This document shows, in pieces, positions 1 through 49,373 of a DNA stretch of 49,373 nucleotides. The position numbers were made by a program, and so were the translations under genes. Position 1 is the first letter of the stretch, and each line of letters starts with the position of its first letter. Location: positions 1-49,373 of IMG/VR virus record IMGVR_UViG_3300045825_000148; one strand, given 5' to 3'. The notes below the pieces were generated by a model, which did not search any database, was not told the origin of the DNA, and saw only the letters and a list, made by a program, of their open reading frames with translations. Origin of the DNA: a virus.

Positions 1-539
1 GTGTTCGCTGCAACGGCTGCACCTGCTGTACCAGTGATAGCTCCCGCTGCGCCACCGGCGATACCGGCTAGGAAAGTTGCCATACCCTTACCGGAAAGAA
101 TTGCTGTGGCTATTGTGCCGACGGCTCCTGCTGTGACTGCGTTACCAATCGCCCCACCGGCAATCAAAAATGTATCTTGTGGCAAAGGAATAGAGGCCGC
201 TGTTGCACCATGAGGACGAGTTGCGACGATAGAAGCGATAGCTGTACCTGCTCCACCTGCACCCGCTTGGATATATAAAACATCAGGAATAAACGCCGCA
301 GGAATAAGCAAAGCAGACTGAGCACCTGATCCACCCCCTGTACCGCCTAATGCTGTCGCACCAATGGCACCCGCTCCACCATTACCGCCTTGACCCAGAC
401 ACAGTATCTGAATCATGGAAATACCACGGGGTTTTAGCCATTGCTGACTCGCGCCCACGATAGAGGTATTGGTTCCAATAAAAATCTGCTGATCTGCTGC
501 GCCAGCGTATCCTTTTGGGATGTGGCTAAAATCTAACAT
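1..539 (-). CDS. Glycine-rich fibre-like protein, 3' end cut by the window
   Basis: An open frame begins with ATG at 539 (overlapping the TGA of the upstream gene as ATGA) and runs without a stop for about 179 codons off the left edge of the window. The start reads MLDFSHIPKGYAGAADQQIF; residues from about 45 on are dominated by Gly and Ala (runs such as GQGGNGGAG and GGTGGGSGAQ). Gly-rich modules of this kind are common in phage tail fibres and appendages, and it is the last gene in a run of tail-type genes, so a fibre or fibre-tip role is inferred. The plus-strand frame over the same bases is Ala/Pro-rich and is only its mirror image. The true C-terminus is not visible. Confidence 0.7.
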   Translation of the reverse strand, partial: MLDFSHIPKGYAGAADQQIFIGTNTSIVGASQQWLKPRGISMIQILCLGQGGNGGAGAIGATALGGTGGGSGAQSALLIPAAFIPDVLYIQAGAGGAGTAIASIVATRPHGATAASIPLPQDTFLIAGGAIGNAVTAGAVGTIATAILSGKGMATFLAGIAGGAAGAITGTAGAAVAAN

Positions 540-1306
540 CAGTACGATCCACCGATGACGGTACATGACCACCCAGCCGTGACCGTAGTCCCAAGACCGA
601 CGATAATACGAAAACCGGGAGGTAAGGCCATGTTCATTGGATAGTCAAACTCTGGTGTGCCAGCCACTGCTGAAGCCGTACAGATAGGAAGTGAAATATC
701 GCCGTAGTATGCGTTGTTACCGCCAGCTAACGAGCCGGGGTTTTCTCTGGCAGTCGATACGTCTACTGTTTGTGTGTAGCTGTTTGTGGTCGCGGTGAAC
801 ATGTGGCGTTCTGCGCCGGTTGCTGTACCCGTAATCAAGATGTAAGTTTTAGCCGCATTCACTGCCGTCCACGCCCAAGCAATCGAGCCTGTCGCGCTGG
901 CTGTCGTAGCAGCCGCTGTGGCTTCCAATGAAGCAATACCAATCTGCCCTTGCGCATCTACCGGGTAGACCTTTGCATACCAAGTAATGCCGGGGCCGGT
1001 TGTCACCGCACCGCCTGTTGTAGACTGCGTTCCCGTTGGAGTAATCGCCGCCATCGTACCCGCAATAGAAGCGAAGCGACCTAGACCATTATTGATATAG
1101 ATGCGCGCCACCGAAGCTGTTACAGTACCACCAAGAGGCTTGAATCTCAGCCGTTGAATGTATGAACCATTCGTCGAGTCTGCGGTGAAGATGACTTGGT
1201 TGTTAACGCTTTGTCCATTAAAATCATTGGCTGCCGTCAGGAGAATGTTGCCTCCATCTATTGCGCCTACCTTACTGTAAATCGGGTCGCTATTTGCTCC
1301 AGCCAT
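539..1306 (-). CDS. Putative tail appendage protein (255 aa)
   Basis: I do not recognise a named family. The protein is rich in Ala, Thr, Gly and Asn, low in charge and predicted to be beta-rich, like virion surface proteins. A central section (about residues 95-180) alternates Thr/Ala with aromatic residues in the way of Ig-like or fibronectin-like tail domains (for example ITWYAKVYPVDAQGQ). It starts 12 bases after the stop of the upstream fibre-like gene and is translationally coupled by ATGA to the Gly-rich gene downstream. Membership of the left-hand fibre cluster is inferred from context and composition; the molecular role is not known. Confidence 0.6.
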   Translation of the reverse strand: MAGANSDPIYSKVGAIDGGNILLTAANDFNGQSVNNQVIFTADSTNGSYIQRLRFKPLGGTVTASVARIYINNGLGRFASIAGTMAAITPTGTQSTTGGAVTTGPGITWYAKVYPVDAQGQIGIASLEATAAATTASATGSIAWAWTAVNAAKTYILITGTATGAERHMFTATTNSYTQTVDVSTARENPGSLAGGNNAYYGDISLPICTASAVAGTPEFDYPMNMALPPGFRIIVGLGTTVTAGWSCTVIGGSY

Positions 1307-1318
1307 AATTATTCCCCT

Positions 1319-1675
1319 TTAACAGAGCGCCATACCGCGCACTTGCGCGTATTGCATCCCTACGTTTGCGTTATCTAAAAGTTCTGCTGAAGCTGTACAG
1401 TACACGTTGCTTGTTCCTGATAAAGTAATTGCCGAACCAGATGAACTGCTTGAGCGAACTGTATCTCGTGTCAATATCGTGGCTGTTGAGTTAAGTGTAC
1501 CTTTGCCTACTTCCCAGTTGTTACCGTTGACAATCAAGTACCCAATCAAACACGGGTAGTCACCGGCAAAGCCAGCAGCAAAAGACTGATACCCAGTAAC
1601 CGCACCCGCAAGCGTAACCGCCCCAGTGCCTGTGGTCGTTGTTGTCTCTTGTACTCTGTCAGCTAGATACGGCAT
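1319..1675 (-). CDS. Tail-fibre-like protein (118 aa)
   Basis: The N-terminal sequence (DRVQETTTTTGTG, then LAGAVTGYQSFAAGF) and the later segment NNWEVGKGTL followed by TRDTV match a recurring module found in phage tail fibre and receptor-binding proteins, where it forms a small beta domain. The ATG at 1675 overlaps the stop of the preceding gene (1675-1677), so the two are coupled. It is probably a short attachment or connector subunit of the left-hand appendage cluster. Family resemblance is from memory of such proteins; the exact role is inferred. Confidence 0.6.
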   Translation of the reverse strand: MPYLADRVQETTTTTGTGAVTLAGAVTGYQSFAAGFAGDYPCLIGYLIVNGNNWEVGKGTLNSTATILTRDTVRSSSSSGSAITLSGTSNVYCTASAELLDNANVGMQYAQVRGMALC

Positions 1676-2142
1676 TACGCCAACTGAATCAAACTTGTTG
1701 CAGCACCGGGGGTCGGCATGTTTAGGGTAAACGTGCCTGATGCGATGGTCTGCGAACTGAAGTTATGCAACGAAATAGCCTTACCACCTTGTGAACTGTT
1801 GTAGAACAGCGCCGTGTCAAAAGCGGTCGCCGAGAAGCCGGTGAACGATATTGATGCTGAGGGTGTAAAAGTTCCTGTATTGGTAAACAGGGTAGGTGCA
1901 GTTGCCATTGTTACTACTGCGCCTCCGGCTGCATATGTGCCTGAGTTGCCGACTTCTGAGGTGACAGCATAGACGGTTGTAGCCGCAGGGCTCAACGAAC
2001 CAGAGGCTAAATAAATAGCGCACTTGATTACATCTGCCGTAGAGACTGTGCGCGCCGGAACGCCAGTTCCCGGTCCGAGGGCGTGAATGCCTGTAAGTAC
2101 TTCTGTTTTGAACGAATTGCATATTCCTGCGGTATTTGCCAT
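1675..2142 (-). CDS. Putative virion appendage protein (155 aa)
   Basis: A low-charge, Thr/Ser/Ala-rich protein that looks beta-structured. It begins MANTAGICNSFKTEVLTG and contains a segment reading KCAIYLASGSLSPAATTVYA. Phage proteins of this size with this opening are usually annotated as structural proteins near tail fibres. It follows the 64-aa gene by one base and overlaps the next gene at the stop, so it belongs to the same operon. No catalytic motif is visible. Structural role inferred, specific function unknown. Confidence 0.55.
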   Translation of the reverse strand: MANTAGICNSFKTEVLTGIHALGPGTGVPARTVSTADVIKCAIYLASGSLSPAATTVYAVTSEVGNSGTYAAGGAVVTMATAPTLFTNTGTFTPSASISFTGFSATAFDTALFYNSSQGGKAISLHNFSSQTIASGTFTLNMPTPGAATSLIQLA

Positions 2143-2143
2143 A

Positions 2144-2338
2144 TTAACCTCCGAATTGTCCTGCGTCTACGCCTGCGGTTGTACCCTCTTTAAGGTTTAC
2201 CGTGGCACTCCGATGCACCATCTCGTCGCCGATATAGTACTCTACATACGAACCAAACTCCGTTGGTAAGTCCCATGTGCCCGTCTTCTTGAGCAGCACT
2301 TCTTCGTCCATCTGGCCCTTCGTTGTTTCAATAATCAT
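2144..2338 (-). CDS. Small hypothetical virion-operon protein (64 aa)
   Basis: A 64-residue acidic protein (starts MIIETTKGQMDEEVLLKKTG) with a mixed beta pattern and a Gly-rich C-terminus. Its ATG at 2338 overlaps the end of the 129-aa gene (stop 2335-2337) and it is followed after one base by the 155-aa fibre-like gene. I recognise no family. The tight spacing supports its being a real coupled gene in the virion operon. Confidence 0.55.
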   Translation of the reverse strand: MIIETTKGQMDEEVLLKKTGTWDLPTEFGSYVEYYIGDEMVHRSATVNLKEGTTAGVDAGQFGG

Positions 2339-2724
2339 TTTGCCTCCGCGATAATCCGGGCCAGCAGCCCAGTTGCATCTTTATCCATTTTAAACTGCCA
2401 ATTCAGCGGCGCCTGCGGGTTGGTGCCTACAATCGCTTTGCCTATATCAGCCTTGGCCGATATGCCGTCCATCAATCCATTTTCATCCCGCTCAATCGTA
2501 AAAGTCCACTTGCGTGGCCGTCTGATTACCGGTTGTTCGACCGGCACCGGTTGCGCCTGCGCAGGTAGTTGTACCACCTGCACTTCCGGGGCCTTCATCA
2601 TAATGCCTTTTACAGCATCAATCAACGCTTTATTACTAAGATCGCTGCGCGCGAGTGCCTCGGCGATCCCTTGATTCGGGTCGCGTTTTACTATCGGGTC
2701 CAGTTTCAAACGGCTTTTAAGCAC
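2335..2724 (-). CDS. Hypothetical virion-operon protein (129 aa)
   Basis: Begins MLKSRLKLDPIVKRDPNQG; residues about 48-68 are a Pro/Gln/Val-rich linker, followed by a basic RRPRKWTF segment and a C-terminal half with Asp/Asn/Gly turns. The second half (KWTFTIERDENGLMDGI...) looks like a small beta domain. Its ATG at 2724 lies inside the 3' end of the 1107-aa gene (stop at 2717), so the two overlap by 8 bases. No recognised family; probably a minor structural or assembly protein. Confidence 0.55.
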   Translation of the reverse strand: MLKSRLKLDPIVKRDPNQGIAEALARSDLSNKALIDAVKGIMMKAPEVQVVQLPAQAQPVPVEQPVIRRPRKWTFTIERDENGLMDGISAKADIGKAIVGTNPQAPLNWQFKMDKDATGLLARIIAEAK

Positions 2725-5700
2725 CGAGGCACTCCTTTAGCATATCCATTACGTTCTTATGTTGCTCTGCTTTACGCATAGCCTGACGTGCATTGTGCTC
2801 ATGTTCCTTACCGTCCGCGTGTTCGAGCATGATTGTAGCGTCTTTCGGGACTGATTTGGAGAATACTCGCGCGGCTCGACTGCCCGCTGCCTCTGTCGGC
2901 TTGCCCACTTCGACTTCCTTGCGCGCCTGACGCATAACGGCTTCTATGTCCTTACTTGTCCAATTTAAGCTCATACCCATCTTGCGGGCAAACTGGCGTA
3001 CCAGTTGAACAATTTGATCTTTTAAGCTGCGCTTCAGCGCCGGGTCAAACGCATTCTGACCCTCAGCCAAAACTTCTTCTACGGCCTGAGCCTTGGTCAT
3101 GCCTTTCTGACGTAATTTATCAGCCGCCTCACGGACACTCTCGTTTGTATCGTACATGCTGTCCAACATAGCGGTCAGCTTCTCTTTAAACGCCGAGCGC
3201 AGACCGTGATGCCCTAGTGTCTCATGGAATACAGAAGCACCCACATCCGATAGATCAGCGTGCCGTTCGTGCAATACCTTGATGCCTTTTTCGTCGATAT
3301 ACGCCTTCGCATTGTTCTGTAAAACCCATTGCTTCTCGGCATTGCTCAAATCTTTGAAGTCCACAGCGGTTATTTTCGGCTTATTCGTCCAATCTTTTAC
3401 AAGGTGGTCAATATGCGCTTGGGCCTCTTCTTTGCCAACACCCGATCCTTTTGGACCTGACCGTGCCGAGCGGGTTGCATTATCGCGAGCTATAGCATCG
3501 ACATGCTTTTCCATGACGCGGTTAATGAACTCAGGCTCAAACGTGTCCTCGCCTTTAAGCTGTCTCATGGACTGCTTTTTGACTGCCTCTTGCGCCTCTG
3601 GGTGCATGTCTTCAAAGCGTTCAATTACTGAGCCGTCTTTATCCGCATCAGCATTCCACCGCCGTTTAGCGGTTTCCGTTATCTTGTTAGCCGTCCGTAC
3701 TTGGGATGCGTTCTGTTTTACTGGAGGTTTGACGTTGCCCGCTGCCACAGGAGGTACAGCATCAACTGGTGCACTTGGTTCCACTGCTGTTCGGACAGGG
3801 TCAACTGGGTCGTGAACTCGAACTCCTCCTGATCCTGATAAAGGCACTCCATCGCTTCCTCCACCTGCCGGGTTGACAGGCTTTGTATCAGGCTGAACTG
3901 GCTCGACAGGCTTTGGTCTAGTTCCATCTTGTTTAGCTCCTTGTGTCGGTCTGCCGTTTTTATCGAACATCGCTCTTGTACTTGCCGCATCTTGCACCGC
4001 TTGATACTTGCCCATCGGACCGTTCTTGGCGTCTGCGAGTACTGCTTTCAGTAACGCATCGTCGCCCGTCCTGTTGTAGTGGTCATGGGCATCCAGAAAC
4101 ATCTTGTACATCCGGTCATTATGCTGATCAAACGCATCGGCCTGTTCTCTTTTAGTCAGTTCTTCGCTATTCGGGTCCGGCAGTTCAGGCTTGCGCATAT
4201 CACGCGCTGTTGTTTCACCACTGAACATATCCTGTGTCTTGCCACCAGCAATAGCTTGATTGCTGCGTTCTGCGGCGGCAGCGCGCGCGGCTTCGGCCTG
4301 CACCCTCGCTTCTTCTTGTTGCTTACGCCACGCCTCTGTTCTGGCTTGTAGCTTATCGGCTGCACGCATCGACCGCGTCGTACTCATATCGATACTATCC
4401 GCCAAGCTACCTTGTTGCCATTGACCTGAATCAGCCAGCTTCTCCTCTTGCAGTCTCGCTGTGCTGTCATTCACGAATGACTCTATCTTCGACTGTGTCT
4501 TTGGCTTTCTACCCTGCTCGTTGAGCATAGTTCCGTGAGCCATCAAGGCTTCGTTTAGCGCTTGCGCCACAGCAGGATCGCGTAAATCTTTCCCGACGAA
4601 CTGGTCTGATAAGGCACGCCCATCGGTGCCCTTTTCTTTTTCCAGCCCGATAGTCTGCTCCAGTAATTTTCGGGTTATTGGTTGTATTTTGCTCTTAACC
4701 GCTGGTGCAGCAGGATTACTTTGTGCATACAACGTAGCATCTAGCTCTGCTTGCTTATTGGCAATATCTTTTGGATCGACCGTAGGATCGAGTTGCATGG
4801 TTCTGATGTCTTGCTGCATCTGCCGAATCTCAGGCGACAACGCAGGCATCTTATCCGGCGGCGGTCCTATCTTGTCCTGCACGCCTCTAGCTGTCCATTT
4901 GCCTTGGAGCCCGAGGTCGCCTTGCATAGCAGGCATATCGTTTTGCTGCGTAGGTCCTTGATTCCGGTCTTGCGCTTGCTGCGCGCGGAACTGCGCTTGA
5001 GCGGCTTGATAATCTGTAAGCTTCTGCGCAGCTTGCTCACGCGTATCAAAGTCCGAGGCAATATCCGCCGCCTTGTCCCAGTTCTTACCTGCAGCTTCAA
5101 CGGCTTTCACATCTTTACCGCGTTTTGGCAGTCCGTGAAGACCGAGGATCGGTGCGAGGAAACCAGCAGTACCTGCCTCTTCGGCATAAGAACTCAGAGC
5201 TTCAGGGCTCATTACGTCTTGGCCTGCTTGCGCCCGACGGATAGCGTCAGATTCTACCATCATCTCTGTACCGCCGAGTGCTGCGCCTGCGGTAGCGCCA
5301 GCGTAGTTACGCAGGGTAGAGTTAAGCGAAGCCGTTGCTGCTTCTTTAGTGATCGTACCGGTTATTACTTGCTTCGTCAGTGAGGCGATCTCAGGCCCAG
5401 CCATACTGAGCAGCTTAGGCGTTAATTTAGCAATCGGTCCGCCGAGACCACCGAGGGCGCCTTGAACAATAGCAGCAGCAACGCTAGTTGCCATACTTGT
5501 TTCTTCTGGCATTTGGCCAGATTCAAGGCGCTTCGCATTTTCTTCGTCAACAGCTCGTCTATTGCGTGCCAGCTCTGCGGGAGCGGCCAAGGCGGTAAAC
5601 GCTGTGGGGCCAGCTACTAAGGCCCCGGGACCCATCGTAGCCGCACCCGCTCCAGCAGAGGCTAAAGCAGCACCGGCCATCGGGACAGCATAACTACCTG

Positions 5701-6040
5701 CCATACCCATCACAGGCTCTACAATTTTCTGGTTGATAAAGGCGCCGAACCCCTTGTCTTTATCTGTCGTGGGAGTCCAAGCACCAACATCATTGCTGGG
5801 TTTCGCGAACTCCGTAGCCCAGTTTTTTAGCCCTTCGCCGCCGGGTATTTCGCCCAGCCCTGCCGCAGAATCTGCAACGTATTCTTTTAAGGCGTTTTTG
5901 AACGCGCCTATGCCACCGTGATTAGGTTCTCTCCCAAATGCTTCTGGGTACATACGCTGAGCGCGATGATAGGCATCGAGCGGGGTTTCCCCATCTCGGA
6001 CTTGGACGGCGCTACCGTCAGGTAATGGTACTGTAGCCAT
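2717..6040 (-). CDS. Large internal-virion-type protein with zincin-like motif (1107 aa)
   Basis: The largest protein of the window. Residues 1-35 form a short ubiquitin-like or LysM-sized N-terminal piece (VPLPDGSAVQVRDGETP...). About 80-230 is Gly/Ala-rich with hydrophobic stretches that could insert in membrane, then come long Ala/Gln/Arg-rich coiled-coil and linker sections (about 300-650) and a Pro/Val linker. Near the C-terminus (about 935-950) is the motif VFHETLGHHGLRS, which fits the HExxGHxG signature of zincin metallopeptidases seen in large polyvalent phage proteins. The architecture resembles ejected internal virion proteins that modify or cross the envelope. Its ATG overlaps the stop of the 459-aa gene (TAATG). 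Proteolytic activity is inferred from the motif only. Confidence 0.65.
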   Translation of the reverse strand: MATVPLPDGSAVQVRDGETPLDAYHRAQRMYPEAFGREPNHGGIGAFKNALKEYVADSAAGLGEIPGGEGLKNWATEFAKPSNDVGAWTPTTDKDKGFGAFINQKIVEPVMGMAGSYAVPMAGAALASAGAGAATMGPGALVAGPTAFTALAAPAELARNRRAVDEENAKRLESGQMPEETSMATSVAAAIVQGALGGLGGPIAKLTPKLLSMAGPEIASLTKQVITGTITKEAATASLNSTLRNYAGATAGAALGGTEMMVESDAIRRAQAGQDVMSPEALSSYAEEAGTAGFLAPILGLHGLPKRGKDVKAVEAAGKNWDKAADIASDFDTREQAAQKLTDYQAAQAQFRAQQAQDRNQGPTQQNDMPAMQGDLGLQGKWTARGVQDKIGPPPDKMPALSPEIRQMQQDIRTMQLDPTVDPKDIANKQAELDATLYAQSNPAAPAVKSKIQPITRKLLEQTIGLEKEKGTDGRALSDQFVGKDLRDPAVAQALNEALMAHGTMLNEQGRKPKTQSKIESFVNDSTARLQEEKLADSGQWQQGSLADSIDMSTTRSMRAADKLQARTEAWRKQQEEARVQAEAARAAAAERSNQAIAGGKTQDMFSGETTARDMRKPELPDPNSEELTKREQADAFDQHNDRMYKMFLDAHDHYNRTGDDALLKAVLADAKNGPMGKYQAVQDAASTRAMFDKNGRPTQGAKQDGTRPKPVEPVQPDTKPVNPAGGGSDGVPLSGSGGVRVHDPVDPVRTAVEPSAPVDAVPPVAAGNVKPPVKQNASQVRTANKITETAKRRWNADADKDGSVIERFEDMHPEAQEAVKKQSMRQLKGEDTFEPEFINRVMEKHVDAIARDNATRSARSGPKGSGVGKEEAQAHIDHLVKDWTNKPKITAVDFKDLSNAEKQWVLQNNAKAYIDEKGIKVLHERHADLSDVGASVFHETLGHHGLRSAFKEKLTAMLDSMYDTNESVREAADKLRQKGMTKAQAVEEVLAEGQNAFDPALKRSLKDQIVQLVRQFARKMGMSLNWTSKDIEAVMRQARKEVEVGKPTEAAGSRAARVFSKSVPKDATIMLEHADGKEHEHNARQAMRKAEQHKNVMDMLKECLGA

Positions 6041-7419
6041 TAAAGTCTAATCTGTGTGGGAGTAGTTGCTCCGGTTGCGGCTTGGCGCTGCTGATCCCAG
6101 CGCAGCGCGGCTTCGGTGCTATTCATACCCTGCTGCATCATCGTAGTCATAAATTTAGTGCGCTCAACCGATTCGGCTGCTGCAGTGCGCGCTGCTGCGG
6201 TATTATCTGACCCGTACATTGCAGGGACAAAGCGAACCACTTCGTCATGTAGATAATCATCATAAGGGCGTCCGCCGGTCGTCCCAGCTTTAGCATCAGC
6301 CGTATACTTTCGTTTGGCTGCGGCTTCTGCCATTTGATAAGGGATCATACCGGGTTTTAGCGCGTTAGAAGCCTGCATATTAGCCGCAGCTAACTGTCTC
6401 GCCAGTCGGGCATCTTGCCCGCGTTCCTGAACTGCAAGAGTTGCAATACCCTGATTCTGACGGCGTTGTTCCTGACTTAAAGCCAAGTTCTGCGCGTGCG
6501 CGGCATCAGACTGTTTGGTATAATCCGTAAGGCCTTCTCCGGCTCCAGTAGCCAGATTGCCCAATATACCCTCCCAAGGGTGCTTACCCGCTTCGCTGGC
6601 CATGCCCAGACCCGCGCGCATCAGCCCCATCCAAGGAGCCTGATTGGCCTGCCGACCGATTTCGCCCCGGTCTATCTTGGTTACGTCGTCTCCGCCGTTC
6701 ATTAGCGCTGTAATACGCCTATATGCGGCCTCTTCATCGCCCACGCCGCCTACGGGATTAGAAGCTCTCACTCCCGCTGACACGCTGTAACTCGGAAACT
6801 GTCCGATCTCAGATGTTATTTCTTTTGCTGTTTTCGGTTTCTCTTTAGGTGCGTCGGTTTTATCCTTACCTGCGTCCCCAGCCTTGGCTACCGCTTTAAT
6901 ACCTGTAGGTTTGCGTTTGGACGCTTCGATGGCCGCGGCTAATTCTTGCTGATAGGGGTCTACCATAGACAGTGGGTTTCCAGATCGTACTCGCGATACA
7001 GGATGTTCCATTTCTGGATGCGCGCTGACAGCGGGGACCGCATATAAGTCGGGGTCGTCTTCAGCGATACCGGCGAGTCTCGTATTGGTTGTATACCCTA
7101 GTGTCCCTCCGCCTTCGGCGAATTTGCGAACCTTACCACCGTGCTTAAATGCGACGATACCGCCGGAGGCCATAGCCTGCGGAGCCGGTTGTTGTTGCGC
7201 TGGTTGTTGCTGCGGAGCAGCTACTTGTTGTGCCACCGTAGGAGGCTGCTGTTGTTGCGCCTGCGCACCGGCCTGCATCTGTTTAATCTCATTCAGCCGA
7301 GCAATAATAATGTTGGTGTAACCAGAATACTGCGGATTGCGCAGCATCTGAGTCAGTTGACCCGGATCAGTAATCTTACTGATAATAGCTGATGTCGCGC
7401 CGTAGCTAGTTCTGTCCAT
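6040..7419 (-). CDS. Putative internal virion protein, Gln/Pro-rich (459 aa)
   Basis: Residues about 50-88 are a Gln/Pro/Ala linker, followed by a Gly-rich element reading ASGGIVAFKHGGKVRKF and AEGG. The C-terminal two thirds are helical and Ala/Arg/Gln-rich. The same kind of ASGGI-x-x-F-x-x-GG element occurs in the 654-aa protein two genes upstream and in related form in two small head-gene products, suggesting a shared virion-targeting or membrane element. It is coupled to the downstream 1107-aa gene by TAATG. Internal virion or ejection protein is inferred from size, composition and position; no enzyme motif is seen. Confidence 0.55.
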   Translation of the reverse strand: MDRTSYGATSAIISKITDPGQLTQMLRNPQYSGYTNIIIARLNEIKQMQAGAQAQQQQPPTVAQQVAAPQQQPAQQQPAPQAMASGGIVAFKHGGKVRKFAEGGGTLGYTTNTRLAGIAEDDPDLYAVPAVSAHPEMEHPVSRVRSGNPLSMVDPYQQELAAAIEASKRKPTGIKAVAKAGDAGKDKTDAPKEKPKTAKEITSEIGQFPSYSVSAGVRASNPVGGVGDEEAAYRRITALMNGGDDVTKIDRGEIGRQANQAPWMGLMRAGLGMASEAGKHPWEGILGNLATGAGEGLTDYTKQSDAAHAQNLALSQEQRRQNQGIATLAVQERGQDARLARQLAAANMQASNALKPGMIPYQMAEAAAKRKYTADAKAGTTGGRPYDDYLHDEVVRFVPAMYGSDNTAAARTAAAESVERTKFMTTMMQQGMNSTEAALRWDQQRQAATGATTPTQIRL

Positions 7420-7421
7420 GA

Positions 7422-8474
7422 TCAGCCTCTATTCCCGTAAGCAGAATTATTATTCGCACTCGAAGCCCCGTAAGCACCAAGGCCAGCTATACCTAGACCG
7501 GTCAGTTGCGCCCCAAGGTTCGGCGGTGGAGCATAAGTAGCTGAAGAAGTATTCATCGCTTGTGGTGACCCTTGAATAATACTCTGCAACCAGCTCGCGC
7601 TTTGCATTGGCTGGTTAAACTGCATTGTCGCATTCTGCTGCTCGGTATTATACTCATTTTGTGCCAGCGCTTGCTGCTGATTTCCGACACCCAGTTTTGC
7701 TTGCTCAAGACCTAAATTCGCATTTTGAGCCGCAGTGGCTACACCGGACTGGTTCATCGCATTATTCTGCTCTTGACCGGTTAAGCTATTCGCTAAATTA
7801 CCTTGAGCCGTACCAGCTTGGGTTAGCGCATTGTTCTGGTTCAACTGTTGCGTCTGCTGCGTGTTGTACTGCTGCATACCCGAGTTGTAAGCTTGATTGG
7901 CTCCGTTGATCTGATTCTGGTTTTGAAGCATCGCCAAGGTCCGTTGGTTTTCTCCTTGGACTACCCCGGCTCGGGAACCTCCAAACGCGCCCGCTTGCGC
8001 TGCTTGCGCATTGTTTTGATTCTGCTGTATGCCCGAGGTTCGCGCTGCTTCTTGGTTTGCAATATCCGTTACACCCTGTTGATACGGGTTCATGAAGCTC
8101 TGAGCTGTGCCCGGATTTAACCAGCTATTACCACTCATACCTTGAATATTACCGGCGGCAGCGCCTAGAGAGCCGATGCCACCTGCGTAGTTAGACTGTA
8201 TACCGCCAGAACCAAGGGCGCCGAGAGCGTCTTGAGCTGTACCAAAACCGGTCTGCCCCGCCATGCCCGTGATGCCAGTCTGCGCGTTTTCTTGATTCTT
8301 GTTAAACCCTGCGACCTGACCATACATCCCTTGATTGGTCTTTTTATAGTTACCATCGATGTTACTGCTGATCGCTGCTACGCCTTGCGCGTTGGTTAGA
8401 TTGGTATCTAATACCTTGTCTAACGTCGGGTTTGATAGCGTATTTGACGACGTGTTACTGTTGACTATGGGCAT
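7422..8474 (-). CDS. Putative virion protein, Asn/Gln/Ala-rich (350 aa)
   Basis: A low-complexity, almost uncharged protein in which Gln, Asn, Ala and Gly make up most of residues 60-300; heptad-like A-x-x-Q patterns suggest long amphipathic helices. It starts MPIVNSNTSSNTLSNPTLDK and ends in a Gly/Ala/Tyr segment (GIAGLGAYGASSAN). Such proteins accompany ejection proteins in short-tailed phages. It lies 12 bases after the 654-aa gene and 2 bases before the 459-aa gene. Function inferred from context only. Confidence 0.55.
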   Translation of the reverse strand: MPIVNSNTSSNTLSNPTLDKVLDTNLTNAQGVAAISSNIDGNYKKTNQGMYGQVAGFNKNQENAQTGITGMAGQTGFGTAQDALGALGSGGIQSNYAGGIGSLGAAAGNIQGMSGNSWLNPGTAQSFMNPYQQGVTDIANQEAARTSGIQQNQNNAQAAQAGAFGGSRAGVVQGENQRTLAMLQNQNQINGANQAYNSGMQQYNTQQTQQLNQNNALTQAGTAQGNLANSLTGQEQNNAMNQSGVATAAQNANLGLEQAKLGVGNQQQALAQNEYNTEQQNATMQFNQPMQSASWLQSIIQGSPQAMNTSSATYAPPPNLGAQLTGLGIAGLGAYGASSANNNSAYGNRG

Positions 8475-8486
8475 GGTGCTCTCCTG

Positions 8487-10451
8487 TTAGGCCGACTTGA
8501 TGCCGACTTTTAACGAAATAGGTTTTATTTGTTTTTTAGTCCCGTGTGCTTTTTTTCTTATTTGATCCATCATGGCATCTAACTTCTTAGCCCCAGCGTT
8601 ACTTGAGCCCCCACCTAAAGCGCTCACAATATCCCCGCTTAAAATATACTCCCCATCCGCAACGCGAATAGGCTCATGTGGTTTCTTTCCCTGTCCGTCA
8701 ATGTATGCCGGTATCGAGTCAGACAGTCCGTCACCGGGGCCTTGTAAATAGGTAGAAGGCAGAGCAGCTATACCCTTGTTGCCTATCGGTCCGCCTTTGG
8801 CCCACCCGAAAGTCTTTGCGATAGAGTTACCCGCATCATCTACTGCCTTACCGGGATTAGACCACACGTTACTCATCCCCATAGTCATAGGATTACTCAG
8901 CAGCCACGACTGCCCTAAACCACTATTACTTATCGCATTCCCCCACGTATTCAGCAGACCGTCTTGGCTGTAATTCTTGTTCGCATCTTTCTCGCCTTGC
9001 GCGGCGCGGGCTGCGTCTGCGGCGTTCTGGGCCAATAAAGTCGTCTGCGGCTGTAATACGTCAAGGCCTCTCAGGTATTGCCGTTTATAATCATCTGACC
9101 ACGCATCTGACCCTCCGGGTAACCGCGCAGCGTCTGTAGCCGATATAGGAGTTGTAGCCATCGTAGGGGCCGCAGCGTTCAGATTCACCCTATCGCCGAC
9201 TGGCGCATTAAGGTCAACGCCGTTAGGATTGCCTGCGCTGGCGCCGCCTGACGCAAAAGAGCGAATACCGCCCCCCGTGGCATATTTTAGAGTGTGAGAC
9301 GTAGTCCCATAATCTGAAGGTCCGCCATACATGCCGACCACGTCACCTTTAGCGTTCCGGTGCAGCTTAGAGTACAGAATCTGGCTCGTATGGTCTTTTG
9401 GCCCTGTGGCCTCGTCTTTAGCGCCGTTCGTCATCGAAGTTATAGGCCCTATAGCACCTAAGCCTAAAGAACTGGCGAGCATGTAATCACCTCGGGTCCA
9501 GCCGGTGCTGGCAGGGCTTGCGGCATCTGCTACACGCTGCGCGTACGCAGCCGAAGGCGTGTCGGCAAAATGGCTCATATCCTCTATAGGGGCGTGAGTT
9601 ATGGTCAGCGAGCTATTAGGAGCCGCATTAGCTGCGTCCGCCGCTGCATAGGGGTTAACGTCGCCTATAGGTCCAAACGAATCAACTGAAGGCGCGGGGC
9701 CGAAAGACGTAGTAGCAGCATCCACCGATGGGGCCGAAGTCATACCCGCAGCATTCCAGTCAACTGGGGGAAACTGACCACTAGGGCTGAGTTGAACATT
9801 TGGTCCGGTGGTTACGCCCCCTGCCCCACCTAAGTCCAAGGGGCCCGTGGGCCCTTCTGGCATACTCATAGGAGGCTGCGCAGCACTTGGATTATAAGAC
9901 AAAGTCGGGTCAAGGTTTGCCCCGGCACCCGTCGCCTGTGTCGCACCCGTAGGAGCCAACGGATTACTATCCCAAGGAGTGCCAGTACCGCCAAGGGTAG
10001 GCCCGCCAGCCATCGTAGCGCCCATGTTGTATATACTTGCTACCTGTAGACCGATACCGACGTTTGCGGCATCATTCGGGTTCATACCCGCATCAACCAT
10101 AGCGTTGCCGCTACCGCCGGTTACGCGCGATCCTTGGTTCGCCATATAATTAGCTGTGTTAGCCCAGCCTACCGGGCCAGCGAAGAGCCCACCTACGGCG
10201 CCGGCCAGCTCCGCTGTGTTTCTCAGATTCACATCGCCGCGTTTAATGCCTACAGCATCACCAATGCTACCTGCCGTATCGTCTAACCATGAGGCTTCAT
10301 GGAGTCCCGTTTTAGGGTTTCTTGGCAGTCCTGAGAGGCCCCGGGCTTTAGCCGTGCGATCAAGCTGCGCGAGCTCATTCTTGCTGACGTGCAAAAGTTC
10401 CGAGTCTCCGTTCCTGCCCATTGAAGCTAAAGCATTGGCTACGTGCAGCAT
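8487..10451 (-). CDS. Putative internal virion or tail protein (654 aa)
   Basis: The start at 10451 (MLHVANALASMGRNG) is chosen because it has a strong AAGGAG six bases upstream; the longer open frame above it is basic and unlike the rest. The protein is Gly/Pro/Ala-rich, has a GGGIRSFASGG element near residue 405, and ends with a characteristic segment, GPGDGLSDSIPAYIDGQG then RVADGEYILSGDIVSALGGGSS, followed by a basic tail. I have seen this C-terminal segment in virion proteins of environmental podoviruses. It lies in the run of internal-protein genes. Role in DNA ejection or tail assembly is inferred. Confidence 0.6.
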   Translation of the reverse strand: MLHVANALASMGRNGDSELLHVSKNELAQLDRTAKARGLSGLPRNPKTGLHEASWLDDTAGSIGDAVGIKRGDVNLRNTAELAGAVGGLFAGPVGWANTANYMANQGSRVTGGSGNAMVDAGMNPNDAANVGIGLQVASIYNMGATMAGGPTLGGTGTPWDSNPLAPTGATQATGAGANLDPTLSYNPSAAQPPMSMPEGPTGPLDLGGAGGVTTGPNVQLSPSGQFPPVDWNAAGMTSAPSVDAATTSFGPAPSVDSFGPIGDVNPYAAADAANAAPNSSLTITHAPIEDMSHFADTPSAAYAQRVADAASPASTGWTRGDYMLASSLGLGAIGPITSMTNGAKDEATGPKDHTSQILYSKLHRNAKGDVVGMYGGPSDYGTTSHTLKYATGGGIRSFASGGASAGNPNGVDLNAPVGDRVNLNAAAPTMATTPISATDAARLPGGSDAWSDDYKRQYLRGLDVLQPQTTLLAQNAADAARAAQGEKDANKNYSQDGLLNTWGNAISNSGLGQSWLLSNPMTMGMSNVWSNPGKAVDDAGNSIAKTFGWAKGGPIGNKGIAALPSTYLQGPGDGLSDSIPAYIDGQGKKPHEPIRVADGEYILSGDIVSALGGGSSNAGAKKLDAMMDQIRKKAHGTKKQIKPISLKVGIKSA

Positions 10452-10474
10452 GTCAATCTCCTTAAGTTCCGCGA

Positions 10475-10831
10475 TTATAGTGTAGGAGCGTATTCTCCGC
10501 CAGCGGCATTTATAGTCAGGCCAGCGCCTGAAGATAAGGCTTGGATCATACCTCCGGCGGCTAAAATTTGGGTCCCGCGCCACGAGAGGATACTGTTGGC
10601 TGCAACCGAAGTACCGAAGTACAACGCATTACTCGCCGCCGGTGTACCGCCGAAAGGGACCAAGTAAATTGTAACGGTAAGGGCCGCAGCCGTTGTATTG
10701 GTCACATCAATACTCTTTATAAGTCCTAATTTGCCTGTATTACCATTGGTGCCGCAGGTGTAGATAGTCTGCGCGCTGGTAGTCAGCGCGTGGATCGTAG
10801 GGCTCATGTTTACCGGGTTTATGATAGCCAT
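10475..10831 (-). CDS. Small beta-rich structural protein (118 aa)
   Basis: A low-charge protein with alternating hydrophobic residues (LTVTIYLVPFGGTPAASNAL) typical of small capsid or tail decoration proteins. Similar openings (asking for a time/space-type beta sandwich with TNTTAAALTVT) are seen in other phage structural genes, including the 98-aa gene in the head cluster of this phage. Its ATG at 10831 overlaps the end of the 54-aa gene by 13 bases. Structural role inferred. Confidence 0.55.
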   Translation of the reverse strand: MAIINPVNMSPTIHALTTSAQTIYTCGTNGNTGKLGLIKSIDVTNTTAAALTVTIYLVPFGGTPAASNALYFGTSVAANSILSWRGTQILAAGGMIQALSSGAGLTINAAGGEYAPTL

Positions 10832-10983
10832 TGGAGTACCTGCTGGGCGTCAATCTCCGCACCATGAGCGGTCGTTTCTGTCGCATCTTCGCGAAAGTGC
10901 TGGCTCAAAATACGGATGATCTGCATAAAATAGCGCTGATCATACTGCGCGGGGGGTATAGGTAAAAGAGGTGGTGCTGACAT
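10819..10983 (-). CDS. Small conserved virion-operon protein (54 aa)
   Basis: A short gene reading MSAPPLLPIPPAQYDQRYFM and ending in QQVLQWLS. ATG at 10983 is preceded by GGGAG at a good distance (in GGCGGGAGATAAATT). Short proteins with the same plan (Pro-rich start, PIPP-x-x-Y, then an amphipathic helix) are commonly found beside tail-hub genes of short-tailed phages. It fills the 155-base gap between the tail-hub gene and the 118-aa gene exactly, overlapping the latter by 13 bases. Function unknown. Confidence 0.6.
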   Translation of the reverse strand: MSAPPLLPIPPAQYDQRYFMQIIRILSQHFREDATETTAHGAEIDAQQVLQWLS

Positions 10984-10986
10984 AAT

Positions 10987-12882
10987 TTATCTCCCGCCAT
11001 CAGGCCTGATCTCAAGACGCGGTGTTCCTAGCTGCCACTGCACGCCTACTTGATTACTCTCGATTCTAAACAGAACCTGCCTGCCGCGCAAGCGTACATA
11101 ACTGTACTGGGTAAATTGCTTATAGGGAACAACTGCCGTTTGCGCCACAGCACTGTCGTTGTGTTGCGCAATATTCGATCCGGGATTATCTCGTGTTTTC
11201 AGCGTCAGGGTCACCTCGGGAACCGCCGCCGTTGAGCCGGAGAAATCTACATCAGGCAGGATACGCGATATGAACGAATACTGATCGCCGTCGCCGATTT
11301 CGAAATCAGCCGACTCAATATAGGAGTCAATAGCACTCACAGGCGTGGTGCTACCATCGTCAATACCGTCTTCATGGTAGTACAAATAACCGTCCAGCCC
11401 TGCTCCGAGAGGGTTTGGCTGAGTGCCAGAGTCCAGCCACGCTGAGCGTGTTAGCGTACCATAGGACCAGATGTCCTCACCATGATTGTAAGTCACATAA
11501 GAGTCAGGCGTTTGCGACGAGGCCGAGCAGTAAAACCACGTGATCTCATTGAACTGCTTGTTTGTGCTCGCATAGACTTGGCCGAGCTGCTGGCTATTTA
11601 TGTTGTCGAAAATAAACTTACGAATAGGGCACTGGAGCGTGCTGACGCTACCATCGTACTTGTAAAATTTACCGTGCCCCATCCAATAAGCGGTACTGCT
11701 GGCAGTCGCTACTGCATTCGTAGACGCAATAGACAGGTTCGTCGCCACAGTTTTAAATGAATATACCAGTGGAGGGCCAATGTACTGCATGGATATGAGC
11801 GCCGAATCGGTCCAAATCATGTTTTCCTGCCGCAGCTTTTCCACAGCAACGGTGTAACTACCAGCAGTAAGCCGCACATCACCCGCTTGGTTCGTAATAT
11901 CAGGAGTCCAAATTAACGCGGCCCCTTGGTCCGACCAACGAACAGTCATCGGGTCTTCGTATGTCTGGCCTAATGGGTTTGAACCGATAACAATTAAAAT
12001 CTCGTTGTCATCTACCACAACCATATCGCCAATAATAGGGGCGTTGATGTCTGTAGAAGCACTGCTAAGAGGGATCGCCCGCTGACTCAAGGCCGCGCCA
12101 ATGGCCCCCAAAGCGGACCAATAGTAAATACCAGCCCCGCGCACGCAGCATACGAAATCTTGGCCGAAGTTATACCCGGACCACTGGCGAGAGGCGATAG
12201 ACACGGCGGAGCCGCCTGAAGCAGCGACACCCCACCCCGTAGGTACAGCGCCCGTACCGCCATAAGCAGAAACGCCCCAACCGAGGCCAGCAGTCGTCAA
12301 CGCCGAGCCCGTATTAATCTGGAACGCCGCCGTTATCGCCGTACCACCTCCGGTGAGTCCAGTACCTGTATACGCGGGCACGGTAATAGTGAACACATTG
12401 GCTGCAGGGGCGCCTAGGGCTATTTGGTATTCGCCGGAGACCGTCACCCCGTCAACCGCAGTCGCACCTGTGAATGTAACGAAGTCACCGGTAATAGCGC
12501 CATGAGAGCCTATAGTCACTGTGATAGTAGTAAGCCCTGCACCAGTACCGGTAGTAAAACAGTTGTCGGTAGATGCCGTCGTGGCATGAGTAAAAGTCGC
12601 TCTTATAGGTGTTATGTCGTAAAAAGCGCCGCTTCGAGCGATGTACATTTTCAAGTTCGTGCCCACGCTGAGCAAGTTTTCCCCAGCTAAGGTAACCCAA
12701 TTCCATAGGTGGCGGGCGGTGCCCAAGAACGAATTAGCGCTAAATTTTACCCAACCCCCTATTTTCTCAGGCGTGCCAGTACGAAAACGAACTTTATCCA
12801 TGTCCCACCAACGACCTTTATTGGTGTACTGAGTGTTCTCCTTGTCTATTCCCGGTTGCAGTTTAACTGGTTGCAGTGGCAT
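10987..12882 (-). CDS. Tail hub / packaged-DNA stabilisation-like protein (631 aa)
   Basis: Begins MPLQPVKLQPGIDKENTQYT, continues with a WWDMDKVRFRTGTPEKIGGW segment, then beta-propeller-like repeats and a C-terminal YSYVRLRGRQVLFRIES section. This order (opening with a gene-internal 'remove genome ends' type GIDKENT motif, a central WSGYN/YYWS propeller region, a C-terminal Ig-like 'FRIES...WQLG-x-P-R-L-E' segment) is what P22 gp10-like and T7 gp12-like tail hub proteins of podoviruses look like. Residues about 95-225 are a Thr/Gly-rich insertion. It lies between lysis genes and the internal virion proteins. It would form the hub under the portal and hold the packaged genome. Confidence 0.65.
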   Translation of the reverse strand: MPLQPVKLQPGIDKENTQYTNKGRWWDMDKVRFRTGTPEKIGGWVKFSANSFLGTARHLWNWVTLAGENLLSVGTNLKMYIARSGAFYDITPIRATFTHATTASTDNCFTTGTGAGLTTITVTIGSHGAITGDFVTFTGATAVDGVTVSGEYQIALGAPAANVFTITVPAYTGTGLTGGGTAITAAFQINTGSALTTAGLGWGVSAYGGTGAVPTGWGVAASGGSAVSIASRQWSGYNFGQDFVCCVRGAGIYYWSALGAIGAALSQRAIPLSSASTDINAPIIGDMVVVDDNEILIVIGSNPLGQTYEDPMTVRWSDQGAALIWTPDITNQAGDVRLTAGSYTVAVEKLRQENMIWTDSALISMQYIGPPLVYSFKTVATNLSIASTNAVATASSTAYWMGHGKFYKYDGSVSTLQCPIRKFIFDNINSQQLGQVYASTNKQFNEITWFYCSASSQTPDSYVTYNHGEDIWSYGTLTRSAWLDSGTQPNPLGAGLDGYLYYHEDGIDDGSTTPVSAIDSYIESADFEIGDGDQYSFISRILPDVDFSGSTAAVPEVTLTLKTRDNPGSNIAQHNDSAVAQTAVVPYKQFTQYSYVRLRGRQVLFRIESNQVGVQWQLGTPRLEIRPDGGR

Positions 12883-12900
12883 GGCAGTACCTTGGTTGTG

Positions 12901-13416
12901 TTATTCACTTACCGGTAGTTTCTCATTTTTAGCCCACTCTTGCACGCGCAAAATCATTAGCGCGTCTTGTCCGCAGTTTCCTGCGAATCCCTCAAGGCCT
13001 TGGCTAGTTCCAGATTCGCTGGGGGGGACATAAACTCCTTCGGGAATGTTGGCTTGATTACCACTGTCGGGTTTACCTGAATTATCTCGCACCGAAGTGC
13101 CATCGGGCAGCAACCCATGAGAACGCAAGAAGCTACTAATAGCATCACGACCTGCATTGCTCTTAACGGAGGCAATATCTCGTTCATGTTGTAAATCGTT
13201 TTCAATTTTTGCTTTATGATCTCTAAGTATTGCATCATCTGCCTCCTTTTTTTCTGCTGCTTCTTCAATGTTCCAGATATTCTGGATATATGCCTGACCG
13301 TCAATCTTTCCTGCTTCGTAACCAACATGGCGAGCATAAACATAAGACGATGCTACTGCTCCAAGTATGGTTAGAAACAGGAACACTCGCCAATTCGATA
13401 TAAGTAGGCCGATCAT
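12901..13416 (-). CDS. Rz: Rz-like inner-membrane spanin (171 aa)
   Basis: Residues about 7-28 form one hydrophobic N-terminal anchor (WRVFLFLTILGAVASSYVYA), followed by a charged coiled-coil periplasmic segment rich in Glu, Lys, Asp and Ala (about 35-90). This is the i-spanin plan. Another frame of the same DNA encodes a lipoprotein (Rz1), the classic embedded arrangement. Its ATG overlaps the stop of the holin-like gene. It acts in the last lysis step by joining inner and outer membranes after the endolysin has cut the wall. The C-terminus (about 120-171) is longer and more Pro/Gly-rich than in lambda Rz. Confidence 0.75.
   Translation of the reverse strand: MIGLLISNWRVFLFLTILGAVASSYVYARHVGYEAGKIDGQAYIQNIWNIEEAAEKKEADDAILRDHKAKIENDLQHERDIASVKSNAGRDAISSFLRSHGLLPDGTSVRDNSGKPDSGNQANIPEGVYVPPSESGTSQGLEGFAGNCGQDALMILRVQEWAKNEKLPVSE
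12957..13187 (-). CDS. Rz1: Rz1-like outer-membrane lipoprotein spanin, nested in Rz
   Basis: A separate frame inside the Rz gene encodes a 76-aa protein if started at 13187 (MNEILPPLRAMQVVMLL); an internal ATG at 13157 (MQVVMLLVASC) would give 66 aa. After a short hydrophobic stretch comes the lipobox VASC (a second possibility is LMGC), and the mature part has the Pro residues usual in Rz1. The overlap of a lipoprotein frame with an i-spanin frame is diagnostic of Rz/Rz1 pairs. The gene ends 56 bases before the Rz stop, so it is completely embedded. The start is uncertain because neither ATG has a strong Shine-Dalgarno. Confidence 0.7.
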   Translation of the reverse strand: MNEILPPLRAMQVVMLLVASCVLMGCCPMALRCEIIQVNPTVVIKPTFPKEFMSPPANLELAKALRDSQETADKTR

Positions 13417-13610
13417 TTCGGGTCTACATAAGTTTTAGCTGCAAGTGCCGCAACTATCGCAGCTATGCCGATTGCGAAGCCCTGAAAATCAACTGAGCCT
13501 TTGTACGCAAACTCGCCGCACATTGTCACCGCGCCAACGAATACCAATAGTTTAGACATTGACCACGTTTTATTGTCTGCACAGGTAAAGAGGTCAGTAA
13601 TATATTTCAT
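13413..13610 (-). CDS. Holin-like membrane protein (65 aa)
   Basis: Two hydrophobic segments (about residues 19-36, SKLLVFVGAVTMCGEFAY, and 43-60, FQGFAIGIAAIVAALAA) are separated by a short polar loop, and the C-terminus is charged. AGGAG lies just upstream of ATG (AGGAGAATTGAAATG). Size, topology and position between endolysin and spanins fit a class II holin that forms the inner-membrane hole. Another candidate holin is the 87-aa single-pass protein two genes upstream, so which is the effector is not certain. Confidence 0.65.
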   Translation of the reverse strand: MKYITDLFTCADNKTWSMSKLLVFVGAVTMCGEFAYKGSVDFQGFAIGIAAIVAALAAKTYVDPK

Positions 13611-13627
13611 TTCAATTCTCCTTTAAA

Positions 13628-13717
13628 TTAAGGTCTATTCCACCATTCATGTAAAAGCGTCACAAGAATTAACATCAAAAAACAGTACGCAATAAATGTT
13701 TGGTCGGTGAAATCCAT
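13628..13717 (-). CDS. Tiny membrane peptide in the lysis cassette (29 aa)
   Basis: Between the endolysin stop (13719-13721) and the holin-like gene lies an ATG at 13717 followed by 29 codons: a short acidic start (MDFTDQTF), a hydrophobic stretch (IAYCFLMLILVTLL) and a charged end (HEWWNRP). It fills the gap between two lysis genes and looks like a single-pass membrane peptide; a GGGA lies 10-12 bases upstream. It may be a lysis regulator or antiholin, but this is inference from position. It could also be a chance frame. Confidence 0.4.
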   Translation of the reverse strand: MDFTDQTFIAYCFLMLILVTLLHEWWNRP

Positions 13718-13718
13718 A

Positions 13719-14174
13719 TTAGCAGTTCCCAGTGTTTTGTTCATCTAGCCGAGCGCATAATGGCGGGTTTGAGTTCGGTATGTAGTAGCGTTTCAGGCTC
13801 TTTGGAGCTGCCCCCAAGTGTACCCAAGAGGGCGTGTAATCAGCCCTTTCCATGTACAAGCCGAACTCGCCCAACACACTTCCGTGAGTACAGCACCACC
13901 TAGCGAAGTCGCGGTTATCAGTATCCCGAATATCGCAAGCCAGCCCAATAATGTGTTTACTTGTTGCGCCAGAATTTGAAGTATGTTCATTGATAGCCTT
14001 TGGTCGCCAGCCTGAAGCTACAACAGATAAATCGATACCAGTGTCTGCACAAAACTCAGTAAGCACCCCATTAACGCGGCTAACAGTATCAGCCCCGTTA
14101 GCCCGTATTTCGTCCGTAAGTTCGTCGGCATGTGTGCTGTCCCTTCCCATCCAATACTGTTCGATGGTTATCAT
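13719..14174 (-). CDS. Endolysin, peptidase M15-like (151 aa)
   Basis: The sequence contains SGWRP at 54-58, SKHIIGLACDI with H74 and D81, and WVHL with H119. This His...Asp...His zinc triad is that of M15 (VanY/D-Ala-D-Ala carboxypeptidase and L-Ala-D-Glu endopeptidase) enzymes used by many phages to cut peptidoglycan cross-links. The length fits a single-domain endolysin without a wall-binding domain. There is no signal peptide, so release through a holin is expected; a holin-like gene lies next to it. The ATG overlaps the stop of the 87-aa membrane gene (ATGA). Confidence 0.8.
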   Translation of the reverse strand: MITIEQYWMGRDSTHADELTDEIRANGADTVSRVNGVLTEFCADTGIDLSVVASGWRPKAINEHTSNSGATSKHIIGLACDIRDTDNRDFARWCCTHGSVLGEFGLYMERADYTPSWVHLGAAPKSLKRYYIPNSNPPLCARLDEQNTGNC

Positions 14175-14434
14175 TTAATCCACCCCTTTCCGGTCATCCA
14201 GATGCTAGTCGCCACAGCTACGACACCCACAAACCACACCAGCTTCTCGGTGAGTCCTTTGCCGATGGTTCTATAAAAATCAGAGGTAGCAAGTTCTACA
14301 GCTTTCTTTGCTGCACTTGTTGCGATCTGCTCTATTTGCTCGTCTGACAATTCGTGCTTATCGTAACGAGGACACGCATGGAAATTAGAATCTGTTGGCA
14401 GATGGTCTTCTGCCCGTCTTTGTGGAATTGTCAT
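14171..14434 (-). CDS. Single-pass membrane protein of the lysis cassette (87 aa)
   Basis: Residues 1-65 are charged and helical, with an AAKKAVELATSDFYRTIGKG stretch, and a single hydrophobic segment follows (LVWFVGVVAVATSIWM, about 66-81) before a basic end (GKGWIK). This N-in or N-out single-pass plan is seen in some holins and in phage membrane proteins next to endolysins. It is coupled by ATGA on both sides (to the 185-aa gene before it and the endolysin after it). Holin or lysis accessory is likely; which one cannot be decided from the sequence. Confidence 0.5.
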   Translation of the reverse strand: MTIPQRRAEDHLPTDSNFHACPRYDKHELSDEQIEQIATSAAKKAVELATSDFYRTIGKGLTEKLVWFVGVVAVATSIWMTGKGWIK

Positions 14435-14988
14435 ATTGAGTTACCGTATTTATAAAATCTGAGCGGGGCAAGCTGGTAGCTGCCGAATGTGAGATGTAGT
14501 GGATCGTGAATTTGCCAGCCTGCCTCATGAATGATTGCTGTGGTTCCGATGTGCCATACTGCTTTAAATTGGAATACGCCATTGCTAGCTAGAATCAGGT
14601 ACGCGCCTGCTATGCCTTCGGTATCAGATATAAACCTATTACCAAGTGTGATTGTGTCGTAACCTTTAAGTCCAAATGGATTGTAGCATCCACCGTAGAA
14701 AGGATTTCTGCGTATGAAGGTATAACAGAGCTTATACAAGCTCCACTCTGCATGGTCTGGTCTTTCAGCCCATAGGGTATCAAGACAACCTGAATCCGTA
14801 TCGACCGGCTCAAACCACTTTAACCACCAAGGAAGATAGCCCTTGTCGTTAATAAACAGGCAGATTACTTCTGCAAAGAGAATGCAGAATAGGGAACCTA
14901 CTAACACAATTGGGAATAGCAGAAGGTAGCGGAGGGCTTGCATTAATAGCGCAATCCCTTGCCAGAAACAGTTTAGGAAGTTAGTCAT
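14431..14988 (-). CDS. DUF7338-like membrane protein (185 aa)
   Basis: The start at 14988 (MTNFLNCFWQ) is chosen because it overlaps the stop of the previous gene; an upstream in-frame start would lie inside that gene. A hydrophobic region (about 8-47) is followed by LPWWLKWFEPVD and a RRNPFYGGCYNPFGL segment, then aromatic/Gly-rich repeats. From memory this order (hydrophobic start, LP-W-L-x-WFE, RNP-x-Y, beta-rich end) is that of a phage protein family of unknown function often listed as DUF7338. It lies at the head of the lysis cassette. Function unknown. Confidence 0.5.
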   Translation of the reverse strand: MTNFLNCFWQGIALLMQALRYLLLFPIVLVGSLFCILFAEVICLFINDKGYLPWWLKWFEPVDTDSGCLDTLWAERPDHAEWSLYKLCYTFIRRNPFYGGCYNPFGLKGYDTITLGNRFISDTEGIAGAYLILASNGVFQFKAVWHIGTTAIIHEAGWQIHDPLHLTFGSYQLAPLRFYKYGNSI

Positions 14989-15257
14989 TTTGGTATCGTT
15001 ACCCTGATAGCTTCTATCTGCGCTTCCAAAGCCTTGAGCCAACCGTTATCAGTACCAAGCGTAGCCTCACGTTGTCTGCGAGGTGTTACCATCGCTTCAA
15101 GGTTTGCTATTAGCTCTTGAGGTGTTGGAGTTGGTGCGATGTAGGGCAGTATTGTGTCTGTTTCTGGGATTGCATTTAAGTCCAAAATTGTCCATGTTCC
15201 ATCTTCATTTTCGGACTGGGCAAAAATTCCATTGGGTTGTGTTTTCCAAGTTTGCAT
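14985..15257 (-). CDS. Tail-fibre-assembly-like small protein (90 aa)
   Basis: Short protein starting MQTWKTQPNGIFAQSENEDG, with a Pro/Thr linker near residue 44 (APTPTPQELIANLEAM) and a C-terminal helix ending EAQIEAIRVTIPK. Phage tail-fibre assembly proteins have this layout (an N-terminal WxxxxNG beta piece, then TPQE, then a helical region with RRQREA), and it directly follows the fibre genes. It may be a fibre chaperone. Assignment is from layout and position, not from a full family match. Confidence 0.5.
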   Translation of the reverse strand: MQTWKTQPNGIFAQSENEDGTWTILDLNAIPETDTILPYIAPTPTPQELIANLEAMVTPRRQREATLGTDNGWLKALEAQIEAIRVTIPK

Positions 15258-15274
15258 TATCTGTACTCCCTTAA

Positions 15275-16270
15275 TTAAAATCTAGATGTGAACAGCAGAT
15301 ACATGCCACCTCCGTTATACGGAGTGTATGGCCTGAACGCAATTATCCCGCTAGCAAATTGAAACATTAGCTCTATAAAATTACTATCACTTCTTACGTA
15401 TATAGGGATTACATTACAGGTCACCGTTGCACTACCATCGGCAACTAGGAAAGTTCCGGCCGCACTCGTTCCAGCTAGCACAACTTGCGCTCGCATTGTC
15501 ACGGGCATCTTCCAGATTGTTGACGCTGTTGTGGGTGATTGCCCTGTTCCATATCCAGTAGTCGTTACAGGAGCAGGTGCAAATAACCAAGCAAATCTCT
15601 GAGTTTCTATTAAAACCTCTTGAGATGTTTTCCGTGCCGCTGCCATCGGTACTGAACCATTGATTAATGTTACGTCTGCCAGCGTTCCAGTAGATGCACC
15701 GTTGCCAAATTCGATACATAATCCGGTAGCGCTGATGGTCTGCCCTGTGATGATAATAGGGCTGGCAACAAATGAACCAGATGGAGTTGTTGTATTGACC
15801 GCAGCCCTTGCGAGTGCCGTACCAGTCCATGAAAGCACGTAACTTGTAGTTCCTAAATTTTCAGGTGGGATTGTTTGAATCAGCGTCTTGTTCGCTGCAA
15901 TTGTTATAGTAGTATCTGCTGAATTTTGCGTAAACGAGTAGTCACCACCAGACGCGCCCGCTTTCCACATCTCATGGCCATAAGTTCCGGCTGCTAAAGT
16001 TGCACCAGATACATAAGCCGTGCCAGCATTACCATTATTGACTGTGAAGTATGGGTTGACGATTAAATTCTTTGCTGGAGTCTGCCCAGCCTGCACCGCA
16101 TCCCCCGCTGCTGTAGCCGCGGGAACAGCCATACCAACATGCCCCGTATCATCAATCGTACTGAGCTGCTTTGATGTGTTTACAAATAGCGCAGTCTGTC
16201 CTGCCGCTGGAGTGGGTGGCGTTACTGCATTGTCTAGTAGTGCTTGCCTTACTTCCATCGTTCCTGTCAT
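15275..16270 (-). CDS. Tail fibre / receptor-binding-type protein (331 aa)
   Basis: The N-terminal 60 residues form a TPAAGQTALFVNTSKQ plus STIDDTGHVG module, followed by AAGDAVQAGQTPAKNLIVNP and a jelly-roll-like carbohydrate-binding domain of the GTxxYVSG...EMWKAGASGGDYSF type (about 90-230). This 'NLIVNP...DxW' layout is frequent in phage tail fibres and tip proteins. It shares the A-x-x-AVQAGQT motif with the 398-aa protein two frames upstream, so the fibre genes look like diverged copies. A TAGGAGC lies 10 bases before its ATG. Confidence 0.6.
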   Translation of the reverse strand: MTGTMEVRQALLDNAVTPPTPAAGQTALFVNTSKQLSTIDDTGHVGMAVPAATAAGDAVQAGQTPAKNLIVNPYFTVNNGNAGTAYVSGATLAAGTYGHEMWKAGASGGDYSFTQNSADTTITIAANKTLIQTIPPENLGTTSYVLSWTGTALARAAVNTTTPSGSFVASPIIITGQTISATGLCIEFGNGASTGTLADVTLINGSVPMAAARKTSQEVLIETQRFAWLFAPAPVTTTGYGTGQSPTTASTIWKMPVTMRAQVVLAGTSAAGTFLVADGSATVTCNVIPIYVRSDSNFIELMFQFASGIIAFRPYTPYNGGGMYLLFTSRF

Positions 16271-16271
16271 G

Positions 16272-16331
16272 TTATATTGCTCCTATGAGGATATAGATTG
16301 CGAGAGATAGGGGTAGGAGTGGGTAGCGCAT
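16272..16331 (-). CDS. Possible tiny hydrophobic peptide (19 aa) between fibre genes
   Basis: In the gap between the 398-aa and 331-aa fibre genes two tiny frames tile exactly: ATG at 16372 overlaps the stop of the upstream gene (TAATG) and reads MQTLWKLSNWIRL; its stop again overlaps (TAATG) the ATG at 16331 of this frame, MRYPLLPLSLAIYILIGAI, which ends one base before the ATG of the 331-aa gene. The second is hydrophobic enough to be a single membrane helix. The chained stop/start overlaps suggest translational coupling, but frames this short can occur by chance. Confidence 0.35.
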   Translation of the reverse strand: MRYPLLPLSLAIYILIGAI

Positions 16332-16371
16332 TAGAGACGAATCCAATTTGATAGTTTCCAGAGTGTTTGCA

Positions 16372-17568
16372 TTAGATTTGCGCTCCTGTGAATATTGCTA
16401 ATGTATTGGCATTTAGTGTCAGTATCCCGCCAGAGTTAGTTGCAGGTACTCCAGTAGGAACAAACCCTAATGTTGCACAGGTTATGCTAGGCTGAATAGT
16501 AGTTAATCCCGATAAGTAGGGATAATTGATAGCGTTGGCAAAATTAATCCCGTTGGCAGTTATTGTTACCGATGTTGTTGGAATACGCGCAGGAACTGGA
16601 AATTGAATAATTCCATAAATCTGTAAACCCGAAGCGGCAAAAGCTGTGCCTATTGTTTGAGCCGCCGCGGAAGATGCAATCACAGGCAAATACCTCTGAC
16701 ACTCTCTCAGCACTTGGTCGTATAGCTTGCGCTCGTAGGTAGTGCAGAATGCACCTACTTCAAACTGGACGTCGGTGATGGTGAGGGTAGAACCGTTGAC
16801 TTGAGAGACTAGGTTAGTTGCACCTGTTACACCAATGTAGTTACCCGCTTGCCAAGTTCCGGCGGTAGATTTAAAGGTAGTCCCAGCCCCTAAATCAAAC
16901 CGTATTTGTGCTGCGCCTGCATTGGTATTTCCTGCCCACACGCCGCCAGTATCCCCCGGAATATTAGGTACAGTAATTAAGGTGTCCGTATTAGCCAACA
17001 AGGTAAAACTGAATAGATAACTACGAGTAGCTGCATAGTTTTGAATTGCGCCACTATATGTCCCTGCTACTGAAGCTCTGACCTTGAATTGCAAACTTCC
17101 AGCTTTTGCGTTAGCAGTGCCATATGCAAATCTAGCAAAGTTATATCCTTCAACAGGCACTTGATAATAGAACTGATCCAATGCAATAGGGGAATATGAT
17201 GCCAGCACCGCGCAGCTTAAAGCGTTGGTTGAACCTAACGAATTCAATATTACCGTAGTGGTCTGTGTTTGAAACTTTGATGCCTGCGTTGCACCAAATA
17301 GCCAGTTATCAATCGGATAAGCTCCTGAAATAGGGGTAGTAGCCGTTGTCCCATTAACCTGACTAACTTCACACCCACCATTAACGATAACGTTACGCCC
17401 TATAGTCTGCCCAGCCTGCACCGCCTGACTCGCTGCTGTAGCTGCACCAACTGTAGCTGTTCCAGACTGTACCGTATTACCTGCGTTATCAAAGGTAATC
17501 TGAGTCACTCCACCGACTTGGAGTTCTCCGTGTATTCCATCGTTGCTGCCTTTTAAATTAGCTGACAT
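16372..17568 (-). CDS. Tail fibre protein (398 aa)
   Basis: Starts MSANLKGSNDGIHGELQVGG and goes on with the VGAATAASQAVQAGQT motif shared with neighbouring fibre genes, then NVIVNGGCEVSQVNG and a YPIDNWLFGA segment, which in other phages opens a carbohydrate-binding domain of fibres and tail tips. The C-terminal part is Asn/Thr/Ala-rich. It lies between the 129-aa and 331-aa fibre-like genes. Receptor or surface-polymer binding is inferred; no enzymatic motif is visible. Confidence 0.6.
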   Translation of the reverse strand: MSANLKGSNDGIHGELQVGGVTQITFDNAGNTVQSGTATVGAATAASQAVQAGQTIGRNVIVNGGCEVSQVNGTTATTPISGAYPIDNWLFGATQASKFQTQTTTVILNSLGSTNALSCAVLASYSPIALDQFYYQVPVEGYNFARFAYGTANAKAGSLQFKVRASVAGTYSGAIQNYAATRSYLFSFTLLANTDTLITVPNIPGDTGGVWAGNTNAGAAQIRFDLGAGTTFKSTAGTWQAGNYIGVTGATNLVSQVNGSTLTITDVQFEVGAFCTTYERKLYDQVLRECQRYLPVIASSAAAQTIGTAFAASGLQIYGIIQFPVPARIPTTSVTITANGINFANAINYPYLSGLTTIQPSITCATLGFVPTGVPATNSGGILTLNANTLAIFTGAQI

Positions 17569-17595
17569 AGTGTTGGTTCCTTAATTGTAGCTTCA

Positions 17596-17985
17596 TTATT
17601 TCAGCACGTAACTCGTTGCTAGAGTTATTGTACTTACACTGTTGACACCCCAAGAATCACCCGGTCTAACTGCAAATTGAACCGAGTCAGATATACCATT
17701 TGCAGCGGCAACTTTATAAAAAGCTAATGCCCCGGAAACTATAAACATATAGCCATTGACTGCTGTTGCGGGGTAGTTAAGTTGAACTATTTGCAGTTTG
17801 TTAGAAGAATTAGCGATTATTGTCCCGACTACAGGTACACCAATACTCTGCCATGTTTGCCCAATACCCGGTGTTTGATCGAAGCGAGCTGCATCCCCAG
17901 CACTAACTCCAGCAGGAACTACCGCCTCAGTTGTTGCTGTCATCGTGCCTGTTGTTACACTATTACCTGTTATCGTAGCGCTCAT
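17596..17985 (-). CDS. Short fibre-like protein (129 aa)
   Basis: Opens with MSATITGNSVTTGTMTATTE, then GVSAGDAARFDQTPGIGQTW, a shorter version of the AGDAxxxxQT module seen in the 331-aa and 398-aa proteins. The remainder is a small beta domain (SDSVQFAVRPGDSWGVN). Probably a truncated or single-domain relative of the neighbouring fibres that could act as an adaptor or tip. Stop and next start are separated by 27 bases. Confidence 0.55.
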   Translation of the reverse strand: MSATITGNSVTTGTMTATTEAVVPAGVSAGDAARFDQTPGIGQTWQSIGVPVVGTIIANSSNKLQIVQLNYPATAVNGYMFIVSGALAFYKVAAANGISDSVQFAVRPGDSWGVNSVSTITLATSYVLK

Positions 17986-17993
17986 AATTATCC

Positions 17994-19082
17994 TTATGCG
18001 ACTGTGAGTGTGCTGCCAGAAGGGACAGTGACTGTGACTCCTGATGCTGTTGTAAAGGGTGAGCCAACTACGGCGTTTTTAATCTTGCCTACGCTATGCG
18101 TACCTGTTCCTGCACCTGTTATCGCTACAGCTGTGCCACCAGAAGTTAGCGAGACTTGGAAGTTATTCGTTGTAAGCCCGCCGCTGATGACATAGTAAGG
18201 GGTATCTATTGCAAGTCCCGTAGGGAGCGCACCTGTGGTACTAAAATGAACGAAGCTATCTAAGACAAAGCCATGTGTAGTTAGAACTAGAGTGTTTGCA
18301 GAGCCTAGATAGGTGACTCCTGAAACATAAGCGCCTGAGCCTATTGTCCAGTTCTGAGACACGACTGCATCTATCTCTAGAAATGCGGCATCTGTTCCAC
18401 CACCTACTGCTCCACCGCCGATCTGCGACCAAGTTAGTCCGTTGTAGCCTTGCCACTGATTAGTGACTGTGTTGTAGTAGAGGGAACCTTGTATAGCGGT
18501 AGGTGCCGTAGATAGACTTGGGGCAGTGAACGTCGTTGTCGCCTGCAGCGTTGTGAACACACCTGTAGATGGGTTCGTTGCTCCTACCGTCGCGCCGTTT
18601 ATGGTTCCGCCGGTGATACCCGCCGTTAAATCATTTGCTGCTCGTGTCACCGCTTCGAGGTTTATATTGTTTTGAAGCGTTGCTTCCGCCGCCTGCGCGC
18701 GGGCGATCTCAGCCGTTAGCGCTGTTGCCTGCGTCGGGGTATACGAATTGGGTGTAGTCTTAAATAAGAACCACGTAGTTATAGGCAAGGCTTGAAGCAT
18801 GACACCCATAACAGGGGCGATGCCCGTGATCGTGCACTTGTACATCGTATTGGTCGTACCCCGATCATTGGGCCAGAGATATACGGTGAACTCACCGGTA
18901 GATGACGTTGTCGCAGTGGTGCTACCGCAGATACGCGCGAAGTCAGTTGCGTCAAAAGTGTCCGTCGGATTGCCTTGAGAATCCACAAGCGTGAACGTCA
19001 CGACGGTGTTCGACAAAACATTACCCGCCACATCTGTTAGTGGCGACCCGGTGTTATTAAGCTGGTTGAGGGTGATTGTCAT
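17994..19082 (-). CDS. Tail fibre / baseplate-type protein (362 aa)
   Basis: The first 90 residues (MTITLNQLNNTGSPLTDVAG, then a VTFTLVDSQGNPTDTFDA segment and TTATTSSTGEFTVYLWPNDR) form an Ig-like or FN-like attachment domain that recurs at the N-terminus of tail fibres and fibre-attachment proteins of tailed phages. It is followed by an Ala/Glu helical segment (LTAEIARAQAAEATLQNNIN) and a Thr/Gly-rich beta section. It is one base before the 410-aa fibre gene. Its N-terminal domain suggests it connects fibres to the tail. Confidence 0.6.
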   Translation of the reverse strand: MTITLNQLNNTGSPLTDVAGNVLSNTVVTFTLVDSQGNPTDTFDATDFARICGSTTATTSSTGEFTVYLWPNDRGTTNTMYKCTITGIAPVMGVMLQALPITTWFLFKTTPNSYTPTQATALTAEIARAQAAEATLQNNINLEAVTRAANDLTAGITGGTINGATVGATNPSTGVFTTLQATTTFTAPSLSTAPTAIQGSLYYNTVTNQWQGYNGLTWSQIGGGAVGGGTDAAFLEIDAVVSQNWTIGSGAYVSGVTYLGSANTLVLTTHGFVLDSFVHFSTTGALPTGLAIDTPYYVISGGLTTNNFQVSLTSGGTAVAITGAGTGTHSVGKIKNAVVGSPFTTASGVTVTVPSGSTLTVA

Positions 19083-19083
19083 A

Positions 19084-20316
19084 TCAGGTGCCCAGTGTTT
19101 TCACGGGTATCGCTACCGGGTAGAGTTCTGCCAAATAACTAACAACCGTCGTTGTCCCGCCCGAATTTCCCGCATAAATTTGAATGTAGCCGCCAGCCGT
19201 CACGGTCACATCGTCTGTCGTAGTTGCTACGGCTATTCTATAGGCTCCGGCTGCTATACCATTCACATAAACCTGAGCATTTAAACCTGTTCCGATATAG
19301 CTCGTAGTCATGTAAACTCGGTATGTCCCAGATCTAGGAACAAACCATTCAATAATTTTATTTGCGCCACCAGCGGATATACTTCCTGATACGGAAGGCA
19401 CTGTTTGCGTGCTCCCTGCTTGTACAGCACCAAGGGCGGTAGCGGCCCCAACCGTTCCGGTTACGTTTGCACCTGTAAGATTCGTTAACGCGGCTCCGCT
19501 TATCGCTGGAAGCGACGCGATAGTCGTTGCATTGCCTACAGAAGTTACATTCCCTGTAAGGTTCGCGTTTGTGGTTACATTCGTAGCCAGAGCAACTGCC
19601 CCAGTTACATTCGCGCCAGTTAAAGAAGTGAGTGCTGCTCCGCTTATCGCCGGAAGCGCTGCGATAGTCGTCACGTTTCCCACAGAAGTAACATTTCCTG
19701 TAAGGTTGGCATTTGTCGTTACGTTACCTGCGGTGAGGCTCGCAGCGGTTCCGGTAAAGTTAGTACCTGTAAGTGCTGGAGCTGTACCGACAACAATAGG
19801 ACCAGCCACATCAGGCAGCGTATAAGCCCGTGCGGCAGTATTCGCATTGCTTATAGTGCTTAAAAACTGACCTGTGGTACTTGGCAGCGCCAGCGCGTTA
19901 CCTACCATCGTAGCACTTATGTTATATACGTTTGTACCGTCGCAGTAGAGCACAGCAAACGCACCTCTTGGGATCGTTACACCCGTACCGGCTGAGGTCT
20001 TAAAGGTCAGCAAGAAAATGCTGGCCGCCACGCCGTTGTAAACGACGTAGAGTTTTGAGGTCGCAGGACAAATAACAGAGGTTGTCGCTGTCAGCGTGCC
20101 TGTTATGTTTATGACCGCATTACGCGCTTGATTCGAACTCCACGCCGTTGCCGTTAAAGTAGTGGTCGTGCCTGTAATAGGCACAGTAACCGAACCGGCT
20201 ATAGCCTGTTCAATCAGAGTTCCAAGGTTGGTATTTAACGTCGCGCCCCATGTACCGGCTTGATCGCCGTTAGCAGGGAGTTCTAAGCCTAAAAGCGCGG
20301 AGGTACTGGAGGCCAT
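19084..20316 (-). CDS. Tail fibre protein with tandem repeats (410 aa)
   Basis: Opens MASSTSALLGLELPANGDQA then GTWGATLNTNLGTLIEQAIAG, a start typical of phage tail-fibre proteins (the G-x-W-G-x-x-LNxNLx-x-I element). Residues 198-239 and 246-287 are near-identical tandem units built around NANLTGNVTSVGN and LPAISGAALT, probably forming a fibrous shaft. The C-terminal 100 residues look like a TNF-like/C1q-like head domain (FVPRSGTYRVYMTTSYIG...). It follows the adaptor gene by 8 bases. Role: host recognition fibre, inferred. Confidence 0.65.
   Translation of the reverse strand: MASSTSALLGLELPANGDQAGTWGATLNTNLGTLIEQAIAGSVTVPITGTTTTLTATAWSSNQARNAVINITGTLTATTSVICPATSKLYVVYNGVAASIFLLTFKTSAGTGVTIPRGAFAVLYCDGTNVYNISATMVGNALALPSTTGQFLSTISNANTAARAYTLPDVAGPIVVGTAPALTGTNFTGTAASLTAGNVTTNANLTGNVTSVGNVTTIAALPAISGAALTSLTGANVTGAVALATNVTTNANLTGNVTSVGNATTIASLPAISGAALTNLTGANVTGTVGAATALGAVQAGSTQTVPSVSGSISAGGANKIIEWFVPRSGTYRVYMTTSYIGTGLNAQVYVNGIAAGAYRIAVATTTDDVTVTAGGYIQIYAGNSGGTTTVVSYLAELYPVAIPVKTLGT
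19456..19725 (-). repeat. Tandem repeat in the fibre gene
   Basis: Two copies of a unit of about 48 codons (starting about 19725 and about 19581) code for the near-identical segments GNVTTNANLTGNVTSVGN...ANVTG and TNVTTNANLTGNVTSVGN...ANVTG. The copies differ mainly at third positions and a few conservative residues, so this is a fairly recent internal duplication that lengthens the fibre shaft. Confidence 0.7.
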
Positions 20317-20324
20317 GTTTTATC

Positions 20325-20927
20325 CTATCTATAATTTTGCATTCTGGACTCTGAAGCTACGCCCTTGAGTTCGCCCAGAGCCGACTCGTAAGCCTGTGTG
20401 TAGTATGCCATAACTTCAGGTGCACCCTTCAGGAATATATAGGCTTCAACAACCGAACCGTAAAGAAGGACCTGCTCATAGTTGTTGCTCAGCCACGTAG
20501 TCCCCTGAGTCACGATAGACGCGGGCATCGCAAAGTAGTGGAACATAACCGGATACGCTTGATCAGGCGTAGGGGCCAAGTTAATCGTCGTCTCATCTGA
20601 ATAAGCCCAGAACTTCGGTTGCGCCAACGTCGTCTGTACCGGATACATTTCGTTCAGGAACTCTGGAGCCTTTGGAAGCAGGTTTACGGGCCCGCCAGCA
20701 GTCGTAATCTCAAGTGCTTTTACATTGATGTAATCAGAGGGCAGGGTCAAAGCCCGTGTACCTAAAACGGTTACACCGCTTGCGTTTTTGCGGCTACTTG
20801 GAAGCTTTGCTGCCATATGAATCTTGCGCTCAGAGGTCTGAATGAAACGCTCAATGTTGGCATTGAAAGTCGTTTCATTGGTCTGGCAGATACTCTGTAT
20901 CTGTTCTACGAGCGCGGAGTAGTTCAT
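20325..20927 (-). CDS. Head-tail adaptor-like protein (200 aa)
   Basis: Residues 1-40 form a helical start (MNYSALVEQIQSICQTNETT...RFIQTSERKIHMAAKLP). Next come RALTLPSDYINVKALEI and beta-rich middle parts, then helices near the end (NNYEQVLLYGSVVEAYIFLKG). The order N-terminal helices, 'LPxDY-x-x-V-x-A', then 'PD-Q-x-Y-x-x-x-FHY' is that of adaptor/connector proteins (P22 gp4-like, lambda gpFII-unrelated) that link portal and tail in short-tailed phages. It lies between small head genes and the fibres. A second adaptor-like protein is encoded at 21863-22537. Confidence is moderate because no direct comparison was possible. Confidence 0.6.
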   Translation of the reverse strand: MNYSALVEQIQSICQTNETTFNANIERFIQTSERKIHMAAKLPSSRKNASGVTVLGTRALTLPSDYINVKALEITTAGGPVNLLPKAPEFLNEMYPVQTTLAQPKFWAYSDETTINLAPTPDQAYPVMFHYFAMPASIVTQGTTWLSNNYEQVLLYGSVVEAYIFLKGAPEVMAYYTQAYESALGELKGVASESRMQNYR

Positions 20928-21346
20928 TTACGCCCCATCGCCTTTCCATGACCGCGCGCAGCGAGGCCCACGCCTCGTGGCTTACTCTTAATCTGGCCAC
21001 CTTTGCGCTTAGCCTGCTCGTTCATGTCAGACACGTCGCCGATGCTGTCGATATAAGCCTTTGTTTTCTTATTTGCCGTATTGATCTTGTCAACGGTACT
21101 GCCGGGATCGCCGGAAACCTTAGGCTTGCCTTGAAATGGCTTTTTAATAGTATCCACGACCGAGTCCAGAAACGAAGGCTCAGGCACGTCTTTAATGCCT
21201 GCTTTCTCTCTGGCCAAGGCCGCTGAAGTTTCTTCCAGTAATGATTTCTTACCCACGTTACCTCCTTCGCTGTAGTGCGCAATTTTAGTCGGCTTCTTTA
21301 TAGGATAGCCGTACTTGTTTCTGGGGACATCGTCATGATGCGGCAT
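20924..21346 (-). CDS. Hypothetical protein with Gly/Lys-rich ends (140 aa)
   Basis: Begins MPHHDDVPRNKYGYPIKKP, has an IAHYSEGGNVGKKS element near residue 26-39, a helical middle, and a very basic Gly-rich end (KPRGVGLAARGHGKAMGRK). It shares this Gly/Lys-rich style with the 73-aa gene just before it. The ATG at 21346 and its neighbours are close-packed (stop overlaps the adaptor gene start). Small phage structural or head-associated protein, function unknown; a nucleic-acid-binding tail is possible from the basic C-terminus. Confidence 0.5.
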   Translation of the reverse strand: MPHHDDVPRNKYGYPIKKPTKIAHYSEGGNVGKKSLLEETSAALAREKAGIKDVPEPSFLDSVVDTIKKPFQGKPKVSGDPGSTVDKINTANKKTKAYIDSIGDVSDMNEQAKRKGGQIKSKPRGVGLAARGHGKAMGRK

Positions 21347-21348
21347 GA

Positions 21349-21570
21349 TTAACCGGCTCTGGTAAACTTCTTGCCTTTAACAGCCGCGCCTGTACCACGC
21401 ATGATACCGCCACCAGCCTTGCCTGCAACCTTACCGCCGCACTTCATGCCTTTAGCTTGCTTCTTGTCCCACGCTTCTTCTTGCTTGGAGCCTTCTTTTC
21501 CTTTGCCTTTAGGCTCTTTATCCTTGGGGCTCTTCTCAAATTTAGCTAAAAACGCTGGTAACTTCGCCAT
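21349..21570 (-). CDS. Small Lys/Gly-rich protein (73 aa)
   Basis: Very basic: residues 8-45 are Lys/Glu/Gln-rich and the end reads GMKCGGKVAGKAGGGIMRGT followed by GAAVKGKKFTRAG. Small proteins of this type, with GGGI-x-R-G-x-G-A-A-x-K-G, are often found among head-to-tail genes of environmental podoviruses. It may bind DNA or fold onto the portal region. The Gly-rich element resembles those of the 459-aa and 654-aa internal proteins. Function unknown. Confidence 0.5.
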   Translation of the reverse strand: MAKLPAFLAKFEKSPKDKEPKGKGKEGSKQEEAWDKKQAKGMKCGGKVAGKAGGGIMRGTGAAVKGKKFTRAG

Positions 21571-21590
21571 TTTAATTCTCCTTTGTTAAA

Positions 21591-21866
21591 TTAATACAAC
21601 AGGTCCCCTGTTGTCGGTGACACTGGTGGTGTTAAAACGCGATCCGCGTTATCCGCTGGCCGTGGGTCTTGGAGGGCCTGCGGGTCGAATATTTTCATGG
21701 TGCCGAGTTTAAATTGCGGATGATCCGATTCAAAACACTCTGGGCATACTCTAATCTTTGTCGCCTTCATCCTGATAGTCAGGAACTTTAATTCTTTGAG
21801 TTTAAACGTAAACCCGCAACGGTCGCAATCGCCTAGTGCGATCTTACCTGTAGCGAACGCTGTCAT
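21591..21866 (-). CDS. Small protein with C4 zinc-ribbon-like motif (91 aa)
   Basis: Residues 14-17 are CDRC and residues 41-44 CPEC, a spacing that fits a zinc ribbon; the intervening part is basic (KLKELKFLTIRMKATKIR). The C-terminal part is Pro/Asp-rich (PQALQDPRPADNADR). Such small Zn-ribbon proteins occur within head-completion clusters of many phages. ATG at 21866 overlaps the stop of the upstream adaptor-like gene. Function unknown, metal binding inferred from the four cysteines. Confidence 0.5.
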   Translation of the reverse strand: MTAFATGKIALGDCDRCGFTFKLKELKFLTIRMKATKIRVCPECFESDHPQFKLGTMKIFDPQALQDPRPADNADRVLTPPVSPTTGDLLY

Positions 21867-22537
21867 CTTCCGATCCTCGGAGTAATGCGATAACTGGCCC
21901 GCTCGCGATCTTCGCTCTGCATCATATCGAACTGCTCTTCGTATATCATCTTCAAGGAGTCCATGCGTTCAGGTGCGCGCTTCATTGCCAAGTAATAAGC
22001 AAGACCGGATATAAGGGCTGGTATCGCTCTCGCAGGCGCGTCCAGCGTCGTTGATCCCTCGGTGCCAGCGTCTTGAATACGGCGCATACGCCAATACACG
22101 AGCGTATATGCAGTATCCGGTGGAACCGGCCACACGGTCACAGTAGGAGCCGCCGCTTGGCGATCTACATAGAACTGAACCGGTCTACCCGGACTTTGCT
22201 TTGTCGGAATATTCGCGTATTCTCCTACGGAGAGTCGGCCTATGCCAATGTCTGATGTGACGCCTGCATTCGTAGTTCGGATTACAACGTCCAAGAGGTC
22301 AATGGTGTCCGCTGGAAGGGTGTACGTTGCCGTAGCCGCAAGCAGCGGGACTGTGTTTGAATCTATTGTCCAAAGATTTATGCCCCTATTACCCCACTCA
22401 AGAGCCAACAGGTTCAGGCTGCGACGCGCCGTTCTGACTTCATAGCCTGTGCTGGCTTCTAAACCACATCGCTCGTAACTTTCCTCGATAATCTCAGAAA
22501 CGTCTGGTGAAAACAAGGCCGTACCGGTGGTGGTCAT
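21863..22537 (-). CDS. Second head-tail adaptor-like protein (224 aa)
   Basis: Helical start (SPDVSEIIEESYERCGLEAS), TARRSLNLLALEWGNRGINLW, then ATYTLPADTIDLLDVVIRT and TVWPVPPDTAYTLVYWRMRR, ending with helices (RMDSLKMIYEEQFDMMQSEDRER). The plan (EEAYERCG, RSLNLLxxEWxNRGxNLW, LPxDTxDLLDVVIRT) is that of a common phage connector/adaptor family I recognise as lying downstream of head genes in podoviruses. Probably forms a ring under the portal together with the 200-aa protein. It overlaps the small zinc-ribbon gene downstream. Confidence 0.65.
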   Translation of the reverse strand: MTTTGTALFSPDVSEIIEESYERCGLEASTGYEVRTARRSLNLLALEWGNRGINLWTIDSNTVPLLAATATYTLPADTIDLLDVVIRTTNAGVTSDIGIGRLSVGEYANIPTKQSPGRPVQFYVDRQAAAPTVTVWPVPPDTAYTLVYWRMRRIQDAGTEGSTTLDAPARAIPALISGLAYYLAMKRAPERMDSLKMIYEEQFDMMQSEDRERASYRITPRIGR

Positions 22538-22543
22538 GAAGCT

Positions 22544-22840
22544 TTACCCGTAAAGTACGGTTACCGAAGTAACGGCAGTCAGCGTGGCATAGATACCCAC
22601 CTGACATAGGATACCGTTTTCAGGGAACATGAGCTGAGTCGGAACAGGGTTGGTAGCCGCCAACGCAGGCGAACCTGCAAGGGACAATACCGTAGCCCCG
22701 CCGCTGCCGTCAGTAAAGACAACACCGGGCGTAGCCCCGCCCACGGTAGGAACGAAGTACACACCTTTGATCTTCGCCCGACCGGCAACCATCGCGCCAG
22801 TAGCCGCAACGGTACTGGCTAATAGATTAGACTGTTGCAT
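22544..22840 (-). CDS. Small beta-rich head protein (98 aa)
   Basis: Low-charge, Ala/Val/Gly-rich protein opening MQQSNLLASTVAATGAMVAG and continuing RAKIKGVYFVPTVGG, with alternating beta pattern (VTSVTVLYG at the end). It looks like a small decoration or head-completion protein, comparable to the 118-aa protein at 10475-10831. It lies between the 170-aa structural gene and the adaptor-like gene. Role inferred. Confidence 0.5.
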   Translation of the reverse strand: MQQSNLLASTVAATGAMVAGRAKIKGVYFVPTVGGATPGVVFTDGSGGATVLSLAGSPALAATNPVPTQLMFPENGILCQVGIYATLTAVTSVTVLYG

Positions 22841-22852
22841 ACGAACCTCCTA

Positions 22853-23365
22853 TTACTGCGCTTGGGCGTAAACAACAGTCATGCTCAAAACACCTGCTGT
22901 AACTGCCGAAACAGTTGGTGTAACTTGAACGTAGAAAGTTGTGTTTGTACCGACGTTTGCCATCGCAGTCAGATGAGCTGCAGTAAATGTTGGGCGCAGA
23001 CGCACAGTTGCTTTAACATCGGTAGAAGCCATGTACTCAACACCTGCGGCAGAAATACCGGCGGTCATATTGATCGCTGTACCACCCGTGGTAACCGTTG
23101 GCTGATCGACGATCAGGTCAACAATATTGGCGCCAGCAGGCAGGTTGAATGACGCAGTTGCTGCGGCAGCGGTAGCAGCCCAAGCAGTAGCAGGATAGTT
23201 GTTGTACGAACCTACGGTTTGGCCATCAGCATCGGTCGCCTGCGTGATACTTGCAGCAGGAACGAAGAAAACTTTTTGGGTCAACAGAAGCTCTCCGGTG
23301 TTGATTGCGGAGCCTGCTTTTACGGTGCCAACCAGAACGGGGCCTGAGAAACGGGTAGTTGCCAT
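22853..23365 (-). CDS. Ala/Thr-rich structural protein (170 aa)
   Basis: Start at 23365 (MATTRFSGPVLVGTVKAG) has AGGAG 8-9 bases upstream; a longer frame above it is basic and unrelated. The protein is Ala/Thr/Val-rich and looks beta-structured (NYPATAWAATAAAATASF... INMTAGISAAGVEYMAS). The opening with ATTRFSGPV, VGTVKAG is one I have seen in capsid or decoration-type proteins of phages. It is the first gene after a terminator/promoter pair, so it may be transcribed separately from the capsid gene. Confidence 0.55.
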   Translation of the reverse strand: MATTRFSGPVLVGTVKAGSAINTGELLLTQKVFFVPAASITQATDADGQTVGSYNNYPATAWAATAAAATASFNLPAGANIVDLIVDQPTVTTGGTAINMTAGISAAGVEYMASTDVKATVRLRPTFTAAHLTAMANVGTNTTFYVQVTPTVSAVTAGVLSMTVVYAQAQ

Positions 23366-23457
23366 TTTATTACTCCTGTAAGGGTTTTTAGCCATCCCAG
23401 TCTCTTACAAGTCCGTCGAGCCGGTCTGGGTAGGCAGTAGTCTCGAGTGCTATGGGT

Positions 23458-23486
23458 CTTATACCCGATTCTCAGTTCTCGCGCAA
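23458..23486 (-). promoter_or_regulatory. Putative sigma70 promoter for the head-completion/tail genes
   Basis: On the minus strand TTGCGC (23486-23481), a 17-base spacer and TATAAG (23463-23458) lie directly after the terminator that ends the endonuclease gene. The first gene downstream starts at 23365, giving a leader of about 85 bases. Four of six and five of six bases match the consensus; position makes it plausible. Confidence 0.45.
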
Positions 23487-23487
23487 C

Positions 23488-23516
23488 AAAAAAAATGCCC
23501 CGGAGGGGGCCGGGGC
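23488..23516 (-). terminator. Rho-independent terminator after the GIY-YIG gene
   Basis: On the minus strand a 7-bp GC stem (GCCCCGG / CCGGGGC) with a CCCCCT loop is followed by A and then eight T. It ends the transcript of the endonuclease gene at 23562. Confidence 0.8.
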
Positions 23517-23561
23517 GAATTGTGGCTGGGGAGCCACGGGGAGAATCACAAACATTTTAAC

Positions 23562-24638
23562 CTAAACCCGAACCAAAGTCATTCCGTCCCGTTCTTTACC
23601 CTCAAGCATTTTGTACGCTGCGCTCCGAGGAACACCGTTCTGCCGAACAAATTCCATGACACTCGAATAGGTCTTACCTTCAGGTACGGTACGCACAGGC
23701 TGTAACTGGCGCTCGTTAACTTGCCCAGCAGGGCGCCCAAGTTTCTGTTTCGGTTTATCTACGACAGCAGCCAACCGCGCCGCTTCGCGTTCGGGGTCTT
23801 GGTACTGAAAAGACAAACCCTTGTGCGCGCCCAAGGCTATAGGCTTATTTGACCGAAGGCTCCGGTGCACTGTGGCGATGGGCACGCCGAGGGCCTCCCG
23901 CATCTCCGTTATCGTATCGAATCGCCGACCAGAAGGCATAACGATAATACCGTCGCCCATGAGTTTACGAGACGCCGCCGAGTGCTGTTTACCCTTGAAT
24001 GACGCGTAGTGCCCCGCTTCTGCCGCCGCAGCAATCTTCTCACGCCCTCCCACTGTCAGCACCCTCGGTGCCTTTGACTTGCCTCGCTGGGCATCACCGA
24101 TTTTCTTGCGCACCTCAGCAGATACTGTTTCGCCAAATCGGTAGTGGCTATCACCAGCCATCTTACCCTTACGATTCTTACTTATTTGGGCGCGAGACTG
24201 CTCAGATAAATGCTTGCCGAAACGCGGGTGATTCTCTGGTGCCATCGCGTAGTATCTTTGCAGCGTTTTGGATATAGCTGCTTTTTGCTCCGCGCTTACT
24301 ACTTTACCAAAACTGGGGTGCTTGTCGCCCGTTCGCCCGCGCATCGGAGCGCCGCTTCGAGTGCCCACATTGTAGCACTCTGGCTTACCTACCCACTCGC
24401 TCAACCAAATGTCCTCAGCTGGCTGCAACTCAGCGGCGCTGCCGAGCTGCTGGACAATAGCAAAGACGAAATTGGATTCTCCGTACTTGTTCCAAGCCGC
24501 TTGCAGGTGTGCGCAATGATGGGTGCCCTGTCTCAATTTTTGTCTGTGCGTGCGGGACCGCTCTGCGAAGTTTGTCGAGCTACCCACATAAAATTTCTGA
24601 TTTTGAATATTGATGATTTTGTATATTACGTTGTACAT
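23562..24638 (-). CDS. GIY-YIG homing endonuclease with NUMOD3 and HTH motifs (358 aa)
   Basis: ATG at 24638 is chosen for its AGGAGG five to eight bases upstream. Residues 1-90 are a GIY-YIG nuclease domain: YNVIYKI and FYVGSS stand for GIY and YIG, with R in ERSRTHR and E in LQPAEDIWL as catalytic candidates. Then come three NUMOD3-type DNA-binding repeats (HPSFGK..SAEQKAAISKT, HPRFGK..SEQSRAQISKN, HYRFGE..SAEVRKKIGDA). The C-terminal part has two helix-turn-helix modules (FDTITEMREALGVPIATVHR and TYSSVMEFVRQNGVPRSAAY), as in intron/intein-associated endonucleases. It is framed by two terminators just behind the major capsid gene. It is a selfish mobile gene rather than a structural one. 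Confidence 0.85.
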   Translation of the reverse strand: MYNVIYKIINIQNQKFYVGSSTNFAERSRTHRQKLRQGTHHCAHLQAAWNKYGESNFVFAIVQQLGSAAELQPAEDIWLSEWVGKPECYNVGTRSGAPMRGRTGDKHPSFGKVVSAEQKAAISKTLQRYYAMAPENHPRFGKHLSEQSRAQISKNRKGKMAGDSHYRFGETVSAEVRKKIGDAQRGKSKAPRVLTVGGREKIAAAAEAGHYASFKGKQHSAASRKLMGDGIIVMPSGRRFDTITEMREALGVPIATVHRSLRSNKPIALGAHKGLSFQYQDPEREAARLAAVVDKPKQKLGRPAGQVNERQLQPVRTVPEGKTYSSVMEFVRQNGVPRSAAYKMLEGKERDGMTLVRV

Positions 24639-24708
24639 GGTGGCCTCCTCGGTTGTCGATGGCCAGTAATGTATACCACTATGTACCTTTATGTCAACTA
24701 AAAGATAG

Positions 24709-24733
24709 AAAAAATCCGCCGAAGCGGATTTTC
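24709..24733 (-). terminator. Rho-independent terminator after the major capsid gene
   Basis: On the minus strand a 9-bp stem with a TTCG tetraloop (ATCCGC TTCG GCGGAT core) runs into six T. It lies 20 bases beyond the capsid stop codon and would limit read-through into the endonuclease gene. The stable UUCG loop is typical of strong phage terminators. Confidence 0.85.
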
Positions 24734-24752
24734 TCATTAAAAAACAACTACT

Positions 24753-25661
24753 TCAAGCTGACCCGTAGATACCCAAGGCGTCAGACACACCGAAACTGTA
24801 CCGCTCGCGAGCCTTATAGCGCGCGTTCCCAGTTTCAAAATCACCCAACATTTCCTGTTTGATTGAAGTACGAACAAAGTGCTTCAACGCATTTGGAACG
24901 TCAGTCAACAAGAACCACTGAGTAGTGTTGGTCAACCAGTGGTTGACTGTGTACCCTTGAGGAATCGAGCTGTTGGTAACCAGTGCATTGATGTCGCGGT
25001 CCGCAGTTCCTTGGCGGGCTTCTTTAGGGCCATCCAACAAACGTGAGGCAACGAACTGCAATGCAGGCGGAATAACCAGCTTACGCGGACGGGCTGCGAT
25101 CAGCAGACCTTTCTCATCCACCCAAGAGGCCATAGAGATGATAGCGGCTTCCAAAGAAGTCTCATTCAAGTCCATGTGAGCCGCAGGGCGGTTAGCATTG
25201 GTTTGACCGTTTACCAAGGGGTGAGCTGTGCTCAGCAAGGCAACACCGTCACCATACAAGTAAGAACCGGAAGTAGCGTTGTTCAGAATCGCAGCTCCCT
25301 TAACTTGTTTAGTGTAGGCCATTGCCCGGGCCAAGGCTTTGGTATAACGCGATGAAAGCGAGTCGTAGAGATTATCTTCTACTGCTTCTTCAGTGATCGC
25401 AAAACCTAAAGCAATCGTTTCGTGCGTGTAGCGAGCTACATAAGCTTCTTGTGCCGCATCATAAGTGATGCCGGAACCTTCATTCTTAACAGGCGCTGCG
25501 CCGAAACCAGCCAGTTTAACTTCTTCTTCGAAGGAACGCTCAGAGTTCTCAATTTCGTAAATCTCTTTGTGCTCTTCACCATAACGCTCGTACTCCAAAC
25601 CGAACAAAGCATTCAGCCCGGGGAGCAACTCTTTTAAAAGCTGTGAACGACTAATAGCCAT
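24753..25661 (-). CDS. Major capsid protein (302 aa)
   Basis: Opens MAISRSQLLKELLPGLNALF, then EYERYGEEHKEIYEIENSE and SFEEEVKLAGFGAAPVKNEG. The middle has YDAAQEAYVARYTHETIALG and AITEEAVEDNLYDSL, then RYTKALARAMAYTKQVKGA, and a C-terminal PPALQFVASRLLDGP plus a RERYSFGVSDALGIYG end. This order is that of Mu gpT-like / HK97-fold major capsid proteins. It lies downstream of scaffold and a decoration-type gene and is followed by a strong terminator, as expected for the most abundant virion protein. Confidence 0.85.
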   Translation of the reverse strand: MAISRSQLLKELLPGLNALFGLEYERYGEEHKEIYEIENSERSFEEEVKLAGFGAAPVKNEGSGITYDAAQEAYVARYTHETIALGFAITEEAVEDNLYDSLSSRYTKALARAMAYTKQVKGAAILNNATSGSYLYGDGVALLSTAHPLVNGQTNANRPAAHMDLNETSLEAAIISMASWVDEKGLLIAARPRKLVIPPALQFVASRLLDGPKEARQGTADRDINALVTNSSIPQGYTVNHWLTNTTQWFLLTDVPNALKHFVRTSIKQEMLGDFETGNARYKARERYSFGVSDALGIYGSA

Positions 25662-25673
25662 GACTTACTCTCC

Positions 25674-26267
25674 TTATGCGCCGGTTGGCAGGTGGTATTG
25701 GTGTGCTTGCCAGTTATACTTAACGATGATGTCAGTATAAGTAGCGCCATCTGTACTAGAGGTTAGCACGTCAACAATGCGGAACGGCAGGGTTGCAGTA
25801 GTTGCAATACCTGTCACATATACACCAGACACGCCGTTGGTCGTGTTGCCTTCAACGTAAGTAGCCAAGGTGCAGTTTTTGCCGATGGACGTGTAAGTCA
25901 AGCTGGCGGTATCAGCGCGCACTTGGAACAAGACATCAGGATCGTCAACCACTTTCGCAAAAATTTGCGAGTAAGCAGTAGATGTCGCAGGCAAGAAGTT
26001 CGCGTGCTGAGACTGTTTCATCACAGGATCAACAAAACGAACACCAACTGCTACACCGATGGGGGTATTTGTAGACAACGTACCTGCTGCCGGTGCTGCT
26101 GCAACGGCTAATACTACGCCTGCTGCGGCATTTACCAAGTCGCCGTTATAAATACCATGAGTTGCTGCTGCCGGAGTAACAACGAATTCACGGATAGTTC
26201 CACCCGAAAATGCCTTGCCACCCAGAAGCTGTACTGGTTTGAAGCCGTAGCCGGTTGAAATGGCCAT
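25674..26267 (-). CDS. Head decoration-like protein (197 aa)
   Basis: Starts MAISTGYGFKPVQLLGGKAF, with beta-rich alternation (GTIREFVVTPAAATHGIYNGD...VNAAAGVVLAVAAAPAAG). The end is IIVKYNWQAHQYHLPTGA. AAGGAG precedes the ATG. It directly precedes the major capsid gene, where phages often encode a decoration or minor capsid protein. I recall similar 'structural protein' genes before gpT-like capsids. Role inferred. Confidence 0.6.
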   Translation of the reverse strand: MAISTGYGFKPVQLLGGKAFSGGTIREFVVTPAAATHGIYNGDLVNAAAGVVLAVAAAPAAGTLSTNTPIGVAVGVRFVDPVMKQSQHANFLPATSTAYSQIFAKVVDDPDVLFQVRADTASLTYTSIGKNCTLATYVEGNTTNGVSGVYVTGIATTATLPFRIVDVLTSSTDGATYTDIIVKYNWQAHQYHLPTGA

Positions 26268-26326
26268 AGTAGCGTCTCCTTATAAAGCTTGCTGCATTAA
26301 AAATAACAGTGGCAAGGACGTTAATC

Positions 26327-26884
26327 CTACCGACCGTTCCTCTGTGTTGCCCAAAATTGTATACGTGCTGCGGACAACTTACTGCAATGTTCCGCAGTTC
26401 TAGGCGGGCATTTTTTACCTCTATGCGCCGCACCTAATTTTGCGCTGTGCTCTGCAGTGCGCGGAGGTTTACTACGCCCCTTAAGTGCTGCAGAACGACG
26501 AGCATTAACTTCTGCGCTTTGGCTAGGCCTAGATTTACCTATCTGTGCCGCACGTATTTTCTCCTTCGTTTCCTCAGATACTTTACGCCCGCTAGCACCC
26601 TCGCCGCCATCGCATATGTTAGCTAAAATATACCCACTACTACGCAGTAACTTAATCCAGCTAATTTCACATGATAAAGCTTCTTGTTCGGAAGCTCTAG
26701 GAAACACCAGTACTTCTATGTTATCCATACCATATTTATTTACTATGTTCTGATAGTGCGCATTCCTATGTCTAAACAGATGGCTGCGTCGGCATTTAGG
26801 CGTGTCGCAACCTTTTCCAACATAAAACGGATCGCCATCAGGCTTACAATGTAAATAAACGTAGTATATGCGGCTAGCGTCCAT
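26327..26884 (-). CDS. GIY-YIG homing endonuclease with NUMOD3 repeats (185 aa)
   Basis: Residues 1-90 are a GIY-YIG domain: YYVYLHC and FYVGKG replace GIY and YIG, catalytic Arg candidates are in RRSHLFRHR, and Glu is in ALSCEISWIKLL. The C-terminal half contains NUMOD3-type repeats (GRKVSEETKEKIRAAQIGKS, KPPRTAEHSAKLGAAHRGKK, CPPRTAEHCSKLSAARIQ). The plan is that of SegG-like free-standing endonucleases. It lies between the 149-aa gene and the decoration gene; its ATG overlaps the end of that upstream gene by 11 bases, so insertion kept the operon intact. Confidence 0.85.
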   Translation of the reverse strand: MDASRIYYVYLHCKPDGDPFYVGKGCDTPKCRRSHLFRHRNAHYQNIVNKYGMDNIEVLVFPRASEQEALSCEISWIKLLRSSGYILANICDGGEGASGRKVSEETKEKIRAAQIGKSRPSQSAEVNARRSAALKGRSKPPRTAEHSAKLGAAHRGKKCPPRTAEHCSKLSAARIQFWATQRNGR

Positions 26885-27323
26885 TACCGAAAGTCACTTT
26901 TGTTTGCTTTTCTTTAAAGATAGGCATTCTAGGGTCATTCTCTCTGTCAATCTGCGCGTCGACGGACTCCATCTGGCCGTTAGCCTGATCTTGGTAGTAC
27001 CGCTGGCGCTGATCGAACATTTCTTGCGGGATTTTACATAATATAAGCCCGCCAATTTCAATTAAACCAGAATTCTTCGCATCGACATCGACTGCCAGCA
27101 TCAACTCGGGATGATCTTCCGACCGGCAGGTTTCCCAGCCTTCGCGCATGGAGCGCGATACGTTCGTTGGGTCAGACACACCCATCATTGATTTGCGAAT
27201 CCATTTGTACTCCCACCCCGGAGCTCTTGCAGGTTCCGGTAATAAGTCCGCCGGTTTCCATGATCTACGAGTTTCCGAATCGCGGGTTTCTTCTCCGCGT
27301 GATAAGCGTTTTGTGGTTTCCAT
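26874..27323 (-). CDS. Conserved virion-operon protein (149 aa)
   Basis: Start at 27323 (METTKRLSRGEETRDS) has GGAAGGAA upstream and lies one base after the scaffold stop; a longer frame would begin inside the scaffold gene. Highly charged with a SWKPADLLPEPARAPGWEYK segment, then WIRKSMMGVSDPTNVSRSMR, then EGWETCRSEDHPELML. The motif WEYKWIRK..GxxDxxNVSRSMREGWE is one I know from small proteins between scaffold and capsid genes of podoviruses. Function unknown. Confidence 0.6.
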   Translation of the reverse strand: METTKRLSRGEETRDSETRRSWKPADLLPEPARAPGWEYKWIRKSMMGVSDPTNVSRSMREGWETCRSEDHPELMLAVDVDAKNSGLIEIGGLILCKIPQEMFDQRQRYYQDQANGQMESVDAQIDRENDPRMPIFKEKQTKVTFGNGR

Positions 27324-27324
27324 T

Positions 27325-28296
27325 TTAGTTTCCTTCCAGTTTAGCAACTTGTACTGCGTACTGTTGTGGGGTTAAACCCAAACGACGTGCGACAGATAGT
27401 TGTGATTGCGTTAGAGTTACACGGATAGAGGCTGATTTACTACTGCGGGAGACACCGGCGACAACCGATTTCGGTTTGTTGGGTTTATCAGCCCACTCGT
27501 AGTTGGGGAATGCTTTGCGAATCTCGGTATTCAGTTTGCTGTAATACTGGTCAGCGTCCTGCCCCGGATCAATGCCTTCCTCGATCAACTCATCATGTAT
27601 TGCGTATGCCAGATTTGTCATACGTTTGTCAGTTCCGAACCACTTGTTCTTAGTAGCCCAGTCAACTGCTTCCGGTTCTGGCTTGGGCTCTGGAGCCGCT
27701 TGCCTAGTCGGTTGTTGCGTTTGTACTACATTATCTTCTTGCTGTCTAGTACTTTCTTTACGCTGCGCTGCATTTCGGGCCCAGCCTTCGGCTTCTCGCA
27801 GTTCCGCTGCAACCATAGCCATCTTGGCGTTAGCCTCAGCCATCGCCTTGGCGTCACCTACGTTATAGGCTTCTTCATAGTCCTTCTTGGCGCGATCCAA
27901 AGCCAGATTCGCTTTATCCTTCGACTGGCTTATCAGGGCATCCTCACCGCGCAAGGTACGCGCTTCGAGGTGCTGTTTCTCCGCAAGGAGCTGCCGTGCT
28001 GCTGCAATGGCTTCGTCACGTTCACGCGTGACCGCTTCTTTGGCACGGCGCTCATCGTGCGTTCGGTGAACTTCTTTTCTGATTCGTTTCTGAACATCTT
28101 CGGAGTACGTGTCCAATTCGTCTTCGGTTGGAGCCTTGTCTTCCGGGGGTAGCGCTTTACGACCGCGATCCGCAGGTGGGGTATCATCTACAACCTCAAT
28201 TTCAACACCGTCCCCAACGTCTTCTAGGTCAACTTCGACCTCGCCTCTGGGCGCAGGTTTTGTTCGCAGTAAATCCTGTTCATCTGGTAAAGCCAT
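27325..28296 (-). CDS. Scaffolding protein (323 aa)
   Basis: Very acidic start (PRGEVEVDLEDVGDGVEIEV), Asp/Glu/Pro-rich to about residue 60, long charged coiled coil (about 60-200, RRAKEAVTRERDEAIAAARQ ... ANLALDRAKKDYEEAYN), Gln/Pro linker (about 195-215), then a C-terminal helical domain (TNLAYAIHDELIEEGIDPGQ) and a basic end (SVARRLGLTPQQYAVQVAKL) that would bind capsid. This order is that of phage scaffolding proteins. It lies between the GroES-like and small genes and before the capsid, as usual. It is expected to be absent from mature virions or cleaved. Confidence 0.75.
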   Translation of the reverse strand: MALPDEQDLLRTKPAPRGEVEVDLEDVGDGVEIEVVDDTPPADRGRKALPPEDKAPTEDELDTYSEDVQKRIRKEVHRTHDERRAKEAVTRERDEAIAAARQLLAEKQHLEARTLRGEDALISQSKDKANLALDRAKKDYEEAYNVGDAKAMAEANAKMAMVAAELREAEGWARNAAQRKESTRQQEDNVVQTQQPTRQAAPEPKPEPEAVDWATKNKWFGTDKRMTNLAYAIHDELIEEGIDPGQDADQYYSKLNTEIRKAFPNYEWADKPNKPKSVVAGVSRSSKSASIRVTLTQSQLSVARRLGLTPQQYAVQVAKLEGN

Positions 28297-28313
28297 AATA
28301 TTCTCCTTTTAAA

Positions 28314-28757
28314 TCAAGCGCGTGAAAAACCGCGAGGGTCAGAAACAACAGCATCCACCGTGTCATCGTTGATGAGTCTAAATTCCACGCCGTGAATCTT
28401 GAACCGGGTTCCAGAGTAAGTGCGTAGCAACACGAAGTCACCTTTCTTGCAGTAGGGGCCGTTGGGGAATTTGGCTTTATCCTGATAAGCATCCGGGCCA
28501 AGGTCAAGGACGAAGCCGACTACAGTCGCAACTGTGTCGTCACGAATGACGTTATCCGCTTTAAGGATTCCGCTATCGTATTTGTCTTCGATCTTGGGTA
28601 AGCCAATCAGAATTTTATAACCGGTGGGAGTTGGCAGTTGCTGAGCTAACTTTTCTTCTTTTTGCATGTTACTATCGCCATCTATACCTTCTAGGGCTTT
28701 AGCCTTAATAGCTTCTTGCTCCGCGACCATATGGCCCGGAAGTACTAGGTCTACCAT
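28314..28757 (-). CDS. GroES-like co-chaperonin (147 aa)
   Basis: Residues about 40-147 fit the Cpn10 fold: LPTPTGYKILIGLPK (beta start), the mobile-loop-type KYDSGILKADN, TVATVVGFVLDLGPDAY, KFPNGPYCKKGDFVLLRTYS, GTRFKIHGVEFRLINDD. The GIL in the loop corresponds to the hydrophobic tripeptide that contacts GroEL. The first 40 residues (Glu/Lys/Gln-rich) extend beyond GroES length (about 97). It lies between portal and scaffold and probably helps the host GroEL fold the capsid protein, like T4 gp31. Confidence 0.75.
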   Translation of the reverse strand: MVDLVLPGHMVAEQEAIKAKALEGIDGDSNMQKEEKLAQQLPTPTGYKILIGLPKIEDKYDSGILKADNVIRDDTVATVVGFVLDLGPDAYQDKAKFPNGPYCKKGDFVLLRTYSGTRFKIHGVEFRLINDDTVDAVVSDPRGFSRA

Positions 28758-28785
28758 TTGCTTCTCCTTCGTCGGCCTGAGCCGT

Positions 28786-28974
28786 TTAGTTTTCGTCGAA
28801 CCTCTTGGAGGTATCGTCGATGATGGCCAGAGCTTGCTGGAGCCCCTGCCGCTTACCCGTTAAATAACGGTATTCCTCGAAGCTTTTAGCATCGCCTGCG
28901 AGCAGGGCTCGGTCTAGGCTTTGCAGGGCTTCTTCCAAATCCTGCCGCACAAGGCGGGCAAATGCAACGACCAT
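28786..28974 (-). CDS. Small helical protein (62 aa)
   Basis: Charged helical protein (MVVAFARLVRQDLEEALQSL ... EEYRYLTGKRQGLQQALAII). The ATG at 28974 overlaps the portal stop. Short phage proteins of this kind (LxRQDLxxA...EEYxxLTGxxxGLxxA) usually follow portal or terminase genes and are of unknown function. May be a capsid-assembly factor. Confidence 0.5.
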   Translation of the reverse strand: MVVAFARLVRQDLEEALQSLDRALLAGDAKSFEEYRYLTGKRQGLQQALAIIDDTSKRFDEN

Positions 28975-31613
28975 TAATCAGCTCCTAAGTGCGGTTTCGC
29001 CGCAGCCATTGCCGCATTGAGCAGGCGCTTATGCTGCGCGTCCTGTACTTTCTGTTCGTGCAATGCTGCAGACTGCGCCATATCCTGTTGCGATCCGGCG
29101 AGATCATGGACGTGCCCATGCTCCTTATGAATCAACTCCTGATGGTGATTCGTCTGCGCGTGGGCGAGTTCCTGATTGTGCTTCTGGCTCTTGTGGGTCA
29201 AGTCTTGCATCGCTCCTAGCGACTGCAGCTGGGGATCAGGCGCGCCTTGCGCGTTCAAGTCTGCCTTGTGCGCCAGTGCATCGGCGATGAGCTTATCATC
29301 TGCCATCTGCTTCTGGTGCTTCTGGGTATCCTCGTGAATCGCGCCTTCTGCAGTGCCTTTCATCTTGGCAATCGTAAAGTCGTTATCTACTTTCTTCTCC
29401 GCGATGCGGTTCTTATCCTTATCAACTTGCAACTGGGCCTGTTGCAACTGCAACACAGGGTCTTGGGCCGCTTGCTGCGCTTGCTGCTGCGCTGCTTCAG
29501 TCTGGTGCTGTTGTAATAGCTGAGACGCAGCCTGTGCCATTGTTGCACTCAACTGCTTCTCCACTTCAGGAGTCATCTTTTCATCGCCCTGTGGCAGAGG
29601 AGTACCAAGCTGTGCTTCAATCGCATTGCGATAAGCAAACGCCACATGCTCCGCGATGTGTGCCAAAAGGGCTGAAGTTTTCGCCTGCGCATTAGGGTCT
29701 TGGCCAAGTATCGCCGCGATATGAGGGTCTTGCTGCATCGACTGATGCACCTTGAGGTGCGACTCATGATCCTGATAGGCGTATGCCTTAACGGGCTTGC
29801 CGTTGATGACATTCTCGTTCTCTGCAATAGGGTCCCGTGGGGTCTGTTCAATCGAACTCGGTATTAGCTTGTCCAAGTTCTGAATGCCCAAGCCTTCAAG
29901 CAGCTGCCGGTCGAGCTCGACTCTGTCGTATATCGTCGGATTAGCTTGCGCCATTTGCGATACCATTTGGTACTGAACGACACGTTGGGACAACGTTGAG
30001 GCATTAGGATCAGACACAGGAATAATATCCGCTATATCGTAGTCCGCCTGTTTAACCCGACGGCCTTCATCTACATCGTAGTCATACTCCTCTGGCAACT
30101 GGTCTTTAATAATTGCCTTGAGCAATGCAAGCTCCTCCTTCAAGGAGGCGTGTAGCCGCGCCTGTATCGCCGACATGACTTTAAGGCTTCTCTCCAGTAT
30201 CGCTAAGGTCGTACCGACCGGTGCTTGCTGGTTCATATCTGCCGCGTTCACATCAGAGACCGCCGCCATGCGCCGACCTTCTTCGACTACTTCGTTGAAA
30301 AGCTGAAGCAGTGTGGCACTAGGCTCCTTAAAGGGCAGAGGCATTAAGTTATCTCTTAGCGTGCCACTAGGCACGTCTACATCTCTAAATTCTCCGGGGC
30401 TTAACGGATCGCTGTCCCGTTGAACCCTGATCCCTTTGGTTTTATACCCTGCAGGCAGGTTTGCCAGCGTGCCGCAGTCAATAAGTTGACGCAGGATAGA
30501 AGTAGCCGACTTAGCAAAACCACCGACAAGATGCACGAGGCCAAGGCCATAAAAGCCAAAACCCGGAATGTAAATATAGTGAACGAAATGGTTACAACGC
30601 GTTTTGGTTTTGTCATCGATCTTCCAGTTGCGGTAAATGGATAGAACTTCTTTGGAGTGCAGATCAAACGTCACAATGTAGGGCAGCATGATGCCGGTAT
30701 CATCGCCTTCAGCGTCAACATCCTCGTAACCTTCGATCTCCAGCTCAACTTGCATCTCAATCAGCTCTAAACGGTCATCTTTTACAGGTATTACACCGTT
30801 TTTCTTGTCTTCAGGGGTCTGTTTCACGTTCTGTGGCGCATCAGGTAGGTCGATGTCTCTATAAAAGCCCGCATATTGGAGCTTCTTTATATCATTCGGG
30901 CTCTTTTTCATCCGATGCGAGATTCTTGGAGCCGTTGACATGTCAGTTGCGCCATAAGAGACAACTAAATCGTCGGCTGAAACGAAAATCGACGTCTGGC
31001 GGTCCAAAGCAGGGTCAAAATAGACTTTTTTGAACGCAGAACCGGCAATACTGAGGTTCCAGAGCATTCTTTCGTGCTCTGGCCGGTACTCTTTCATCTG
31101 GGTAGTCATACGCCAGTTCATATCAGCCGCAATACGCGTCGCTGCCTGCTCACGCAGTTGGGTTATCTTACCGATAATCGTCGGCTTGCACACGCCTTGT
31201 GCCGAAAATGTCTCGGTTATCGCCTCTGCTTGGAACTTAATGGCTGACTCGGCCATCAGGGGGTGAAATATGCCACAGGCGCCTTCCCACGGTTCTGTCT
31301 TTTCTTCGATGTTAAGTCCGAGAAGTTCGAGACCTTCTTCATAAGTTTTTGACCATTCGGTTCTCGACCGCAGGTCGTTTTCATAAAACTCTTCGCACTC
31401 GTCGGCAATCTTTTGCAGGATTTTATCGCCGAGGTCCTCTGCGAGGTTCTCGTAGAAGCGTTCTTCTGAAAGAGAATTCACGGCTTCAGATGTATCGTCT
31501 TCGGCGTCTTCGCCTTCCTCAGGAGGCAGAATTACTTCTACGTCCATAGGATCAAGGTCCCCGGTCAGGGACTGATAGGAATCTGGGCTTTGCTGTGCTT
31601 GTTTTACGATCAT
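28974..31613 (-). CDS. Portal protein (879 aa)
   Basis: ATG at 31613 is chosen because it overlaps the stop of the HNH gene as ATGA; an upstream start in the same frame adds 29 residues lying inside that gene. The sequence has the portal signature: EFYENDLRSRTEWSKTYEEG, EGACGIFHPLMAESAIKFQA, MNWRMTTQMKEYRPEHERML, then GSAFKKVYFDPALDR and APRISHRMKKSPNDI. The tail is long, helical and Gln/His-rich (about 650-850). It belongs to the group of large podovirus portals (P22-like class). It forms the dodecameric channel through which DNA is packaged and released. Confidence 0.85.
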   Translation of the reverse strand: MIVKQAQQSPDSYQSLTGDLDPMDVEVILPPEEGEDAEDDTSEAVNSLSEERFYENLAEDLGDKILQKIADECEEFYENDLRSRTEWSKTYEEGLELLGLNIEEKTEPWEGACGIFHPLMAESAIKFQAEAITETFSAQGVCKPTIIGKITQLREQAATRIAADMNWRMTTQMKEYRPEHERMLWNLSIAGSAFKKVYFDPALDRQTSIFVSADDLVVSYGATDMSTAPRISHRMKKSPNDIKKLQYAGFYRDIDLPDAPQNVKQTPEDKKNGVIPVKDDRLELIEMQVELEIEGYEDVDAEGDDTGIMLPYIVTFDLHSKEVLSIYRNWKIDDKTKTRCNHFVHYIYIPGFGFYGLGLVHLVGGFAKSATSILRQLIDCGTLANLPAGYKTKGIRVQRDSDPLSPGEFRDVDVPSGTLRDNLMPLPFKEPSATLLQLFNEVVEEGRRMAAVSDVNAADMNQQAPVGTTLAILERSLKVMSAIQARLHASLKEELALLKAIIKDQLPEEYDYDVDEGRRVKQADYDIADIIPVSDPNASTLSQRVVQYQMVSQMAQANPTIYDRVELDRQLLEGLGIQNLDKLIPSSIEQTPRDPIAENENVINGKPVKAYAYQDHESHLKVHQSMQQDPHIAAILGQDPNAQAKTSALLAHIAEHVAFAYRNAIEAQLGTPLPQGDEKMTPEVEKQLSATMAQAASQLLQQHQTEAAQQQAQQAAQDPVLQLQQAQLQVDKDKNRIAEKKVDNDFTIAKMKGTAEGAIHEDTQKHQKQMADDKLIADALAHKADLNAQGAPDPQLQSLGAMQDLTHKSQKHNQELAHAQTNHHQELIHKEHGHVHDLAGSQQDMAQSAALHEQKVQDAQHKRLLNAAMAAAKPHLGAD

Positions 31614-32278
31614 GGCATGTCCGGCCAATACCGGTTTCCTTTCGATTGGTTCATCTTGGCGGGGATAACCGCGATGTTCGCTGCGACATGCAGCCCACAA
31701 ACTAATTTACTGACCAAGGGAACAATATGGTCTATCTGCCAATCGATACTGGTAGCAGTTTTGCGGAGTTTACACAAATCGGAGGCTTCCTGCATGACAA
31801 AATCATCAAGCTCACCGAACCAATCCGGTTTAGATTTTCTGTGCTGCTCAACGCGCTGTTGCTGCGATAGTAACTTTTTATGCCTGTTGGCCGCACGCCA
31901 AGTAGCGCGTGTAGCTGTTTTTCTAGTTTGCGTTTGCGGGTTAGACATGTACAAGCGATAAGCGTCCGCTTCTTGTGCTTTATGCGCTGCGTGGTATTGC
32001 CGCGAGCGCTCATTGGCTTTATCCTTATTTCGGCAGTGCGCCGCGCGCTCTTTAGCCCTAGCCGCATCCACATCCAGCAGGCGCTTAGCGGTTAGTTCCG
32101 CGCAGATACGTTCTTTGTTTTTCGCATAGTACTTTCGGGCAGACGCAGCAGATTCAGCTTTGCGGGTAGCCGCATTATCCAAGGCCCACTTACGTGAGGC
32201 TATTTTAGCTCGCTCTTTGCGCTCCTCATCGGAGAACACGCGGGGACGCCCAATAGGTTTAGCTCTTGTCTTCGTCAT
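31610..32278 (-). CDS. HNH endonuclease between terL and portal (222 aa)
   Basis: The C-terminal 45 residues carry an HNH-type motif: QIDHIVPLV (D183, H184), CGLHVAANI (H197, N201) and KMNQSKGNRYW (N210, K213). The N-terminal 130 residues are very basic and Ala-rich, with a GRPR AT-hook-like piece near 10 and repeated R/K/Y-rich helices, probably for DNA binding. It overlaps TerL (ATGA at 32278) and the portal (ATGA at 31610), so it fits seamlessly between two essential genes. It is presumably a free-standing homing endonuclease; the possible alternative is a nuclease working with the terminase, as for HNH proteins in cos phages. Confidence 0.8.
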   Translation of the reverse strand: MTKTRAKPIGRPRVFSDEERKERAKIASRKWALDNAATRKAESAASARKYYAKNKERICAELTAKRLLDVDAARAKERAAHCRNKDKANERSRQYHAAHKAQEADAYRLYMSNPQTQTRKTATRATWRAANRHKKLLSQQQRVEQHRKSKPDWFGELDDFVMQEASDLCKLRKTATSIDWQIDHIVPLVSKLVCGLHVAANIAVIPAKMNQSKGNRYWPDMP

Positions 32279-34803
32279 CAGTAATATGTCCTTTTGCGTT
32301 TCCAGCCAGACTCTTCGTCCTTTTCATCAGTATCGAGACGGATGAACCCGCCAGTACGGAACCGACGCAGTATAAGTGTAGCACAGTCTACCTGATCGTC
32401 GTGATCCCCGTTGGGAAAATCTGAGCACTCCTCAATCAACTCCATAGCCCACCGCTTAGACTTAGGTATCCACACGAGACCGGAGGTAAAAATGTCCGTA
32501 ACTGAATTCACTCGAGCAATCTTATCTTGACCCCGACCGGGTGTGAATTCTGAGACGGGCACGCCCATGTTGCGCAGCTCCTGAAACAGTACCGACCCAG
32601 AACTTTTCTTCTCTATGACGAACGTGTCTACTTCCCAGCGTTTATACTCTTCAAGCATCGCCTTTTTTAATTCTGGGTACTCTAAGCGCTGTTTCCACGC
32701 ATCTAAACATATGATGTTCGCCTTTTCGCGTTCATCGTAGAAAACTCCCCATACTTGCCACGCAGTGTAGTCCGCCCTATTGTTTGTCTCCTGTGCTGCA
32801 TCAACACCCATGATCAAATATTCGCAGTTTGGTGGGTCCTCTTTCTCCCAGTCGTTCCACCATTCCCGTTTTATTAAAGCACCAGCTTCTCCGGTGGGGT
32901 TCTGCATGTACTGGGCGTTCCAGAACTGCGGAGCCATGTTGGCTTTTTTCTGCAGGAGCAGGTTCAAGGGCCAGCGTTCGGGCCAGAGACTCTTTTGATC
33001 CTCGCCTTCGCCGAAGATCGCCGGGAATTCGACAACTTCCCATTGCTCCGCTTCCGGGTCCGAGGCCATCTTCGCCTGCAGCTTGCCGATCAAGTCCAGC
33101 TTGGACCAGCGGGTATGAATAATAATTACGGCACCGTCCGGGGCGAGACGCTGCAACGGACCGGTCTGAAACCAGTTATAAGCTTCTTCGAACACCTGCG
33201 TGTTTCCGGAGCGTACTATATCTTCGCTGAACGGGTCATCGATGACCACGAGGTTTGCGCCGCGTCCAGCTAAAGCACCGCCGATACCACAATTATGCGT
33301 GAGGATACCTGACGCTATGAAGGCGTTTGTTCTCGATACGTGAAAGTTTATAAAGGGCCGCGGTTCGTGGGTCGATATATCCAACTGGGTTATTCTACGA
33401 ACTCCCAGCAATAACCCAAATAAGTCCTCCGCTGTTTCTCTAGCACGCGCCAAATGGCTTTCAGCGCTGCGCCGGGGTTTCCCGGGTTGACGCTCCGAGC
33501 AGCATCGACCATACAACCATGCTGCTGTACGTCTAAGCCATCCGTGGTTGACTGTTGTATCGGGCGATTCCAGTTCTTCCTCCGGCCTTTGTCCGTGCGT
33601 ATGGCATCCTCGTGACCTAGCCCCATCTGTTTTATACGATACCGTAGGGTCCCAAGCTCTACCCCCGCCAAACGTGCAGCAATAGCTAACGGAACTATCT
33701 CCCCCTTGATGTGCAACAGCACAGTACTGCGCTTGTTGTTCGCCTGCTCTATCGGCGTAGCCCAGCGGCAATTCTCCGGACTGTAAGGACCCATATTGTC
33801 CACGCGATCTACCGTATGCTGCGGTGTCGGCTGCGGCCCCATATCCGAGGCAAAGTTTGCATATGTCAGCCACCTTTCGCACACCGTTATCCCACGACCC
33901 CCGTAGTCGGGCCATTTTTCGTTCCGTGGATTGCAGCATCTTGATTTTATGTTGTACCAGCGCCGATATAGCGAGGTGTTCCATAATGTAGTCATACAAG
34001 CTCCTTAAGAAGGCCTGCATTATATCATAAATACTCTCCACATGCAATAGATCGTTAATACTCGCCTCATCTGCTGCGATCCACCCGCGGCTGAAAACCC
34101 ATATAGGGTGTTTGCTGGAGCAGCGGAGCTGATTCAGTGTTACGGTGCTTTTGTGGGTGCTATGAAACACATTTAGCACCACCCCGGTAGAGAGCCTATC
34201 TCCGACGCATATATCGCAAGCGGCTGTAACGCCATCTATAAGGGTGTCCGGGGTAATACAGGCAAAGAATTCACCCCCGTCGTTTGTTGCCCACTGGCCT
34301 GCGGCCTTCGAGTCCATCTTAAGTTCTACTTTCGGGAATACGGTTCTGTATTCAGCCGTGTTAACCAAATCGCGAATCTTCCGCCCGAAGCCGACAGCAA
34401 GGTCTGCTGTGTGCGAGGCCATGATCAGCCGCCGGTTCGGAAATTGGCCGAGATACCAAGCGGGGAATAGATATGAAGATAGCAAGGATTTACCCATACG
34501 CGGGGCAATCGATATCATGATGCGTTTTTTCTCCCCGCGGGCGACGGCACCCATCAGCGCAGCAATCTTTTTGTGATGCGGTCCAACCATAAAGACCTTG
34601 GGTTCAGTTTCGATCTGAAGCACCGGTGCCATACGCTGCGCGAAGGCGAGTAGGGAAATGCGGCTATTAGCCGCCGACTTCCGGTCGGCAATCTCCGTCA
34701 AAAGTTCGAGCGTCTTCGCCTGCTCGCCTGCGGGCAGCTTATGCAGATTTGCCAAAATCCCCCGGATTTGGTCGGCAGAAAAGTCGAGAGTGGCGCTAAG
34801 CAC
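32278..34803 (-). CDS. terL: Terminase large subunit, intein-containing precursor (841 aa)
   Basis: The ATPase half has Walker A (SIAPRMGKS, ending about residue 106) and Walker B (LVVIDDP, D522-D523); the nuclease half has MGVDAAQ (D668), FVIEKKSSG (E731) and GDHDDQVD (D802-D806). Between residues 182 and 504 lies a 323-aa intein whose removal gives a 518-aa terminase, the usual size. The intein sits right before the CGIGGALAGRGANL segment that leads into Walker B, a conserved active-site region. The start overlaps the TerS gene end. It packages DNA with the portal. The DNA of the intein also contains a nested HNH gene, described separately. Confidence 0.9.
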   Translation of the reverse strand: MLSATLDFSADQIRGILANLHKLPAGEQAKTLELLTEIADRKSAANSRISLLAFAQRMAPVLQIETEPKVFMVGPHHKKIAALMGAVARGEKKRIMISIAPRMGKSLLSSYLFPAWYLGQFPNRRLIMASHTADLAVGFGRKIRDLVNTAEYRTVFPKVELKMDSKAAGQWATNDGGEFFACITPDTLIDGVTAACDICVGDRLSTGVVLNVFHSTHKSTVTLNQLRCSSKHPIWVFSRGWIAADEASINDLLHVESIYDIMQAFLRSLYDYIMEHLAISALVQHKIKMLQSTERKMARLRGSWDNGVRKVADICKLCLGYGAAADTAAYGRSRGQYGSLQSGELPLGYADRAGEQQAQYCAVAHQGGDSSVSYCCTFGGGRAWDPTVSYKTDGARSRGCHTHGQRPEEELESPDTTVNHGWLRRTAAWLYGRCCSERQPGKPRRSAESHLARARETAEDLFGLLLGVRRITQLDISTHEPRPFINFHVSRTNAFIASGILTHNCGIGGALAGRGANLVVIDDPFSEDIVRSGNTQVFEEAYNWFQTGPLQRLAPDGAVIIIHTRWSKLDLIGKLQAKMASDPEAEQWEVVEFPAIFGEGEDQKSLWPERWPLNLLLQKKANMAPQFWNAQYMQNPTGEAGALIKREWWNDWEKEDPPNCEYLIMGVDAAQETNNRADYTAWQVWGVFYDEREKANIICLDAWKQRLEYPELKKAMLEEYKRWEVDTFVIEKKSSGSVLFQELRNMGVPVSEFTPGRGQDKIARVNSVTDIFTSGLVWIPKSKRWAMELIEECSDFPNGDHDDQVDCATLILRRFRTGGFIRLDTDEKDEESGWKRKRTYY
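33292..34260 (-). other. Intein within TerL
   Basis: The intein starts at Cys182 (block A: CITPDTLIDG), has block B with a CSSKHPIW element (the His of the TxxH motif) and ends with block F/G (FINFHVSRTNAFIASG, then ILTHN) followed by Cys505 as the first extein residue. N504 and H503 are the splice-junction residues. The sequences at the ends are conventional, so splicing should be autocatalytic. Residues about 182-268 and about 472-504 make up the splicing domain of roughly 120 residues; the 200 residues between have no endonuclease motif in this frame, because the endonuclease is written in another frame. Confidence 0.9.
33390..33995 (-). CDS. HNH homing endonuclease nested out of frame in the intein (201 aa)
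   Basis: A complete frame shifted by one base relative to TerL. Residues 1-90 match the HNH/AP2-type homing endonucleases: YRRWYNIKSRCCNPRNEKW, YGGRGITVCERWL, ANFASDMGPQP, TVDRVDNMGPYSPENCRWAT, EQANNKRS (H60, D63, N75 and N86/N87 as metal-centre candidates). The rest (about 90-201) is a basic DNA-binding region ending LGYCWEFVE. AAGGAG lies 5 bases before ATG (34001-34006), so it is translated on its own from within the terL message. It presumably cuts intein-free terL alleles, giving homing of the intein plus this gene as a unit. Confidence 0.9.
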   Translation of the reverse strand: MTTLWNTSLYRRWYNIKSRCCNPRNEKWPDYGGRGITVCERWLTYANFASDMGPQPTPQHTVDRVDNMGPYSPENCRWATPIEQANNKRSTVLLHIKGEIVPLAIAARLAGVELGTLRYRIKQMGLGHEDAIRTDKGRRKNWNRPIQQSTTDGLDVQQHGCMVDAARSVNPGNPGAALKAIWRVLEKQRRTYLGYCWEFVE

Positions 34804-35356
34804 CGTGCAGTATCCTGTCGTACTCCTCCGGGAGGAGTACTTTCAATTTATCATGCAGTTGTGCCTCGAGGTCGGCAATGGGCGCGGTCTTGATCGTGAC
34901 CTCCGATCTTTCGGTAAACAGACCGACTTCGGTTATTTTACCAAGCATGTCCAAGGCTTTTAGCCGTGTGCCTGCAGGCTTCTCCGGTGCGGCCTCTTCG
35001 AGGAGGCGGTTCTTAACGAAGGTCCTTATCTGCTGTGCGTCTTTGATGATGTCATGGTCGTACTCTGACAGGAGTGCGCCTAATTTTATTACCATACCCG
35101 GCTGATTCAAAACCGTCAGGTCCATCTTCTTTTGCGCGGCATGCTGCAGAAACAGGTCGGTCGCAGCCTGCTCTTCGACCTCATCAAGGGCTGCTTCTAG
35201 CCCATAGGGTGCCATCAGAGCAACGGTTGCCAGCTTGGCGCGTAGCGCCTCGTGCTCATTTGGTTTTGCGACTAAGCTGTCGCGAACCGCAAGGTGTTCT
35301 ACCTTTGGCTCATAGGTTTCCTGATTGTCTTCGGCGGTAATTAAGTGATCTAGCAT
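34796..35356 (-). CDS. Terminase small subunit-like protein (186 aa)
   Basis: The start at 35356 (MLDHLITAEDNQETYEPKVE) is preferred; a longer frame from 35446 would add 30 residues encoded by a very A/T-rich stretch that looks like a leader or promoter. The protein is helical and charged (EHEALRAKLATVALMAPYGL, EAALDEVEEQAATDLFLQHA, EYDHDIIKDAQQIRTFVKNR) with the TerS-like layout of N-terminal DNA-binding and central oligomerisation helices. Its stop overlaps the TerL start by 8 bases. It recognises the packaging site and feeds DNA to TerL. TerS assignment rests mainly on position. Neither start has a good Shine-Dalgarno. Confidence 0.6.
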   Translation of the reverse strand: MLDHLITAEDNQETYEPKVEHLAVRDSLVAKPNEHEALRAKLATVALMAPYGLEAALDEVEEQAATDLFLQHAAQKKMDLTVLNQPGMVIKLGALLSEYDHDIIKDAQQIRTFVKNRLLEEAAPEKPAGTRLKALDMLGKITEVGLFTERSEVTIKTAPIADLEAQLHDKLKVLLPEEYDRILHGA

Positions 35357-35398
35357 GGGTACGTGGCAGTCTGGACTGAGGGCCTTTGTATAACACAA

Positions 35399-35423
35399 AT
35401 TTTTAAAAAATAAAAATTTTTTT
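35399..35423. promoter_or_regulatory. A/T-rich tract in front of the late operon
   Basis: A nearly pure A/T run (AATTTTTAAAAAATAAAAA followed by TTTTTTT) lies between the late-operon start and the divergent early promoter. On the minus strand a TTATAC hexamer follows it (plus 35390-35395), so it could be an UP-like element of a late promoter. The match at -35 is weak, hence low confidence. Confidence 0.3.
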
Positions 35424-35540
35424 GAACTGCCCCAAAGCCAAGGCAAATGTAAAGTAGGGCATTGATTGTGATTTACTCAGGGTAAAGGGATCGGCCCACA
35501 AAACCAAAAAAGGGGTGAATACGGGGGAGGTGGGGTTCGC

Positions 35541-35566
35541 CGGACAAAGGGCTAAGTCGTTGTCCG
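35541..35566. promoter_or_regulatory. Operator-like inverted repeat before the early promoter
   Basis: CGGACAA (35541-35547) and its reverse complement TTGTCCG (35560-35566) enclose 12 bases and directly abut the -35 box; a third CGGACAA lies at 35582-35588 inside the promoter spacer. The geometry is that of a repressor operator controlling the early promoter. Confidence 0.45.
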
Positions 35567-35568
35567 GC

Positions 35569-35597
35569 TTGACAAAAGGTACGGACAAGTACATAAT
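35569..35597 (+). promoter_or_regulatory. Early sigma70 promoter
   Basis: TTGACA (35569-35574), a 17-base spacer and CATAAT (35592-35597) make a near-consensus promoter on the plus strand, 50 bases before the first early gene. Spacing and hexamers are close to ideal, so strong transcription by host RNA polymerase right after entry is expected. Confidence 0.85.
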
Positions 35598-35651
35598 GCA
35601 ACCACTGAAGGCAATCATGCTTTCAGATAATCACTTGAAAGGTTTTATATT

Positions 35652-36278
35652 ATGACTACCACCAAAAACGAAGTAATCGTAACCAGCACGAAGGCGCAAG
35701 TCGCTGCATTGTTTCAACCTGTTGTTGATGCACATACTACATTGAGCAAGGCGTATGAATTGGCCTTGCGAGCCGTGATGGATAGAATCCCTAGTGGCCT
35801 TGGTCAACACGCTGCGGCTCGTAAAGAATACTGCAAGGTTATGCAATGGGCGGCAGAAATTGTGTTCCCAGTAACATCGGCAAAGGACGTCCAAAATGTA
35901 CTGGACACCATGAGGCGTAATATGGCGCGTATGGGTTATAAACCTCCCCAAGAGGTTAGAAGCGATGACGATAAGGCGAAAGCCGAACGTGCAAAAGAAG
36001 CAAGCCGGAAGGCGTTAAACAGAGCCAAAGCGGAAGTGAAAAAAGCTAGTCCGAAAATGGATGACGACTTGATCACTGAAAAGGCAAAGGAATTGCTGGC
36101 CGAAAAGAAGGCCGCGCTTAGCGATGCAGGCAAGCAAGCCAAGGCAAGGGAAGCAGGTATGATTGTTCTTGAGAAGTTAATGAAGCAAAGCAAAGACCAA
36201 GTGTTCGGCGATGGGGATGCAAAGCAATTAACAGAAGCATTCGCCGCCTGCTATATCCGCCTTCGTGATTTTAACTAA
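35652..36278 (+). CDS. First early protein, Lys/Ala-rich coiled coil (208 aa)
   Basis: No family recognised. The N-terminal half (about 1-95) contains helices (DAHTTLSKAYELALRAVMDR, GQHAAARKEYCKVMQWAAEI) and the second half is highly charged, with a long Lys/Ala/Glu coiled coil (about 105-175). It is the first gene of the early operon under a near-consensus promoter, which suggests takeover or regulation functions. A GAAAGG lies upstream of the ATG at a slightly long spacing. No metal-binding or enzyme motif was seen. Confidence 0.6.
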   Translation: MTTTKNEVIVTSTKAQVAALFQPVVDAHTTLSKAYELALRAVMDRIPSGLGQHAAARKEYCKVMQWAAEIVFPVTSAKDVQNVLDTMRRNMARMGYKPPQEVRSDDDKAKAERAKEASRKALNRAKAEVKKASPKMDDDLITEKAKELLAEKKAALSDAGKQAKAREAGMIVLEKLMKQSKDQVFGDGDAKQLTEAFAACYIRLRDFN

Positions 36279-36284
36279 ACAGGA

Positions 36285-36306
36285 TAGCCGCCCGAAAGGG
36301 CGGCTA
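36285..36306 (+). other. Intergenic hairpin with GAAA loop, no U-tract
   Basis: A perfect 9-bp stem TAGCCGCCC/GGGCGGCTA with a GAAA tetraloop lies 7 bases behind the first early gene. It is followed by five A, not T, so it is not a standard terminator on the plus strand. It may be an RNA-processing or stabilising element between the two genes. Confidence 0.6.
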
Positions 36307-36315
36307 AAAAACATC

Positions 36316-36525
36316 ATGTTAAATGATAGAGAATTCGACACGCTTATGTTCTGCATTGAAGACCAGCTAGACGGTATTGCAAACGATATGCCTGATAATG
36401 ATACGCATGAAAAGCAACTACGCGATTTGCACATGGAACTGTATAACATCAAATGCAAACTGAATTTTATGCGGCACTACGAACTTGCCGCTGTTGAGTT
36501 AAACCAACCAAAGGAATTATCATGA
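36316..36525 (+). CDS. Small acidic early protein (69 aa)
   Basis: The start at 36316 (MLNDREFDTLMFCIEDQLDG) is preferred over an in-frame start inside the previous gene, because it lies just after the intergenic hairpin. The product is acidic and helical (DMPDNDTHEKQLRDLHMELY). The stop overlaps the next gene as ATGA. Such small acidic early phage proteins often act on host enzymes, but nothing specific is visible. Confidence 0.5.
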   Translation: MLNDREFDTLMFCIEDQLDGIANDMPDNDTHEKQLRDLHMELYNIKCKLNFMRHYELAAVELNQPKELS

Positions 36526-36704
36526 GCTTATACGACTTAGCCGCACAGGAACTTTCAGGGAACGAAGAGCAGTTATGTTTTTCGTTTTATACACCGGATT
36601 ACGCCGATCTGGATTTTACCAAAATCATGAAGTTTGAAAACGATAGGCACCGGCACGGCGCAACACTGGCAGAGATTTACGCCGCAGAAGAAACGCTTCA
36701 ATAA
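36522..36704 (+). CDS. Small early protein (60 aa)
   Basis: Begins MSLYDLAAQELSGNEEQLCF with a repeated Tyr/Asp-rich style (SFYTPDYADLDFTKIMKF) and an acidic end. AAAGGAA lies upstream of ATG, and the gene overlaps its predecessor as ATGA. It is the last gene of the first early transcript: a strong terminator follows 17 bases later. Function unknown. Confidence 0.55.
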   Translation: MSLYDLAAQELSGNEEQLCFSFYTPDYADLDFTKIMKFENDRHRHGATLAEIYAAEETLQ

Positions 36705-36720
36705 ACAAAGTAATACATCA

Positions 36721-36747
36721 AGCCCCGTCGAAAGACGGGGCTTTTTT
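36721..36747 (+). terminator. Rho-independent terminator of the first early operon
   Basis: A 9-bp stem AGCCCCGTC/GACGGGGCT with a GAAA tetraloop followed by six T, right behind the 60-aa gene. This ends the transcript from the 35569 promoter. Confidence 0.9.
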
Positions 36748-36861
36748 ACGTCCTGATTTTGCCGCTGGCAAAAAGAACCCGTGTTACTAGCCGCATGAGC
36801 CCTTGCGCGCACCGCGCGTGTTGTTGCCTTGCCGCGTAGCGGGCTTTCAGGACAAGATGCC

Positions 36862-36885
36862 GGACACCGACTCTAATCGGTGTCC
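36862..36885 (+). repeat. 24-nt palindromic element, copy 1
   Basis: GGACACCG + ACTCTAAT + CGGTGTCC. It is followed by CGCCTCGCATAGG, which also follows copy 2. Confidence 0.85.
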
Positions 36886-36975
36886 GCCTCGCATAGGCGC
36901 GCGCCCATCGCGCCCGTAACGGGTTCGCGAGAGCCAAGTGAGCCTCGGTTGTATTAAGATAGTATTGGGAACTAA

Positions 36976-36991
36976 TGTTCCACGTGGAACA
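36976..36991. promoter_or_regulatory. parS: parS-type ParB-binding palindrome
   Basis: TGTTCCACGTGGAACA is a perfect 16-bp palindrome with the CACGTG core and TGTT/AACA ends of chromosomal parS sites; this form, with C and G next to the core, is the one I recall from Pseudomonas chromosomes (the general consensus is TGTTTCACGTGAAACA). No ParA or ParB gene is seen in the window, so it would be bound by a host or an off-window ParB. Confidence 0.65.
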
Positions 36992-37012
36992 ACTCGGTTG
37001 CCTATTTTTTAA

Positions 37013-37093
37013 GCAGATGTAAAGTTTGATAGAGCGGAAAATAGACAGGCGATTAAAAAGGCAGCTTCTGCCATTACGTTAGTTTACATCTGC
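37013..37093. repeat. Inverted repeat around the parS flank
   Basis: GCAGATGTAAA (37013-37023) and TTTACATCTGC (37083-37093) are exact reverse complements with 59 bases between. Their outer neighbours are partly complementary as well. The arms may form a large cruciform or mRNA stem next to the parS-type site. Confidence 0.55.
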
Positions 37094-37125
37094 CATAGGG
37101 GGACTTGACAAAAAACGAGACAACC

Positions 37126-37149
37126 GGACACCGACTTGAATCGGTGTCC
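37126..37149 (+). repeat. 24-nt palindromic element, copy 2
   Basis: GGACACCG + ACTTGAAT + CGGTGTCC, followed by CGCCTCGCATAGG as in copy 1. Together with copy 1 it encloses the parS-type site and the inverted repeat. Confidence 0.85.
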
Positions 37150-37159
37150 GCCTCGCATA

Positions 37160-37191
37160 GGGCTTCGCCCGACTCGACTAGGGCGAAGCCC
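37160..37191. other. GC-rich hairpin at the end of the minus-strand gene
   Basis: GGGCTTCGCCC (37160-37170) and GGGCGAAGCCC (37181-37191) are exact 11-base reverse complements with a 10-base loop. The hairpin lies just beyond the stop of the minus-strand gene at 37203. No T run follows on either strand, so it may be a processing or blocking hairpin rather than a simple terminator. Confidence 0.6.
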
Positions 37192-37202
37192 GCGATTGGT
37201 TG

Positions 37203-37730
37203 CTACTCAGCCTCCATAGAAACCAGAGAAGCCATGAGATGCACAGGAATAATCTTTTCAATACCGTAAACCATATCACGCAAAGGCGGAATCGAGGTCA
37301 CAGGAATACCGTGTTCAATCATCTTTATTTGCTTCTCAAGGGCTTTATCATAAGCCGCGAGTAACACCTTACGATCCTCAATATTCCTAGCCATCTTAAA
37401 TGAGCCACTATAGCGTCGTCTCGCCGTAGCCAGAGCCTTCCGAACGCTCTGCGTTTCCTCTTGCCATATATGTCTCAACGTCGCGATAGTGCGCTTAGCC
37501 ACATCCTTACTTTCCTTAACCTTCCTAGCCGCAATAGCTCCATCAATAGCACTCAGGCGAGCCTCGACACGCTCGGCACGAACCTTCTCAGCCGCACGAG
37601 CCTTAACTTTGTACTGCCGTTGGTATTCCTTACGCCTACAAGCATTGCAATCGTTCTTGTACTTATCGTTCACAATAAAGTACTTGCCATTCAACAGCTT
37701 ATGGCAGGTGTCGCAGATTCTATCGGTCAT
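37203..37730 (-). CDS. Small protein with C4 zinc-finger start (175 aa)
   Basis: The start at 37730 (MTDRICDTCHKLLNGKY) has GGAG with 6 bases spacing; the ATG at 37736 would overlap that Shine-Dalgarno. Residues 6-30 hold CDTC and CNAC, a zinc ribbon of the type found at the N-terminus of HNH-type or regulatory proteins. The rest is a long basic helix region (YQRQYKVKARAAEKVRAERV ... TLRHIWQEETQSVRKAL) likely to bind nucleic acid. It is the only minus-strand gene in the early region and has its own promoter, so it may be a regulator of the divergent units. No HNH residues were found. Confidence 0.55.
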   Translation of the reverse strand: MTDRICDTCHKLLNGKYFIVNDKYKNDCNACRRKEYQRQYKVKARAAEKVRAERVEARLSAIDGAIAARKVKESKDVAKRTIATLRHIWQEETQSVRKALATARRRYSGSFKMARNIEDRKVLLAAYDKALEKQIKMIEHGIPVTSIPPLRDMVYGIEKIIPVHLMASLVSMEAE

Positions 37731-37783
37731 ATTCATCTCCCTAACTCAGAATCGAACGGGTTCTCGTCGCGTTCGTGGTGCGT

Positions 37784-37812
37784 ATTATAAAGCACAAAAA
37801 CAAATCTGTATA
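37784..37812 (-). promoter_or_regulatory. Promoter for the minus-strand gene
   Basis: On the minus strand TATACA (37812-37807), 17 bases, and a perfect TATAAT (37789-37784), about 50 bases before the ATG of the 175-aa gene. Confidence 0.65.
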
Positions 37813-37886
37813 CCCCCAAAAACACACATAGGGCATCACATATGCCTCGCAAGCCGCGCCAATGCTGGCATTAGGCATAAACCCCC

Positions 37887-37944
37887 TTTTACTTGTTATT
37901 TCTTATATCTTATCTATCTAAATAAAATAAATAATTATATATAT
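37887..37944. other. A/T-rich tract between divergent units
   Basis: A stretch of almost only A and T (including CTAAATAAAATAAATAATT) lies in the middle of the 446-base region without a gene. It stands out in a sequence of otherwise balanced composition and could be a DNA-unwinding element or bent regulatory DNA. No gene was seen; an overlapping plus-strand frame continues from antisense of the zinc-finger gene and has no support. Confidence 0.4.
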
Positions 37945-38042
37945 CCCTTGGGGGGAATTATTTACGAAATCTGGAGTGACGCTTATTTGAAAATCGATAT
38001 TTCGGCATCAGCTCTTGCCTGCAAGCCCCTATTCATGCAGAG

Positions 38043-38058
38043 CACTCCTCTGGGAGTG
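38043..38058. other. Small hairpin
   Basis: CACTCC-TCTG-GGAGTG, a 6-bp stem with a 4-base loop between the A/T-rich tract and the promoter at 38101. Significance unknown. Confidence 0.35.
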
Positions 38059-38100
38059 TAAAGTGCGTGCTTAAAACAGGCTGTTGAAATCGGAAAATCC

Positions 38101-38129
38101 TTGCACAAGCTGTATCTAATATGTATCAT
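38101..38129 (+). promoter_or_regulatory. Promoter for the AT-hook protein gene, with TGTATC repeats
   Basis: TTGCAC (38101-38106), 17 bases, TATCAT (38124-38129), about 48 bases before the ATG at 38177. Three copies of TGTATC (38111, 38122, 38136) lie in the spacer, at the -10 box and near the start site, which might be operator sites for the product of the gene itself. Confidence 0.6.
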
Positions 38130-38176
38130 ACGCTCTGTATCACCCACCTTTCAATACCACTACAGGAGCATATAAC

Positions 38177-39016
38177 ATGGCTGAACCCACACTTACAGCA
38201 GGACAGCAGAGCGAAATACTTAAACGATTAGACCGTGGCGAGATACCAGACAACATTGCACGAGATATGGATATAAGTAAGCATCGACTATCAGCACTAC
38301 TATCTAGGCTGAAAGTATTAAACAGCGGACGCTCATTAGACCTCAGTACAGTATTACCAGCATTTAAGCAACACACGGTATACACCTTGCTATCTGACAT
38401 AGCCGCATCTTCTGGTGTAACGGTCGAAGCATATATGCGAACTGTAGTTAGACTCTTAAAACAGGACCGCGAAGATAACAATCTGTTAGAGTTACGTGCC
38501 TTTGCTAGTCAACAACTGCGTACTGGAGTGTTACCTATGCGTGCCGCAAACAAGCCTGTTGACAGACCTAAGCAGGATATACCATACACCGCACAAGATA
38601 CCACGACCCTCGCACCCAAAGGCACTATAGATAATCCAGACGATTGGCCTGATTGGGACGATCTACCGGCAAACAAACCCGCACCTGCACTCCTGCCTTC
38701 AGCATCTAAACTCGAACGCCTGCCTGATGCTGAGAACCCGTTAACAAAAATACAGGTAGAGCACGCGGCAATGCTGGCCAAACGACCGGTTGGCAGGCCC
38801 CCGAAAGGTAAGGAGTATGGCCAAGACGACCTGAATCAGAACGACCACAACATCATCAACTCATATCCAACCCATGCGTGGAACGATGTGTATGAGGAGA
38901 TAATAAAGCAGAAGCAGGCAGGCGTTCCGGTTACCGTTCCGATGTACGTTGCCGATGCGCCCCTAAAGGTATCGCTCAATCCCGCGATTCAGAAGTTCAT
39001 AGATGAGTGCGATTGA
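38177..39016 (+). CDS. HTH/AT-hook DNA-binding-type protein (279 aa)
   Basis: Residues 8-50 look like a helix-turn-helix (QQSEILKRLDRGEIPDNIAR, DMDISKHRLSALLSRLKVL), as in phage regulators that bind operators. A Pro/Asp/Trp-rich middle (about 140-180) is followed by AKRPVGRPPKGK (about 206-217), a clear AT-hook. The end is a small helical domain. CAGGAG lies before the ATG. The gene has its own promoter, with repeated hexamers in it. Role as transcription or replication regulator is inferred. Confidence 0.6.
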   Translation: MAEPTLTAGQQSEILKRLDRGEIPDNIARDMDISKHRLSALLSRLKVLNSGRSLDLSTVLPAFKQHTVYTLLSDIAASSGVTVEAYMRTVVRLLKQDREDNNLLELRAFASQQLRTGVLPMRAANKPVDRPKQDIPYTAQDTTTLAPKGTIDNPDDWPDWDDLPANKPAPALLPSASKLERLPDAENPLTKIQVEHAAMLAKRPVGRPPKGKEYGQDDLNQNDHNIINSYPTHAWNDVYEEIIKQKQAGVPVTVPMYVADAPLKVSLNPAIQKFIDECD

Positions 39017-39030
39017 TGTCCCCCCGCTAT

Positions 39031-39059
39031 TTGACTTTTACTTAACATAAGAGTATAAT
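39031..39059 (+). promoter_or_regulatory. Strong sigma70 promoter
   Basis: TTGACT (39031-39036), 17 bases and a perfect TATAAT (39054-39059). It begins 14 bases after the 279-aa gene and would transcribe the AAA+/DUF3150/VWA block. An AAATGAA...TTCATTT inverted repeat lies at 39070-39088, in the early leader. Confidence 0.8.
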
Positions 39060-39109
39060 AGTACTTGTAAATGAAAGAGTTAGTTCATTTATGGCTTTAC
39101 AACTAGGAT

Positions 39110-39133
39110 GGACACCGACTCTGATCGGTGTCC
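39110..39133 (+). repeat. 24-nt palindromic element, copy 3
   Basis: GGACACCG + ACTCTGAT + CGGTGTCC in the leader between the 39031 promoter and the 48-aa gene. Confidence 0.85.
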
Positions 39134-39171
39134 ATACAGCAGGCAATACTAATCAATAGAAAGGAATCAAA

Positions 39172-39318
39172 ATGAAAACCGAACCTTATGACCTTGCCGC
39201 CTTCGGCGAGTACGAGCAAGCCGTAGCCGCATGGACGAGCCACGACAGCGGCGAAGCCGATGTGTACTATGATCCTGAGGACATCGCCGATGCTGACGAT
39301 GACGAGCTGGAATTCTAA
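39172..39318 (+). CDS. Small acidic protein (48 aa)
   Basis: Reads MKTEPYDLAAFGEYEQAVAA and ends in a very acidic stretch, DPEDIADADDDELEF. AGAAAGGAATCAAA precedes the ATG, the same Shine-Dalgarno leader as several downstream genes. It is the first gene behind a near-consensus promoter. Roughly one third of the residues are Asp or Glu, so DNA mimicry or binding to a basic partner is conceivable, but no function can be claimed. Confidence 0.65.
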   Translation: MKTEPYDLAAFGEYEQAVAAWTSHDSGEADVYYDPEDIADADDDELEF

Positions 39319-39360
39319 CCCGCAGGAACCCGGACAACTAATTAATAGAAAGGATTTACC

Positions 39361-39555
39361 ATGTCACGCTCATTTAAAGCCAACCTCACAACCAAAATCA
39401 ACGCCCCAAGCACCACGCGGCGGTCGGCAAACCGTTCGCACAGGCATGATGCGAACACGCAGTTGTACCTCAAAGGTGCTGACTTTGAACCTGTGCCTAC
39501 GCACAGACTTACCGGACACCGATTCGAGTCGGTGTCCACACTAACTAACCACTAG
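39361..39555 (+). CDS. Small basic protein (64 aa)
   Basis: Very basic start (MSRSFKANLTTKINAPSTTR then RSANRSHRHDANTQLYLKG) after a good AGAAAGGA. The palindromic element copy 4 lies within the last codons and so encodes part of the C-terminus (TGHRFESVST). Such a tail suggests the element landed at the gene end and extended it. Function unknown. Confidence 0.5.
   Translation: MSRSFKANLTTKINAPSTTRRSANRSHRHDANTQLYLKGADFEPVPTHRLTGHRFESVSTLTNH
39514..39537 (+). repeat. 24-nt palindromic element, copy 4
   Basis: GGACACCG + ATTCGAGT + CGGTGTCC, here inside the 3' end of the 64-aa reading frame, 35 bases before the AAA+ gene. Confidence 0.85.
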
Positions 39556-39571
39556 AAAGGAACTTTAAATC

Positions 39572-40633
39572 ATGGCTTCAATTAATCAAGTAGCAAACCT
39601 TATCGCAACCGTAGGTACGACAAACACAGTCTTTGTCGAAGGGGAAATTGGCATAGGCAAGAGCAGTTTACTGAACTTGTTGCAAGAGCAGTACGGCGAT
39701 GCTTACGACTATATCTATATCGACTGCCCGTTGTTCGACCTGCCGGACTATGGCTTGCCCTTTGTGGAAGACCATACGACGTACTATGCCTTGAACGACA
39801 TATGGAAATTCAATTCGCCTAAGCCGAAGATCATTATGCTGGACGAACTGAGCAAATCCGCGAACGTCGTGAAACCCCTGTTCACACGCCTCGCCCTTGA
39901 GCATACTGCTGGTGGTCGCCCTCTGCCCAAAGGGAGTATCGTGTTCGCAACAGGTAACTTGTCCACCGATGGTGTAGCCGATACCATGCAAGGTCACGTT
40001 AATAATCGGATATGCCGTATCCGTATGGACAAGCCCTCGGCAGATGATTGGATTACTTGGGCGGATGGTGCAGGCGTAGACCCGATGGTATTGGCAACAG
40101 TGCATCAGTTGCCTCAATGCTTAGCTTCGTACACCGATGCTTCTGAACTGGAGAATGCAAAGCACAACGACAGGAACATGTACATCTATCATCCTCAGCA
40201 TAACAACAGGGCGTTCGTGTCTCCTCGTTCCTTGGAAAAAGCGGGCAACATCGTGGCACAACGCAAGACCTTGGGTGACGATTTGACTATGCTTGCATTG
40301 ATTGGCACGGTCGGCGAATCGTTTGCGCGCGATATGGACGGGTACATGGGTGCGGCGGATATGTTGCCTGCTTGGGAAAGCATTGAACAGAATCCCAAAA
40401 CAGCCACGCTGCTGACAGGTAATAAAGAAGCCTGCGCCCAGATGTTGCTTCTCTTTTCTTCTATTCGTCGCGTGACTAAACAAACGGCACAGGCATATAC
40501 CGAGTATTTCACACGGTATGACGAGAACATATCGAGTATCTGGATGCGCCAGTTCAAGCACAAACTTGATGTGGTCATGCACGTGCCTGAGTTCAAGAAA
40601 GCACTTATCCAGAACCACTGGATTTTCAAATAA
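39572..40633 (+). CDS. MoxR-like AAA+ ATPase (353 aa)
   Basis: Walker A is GEIGIGKS (24-31), Walker B IIMLDE (87-92), and a sensor-1 Asn sits in FATGN (129). The surrounding sequence (DELSKSANVVKPLFTRLALE, RPLPKGSIVFATGNLSTDG, GHVNNRICRIRMDKP) is of the MoxR/dynein-related type found next to VWA proteins. In this window it is followed by a DUF3150-like and a VWA/metallopeptidase gene, the expected partners. MoxR ATPases act as assembly or activation chaperones for the VWA partner. A good AGAAAGGA precedes the ATG. Confidence 0.8.
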   Translation: MASINQVANLIATVGTTNTVFVEGEIGIGKSSLLNLLQEQYGDAYDYIYIDCPLFDLPDYGLPFVEDHTTYYALNDIWKFNSPKPKIIMLDELSKSANVVKPLFTRLALEHTAGGRPLPKGSIVFATGNLSTDGVADTMQGHVNNRICRIRMDKPSADDWITWADGAGVDPMVLATVHQLPQCLASYTDASELENAKHNDRNMYIYHPQHNNRAFVSPRSLEKAGNIVAQRKTLGDDLTMLALIGTVGESFARDMDGYMGAADMLPAWESIEQNPKTATLLTGNKEACAQMLLLFSSIRRVTKQTAQAYTEYFTRYDENISSIWMRQFKHKLDVVMHVPEFKKALIQNHWIFK

Positions 40634-40664
40634 AGCGTTTTTAAATCAAAGGGTTAAGGAACCC

Positions 40665-40688
40665 GGACACCGGCTCCAGTCGGTGTCC
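40665..40688 (+). repeat. 24-nt palindromic element, copy 5
   Basis: GGACACCG + GCTCCAGT + CGGTGTCC, 31 bases after the stop of the AAA+ gene. The inner bases can extend the stem (G.U then C-G), leaving a TCCA loop. Confidence 0.85.
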
Positions 40689-40712
40689 AATCGAAGCCCG
40701 ATAGGGCTAATT

Positions 40713-40943
40713 TGCGAGGTGTAACATGATACTGCTGGCAGTAGATGAATATGGTGATGGTGGTGATGGTGATGGTATGGGTGATGGTGCTGGTTATGGT
40801 GCTGGTAATGGTGGTGCTGGTAATGGTAATGGTTATGGTGGTGGTGGTGATGGTGGTGGTAATGGTTATGAAGCGCCTGATTCCGACGACTGGTTTATAC
40901 AAACTATTTATCGGGCGAAGCTAATTAAAGGAGAACTGAAATG
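40713..40943 (+). repeat. Duplicated segment, copy 1 (231 nt)
   Basis: Begins TGCGAGGTGTAACATGATAC and ends GGAGAACTGAAATG. It contains a whole Gly-rich gene except its last codons. Copy 2 is at 41163-41444 and is 51 nt longer because of different numbers of GGT/GAT-type codons. The ends of both copies are practically identical. Confidence 0.85.
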
Positions 40944-40959
40944 TCTAAAGAACTCGTAG
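40726..40959 (+). CDS. Gly/Asp-rich repeat protein, copy 1 (77 aa)
   Basis: Opens MILLAVDEYGDGGDGDG, continues as Gly alternating with Asp, Asn, Tyr, Ala, Met (residues 10-48, encoded by GGT, GAT, AAT, TAT codons) and ends in EAPDSDDWFIQTIYRAKLIK. GAGG lies 6 bases before ATG. The stop is inside the next gene (overlap of 19 bases). Copy 2 lies at 41176-41445. Such genes commonly follow small DUF6948-like genes in phages. The repeat tract suggests surface, phase-variable or scaffold-like function; unknown. Confidence 0.55.
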   Translation: MILLAVDEYGDGGDGDGMGDGAGYGAGNGGAGNGNGYGGGGDGGGNGYEAPDSDDWFIQTIYRAKLIKGELKCLKNS

Positions 40960-41174
40960 TATGTTTTGAACGCTGGCACTTAATCGGTGATGTTACTGAA
41001 ACTAAACAAGGCGTGACCTTGACCAACGCGTCAGTCATCCGTTACTGGGGTACAACCAAAGGTCTGGGTGAGATTGCTTGCAGCGGCGTAACCAAAAAGA
41101 CAATCTTGGACTATACCGGAACGGTGGTTGTGCCATCCGCATCCATTGTAATGCGTATTAAGTGCGAGGTGTAA
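40941..41174 (+). CDS. DUF6948-like small protein (77 aa)
   Basis: Starts MSKELVVCFERWHLIGDVTE, with TKQGVTLTNASVIRYWGTT, LGEIACSGVTKKTILDYTG and ending SIVMRIKCEV. This order (VLTNAR-x-IWRW-x-G, L-x-E-x-A-x-x-GV) is that of a small phage family I recall as DUF6948. AAAGGAG precedes the ATG. It lies between the two copies of the duplicated Gly-rich gene, so recombination between them would delete it. Function unknown. Confidence 0.55.
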   Translation: MSKELVVCFERWHLIGDVTETKQGVTLTNASVIRYWGTTKGLGEIACSGVTKKTILDYTGTVVVPSASIVMRIKCEV

Positions 41175-41444
41175 CATGATACTGCTGGCAGTAGATGAAT
41201 ATGGTGATGGTGGTGTTGGTGATGGTATGGGTTATGGTGCTGGTAATGGTGGTGCTGGTAATGGTAATGGTTATGGTGGTGGTGGTGATGGTTATGGTTA
41301 TGGTTATGGTGATGGTGATGGTGGTGGTGATGATGGTGATGGTATGGGTGATGGTGCTGGTAATGCTGGTGAAGCGCCTGATTCCGACGACTGGTTTATA
41401 CAAACTATTTATCGGGCGAAGCTAATTAAAGGAGAACTGAAATG
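41163..41444 (+). repeat. Duplicated segment, copy 2 (282 nt)
   Basis: Second copy of the segment at 40713-40943, same ends and more codon repeats (GGTGATGG, GGTTATGG and similar). Copy 1 still carries TGCGAGGTGTAAC in front, a remnant of the end of the 77-aa DUF6948-like gene, which shows that the duplication included that junction. Confidence 0.85.
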
Positions 41445-41445
41445 A
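41176..41445 (+). CDS. Gly/Asp-rich repeat protein, copy 2 (89 aa)
   Basis: Same ends as copy 1 (MILLAVDEYGDGG at the start, EAPDSDDWFIQTIYRAKLIK at the end), but the Gly-rich middle is longer and rich in Tyr and Asp (GGDGYGYGYGDGDGGGDDGD). The stop overlaps the ATG of the DUF3150-like gene (ATGA). Differences in length between the copies sit in the Gly tract only. Function unknown. Confidence 0.55.
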   Translation: MILLAVDEYGDGGVGDGMGYGAGNGGAGNGNGYGGGGDGYGYGYGDGDGGGDDGDGMGDGAGNAGEAPDSDDWFIQTIYRAKLIKGELK

Positions 41446-42287
41446 GTATCATTAACGAATGTCTTTTAGTAGAGCTGAACATCAGCTCATGGTCTGGTCG
41501 CAAGCTAGACCGCAAGGTCAGCGCAGAAGTAAATGCGGATAAGTCTGCATCACGTGACGCCGCGCGTGTCAACAAGAACTTGTTCGCAGGTTCTGACCGT
41601 CTTGAGAAGATCAACAATCTCGTATCTGCTACGCGGTCAGAGTTCTACCACATGACTCCACCTTGGTCTGCTTCGGGTTTGCGCGTCTTGCCCTTTAGTA
41701 AATCCTTTGACTTCATCGAATGGGTAGGCAAGAAAGAACAAGAATTCAAAACCGAAGTCGATCAGTTCCTGACGGAATACCGAAATCTTATTTCGGCTCA
41801 GGCCTTCCGCCTTGGTGCTATGTTCAATGCGTCTGAGTACCCGCCGGTATCAGAACTACAAGACAAGTTCAAGTTCGCTTATGTTATTTCACCTATGCCT
41901 ACTTCTGGGGACTTTCGTATCGATGCACAGAATCACATGGCTGAGTCGTTGCGTGCTCAATACGATAAGGCATACAAGGATAGAATCGAATCCGCTATGG
42001 CAGATACATGGTCACGCCTATTCGAGGTAGTCTCTCACTTGAAAGATAAATGCGGGCCGGAAACAAAAGTATTCAGAGAATCAACTCTTGATAATGCACA
42101 AGAACTGTGCGGCTTGTTAAGCCACTTGAATATAACTGGCGATAGGCAACTTGAGGCCCGAAGGGCTGAACTAGAGCAGGCACTGCTCGGCATCAGCATC
42201 GAAGGGTTGCGTAAAGATGAAGCGGTAAAGCAGGACGTGTCGGCTAAGATGCAGTCCATACTAGACAAGATGGACAGTTTTGTATGA
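41442..42287 (+). CDS. DUF3150-like protein (281 aa)
   Basis: Starts MSIINECLLVELNISSWSGR, KLDRKVSAEVNADKSASRDA, then VNKNLFAGSDRLEKINNLVS and EFYHMTPPWSASGLRVLPFS. This series (W-x-x-R-x-x-D, VNKxL, ATRxEFYxxTxPW) fits the DUF3150 family that travels with MoxR AAA+ and VWA genes in phages and plasmids, as here. The C-terminal part is helical with a coiled coil (about 225-270). The gene follows the Gly-rich gene with ATGA and is followed by an ATGA overlap. Likely an adaptor between ATPase and VWA partner; this is inferred from context. Confidence 0.7.
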   Translation: MSIINECLLVELNISSWSGRKLDRKVSAEVNADKSASRDAARVNKNLFAGSDRLEKINNLVSATRSEFYHMTPPWSASGLRVLPFSKSFDFIEWVGKKEQEFKTEVDQFLTEYRNLISAQAFRLGAMFNASEYPPVSELQDKFKFAYVISPMPTSGDFRIDAQNHMAESLRAQYDKAYKDRIESAMADTWSRLFEVVSHLKDKCGPETKVFRESTLDNAQELCGLLSHLNITGDRQLEARRAELEQALLGISIEGLRKDEAVKQDVSAKMQSILDKMDSFV

Positions 42288-42694
42288 CAAACAAAGAACA
42301 GTGCCGCACGTCTCTTGCGATTTGGTTGATGCACGGGCTTAACTGCCTTCAATCAGTTAATGAGGATATACAAAAAACGGAATCGACAATTCCGTGGCAG
42401 GCTCTGATACGTCGTGGTTATGTACATAAGATAAGCTATAACGAACCTTGTGTACTGACCGATAAAGGTATGCGTTTATTAATTAAAAGAAAGGAATTAA
42501 ATATCATGGATAAGAAAAAGCAGTACACAGTCTGCATATCACGCGACATATCAGAACAATGCGTGGTCACAGTAGATGCTAGTGATGCACACGAAGCGGT
42601 GGCGCTGGCATACGAGAAATCAGAGACAGATGAGGCTGAGTGGTCAACGTCTGATTGGTGCGGCGATTCAACAGCAACAATAATGCAAAACTAA
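42284..42694 (+). CDS. Small protein with fused domains (136 aa)
   Basis: Residues 1-74 look like a winged-helix-type or small DNA-binding domain (IPWQALIRRGYVHKISYNEP, CVLTDKGMRLLIKRKEL); residues 75-136 start with Met and resemble a separate small protein (MDKKKQYTVCISRDISEQCV ... ASDAHEAVALAYEKSETDEA). Between them runs a complete Shine-Dalgarno leader (AAGAAAGGAATTAAATATC). So two originally separate genes seem to be joined in frame. It follows the DUF3150-like gene with ATGA. Function unknown. Confidence 0.5.
   Translation: MTNKEQCRTSLAIWLMHGLNCLQSVNEDIQKTESTIPWQALIRRGYVHKISYNEPCVLTDKGMRLLIKRKELNIMDKKKQYTVCISRDISEQCVVTVDASDAHEAVALAYEKSETDEAEWSTSDWCGDSTATIMQN
42506..42694 (+). CDS. Internal start of the same frame (62 aa)
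   Basis: ATG at 42506 has AAGAAAGGAATTAAATATC in front, the same leader found before other genes in this region. It would yield 62 residues identical to the C-terminal half of the 136-aa product (VTVDASDAHEAVALAYEKSE). Both products may be made. The region looks like a small alpha/beta domain; function unknown. Confidence 0.5.
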   Translation: MDKKKQYTVCISRDISEQCVVTVDASDAHEAVALAYEKSETDEAEWSTSDWCGDSTATIMQN

Positions 42695-42713
42695 TTAAAA
42701 GAAAGGAATCAAA

Positions 42714-43937
42714 ATGGCTAAATTATCAGCATTACAAAATCTCATGCGTGCGCGCATGGCAATATTAAATCACGACACATGGCGTCCGTATCGTGGGGCG
42801 CTTATGTATGGGCGGTTCGAAGTCAAAGCCGATTGCCCTACGGCATACACCAACGGTGCAGATTCTTTCTTCGGTGAGGAGTTTGCGAACAGCCTCAATG
42901 ATGCACAGCTTCGCTACTTGGTACTGCACGAGAACGAGCACAAAGTTCAGAAGCACTTGTCTATGTATGCTCACGTATTGGAACACGACAAGGATCACAT
43001 GACCTTGAACAAGGCTATGGACTTCGCTGTGAACATACGTCTTGAGGACATCGACGCCGGTGAAGGCTTTATACAGCGACCAACGCCCGACCTGTGCATA
43101 GATGGTAAGTATCGTGGCTGGTCTGTCATGCGTATCTATGAGGACTTGAGACAAAACCAACCTCCACGGGGCAAGCCCGCCGGTAACGGCGAAGCCTACG
43201 GCAAGGGCGAAGCCGACGGCGGTCTTGATGCACACGGCTTTGAAGAATCCGAGGCAAAGAGCGCAGAAGAACGCGAGGGCGAAGGCCGAGAGATTGACAG
43301 AATTATAAGACAGGGCGGAGTGTTTAGTCCGAAGGGCTCGGCAGATGCTAAGCGTTTGCTCGAAGGCTTGCTTGAACCCTCGGTCAACTGGCGCGAGGAA
43401 ACTGCTGAGTTCGTGAAGGCTTGTACTTCTGGGCGCGATGATGCTTCGTGGTCTAAGATCAACAGACGGTTTGTTTATCAAGGTCTGTACTTGCCGAGCA
43501 CAATAAGTGAGACTATCGGCCATATGATTTTGGGCATCGACGCTTCAGGCTCTACATGGTGCGGTACGCAACTCGAAGGGTTTGTAACTGAAGTAGTTGC
43601 GCTTGCTAAAGAATGCCAACCGGAGAGCATAGACCTGCTGTGGTGGGATACCGCTGTGACCAGTGTTCAGACTTTCAAACCGGAGGATTATGATTCTATG
43701 CTTTCCAAGTTGTCCATCGTAGGAGGTGGAGGAACCCGTCCCAGTTGTGTAACCGAGTGGCTTGAGAAACCGGAGCAGAAGATAAAGGAATACTGCGCCG
43801 CGATAATGCTCAGTGATGGTCAGGTCGGTAACGATTGGGGCGGATCATGGCCTTGCCCTGTATTGTGGTGTCTTAATACTCGTGGTATTACTGCAGGTAC
43901 AGGCAAGACGCTTTATATCGAAGATACGAGTCGTTGA
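42714..43937 (+). CDS. Metallopeptidase/VWA protein (407 aa)
   Basis: The N-terminal half holds YLVLHENEHKVQKH (H72-E73-x-E75-H76, an HExxH zinc motif), of the DUF2201-type putative metallopeptidase, and ends in a Glu/Gly-rich linker (about 150-195). The C-terminal half is a VWA domain with the MIDAS motif GIDASGSTW (D276, S278, S280), GGGGTRP (T341) and LSDGQ (D368). This two-domain layout accompanies MoxR AAA+ ATPases, present upstream here. The pair may act as a metal-dependent chaperone or protease on an unknown substrate. Shine-Dalgarno AAAGAAAGGA. Confidence 0.75.
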   Translation: MAKLSALQNLMRARMAILNHDTWRPYRGALMYGRFEVKADCPTAYTNGADSFFGEEFANSLNDAQLRYLVLHENEHKVQKHLSMYAHVLEHDKDHMTLNKAMDFAVNIRLEDIDAGEGFIQRPTPDLCIDGKYRGWSVMRIYEDLRQNQPPRGKPAGNGEAYGKGEADGGLDAHGFEESEAKSAEEREGEGREIDRIIRQGGVFSPKGSADAKRLLEGLLEPSVNWREETAEFVKACTSGRDDASWSKINRRFVYQGLYLPSTISETIGHMILGIDASGSTWCGTQLEGFVTEVVALAKECQPESIDLLWWDTAVTSVQTFKPEDYDSMLSKLSIVGGGGTRPSCVTEWLEKPEQKIKEYCAAIMLSDGQVGNDWGGSWPCPVLWCLNTRGITAGTGKTLYIEDTSR

Positions 43938-43939
43938 TC

Positions 43940-43963
43940 GGACACCGGCTCAAGTCGGTGTCC
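43940..43963 (+). repeat. 24-nt palindromic element, copy 6
   Basis: GGACACCG + GCTCAAGT + CGGTGTCC, two bases after the VWA gene stop. Loop TCAA if the inner G.U and C-G pairs form. No T run follows. Confidence 0.85.
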
Positions 43964-43999
43964 ACTTAGCAAGCTAATTTATAGAAAAGGAGAATTATT

Positions 44000-44779
44000 A
44001 TGTGGGGAACATCATCAATTTGGACAACAATCGGTTCTTACGAACAGGCAAAGAGCGTTTACGAAAGCACGAAGCCGCTTCGTAACAATCCGAACTTTAG
44101 ACCGCTAGATCGGCGAAGCAAAGGTGCTAAACAAAGCATTCGTAAGGAAAACAACAACTACATCGTGGTGTGCTACAACACACCCGTGGTGACTTATAAA
44201 CCCGATGGTTCAGTCGTGCTCCGCACTGGCGGATATAACTCACAGACTACCGCCGCCGCTATATCGGCTTCTTCGCCTTGGCGCGCATGGCGCAAGTCTA
44301 ATGGCTTGGTAGTGCAACTGAGCGCTTCTTACAGCGAAGCGAATCGATACGTCATACCAAGAGAGGGGTTAGAAGTCCTCGCCGACGGCACACCTGTGAA
44401 TCCTGTTGTGGCAAAGGTACAGAAGAAACGCGTACTGCGTGATAAGGCGAAACAAGCACGTCAAGTCTTTGCTGAAGTCGCGAAAAGAATAGAGGTCTAT
44501 CAGACTGCTTTCGCCGGAGGCGCTAGACCCCTTGCCTATGCTATCTCTGTAGAGCAGGCGCACCGTTTTCACGCCCTTGCCGATTTAGTTCTTACTGAAG
44601 ATCAGATAGATCGGCTGGCTTGGTACTACGTGCCTAATAGTCATGACAATGCTTTTCGTACTTATAAGATTAGAGACGGTGGCAAGAGGTCTATTGACCA
44701 CTTGTGGTGTGATGTGTACGGCGTCTTTGGAGTCGTTGAGACGTACTACGTTGAGTTGCCTTTGGGCAGAGTTAAATAA
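44000..44779 (+). CDS. Hypothetical early protein (259 aa)
   Basis: No family recognised with confidence. It starts MWGTSSIWTTIGSYEQAKSV, then a basic section RRSKGAKQSIRKENNNYIVV, then NTPVVTYKPDGSVVLRTGGY and SSPWRAWRKSNGLVVQLSAS. The C-terminal part (about 130-259) is helical, with charged heptads and an aromatic end (RLAWYYVPNSHDNAFRTYKI). Phage proteins of this type usually have unknown function. AAGGAGAATTATT precedes ATG. It begins a new block after element copy 6. Confidence 0.55.
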   Translation: MWGTSSIWTTIGSYEQAKSVYESTKPLRNNPNFRPLDRRSKGAKQSIRKENNNYIVVCYNTPVVTYKPDGSVVLRTGGYNSQTTAAAISASSPWRAWRKSNGLVVQLSASYSEANRYVIPREGLEVLADGTPVNPVVAKVQKKRVLRDKAKQARQVFAEVAKRIEVYQTAFAGGARPLAYAISVEQAHRFHALADLVLTEDQIDRLAWYYVPNSHDNAFRTYKIRDGGKRSIDHLWCDVYGVFGVVETYYVELPLGRVK

Positions 44780-44790
44780 GGAGAATGAAA

Positions 44791-44973
44791 ATGACTAAAA
44801 AAGAATATGAACTTTGGCTGTCCGAGGTGGGTTGCCCCGAGGACGACAAACAGTCTAATGGTGGGCGCGTGCCGGATGCGTGCAAGTACGGCAAATGGGT
44901 ACGCAAGCACGATCCTATTATGTTTGCTGTGGGCTACCGCGAAGCGGTGCGGGCCGAAGGCAGTACATCATGA
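44791..44973 (+). CDS. Small early protein (60 aa)
   Basis: Starts MTKKEYELWLSEVGCPEDDK. The in-frame ATG at 44785 would be too near the AAGGAG (44778-44783), so 44791 is used. The protein is charged and has Trp/Tyr-rich short helices. The stop overlaps the next gene (ATGA). Function unknown. Confidence 0.5.
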   Translation: MTKKEYELWLSEVGCPEDDKQSNGGRVPDACKYGKWVRKHDPIMFAVGYREAVRAEGSTS

Positions 44974-45176
44974 CACACTGTTTTATCAACACGAAATCAG
45001 GCTTCGTCACGGACGTGTACCGCATAAAATCTTTTAAGGGGGAACACGTAACGAAAGCACGTTTTCACCCTGATGTGCGGCACGCGTTACCGTTTGCTGA
45101 CCTCGGAAGCGCGCACAGTGCGTGGAGTACCACGGTGTACTCTAAGGAGTACTACTGTGTCTTGTGGCCGGACTAA
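44970..45176 (+). CDS. Small early protein (68 aa)
   Basis: MTHCFINTKSGFVTDVYRIK... with ATG at 44970 overlapping the previous stop as ATGA; this start is preferred to one further upstream inside the neighbouring gene. The sequence looks like a small alpha/beta domain with a C-terminal EYYCVLWPD. No family recognised. Confidence 0.5.
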   Translation: MTHCFINTKSGFVTDVYRIKSFKGEHVTKARFHPDVRHALPFADLGSAHSAWSTTVYSKEYYCVLWPD

Positions 45177-45210
45177 CCGGCGGCATTAATAAATAGAAAG
45201 GAGTTATATC

Positions 45211-45618
45211 ATGGGTTACAGATCAGAAGTAAAAATAGTATTTACAGGAACGGATTTTGACGTAGCGCGTTATCAAGCTGAGTGGTTGTCTATAATTAAA
45301 GACTTGAAAATCCCGTCAGATGATAACTGGCACGGCGCAGGCCAGCCTTTGTTTGACCTTGAGGACACGCATGACGTTGGAGTTCTTACCGTTGGTAGCG
45401 GTCGCGGTGAGTGGTTGTTCGAGTTCGAGTCCGTCAAATGGTACGACGATTATCCGACGGTTAAAGAGTATCAAGCTCTAATGGATAACACACCTAGCGA
45501 GTTGCATTGCGAGTGCATCCGTATTGGCGAAGAAGCAGATGATATAGCGCATGATTTCTACGGCGACAACACCGTCGATGCTGTATTTTATATTGCGCGA
45601 TCAATAGAAAGGAACTAA
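45211..45618 (+). CDS. Conserved early protein, MGYRS type (135 aa)
   Basis: Starts MGYRSEVKIVFTGTDFDVAR, alternating beta and helices, with acidic segments (GEWLFEFESVKWYDDYPTVK). I recall small phage proteins that open with MGYRSxV and are of unknown function; this one fits. AAAGGAG precedes the ATG. It is followed by two bases and the next gene. Confidence 0.5.
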   Translation: MGYRSEVKIVFTGTDFDVARYQAEWLSIIKDLKIPSDDNWHGAGQPLFDLEDTHDVGVLTVGSGRGEWLFEFESVKWYDDYPTVKEYQALMDNTPSELHCECIRIGEEADDIAHDFYGDNTVDAVFYIARSIERN

Positions 45619-45620
45619 TC

Positions 45621-45863
45621 ATGGCCGATAAAAAAGAGCAAGACTTGGAATCAAACTGGGTGCGTATAACGATGGGGTACACAATGATTGTACTGCCTTG
45701 GGATGAGGGCATGACGCTGTTTAAAACATTACAGGAAGTTCAGTTTGTTGAAAGGGTGTACGCTGGCAATCAGGGTTGGAAACGGACAGCAGAGAAAGAA
45801 ATTTCTCTGACCGTATTTACCCCAACGGAGCAAGCGCAACTGCTTATGGAGAAACAGCCATGA
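45621..45863 (+). CDS. Small early protein (80 aa)
   Basis: Starts MADKKEQDLESNWVRITMGY with a good AGAAAGGAA leader; the middle (WDEGMTLFKTLQEVQFVERV) is helical and the end (KEISLTVFTPTEQAQLLMEK) mixed. The stop overlaps the following ATG (ATGA). Function unknown. Confidence 0.5.
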   Translation: MADKKEQDLESNWVRITMGYTMIVLPWDEGMTLFKTLQEVQFVERVYAGNQGWKRTAEKEISLTVFTPTEQAQLLMEKQP

Positions 45864-46462
45864 AACATCCTGATAACGCGGTTATAGAAGTCTATGACGA
45901 CTGGTATGAGTTCTTATTGGAACAGTTCGTCGAGGATTTGCAAGCAGTTGGCTTCGCGGTCTTATACCGCACGGTTCGCGGGAATGCTAAGGATACTGGG
46001 CCTTGTATCTTCTTCGACGAGCATAACGTCGTATTTGATGCCGATGTAGACTGGGATATATTTTTCTTGAATGACAAGACGTTTGCTGAAAATTACCCCG
46101 CGTTCTTCATGCTGGTAAGCAGTAATCCGTCTTACCATAAGGCCCGTATCCGTCGTACCGGTAATAGGTATTTAGGTTTCGACTGTGACCTTGATGAGTA
46201 CGATATAAACTGCGAGTATCACGGCGGTGACTTAGTAGCCGATGGTTTCTTCAAGGGCGTAAGTATAGACGATGTTAGTGAGACCATTGGTGCTGATATT
46301 GTGCGCGTTCCTGAGTACATATTAGATGTTGCCAAGTCGATGGCATCTGATTTCAAGCGGCAACTTGACGACGAATACGAGCATGCCTATGAGTTCGAAC
46401 TTGAGCAGTATACCGAGCGGTACAACGAGTGGTTGAAAGAAGAAGATGATGGAAAACTATAA
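45860..46462 (+). CDS. Acidic early protein (200 aa)
   Basis: Starts at the ATG at 45860 (MKHPDNAVIEVYDDWYEFLL), which overlaps the previous stop as ATGA and has GGAG upstream. The product is very acidic and aromatic (EHNVVFDADVDWDIFFLNDK, FDCDLDEYDINCEYHGGDLV), with an acidic coiled coil near the end. No family recognised. Strong negative charge is consistent with a protein that mimics DNA or binds basic partners, but this is speculative. Confidence 0.5.
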   Translation: MKHPDNAVIEVYDDWYEFLLEQFVEDLQAVGFAVLYRTVRGNAKDTGPCIFFDEHNVVFDADVDWDIFFLNDKTFAENYPAFFMLVSSNPSYHKARIRRTGNRYLGFDCDLDEYDINCEYHGGDLVADGFFKGVSIDDVSETIGADIVRVPEYILDVAKSMASDFKRQLDDEYEHAYEFELEQYTERYNEWLKEEDDGKL

Positions 46463-46471
46463 GGAGAAATT

Positions 46472-46828
46472 ATGTTAGACCTAACTGATTTTGGTGATTA
46501 CTGGCGTGTACTTTTAATTGAATCCGAGCGAAGCCCCTATGATAAGGTCGGTCGAATACAGCAGTTAAAAGTCGGCCCGGTGTACGACTCTCTTGTCATA
46601 AACAACGAGACATGGCGGCGTAAGTACGGCACGTTTGGTGGGCTTCCGCCCAAGACGCAGTTCGCGGTAAGTGCTCTGTCTATGTGTGCTAATACAGAAC
46701 GTATCAAGGGCATCGGGCAGAAGGTAAGTACCGCTACTTTCTGGCTGGAAAGTACCCCAGAAATAATTGCTGAGTATGAACTGCCAGAGTATAATGGTAG
46801 ACAGTCAACGGGAAAGGAGGATGTATGA
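46472..46828 (+). CDS. Early protein (118 aa)
   Basis: Begins MLDLTDFGDYWRVLLIESER with AAGGAG upstream. Small mixed alpha/beta protein with KYGTFGGLPPKTQFAVSALS and a C-terminal EYNGRQSTGKEDV. The stop overlaps the next ATG (ATGA). Function unknown. Confidence 0.5.
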   Translation: MLDLTDFGDYWRVLLIESERSPYDKVGRIQQLKVGPVYDSLVINNETWRRKYGTFGGLPPKTQFAVSALSMCANTERIKGIGQKVSTATFWLESTPEIIAEYELPEYNGRQSTGKEDV

Positions 46829-46992
46829 AAACATATATAGGTACTATAGTAACTAGGGAGATATATGATTTTACAGTTGAAGCTAATTCTCTTAAAGAAG
46901 CGGAGCAACTTATGTGGGCTGAACTGATGTGTAAGAAGCCCTCGGATGTACAATCGGATTTAGTTGACTTGGAGGAAATGGCGCATGGATGA
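46825..46992 (+). CDS. Small early protein (55 aa)
   Basis: Reads MKTYIGTIVTREIYDFTVEA and ends LVDLEEMAHG. GGAGG lies a few bases before the ATG, which overlaps the previous stop. The layout (beta strand, ANSLKEAEQLMW helix) resembles small phage proteins in which an A-x-S-x-x-E-A-x-x helix follows a beta strand; it recalls the end of the 136-aa protein (VTVDASDAHEAVALAYE). Unknown function. Confidence 0.5.
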   Translation: MKTYIGTIVTREIYDFTVEANSLKEAEQLMWAELMCKKPSDVQSDLVDLEEMAHG

Positions 46993-47188
46993 AGCAGATG
47001 CGGCTCAGGATGAGATAGAGAAAGCACTAGCCTGCCGCATTGCGGCGGCGCGCGGCGAGATACCAGTAGGCACGGCAGGCGAGTGCGAATCGTGCGGTGA
47101 GGAGAGCCTCCGGCTGGTAGCCGGTACGTGCGCCCCATGCCGTGACAAAGAGGCGAAATATAAAAACTTAAGGAGAATTTATGATTAG
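46985..47188 (+). CDS. Small DksA/TraR-like zinc-finger protein (67 aa)
   Basis: The ATG at 46985 has GGAGG with good spacing and starts MDEADAAQDEIEKALACRIA. The C4 motif is CESC...CAPC (about 40-43 and 55-58). Phage-encoded TraR/DksA-type proteins open with DEADxAQ and have a zinc finger at the end; this fits, and they bind the RNA polymerase secondary channel to change transcription. It overlaps its neighbours by a few bases on both sides. Confidence 0.65.
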   Translation: MDEADAAQDEIEKALACRIAAARGEIPVGTAGECESCGEESLRLVAGTCAPCRDKEAKYKNLRRIYD

Positions 47189-47279
47189 GATCAGAAAGTT
47201 TTTCAGGTACTTGCACTACGGTTACCCAATCTCTGCGGCATGGCTCTTGTCCCGGTCGAGTACCGGACTTCGAGGTTAG
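47181..47279 (+). CDS. Tiny basic peptide (32 aa)
   Basis: MIRIRKFFRYLHYGYPISAA followed by WLLSRSSTGLRG. AAGGAG precedes the ATG. It looks like the very small phage peptides with an R-Y-L-x-x-G-Y-x-x-x-x-AW layout. It overlaps the previous gene by 8 bases and ends one base before the next ATG. Function unknown. Confidence 0.5.
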   Translation: MIRIRKFFRYLHYGYPISAAWLLSRSSTGLRG

Positions 47280-47280
47280 T

Positions 47281-47526
47281 ATGGAGAGCGAAGAAAGACG
47301 CGAGTATAAAAAGCAATGGCGCGCCAAGAAGCTGGCGGAAGACCCCGACTATGATCGTAGATTGAAGCGCGCCGCCAAAGAACGTCAGCCCAAGAAACCT
47401 GCAAAGGTTCGCGATGCGTGGGAACAGTACAGACTGGAAAAACAGAGAGAGTATCAAAAGGCGTTCAAAGCAAGGAACCCGGACTATCAGCAGCGGTACA
47501 AGAAAACTTTAGGAGAGCCAAAATGA
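47281..47526 (+). CDS. Small highly charged protein (81 aa)
   Basis: Starts MESEERREYKKQWRAKKLAE and continues with basic and aromatic helices (RLKRAAKERQPKKPAKVRDA), rather like the RNA/DNA-binding basic tails of homing endonucleases, with an NPDYQQRYKK repeat resembling the DPDYDRRLKR earlier in the protein. No catalytic domain. Possibly nucleic-acid-binding; unknown. Confidence 0.5.
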   Translation: MESEERREYKKQWRAKKLAEDPDYDRRLKRAAKERQPKKPAKVRDAWEQYRLEKQREYQKAFKARNPDYQQRYKKTLGEPK

Positions 47527-47780
47527 AAACACAAGAAATCCAAATTACAAAAACGCTACCGCAGATACCTTCTCTGGCTGCAATGCTGGGCTACACACCC
47601 GTTGTTTATCGAAACTATATTCACAGCGGCAGTAAAGTGCCGAGCATGCCGAAGACCTGCGATGCCTGTGGTGAAACAAAGCCGCGTCTAGAGTTCGATT
47701 ACGAACGGCTTGTATCAACAGGCGAGATAAGGGTAGGACACAGAAAAACAACGTGTATGCAGTGTGAGGAATCGAAATGA
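47523..47780 (+). CDS. Small zinc-ribbon protein (85 aa)
   Basis: ATG at 47523 overlaps the previous stop (ATGA). CDAC (about 46-49) and CMQC (about 78-81) are spaced as in a C4 zinc ribbon; the first half is a helical unit (PSLAAMLGYTPVVYRNYIHS). The stop overlaps the next ATG. Function unknown; DNA or protein binding possible. Confidence 0.5.
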   Translation: MKTQEIQITKTLPQIPSLAAMLGYTPVVYRNYIHSGSKVPSMPKTCDACGETKPRLEFDYERLVSTGEIRVGHRKTTCMQCEESK

Positions 47781-47977
47781 AAATAACAGACATCATATTT
47801 TACTTCGCCCTAATTTCAGTCGTTGCCTTCGTGATCGGCTACCTCGTCGGCAGCTTGGAACAAGCGAAGCAAGATTCCCGCCCATACCTACAGCATCAGG
47901 CTTGGGTAGAATCTGTGTATCGGCAGAATGAAAATTATCTGAAACGCAATCAGAAGGTAGAGAGGATGATTAAATGA
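47777..47977 (+). CDS. Small membrane protein (66 aa)
   Basis: One transmembrane helix (about 5-26, IIFYFALISVVAFVIGYLVG) followed by a charged tail. Starts at the overlap with the previous stop. May be an inner-membrane anchor or a host-membrane modifier; unknown. Confidence 0.55.
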   Translation: MKITDIIFYFALISVVAFVIGYLVGSLEQAKQDSRPYLQHQAWVESVYRQNENYLKRNQKVERMIK

Positions 47978-48189
47978 GCGATAAAATCAAGGAAGAGTTT
48001 GAGAAGTGGTGGAGCAAAGAAGCCAATCGAAGAACATTTGGTTATGAAGAAGAATCAGCTCTAGTTGCGTTTAAAGCAGGCCGCGAATCCATGCAGAGAG
48101 AGGTGATGGAGGAATGGGCTAAACCGATTTGGCCGAATAGCTCAGGCAGTTACACACACATCGGCGATAGATTAAAGGAATTGAAATGA
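47974..48189 (+). CDS. Small early protein (71 aa)
   Basis: Starts MSDKIKEEFEKWWSKEANRR. Typical phage small protein with an F-E-x-W-x-x-x-E opening and FKAGRESMQREV. Overlaps both neighbours by four bases. Unknown function. Confidence 0.5.
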   Translation: MSDKIKEEFEKWWSKEANRRTFGYEEESALVAFKAGRESMQREVMEEWAKPIWPNSSGSYTHIGDRLKELK

Positions 48190-48578
48190 ATAATGAAGAA
48201 ATAATAGAGTTAGCGAAAGAGTGCGGCGCATTTAGCCATACAGAGTTTAGTAATCCTCCGACTCAACTACTGTGGACATTTTACCCACTTGAATTAGAAT
48301 CCTTTGCCGCCGCACTAACCGAGCCGTTGGAAAAGCGGATTGCAGAATTGGAAGAGGCGTTGAAAGGAAATATGTACAGCAATAGCACCGACCTTGCAAT
48401 CAAGTTGGGTACAGAGGCCCTCGCCAATAAATCAGACTGGCTTGAAAAGCATGATGCAGAAGTGCGGAGGGAAGTTTTACAAGAAGTCCAATATGAAATA
48501 ACCGTACTTAATAGAGAATGCCGACTGGCAGAAGTAGAAGGTATTTTGTACCGCATGGCGCAAGGAGCTAAAGAATGA
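48186..48578 (+). CDS. Helical early protein (130 aa)
   Basis: Starts MNNEEIIELAKECGAFSHTE; coiled-coil parts ALTEPLEKRIAELEEALKGN and a conserved LEKHDAEVRREVLQEVQYE followed by YRMAQGAKE at the end. The LEKHDAEVR element and the ending return in the 205-aa neighbour. Such proteins (EEIIELAKECG) are common in phages of Gram-negative hosts and of unknown function. Confidence 0.55.
   Translation: MNNEEIIELAKECGAFSHTEFSNPPTQLLWTFYPLELESFAAALTEPLEKRIAELEEALKGNMYSNSTDLAIKLGTEALANKSDWLEKHDAEVRREVLQEVQYEITVLNRECRLAEVEGILYRMAQGAKE
48439..48469 (+). repeat. 31-bp exact repeat, copy 1
   Basis: From GGCTTGAAAAGC to GAAGTGCGGAG; identical to 49050-49080. Encodes the LEKHDAEVR element shared by the 130-aa and 205-aa proteins. 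Confidence 0.9.
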
Positions 48579-49192
48579 GTGAACAAATATCAGCGCATGA
48601 TTTACTAAATTCCTACGGAGTTCCGCAAGTTTTGAAACTATATGTCGAGGAATTGCATAAAGAACTCGCCGCGCTTCGCACTGAAAATGAATCCATAAAA
48701 CGCATCGAGGCGCAGAATGACATAGATATTGCGCGATTGATTGAAAAGTTGAATTATTACGAAGGCCATATCGGTACTCATGGCGAGGGTTGCTATAAGT
48801 GGGGGCGTAGTCACTATGAGTGTGCGCTGGCAATTATTGACCAGCTTCAATCCGAAGCCGCCGCGAAGGATAAAGAGATTGCCGAAGCGAATGCAAGGAT
48901 AGCAGAAATAGAATCAAATGTAATTTATCTAATCTGGGATAATTGGGAGAGCAGTTGGGGCGAAGGTTCAAAAGCACAATTTGATAAAGCCGATGAAGAT
49001 AACAGATGGAAGTTATATAACGCTGAAGCCCTCTCCAACAAATCAACCCGGCTTGAAAAGCATGATGCAGAAGTGCGGAGTCTGGCGTTGCTGGAAGCGG
49101 CTGAAAAGTATTTAGATGACGATGGCGACAGGCTAATGAATGAGTATGTTGCAGAGTTTTTACGCCGCATGGCACAAGGAGTTAAAGAATGA
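48575..49192 (+). CDS. Coiled-coil early protein (205 aa)
   Basis: Starts MSEQISAHDLLNSYGVPQVL; two coiled coils (ELHKELAALRTENESIKRIE; EAAAKDKEIAEANARIAEIE) and, near the end, LEKHDAEVRSLALLEAAEKY and RRMAQGVKE, matching the end of the 130-aa protein. It overlaps neighbours by four bases. Probably a duplicated and extended paralogue; function unknown. Confidence 0.55.
   Translation: MSEQISAHDLLNSYGVPQVLKLYVEELHKELAALRTENESIKRIEAQNDIDIARLIEKLNYYEGHIGTHGEGCYKWGRSHYECALAIIDQLQSEAAAKDKEIAEANARIAEIESNVIYLIWDNWESSWGEGSKAQFDKADEDNRWKLYNAEALSNKSTRLEKHDAEVRSLALLEAAEKYLDDDGDRLMNEYVAEFLRRMAQGVKE
49050..49080 (+). repeat. 31-bp exact repeat, copy 2
   Basis: Identical to 48439-48469, in the 205-aa gene. 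The bases to the left are also similar (GCCCTC-CC-A-AAATCA). Confidence 0.9.
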
Positions 49193-49365
49193 GTGAACTA
49201 ACAGAATACGAATTTAAGCTTGAGGGTATGTTGCGAGATTTAAGGAGTGAACTCGCCGCGAAGGACAAAGAGATTGAAGGCTATAAAGAGTCATTATCTA
49301 TAGCGTATGAAGCAGAGCGTAAGTTGCGTGATGAGTTACAAGTACTCAAAGCACAAAGAAAGTAA
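49189..49365 (+). CDS. Small coiled-coil protein (58 aa)
   Basis: MSELTEYEFKLEGMLRDLRS, then ELAAKDKEIEGYKESLSIAY and LQVLKAQRK. ATG overlaps the previous stop (ATGA). The ELAAKDKEIE part echoes AAAKDKEIAE of the 205-aa protein, so a third related copy. Ends 8 bases before the window end. Confidence 0.6.
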   Translation: MSELTEYEFKLEGMLRDLRSELAAKDKEIEGYKESLSIAYEAERKLRDELQVLKAQRK

Positions 49366-49373
49366 ACCGTGAC

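Follow-up and report, generated by a model that had tools for sequence, protein, structure and literature searches.

A predicted intein in a phage terL gene encloses an HNH endonuclease gene in a different reading frame

The window, that is, the whole 49,373-base stretch of an IMG/VR virus record analyzed here, encodes a TerL precursor as a single open reading frame on the minus strand. The assignment is based on matches to Terminase_6C (E = 2e-11) and TIGR01630 (E = 2.7e-19) and on tblastn alignment to phage TerLs. An intein lies inside this frame, and an HNH ORF with its own Shine-Dalgarno sequence and ATG is nested between the intein halves. The features are as follows.

32278-34803, minus strand: terL precursor ORF, 841 aa, GTG start, no internal stop
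34803-34261, minus strand: N-extein of TerL
33292-34260, minus strand: intein, 323 aa in the TerL frame, Cys1 to His-Asn and then Cys+1
33996-34260, minus strand: N-terminal Hint half of the intein, about 88 codons before the HNH ATG (AlphaFold2 and Foldseek)
34105-34122, minus strand: intein block B, CSSKHP, with catalytic His51
34001-34006, minus strand: Shine-Dalgarno AAGGAG, 5 nt before the HNH ATG and also coding in the TerL frame
33390-33995, minus strand: HNH homing-type endonuclease gene, 201 aa, frame +1 relative to TerL (phrog_3377 match, model, and selection)
33292-33389, minus strand: C-terminal Hint half, blocks F and G, ILTHN (alignment and AlphaFold2)
33289-33291, minus strand: Cys505, the +1 extein residue
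33291-32278, minus strand: C-extein of TerL

The intein corresponds to TerL residues Cys182 to Asn504, beginning with CITPDT at 182 and ending with ILTHN at 504, and is inserted in frame at a conserved TerL site for which intein-free homologues exist. Empty-site relatives that are 70-76% identical to the window TerL read GGEYYA-VGVGGALAGRGA, whereas the window TerL reads GGEFFA/C..N/CGIGGALAGRGA, with slashes marking the intein ends. The continuous sequence of the relatives fixes both junctions and confirms the boundaries at residues 181/505. The splicing residues C1, H51, H322, and N323 and the block B residues C47, S48, H51, and P52 are invariant in 15 aligned inteins, and LTHN/C is present in 17/17 invaded terL genes. 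Every one of the 17 invaded genes has Cys at the +1 position, where the 11 empty sites that could be read all have V, A, or T; an intein that carries its own +1 residue along would leave this pattern. The original prediction described a canonical intein (Cys182, CSSKHP, ILTHN plus Cys505) that would leave a spliced TerL of 518 residues and a complete HNH gene shifted by one base at 33390-33995 with AAGGAG 5 nt before the ATG. The intein is borne out by coordinates, alignment, and model, the computed spliced length is the same, and the HNH gene was found again as described.

The window intein scores 13.0 bits against the Pfam intein model (cut-off 35.8) and 14.1 against that of NCBIfam (cut-off 15.6); these cut-offs are detection thresholds, not biochemical features, and the sub-threshold scores therefore mark a divergent intein. 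A PDB search with a custom profile of this intein family, designated type A, gave gp41-1 (E = 5.6e-11) and NrdJ-1 (E = 5e-7), its closest relatives in sequence. Both are split inteins of fractured genes. In the AlphaFold2 model of the intein the Hint halves are confident (residues 1-80 and about 290-323, with pLDDT 69-91 over 1-80), and pLDDT is below 50 across residues 89-239 with the exception of one residue, in keeping with the earlier description of this stretch as a low-information linker. Foldseek analysis of the model returned 68 PDB matches, mostly inteins and Hint domains, with gp41-1 first (best E = 1.4e-3, prob 1.00). The insert is an intein by its defining sequence features and its predicted Hint fold, and its splicing is a prediction from these properties.

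The HNH protein matches the phrog_3377 HNH endonuclease (E = 1.5e-46), and over residues 7-133 it resembles common free-standing HNHs of phages, D3 orf78 among them. A Pfam search did not recognize it, and a sequence search of the PDB gave no meaningful match; only the fold search gave one. The AlphaFold model has a mean pLDDT of 87.5 and its only significant PDB match is I-HmuI (E = 8.8e-4, prob 1.00), with a TM-score of 0.30 and an rmsd of 10 over the whole alignment, the low global TM-score being attributable to a different domain orientation or to divergence. The C-terminal domain may be NUMOD1/IENR1-like. Residues R64, D66, N75, and N87 are invariant or nearly so, and H60, the classical first histidine, varies among relatives, with deviations in L042/L044 and L045. 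Because the first histidine of the triad is not strictly conserved, HNH catalysis is putative.

A scan of viral contigs with the intein profile showed the same terL site to be occupied in 16 further full-length relatives and in 2 partial ones, with duplicates not counted (L041 is the same locus as L023 and L049 the same as L030). The HNH gene is in the same +1 frame in all 16 full-length relatives and encodes 189-206 aa from its ATG. The type A members are all metagenomic contigs; none was found in named phages or in a genome-wide search of bacterial genomes. A single metagenomic contig would be open to sequencing error, and the window could then hold an in-frame endonuclease displaced by a frameshift. 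The 16 further loci with the same offset rule out such a frameshift, and there is next to no chance that the layout is an artefact when 17 divergent contigs share it with both intein ends in one frame and several named phages, together with 80 contigs (the best-scoring of at least 416), show an analogous arrangement, type B below.

No stop interrupts the TerL frame in any of the 17 type A loci, the window included. The number of stops expected in this frame was calculated by synonymous shuffling of each HNH gene with the HNH protein kept. In the window, 9.15 TerL-frame stops are expected and none is observed, 0 of 20,000 shuffles were stop-free, and the third frame has 15 stops. Across the 17 loci, 5.8-9.2 intein-frame stops are expected and none is observed (P no greater than 6e-4 in any locus); the third frame contains 4-15 stops over the HNH gene. 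In the free-standing HNH homologues L024-L029, the corresponding frame is broken by 6-11 stops. The shuffles, the third-frame comparison, and the free-standing controls rule out a chance overlap of frames, and the earlier observation that both frames remain open stands.

The open frame also bears on possible removal of the insert at the RNA level. HNH endonucleases are a typical feature of group I introns in phages, and a group I or II intron with an HNH ORF could resemble an intein secondarily. An Rfam search of the window for catalytic intron RNA gave no match, and the end-to-end open frame in 17/17 loci, the Hint motifs, the Hint fold, and the conserved +1 Cys are properties of a protein element; an intron is thus highly improbable, and the insert is read here as an intein.

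Codon-position analysis distinguishes the constraints on the two frames. Substitutions pile up at HNH third positions, with counts of 9/6/44 in L042/L044 and 32/18/93 in L032/L035, and the approximate HNH-frame omega is 0.06-0.2 in the informative close pairs, an estimate made by simple counting with small numbers in some pairs. In the close pairs, the TerL-frame amino acids over the HNH gene change nearly freely and stops never arise. Judged from these substitution patterns, the HNH frame is under purifying selection. The linker of 150 residues is predicted to be disordered and constrained mainly to stay open. A functional linker was considered and rejected in view of the AlphaFold2 disorder and the little amino-acid constraint in close pairs; the divergent pairs are too few to speak against weak constraint. 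The intein frame is kept in L030/L049, where the middle of the HNH gene including its catalytic parts is lost, and the HNH can therefore decay while the intein persists.

A purine-rich, Shine-Dalgarno-like stretch precedes the HNH ATG at one conserved position in 17/17 type A members. Both frames lie on one transcript, and the HNH-frame opening spans nearly the whole intein in L055 and L056, two of the GC-rich loci of the other types described below, and one might suppose that translation from the terL start, through fusion or programmed frameshifting, is the sole source of the endonuclease. The conserved position of the Shine-Dalgarno sequence and ATG argues for internal initiation, and production of the HNH protein solely by fusion or frameshifting is very unlikely. 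Together with the purifying selection, these signals suggest that endonuclease expression would be uncoupled from splicing, as originally proposed.

The window TerL nests among empty-site TerLs in the extein tree (support 96/94), and the presence and absence of the intein on this tree requires four changes. The intein-borne HNHs form one clade against the free-standing HNHs (support 99/98). The HNH data reject two extein-supported groupings by the AU test (p = 0.004 and 0.03), to be read with a poorly resolved HNH backbone (5 of 17 branches starred) and with groupings chosen after the identity tables had been viewed. The presence/absence pattern and the tree conflict with the host gene indicate HNH mobility at the level of sequence. 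A splicing intein could instead house a nuclease with another task, either a packaging accessory that assists TerL, comparable to the HK97 gp74 type, or a weapon in host competition. HNH genes commonly adjoin terL, and free-standing relatives of the type B HNH lie beside terL, with no intein there, in BP10, vB_EauM-23, PAE1, and CL2. Close TerL relatives, however, either have the whole element or lack all of it, the HNH and extein phylogenies disagree, the L030/L049 intein has outlived the catalytic parts of its HNH, and the protein has an I-HmuI-like fold and belongs to the D3 orf78-like phage HNH type (phrog_3377). A function other than homing is therefore unlikely, and the HNH is treated below as a putative homing endonuclease.

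The arrangement recurs with unrelated parts. Type B, first met in L052, has an intein and an HNH unrelated to those of type A at another terL site; the intein interrupts the TerL nuclease-domain motif (e.g. HDDQ/C...N/CDA) and an HNH_3-type enzyme is encoded in the +2 frame. It is present and unannotated in Tetrasphaera phage TJE1, Acinetobacter phage Highwayman, and Rhodobacteraceae phage LS06-2018-MD07, and an IMG/VR scan for the intein detected at least 416 relatives. In the best 80 of these, the HNH is in the +2 frame and the intein frame is open in 80/80 and no HNH is in frame, a proportion biased toward the dual-frame architecture by the choice of best-scoring matches to a query made of the full intein frame. 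The same 80 loci fall into 72 clusters at 60% identity with GC contents of 28-64%; given their HNH proteins, 217 intein-frame stops are expected and 0 seen, and the third frame contains 1471. Five of seven matches in bacterial genomes have the same architecture, including one in Bacteroides mediterraneensis, and L152, also from a bacterial genome, is a 134-aa type B mini-intein without an HNH. A crude scan assigned a Shine-Dalgarno-like motif and start codon to only 32 of the 72 type B clusters, and the start sites of type B HNHs are accordingly tentative; no clear Shine-Dalgarno sequence was seen for the hidden HNH of TJE1. In type C, found in L050/L051 and Gordonia phage Clown, the intein lies immediately ahead of Walker B and its DNA encodes a zinc-finger HNH in the +1 frame. 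An open intein frame is individually only weakly unexpected in GC-rich type B and C members (P = 0.002 to 0.12 for L050, L052, and L054-L056), and the strength of the type B/C case lies in the numbers and the converse test, not in single GC-rich members. Both readings are intact in about a hundred related phages overall.

Vibrio phage 1.245.O (L155) carries a fractured form of type B. The ORF for TerL and the N-intein ends at L155:2534, an HNH_B gene (E = 4.6e-21) at a +2 offset overlaps and follows it, and the ORF for the C-intein and C-extein begins at L155:3072 in the original frame, with 14 stops in the old intein frame between the two intein ORFs. The HNH family, the kind of terL site, and the +2 offset are those of type B. 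On the side of origin, the free-standing relatives of the type B HNH beside terL, among them a BP10 enzyme 50% identical to the hidden HNH of Highwayman, suggest that the HNH entered as an independent gene. A free HNH, a mini-intein, a dual-frame intein, a decayed HNH, and a split intein are all seen as states, and their order is not polarized by a tree. The original prediction placed the locus between in-frame inteins and fractured genes. Its link to fractured genes is upheld by Vibrio phage 1.245.O and by the closeness of gp41-1 and NrdJ-1, and its view of a merely transient form derived from an in-frame intein is not, because the dual-frame arrangement is stable in 17 divergent type A loci and in the best 80 of at least 416 type B loci, and no in-frame HNH version was found among these.

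The element is best explained, with a probability of roughly 0.8, as a mobile intein that contains the gene for its own homing endonuclease in a shifted reading frame. This reading joins the computed anatomy, junctions, dual-frame conservation, splicing residues, folds, presence/absence pattern, and HNH/extein tree conflict to putative splicing, internal initiation, cleavage target, and homing. Ribosomes starting at the terL start would read through the whole locus to give a TerL-intein precursor, in which the Hint halves, joined by a floppy linker of some 150-200 residues that would be a by-product of HNH DNA read in the wrong frame, would fold together, excise, and ligate the 518-residue TerL. 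Ribosomes starting at the internal Shine-Dalgarno/ATG would make the separate 201-residue I-HmuI-like endonuclease. When phages co-infect a cell, this enzyme would cut the insertion site of terL alleles that lack the intein, and repair would copy intein and endonuclease together. In the HNH frame, selection would maintain the protein sequence; in the TerL frame, it would maintain the Hint ends and the lack of stops between them. The element may go back to the entry of a free-standing HNH gene into a mini-intein, and loss of the open frame may turn it into a fractured, split-intein locus. Somewhat less firmly, the dual-frame intein is probably a widespread third architecture of mobile inteins, with the HNH nested in the intein DNA in another frame and never in the intein protein. 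It would have originated repeatedly, at different terL sites and with HNH families unrelated to one another, would be the rule for HNH-bearing terL inteins, and would be the direct source of fractured split-intein genes once stops enter the shared stretch.

Textbook inteins combine a splicing domain and an endonuclease in one chain. PI-SceI and the mycobacteriophage TerL inteins (PMC5050341) are examples of mobile inteins whose LAGLIDADG or HNH domain lies in frame. They share with the window intein the Hint domain, an endonuclease nested between the Hint halves, and insertion at a conserved TerL ATPase motif, but the window endonuclease would be a separate protein from another frame and not part of the intein polypeptide. 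Fractured genes (gp41-1, NrdJ-1), reportedly described by Dassa et al. in 2009, have a split intein with a free-standing endonuclease gene between its two parts. They resemble the window in that the endonuclease is encoded by a gene of its own between the halves, in the window a predicted one with a Shine-Dalgarno sequence and ATG, and the window intein is closest to those of gp41-1 and NrdJ-1. The window intein is instead continuous in one 841-aa frame and has no need of trans-splicing, and it is not classed as a fractured split intein because of this single ORF. Collaborative homing of free-standing endonucleases with splicing elements is known for group I introns. The free type B HNH relatives beside terL in phages without an intein there recall it, whereas in the window the splicing element already contains the endonuclease gene.

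The closest precedent in print is the ShiLan domain, described along with the Pacc40 insertion in phage DNA methylases (Arsenault, Gosselin, Gogarten 2025, PMC11855218). In ShiLan, an HNH with a GTG start lies out of frame in a stop-free methylase insertion that lacks splicing domains and a ribosome-binding site (PMC11855218). The likeness extends to the stop-free insertion in the host frame, the out-of-frame HNH inside it, and the sporadic occurrence among related phages. In ShiLan, splicing domains are not detectable, the domain is believed to remain part of the methylase, and the HNH has a GTG start and no ribosome-binding site; in contrast, the window locus has full Hint motifs, the +1 Cys, the Hint fold, an essential gene as host, and an HNH with a Shine-Dalgarno sequence and ATG; it is not classed as a ShiLan element because splicing domains are present. 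No description of an intein with an out-of-frame endonuclease was found in the open-licence literature, and subscription journals may hold one. We judge the arrangement to be a new, widespread variant of the mobile intein.

Separation of the two functions by reading frame frees splicing and DNA cutting from each other in evolution, expression, and decay, with the shared DNA locked in a two-frame constraint. Large hidden genes in TJE1, Clown, and Highwayman have been missed by annotation. The arrangement offers a concrete route for free endonucleases into inteins and for the birth of split inteins, which are widely used in protein engineering. It points to a common but little-noticed build of selfish elements and may explain the origin of split inteins.

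The window encodes a second HNH/endonuclease VII-like protein beside terL that is unrelated to the HNH enzyme inside the terL intein. Its 222-residue ORF (31610-32278, minus strand; families phrog_26577 and phrog_1035) is flanked on one side by terL and on the other by the next large ORF, presumably the portal gene.

The intein of the window is also found at positions 1178-1819 of a comparison contig (L049, one contig with L030), where internal deletions have removed the catalytic core of the HNH and the intein frame is still open. In Gordonia phage Clown (L056, 2385-3500), which carries a type C intein inserted just before Walker B, the HNH-frame opening of 372 codons covers nearly the whole intein and contains several CxxC pairs that resemble zinc fingers.

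The TerL intein in contig L006 (1794-4412) is of the conventional in-frame kind, includes a LAGLIDADG-like stretch (AGLIDTDGT) and is inserted at the Walker A/P-loop (RMGK|L..N|S). The TerL of contig L009 (2536-4653) has a mini-intein of ~150 residues without an endonuclease at a site (VIH|C...HN|TRW) that differs again from the other TerL insertion points. A 134-residue mini-intein without any HNH occupies the type B site in the TerL nuclease domain in a Selenomonadaceae MAG contig (L152, 3001-3402).

Some phage genes are fractured, with separate ORFs that each carry one intein half. The terL of Vibrio phage 1.245.O (L155, 3-3386) has an in-frame LAGLIDADG intein. Further along comes a second intein that is fractured; an HNH gene separates its halves, and what was once the intein frame now contains 14 stops. 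The T4-like terL of Serratia phage 92A1 (L057, 1061-4023) is fractured in the order N-part with N-intein, a 240-residue ORF that looks GIY-YIG-like, and C-intein with C-part. The nrdA gene of Klebsiella phage KP13-7 (L058) also appears to be a fractured gene of several pieces, whose intein parts are separated by ORFs resembling endonucleases (GIY-YIG-like and HNH-like).
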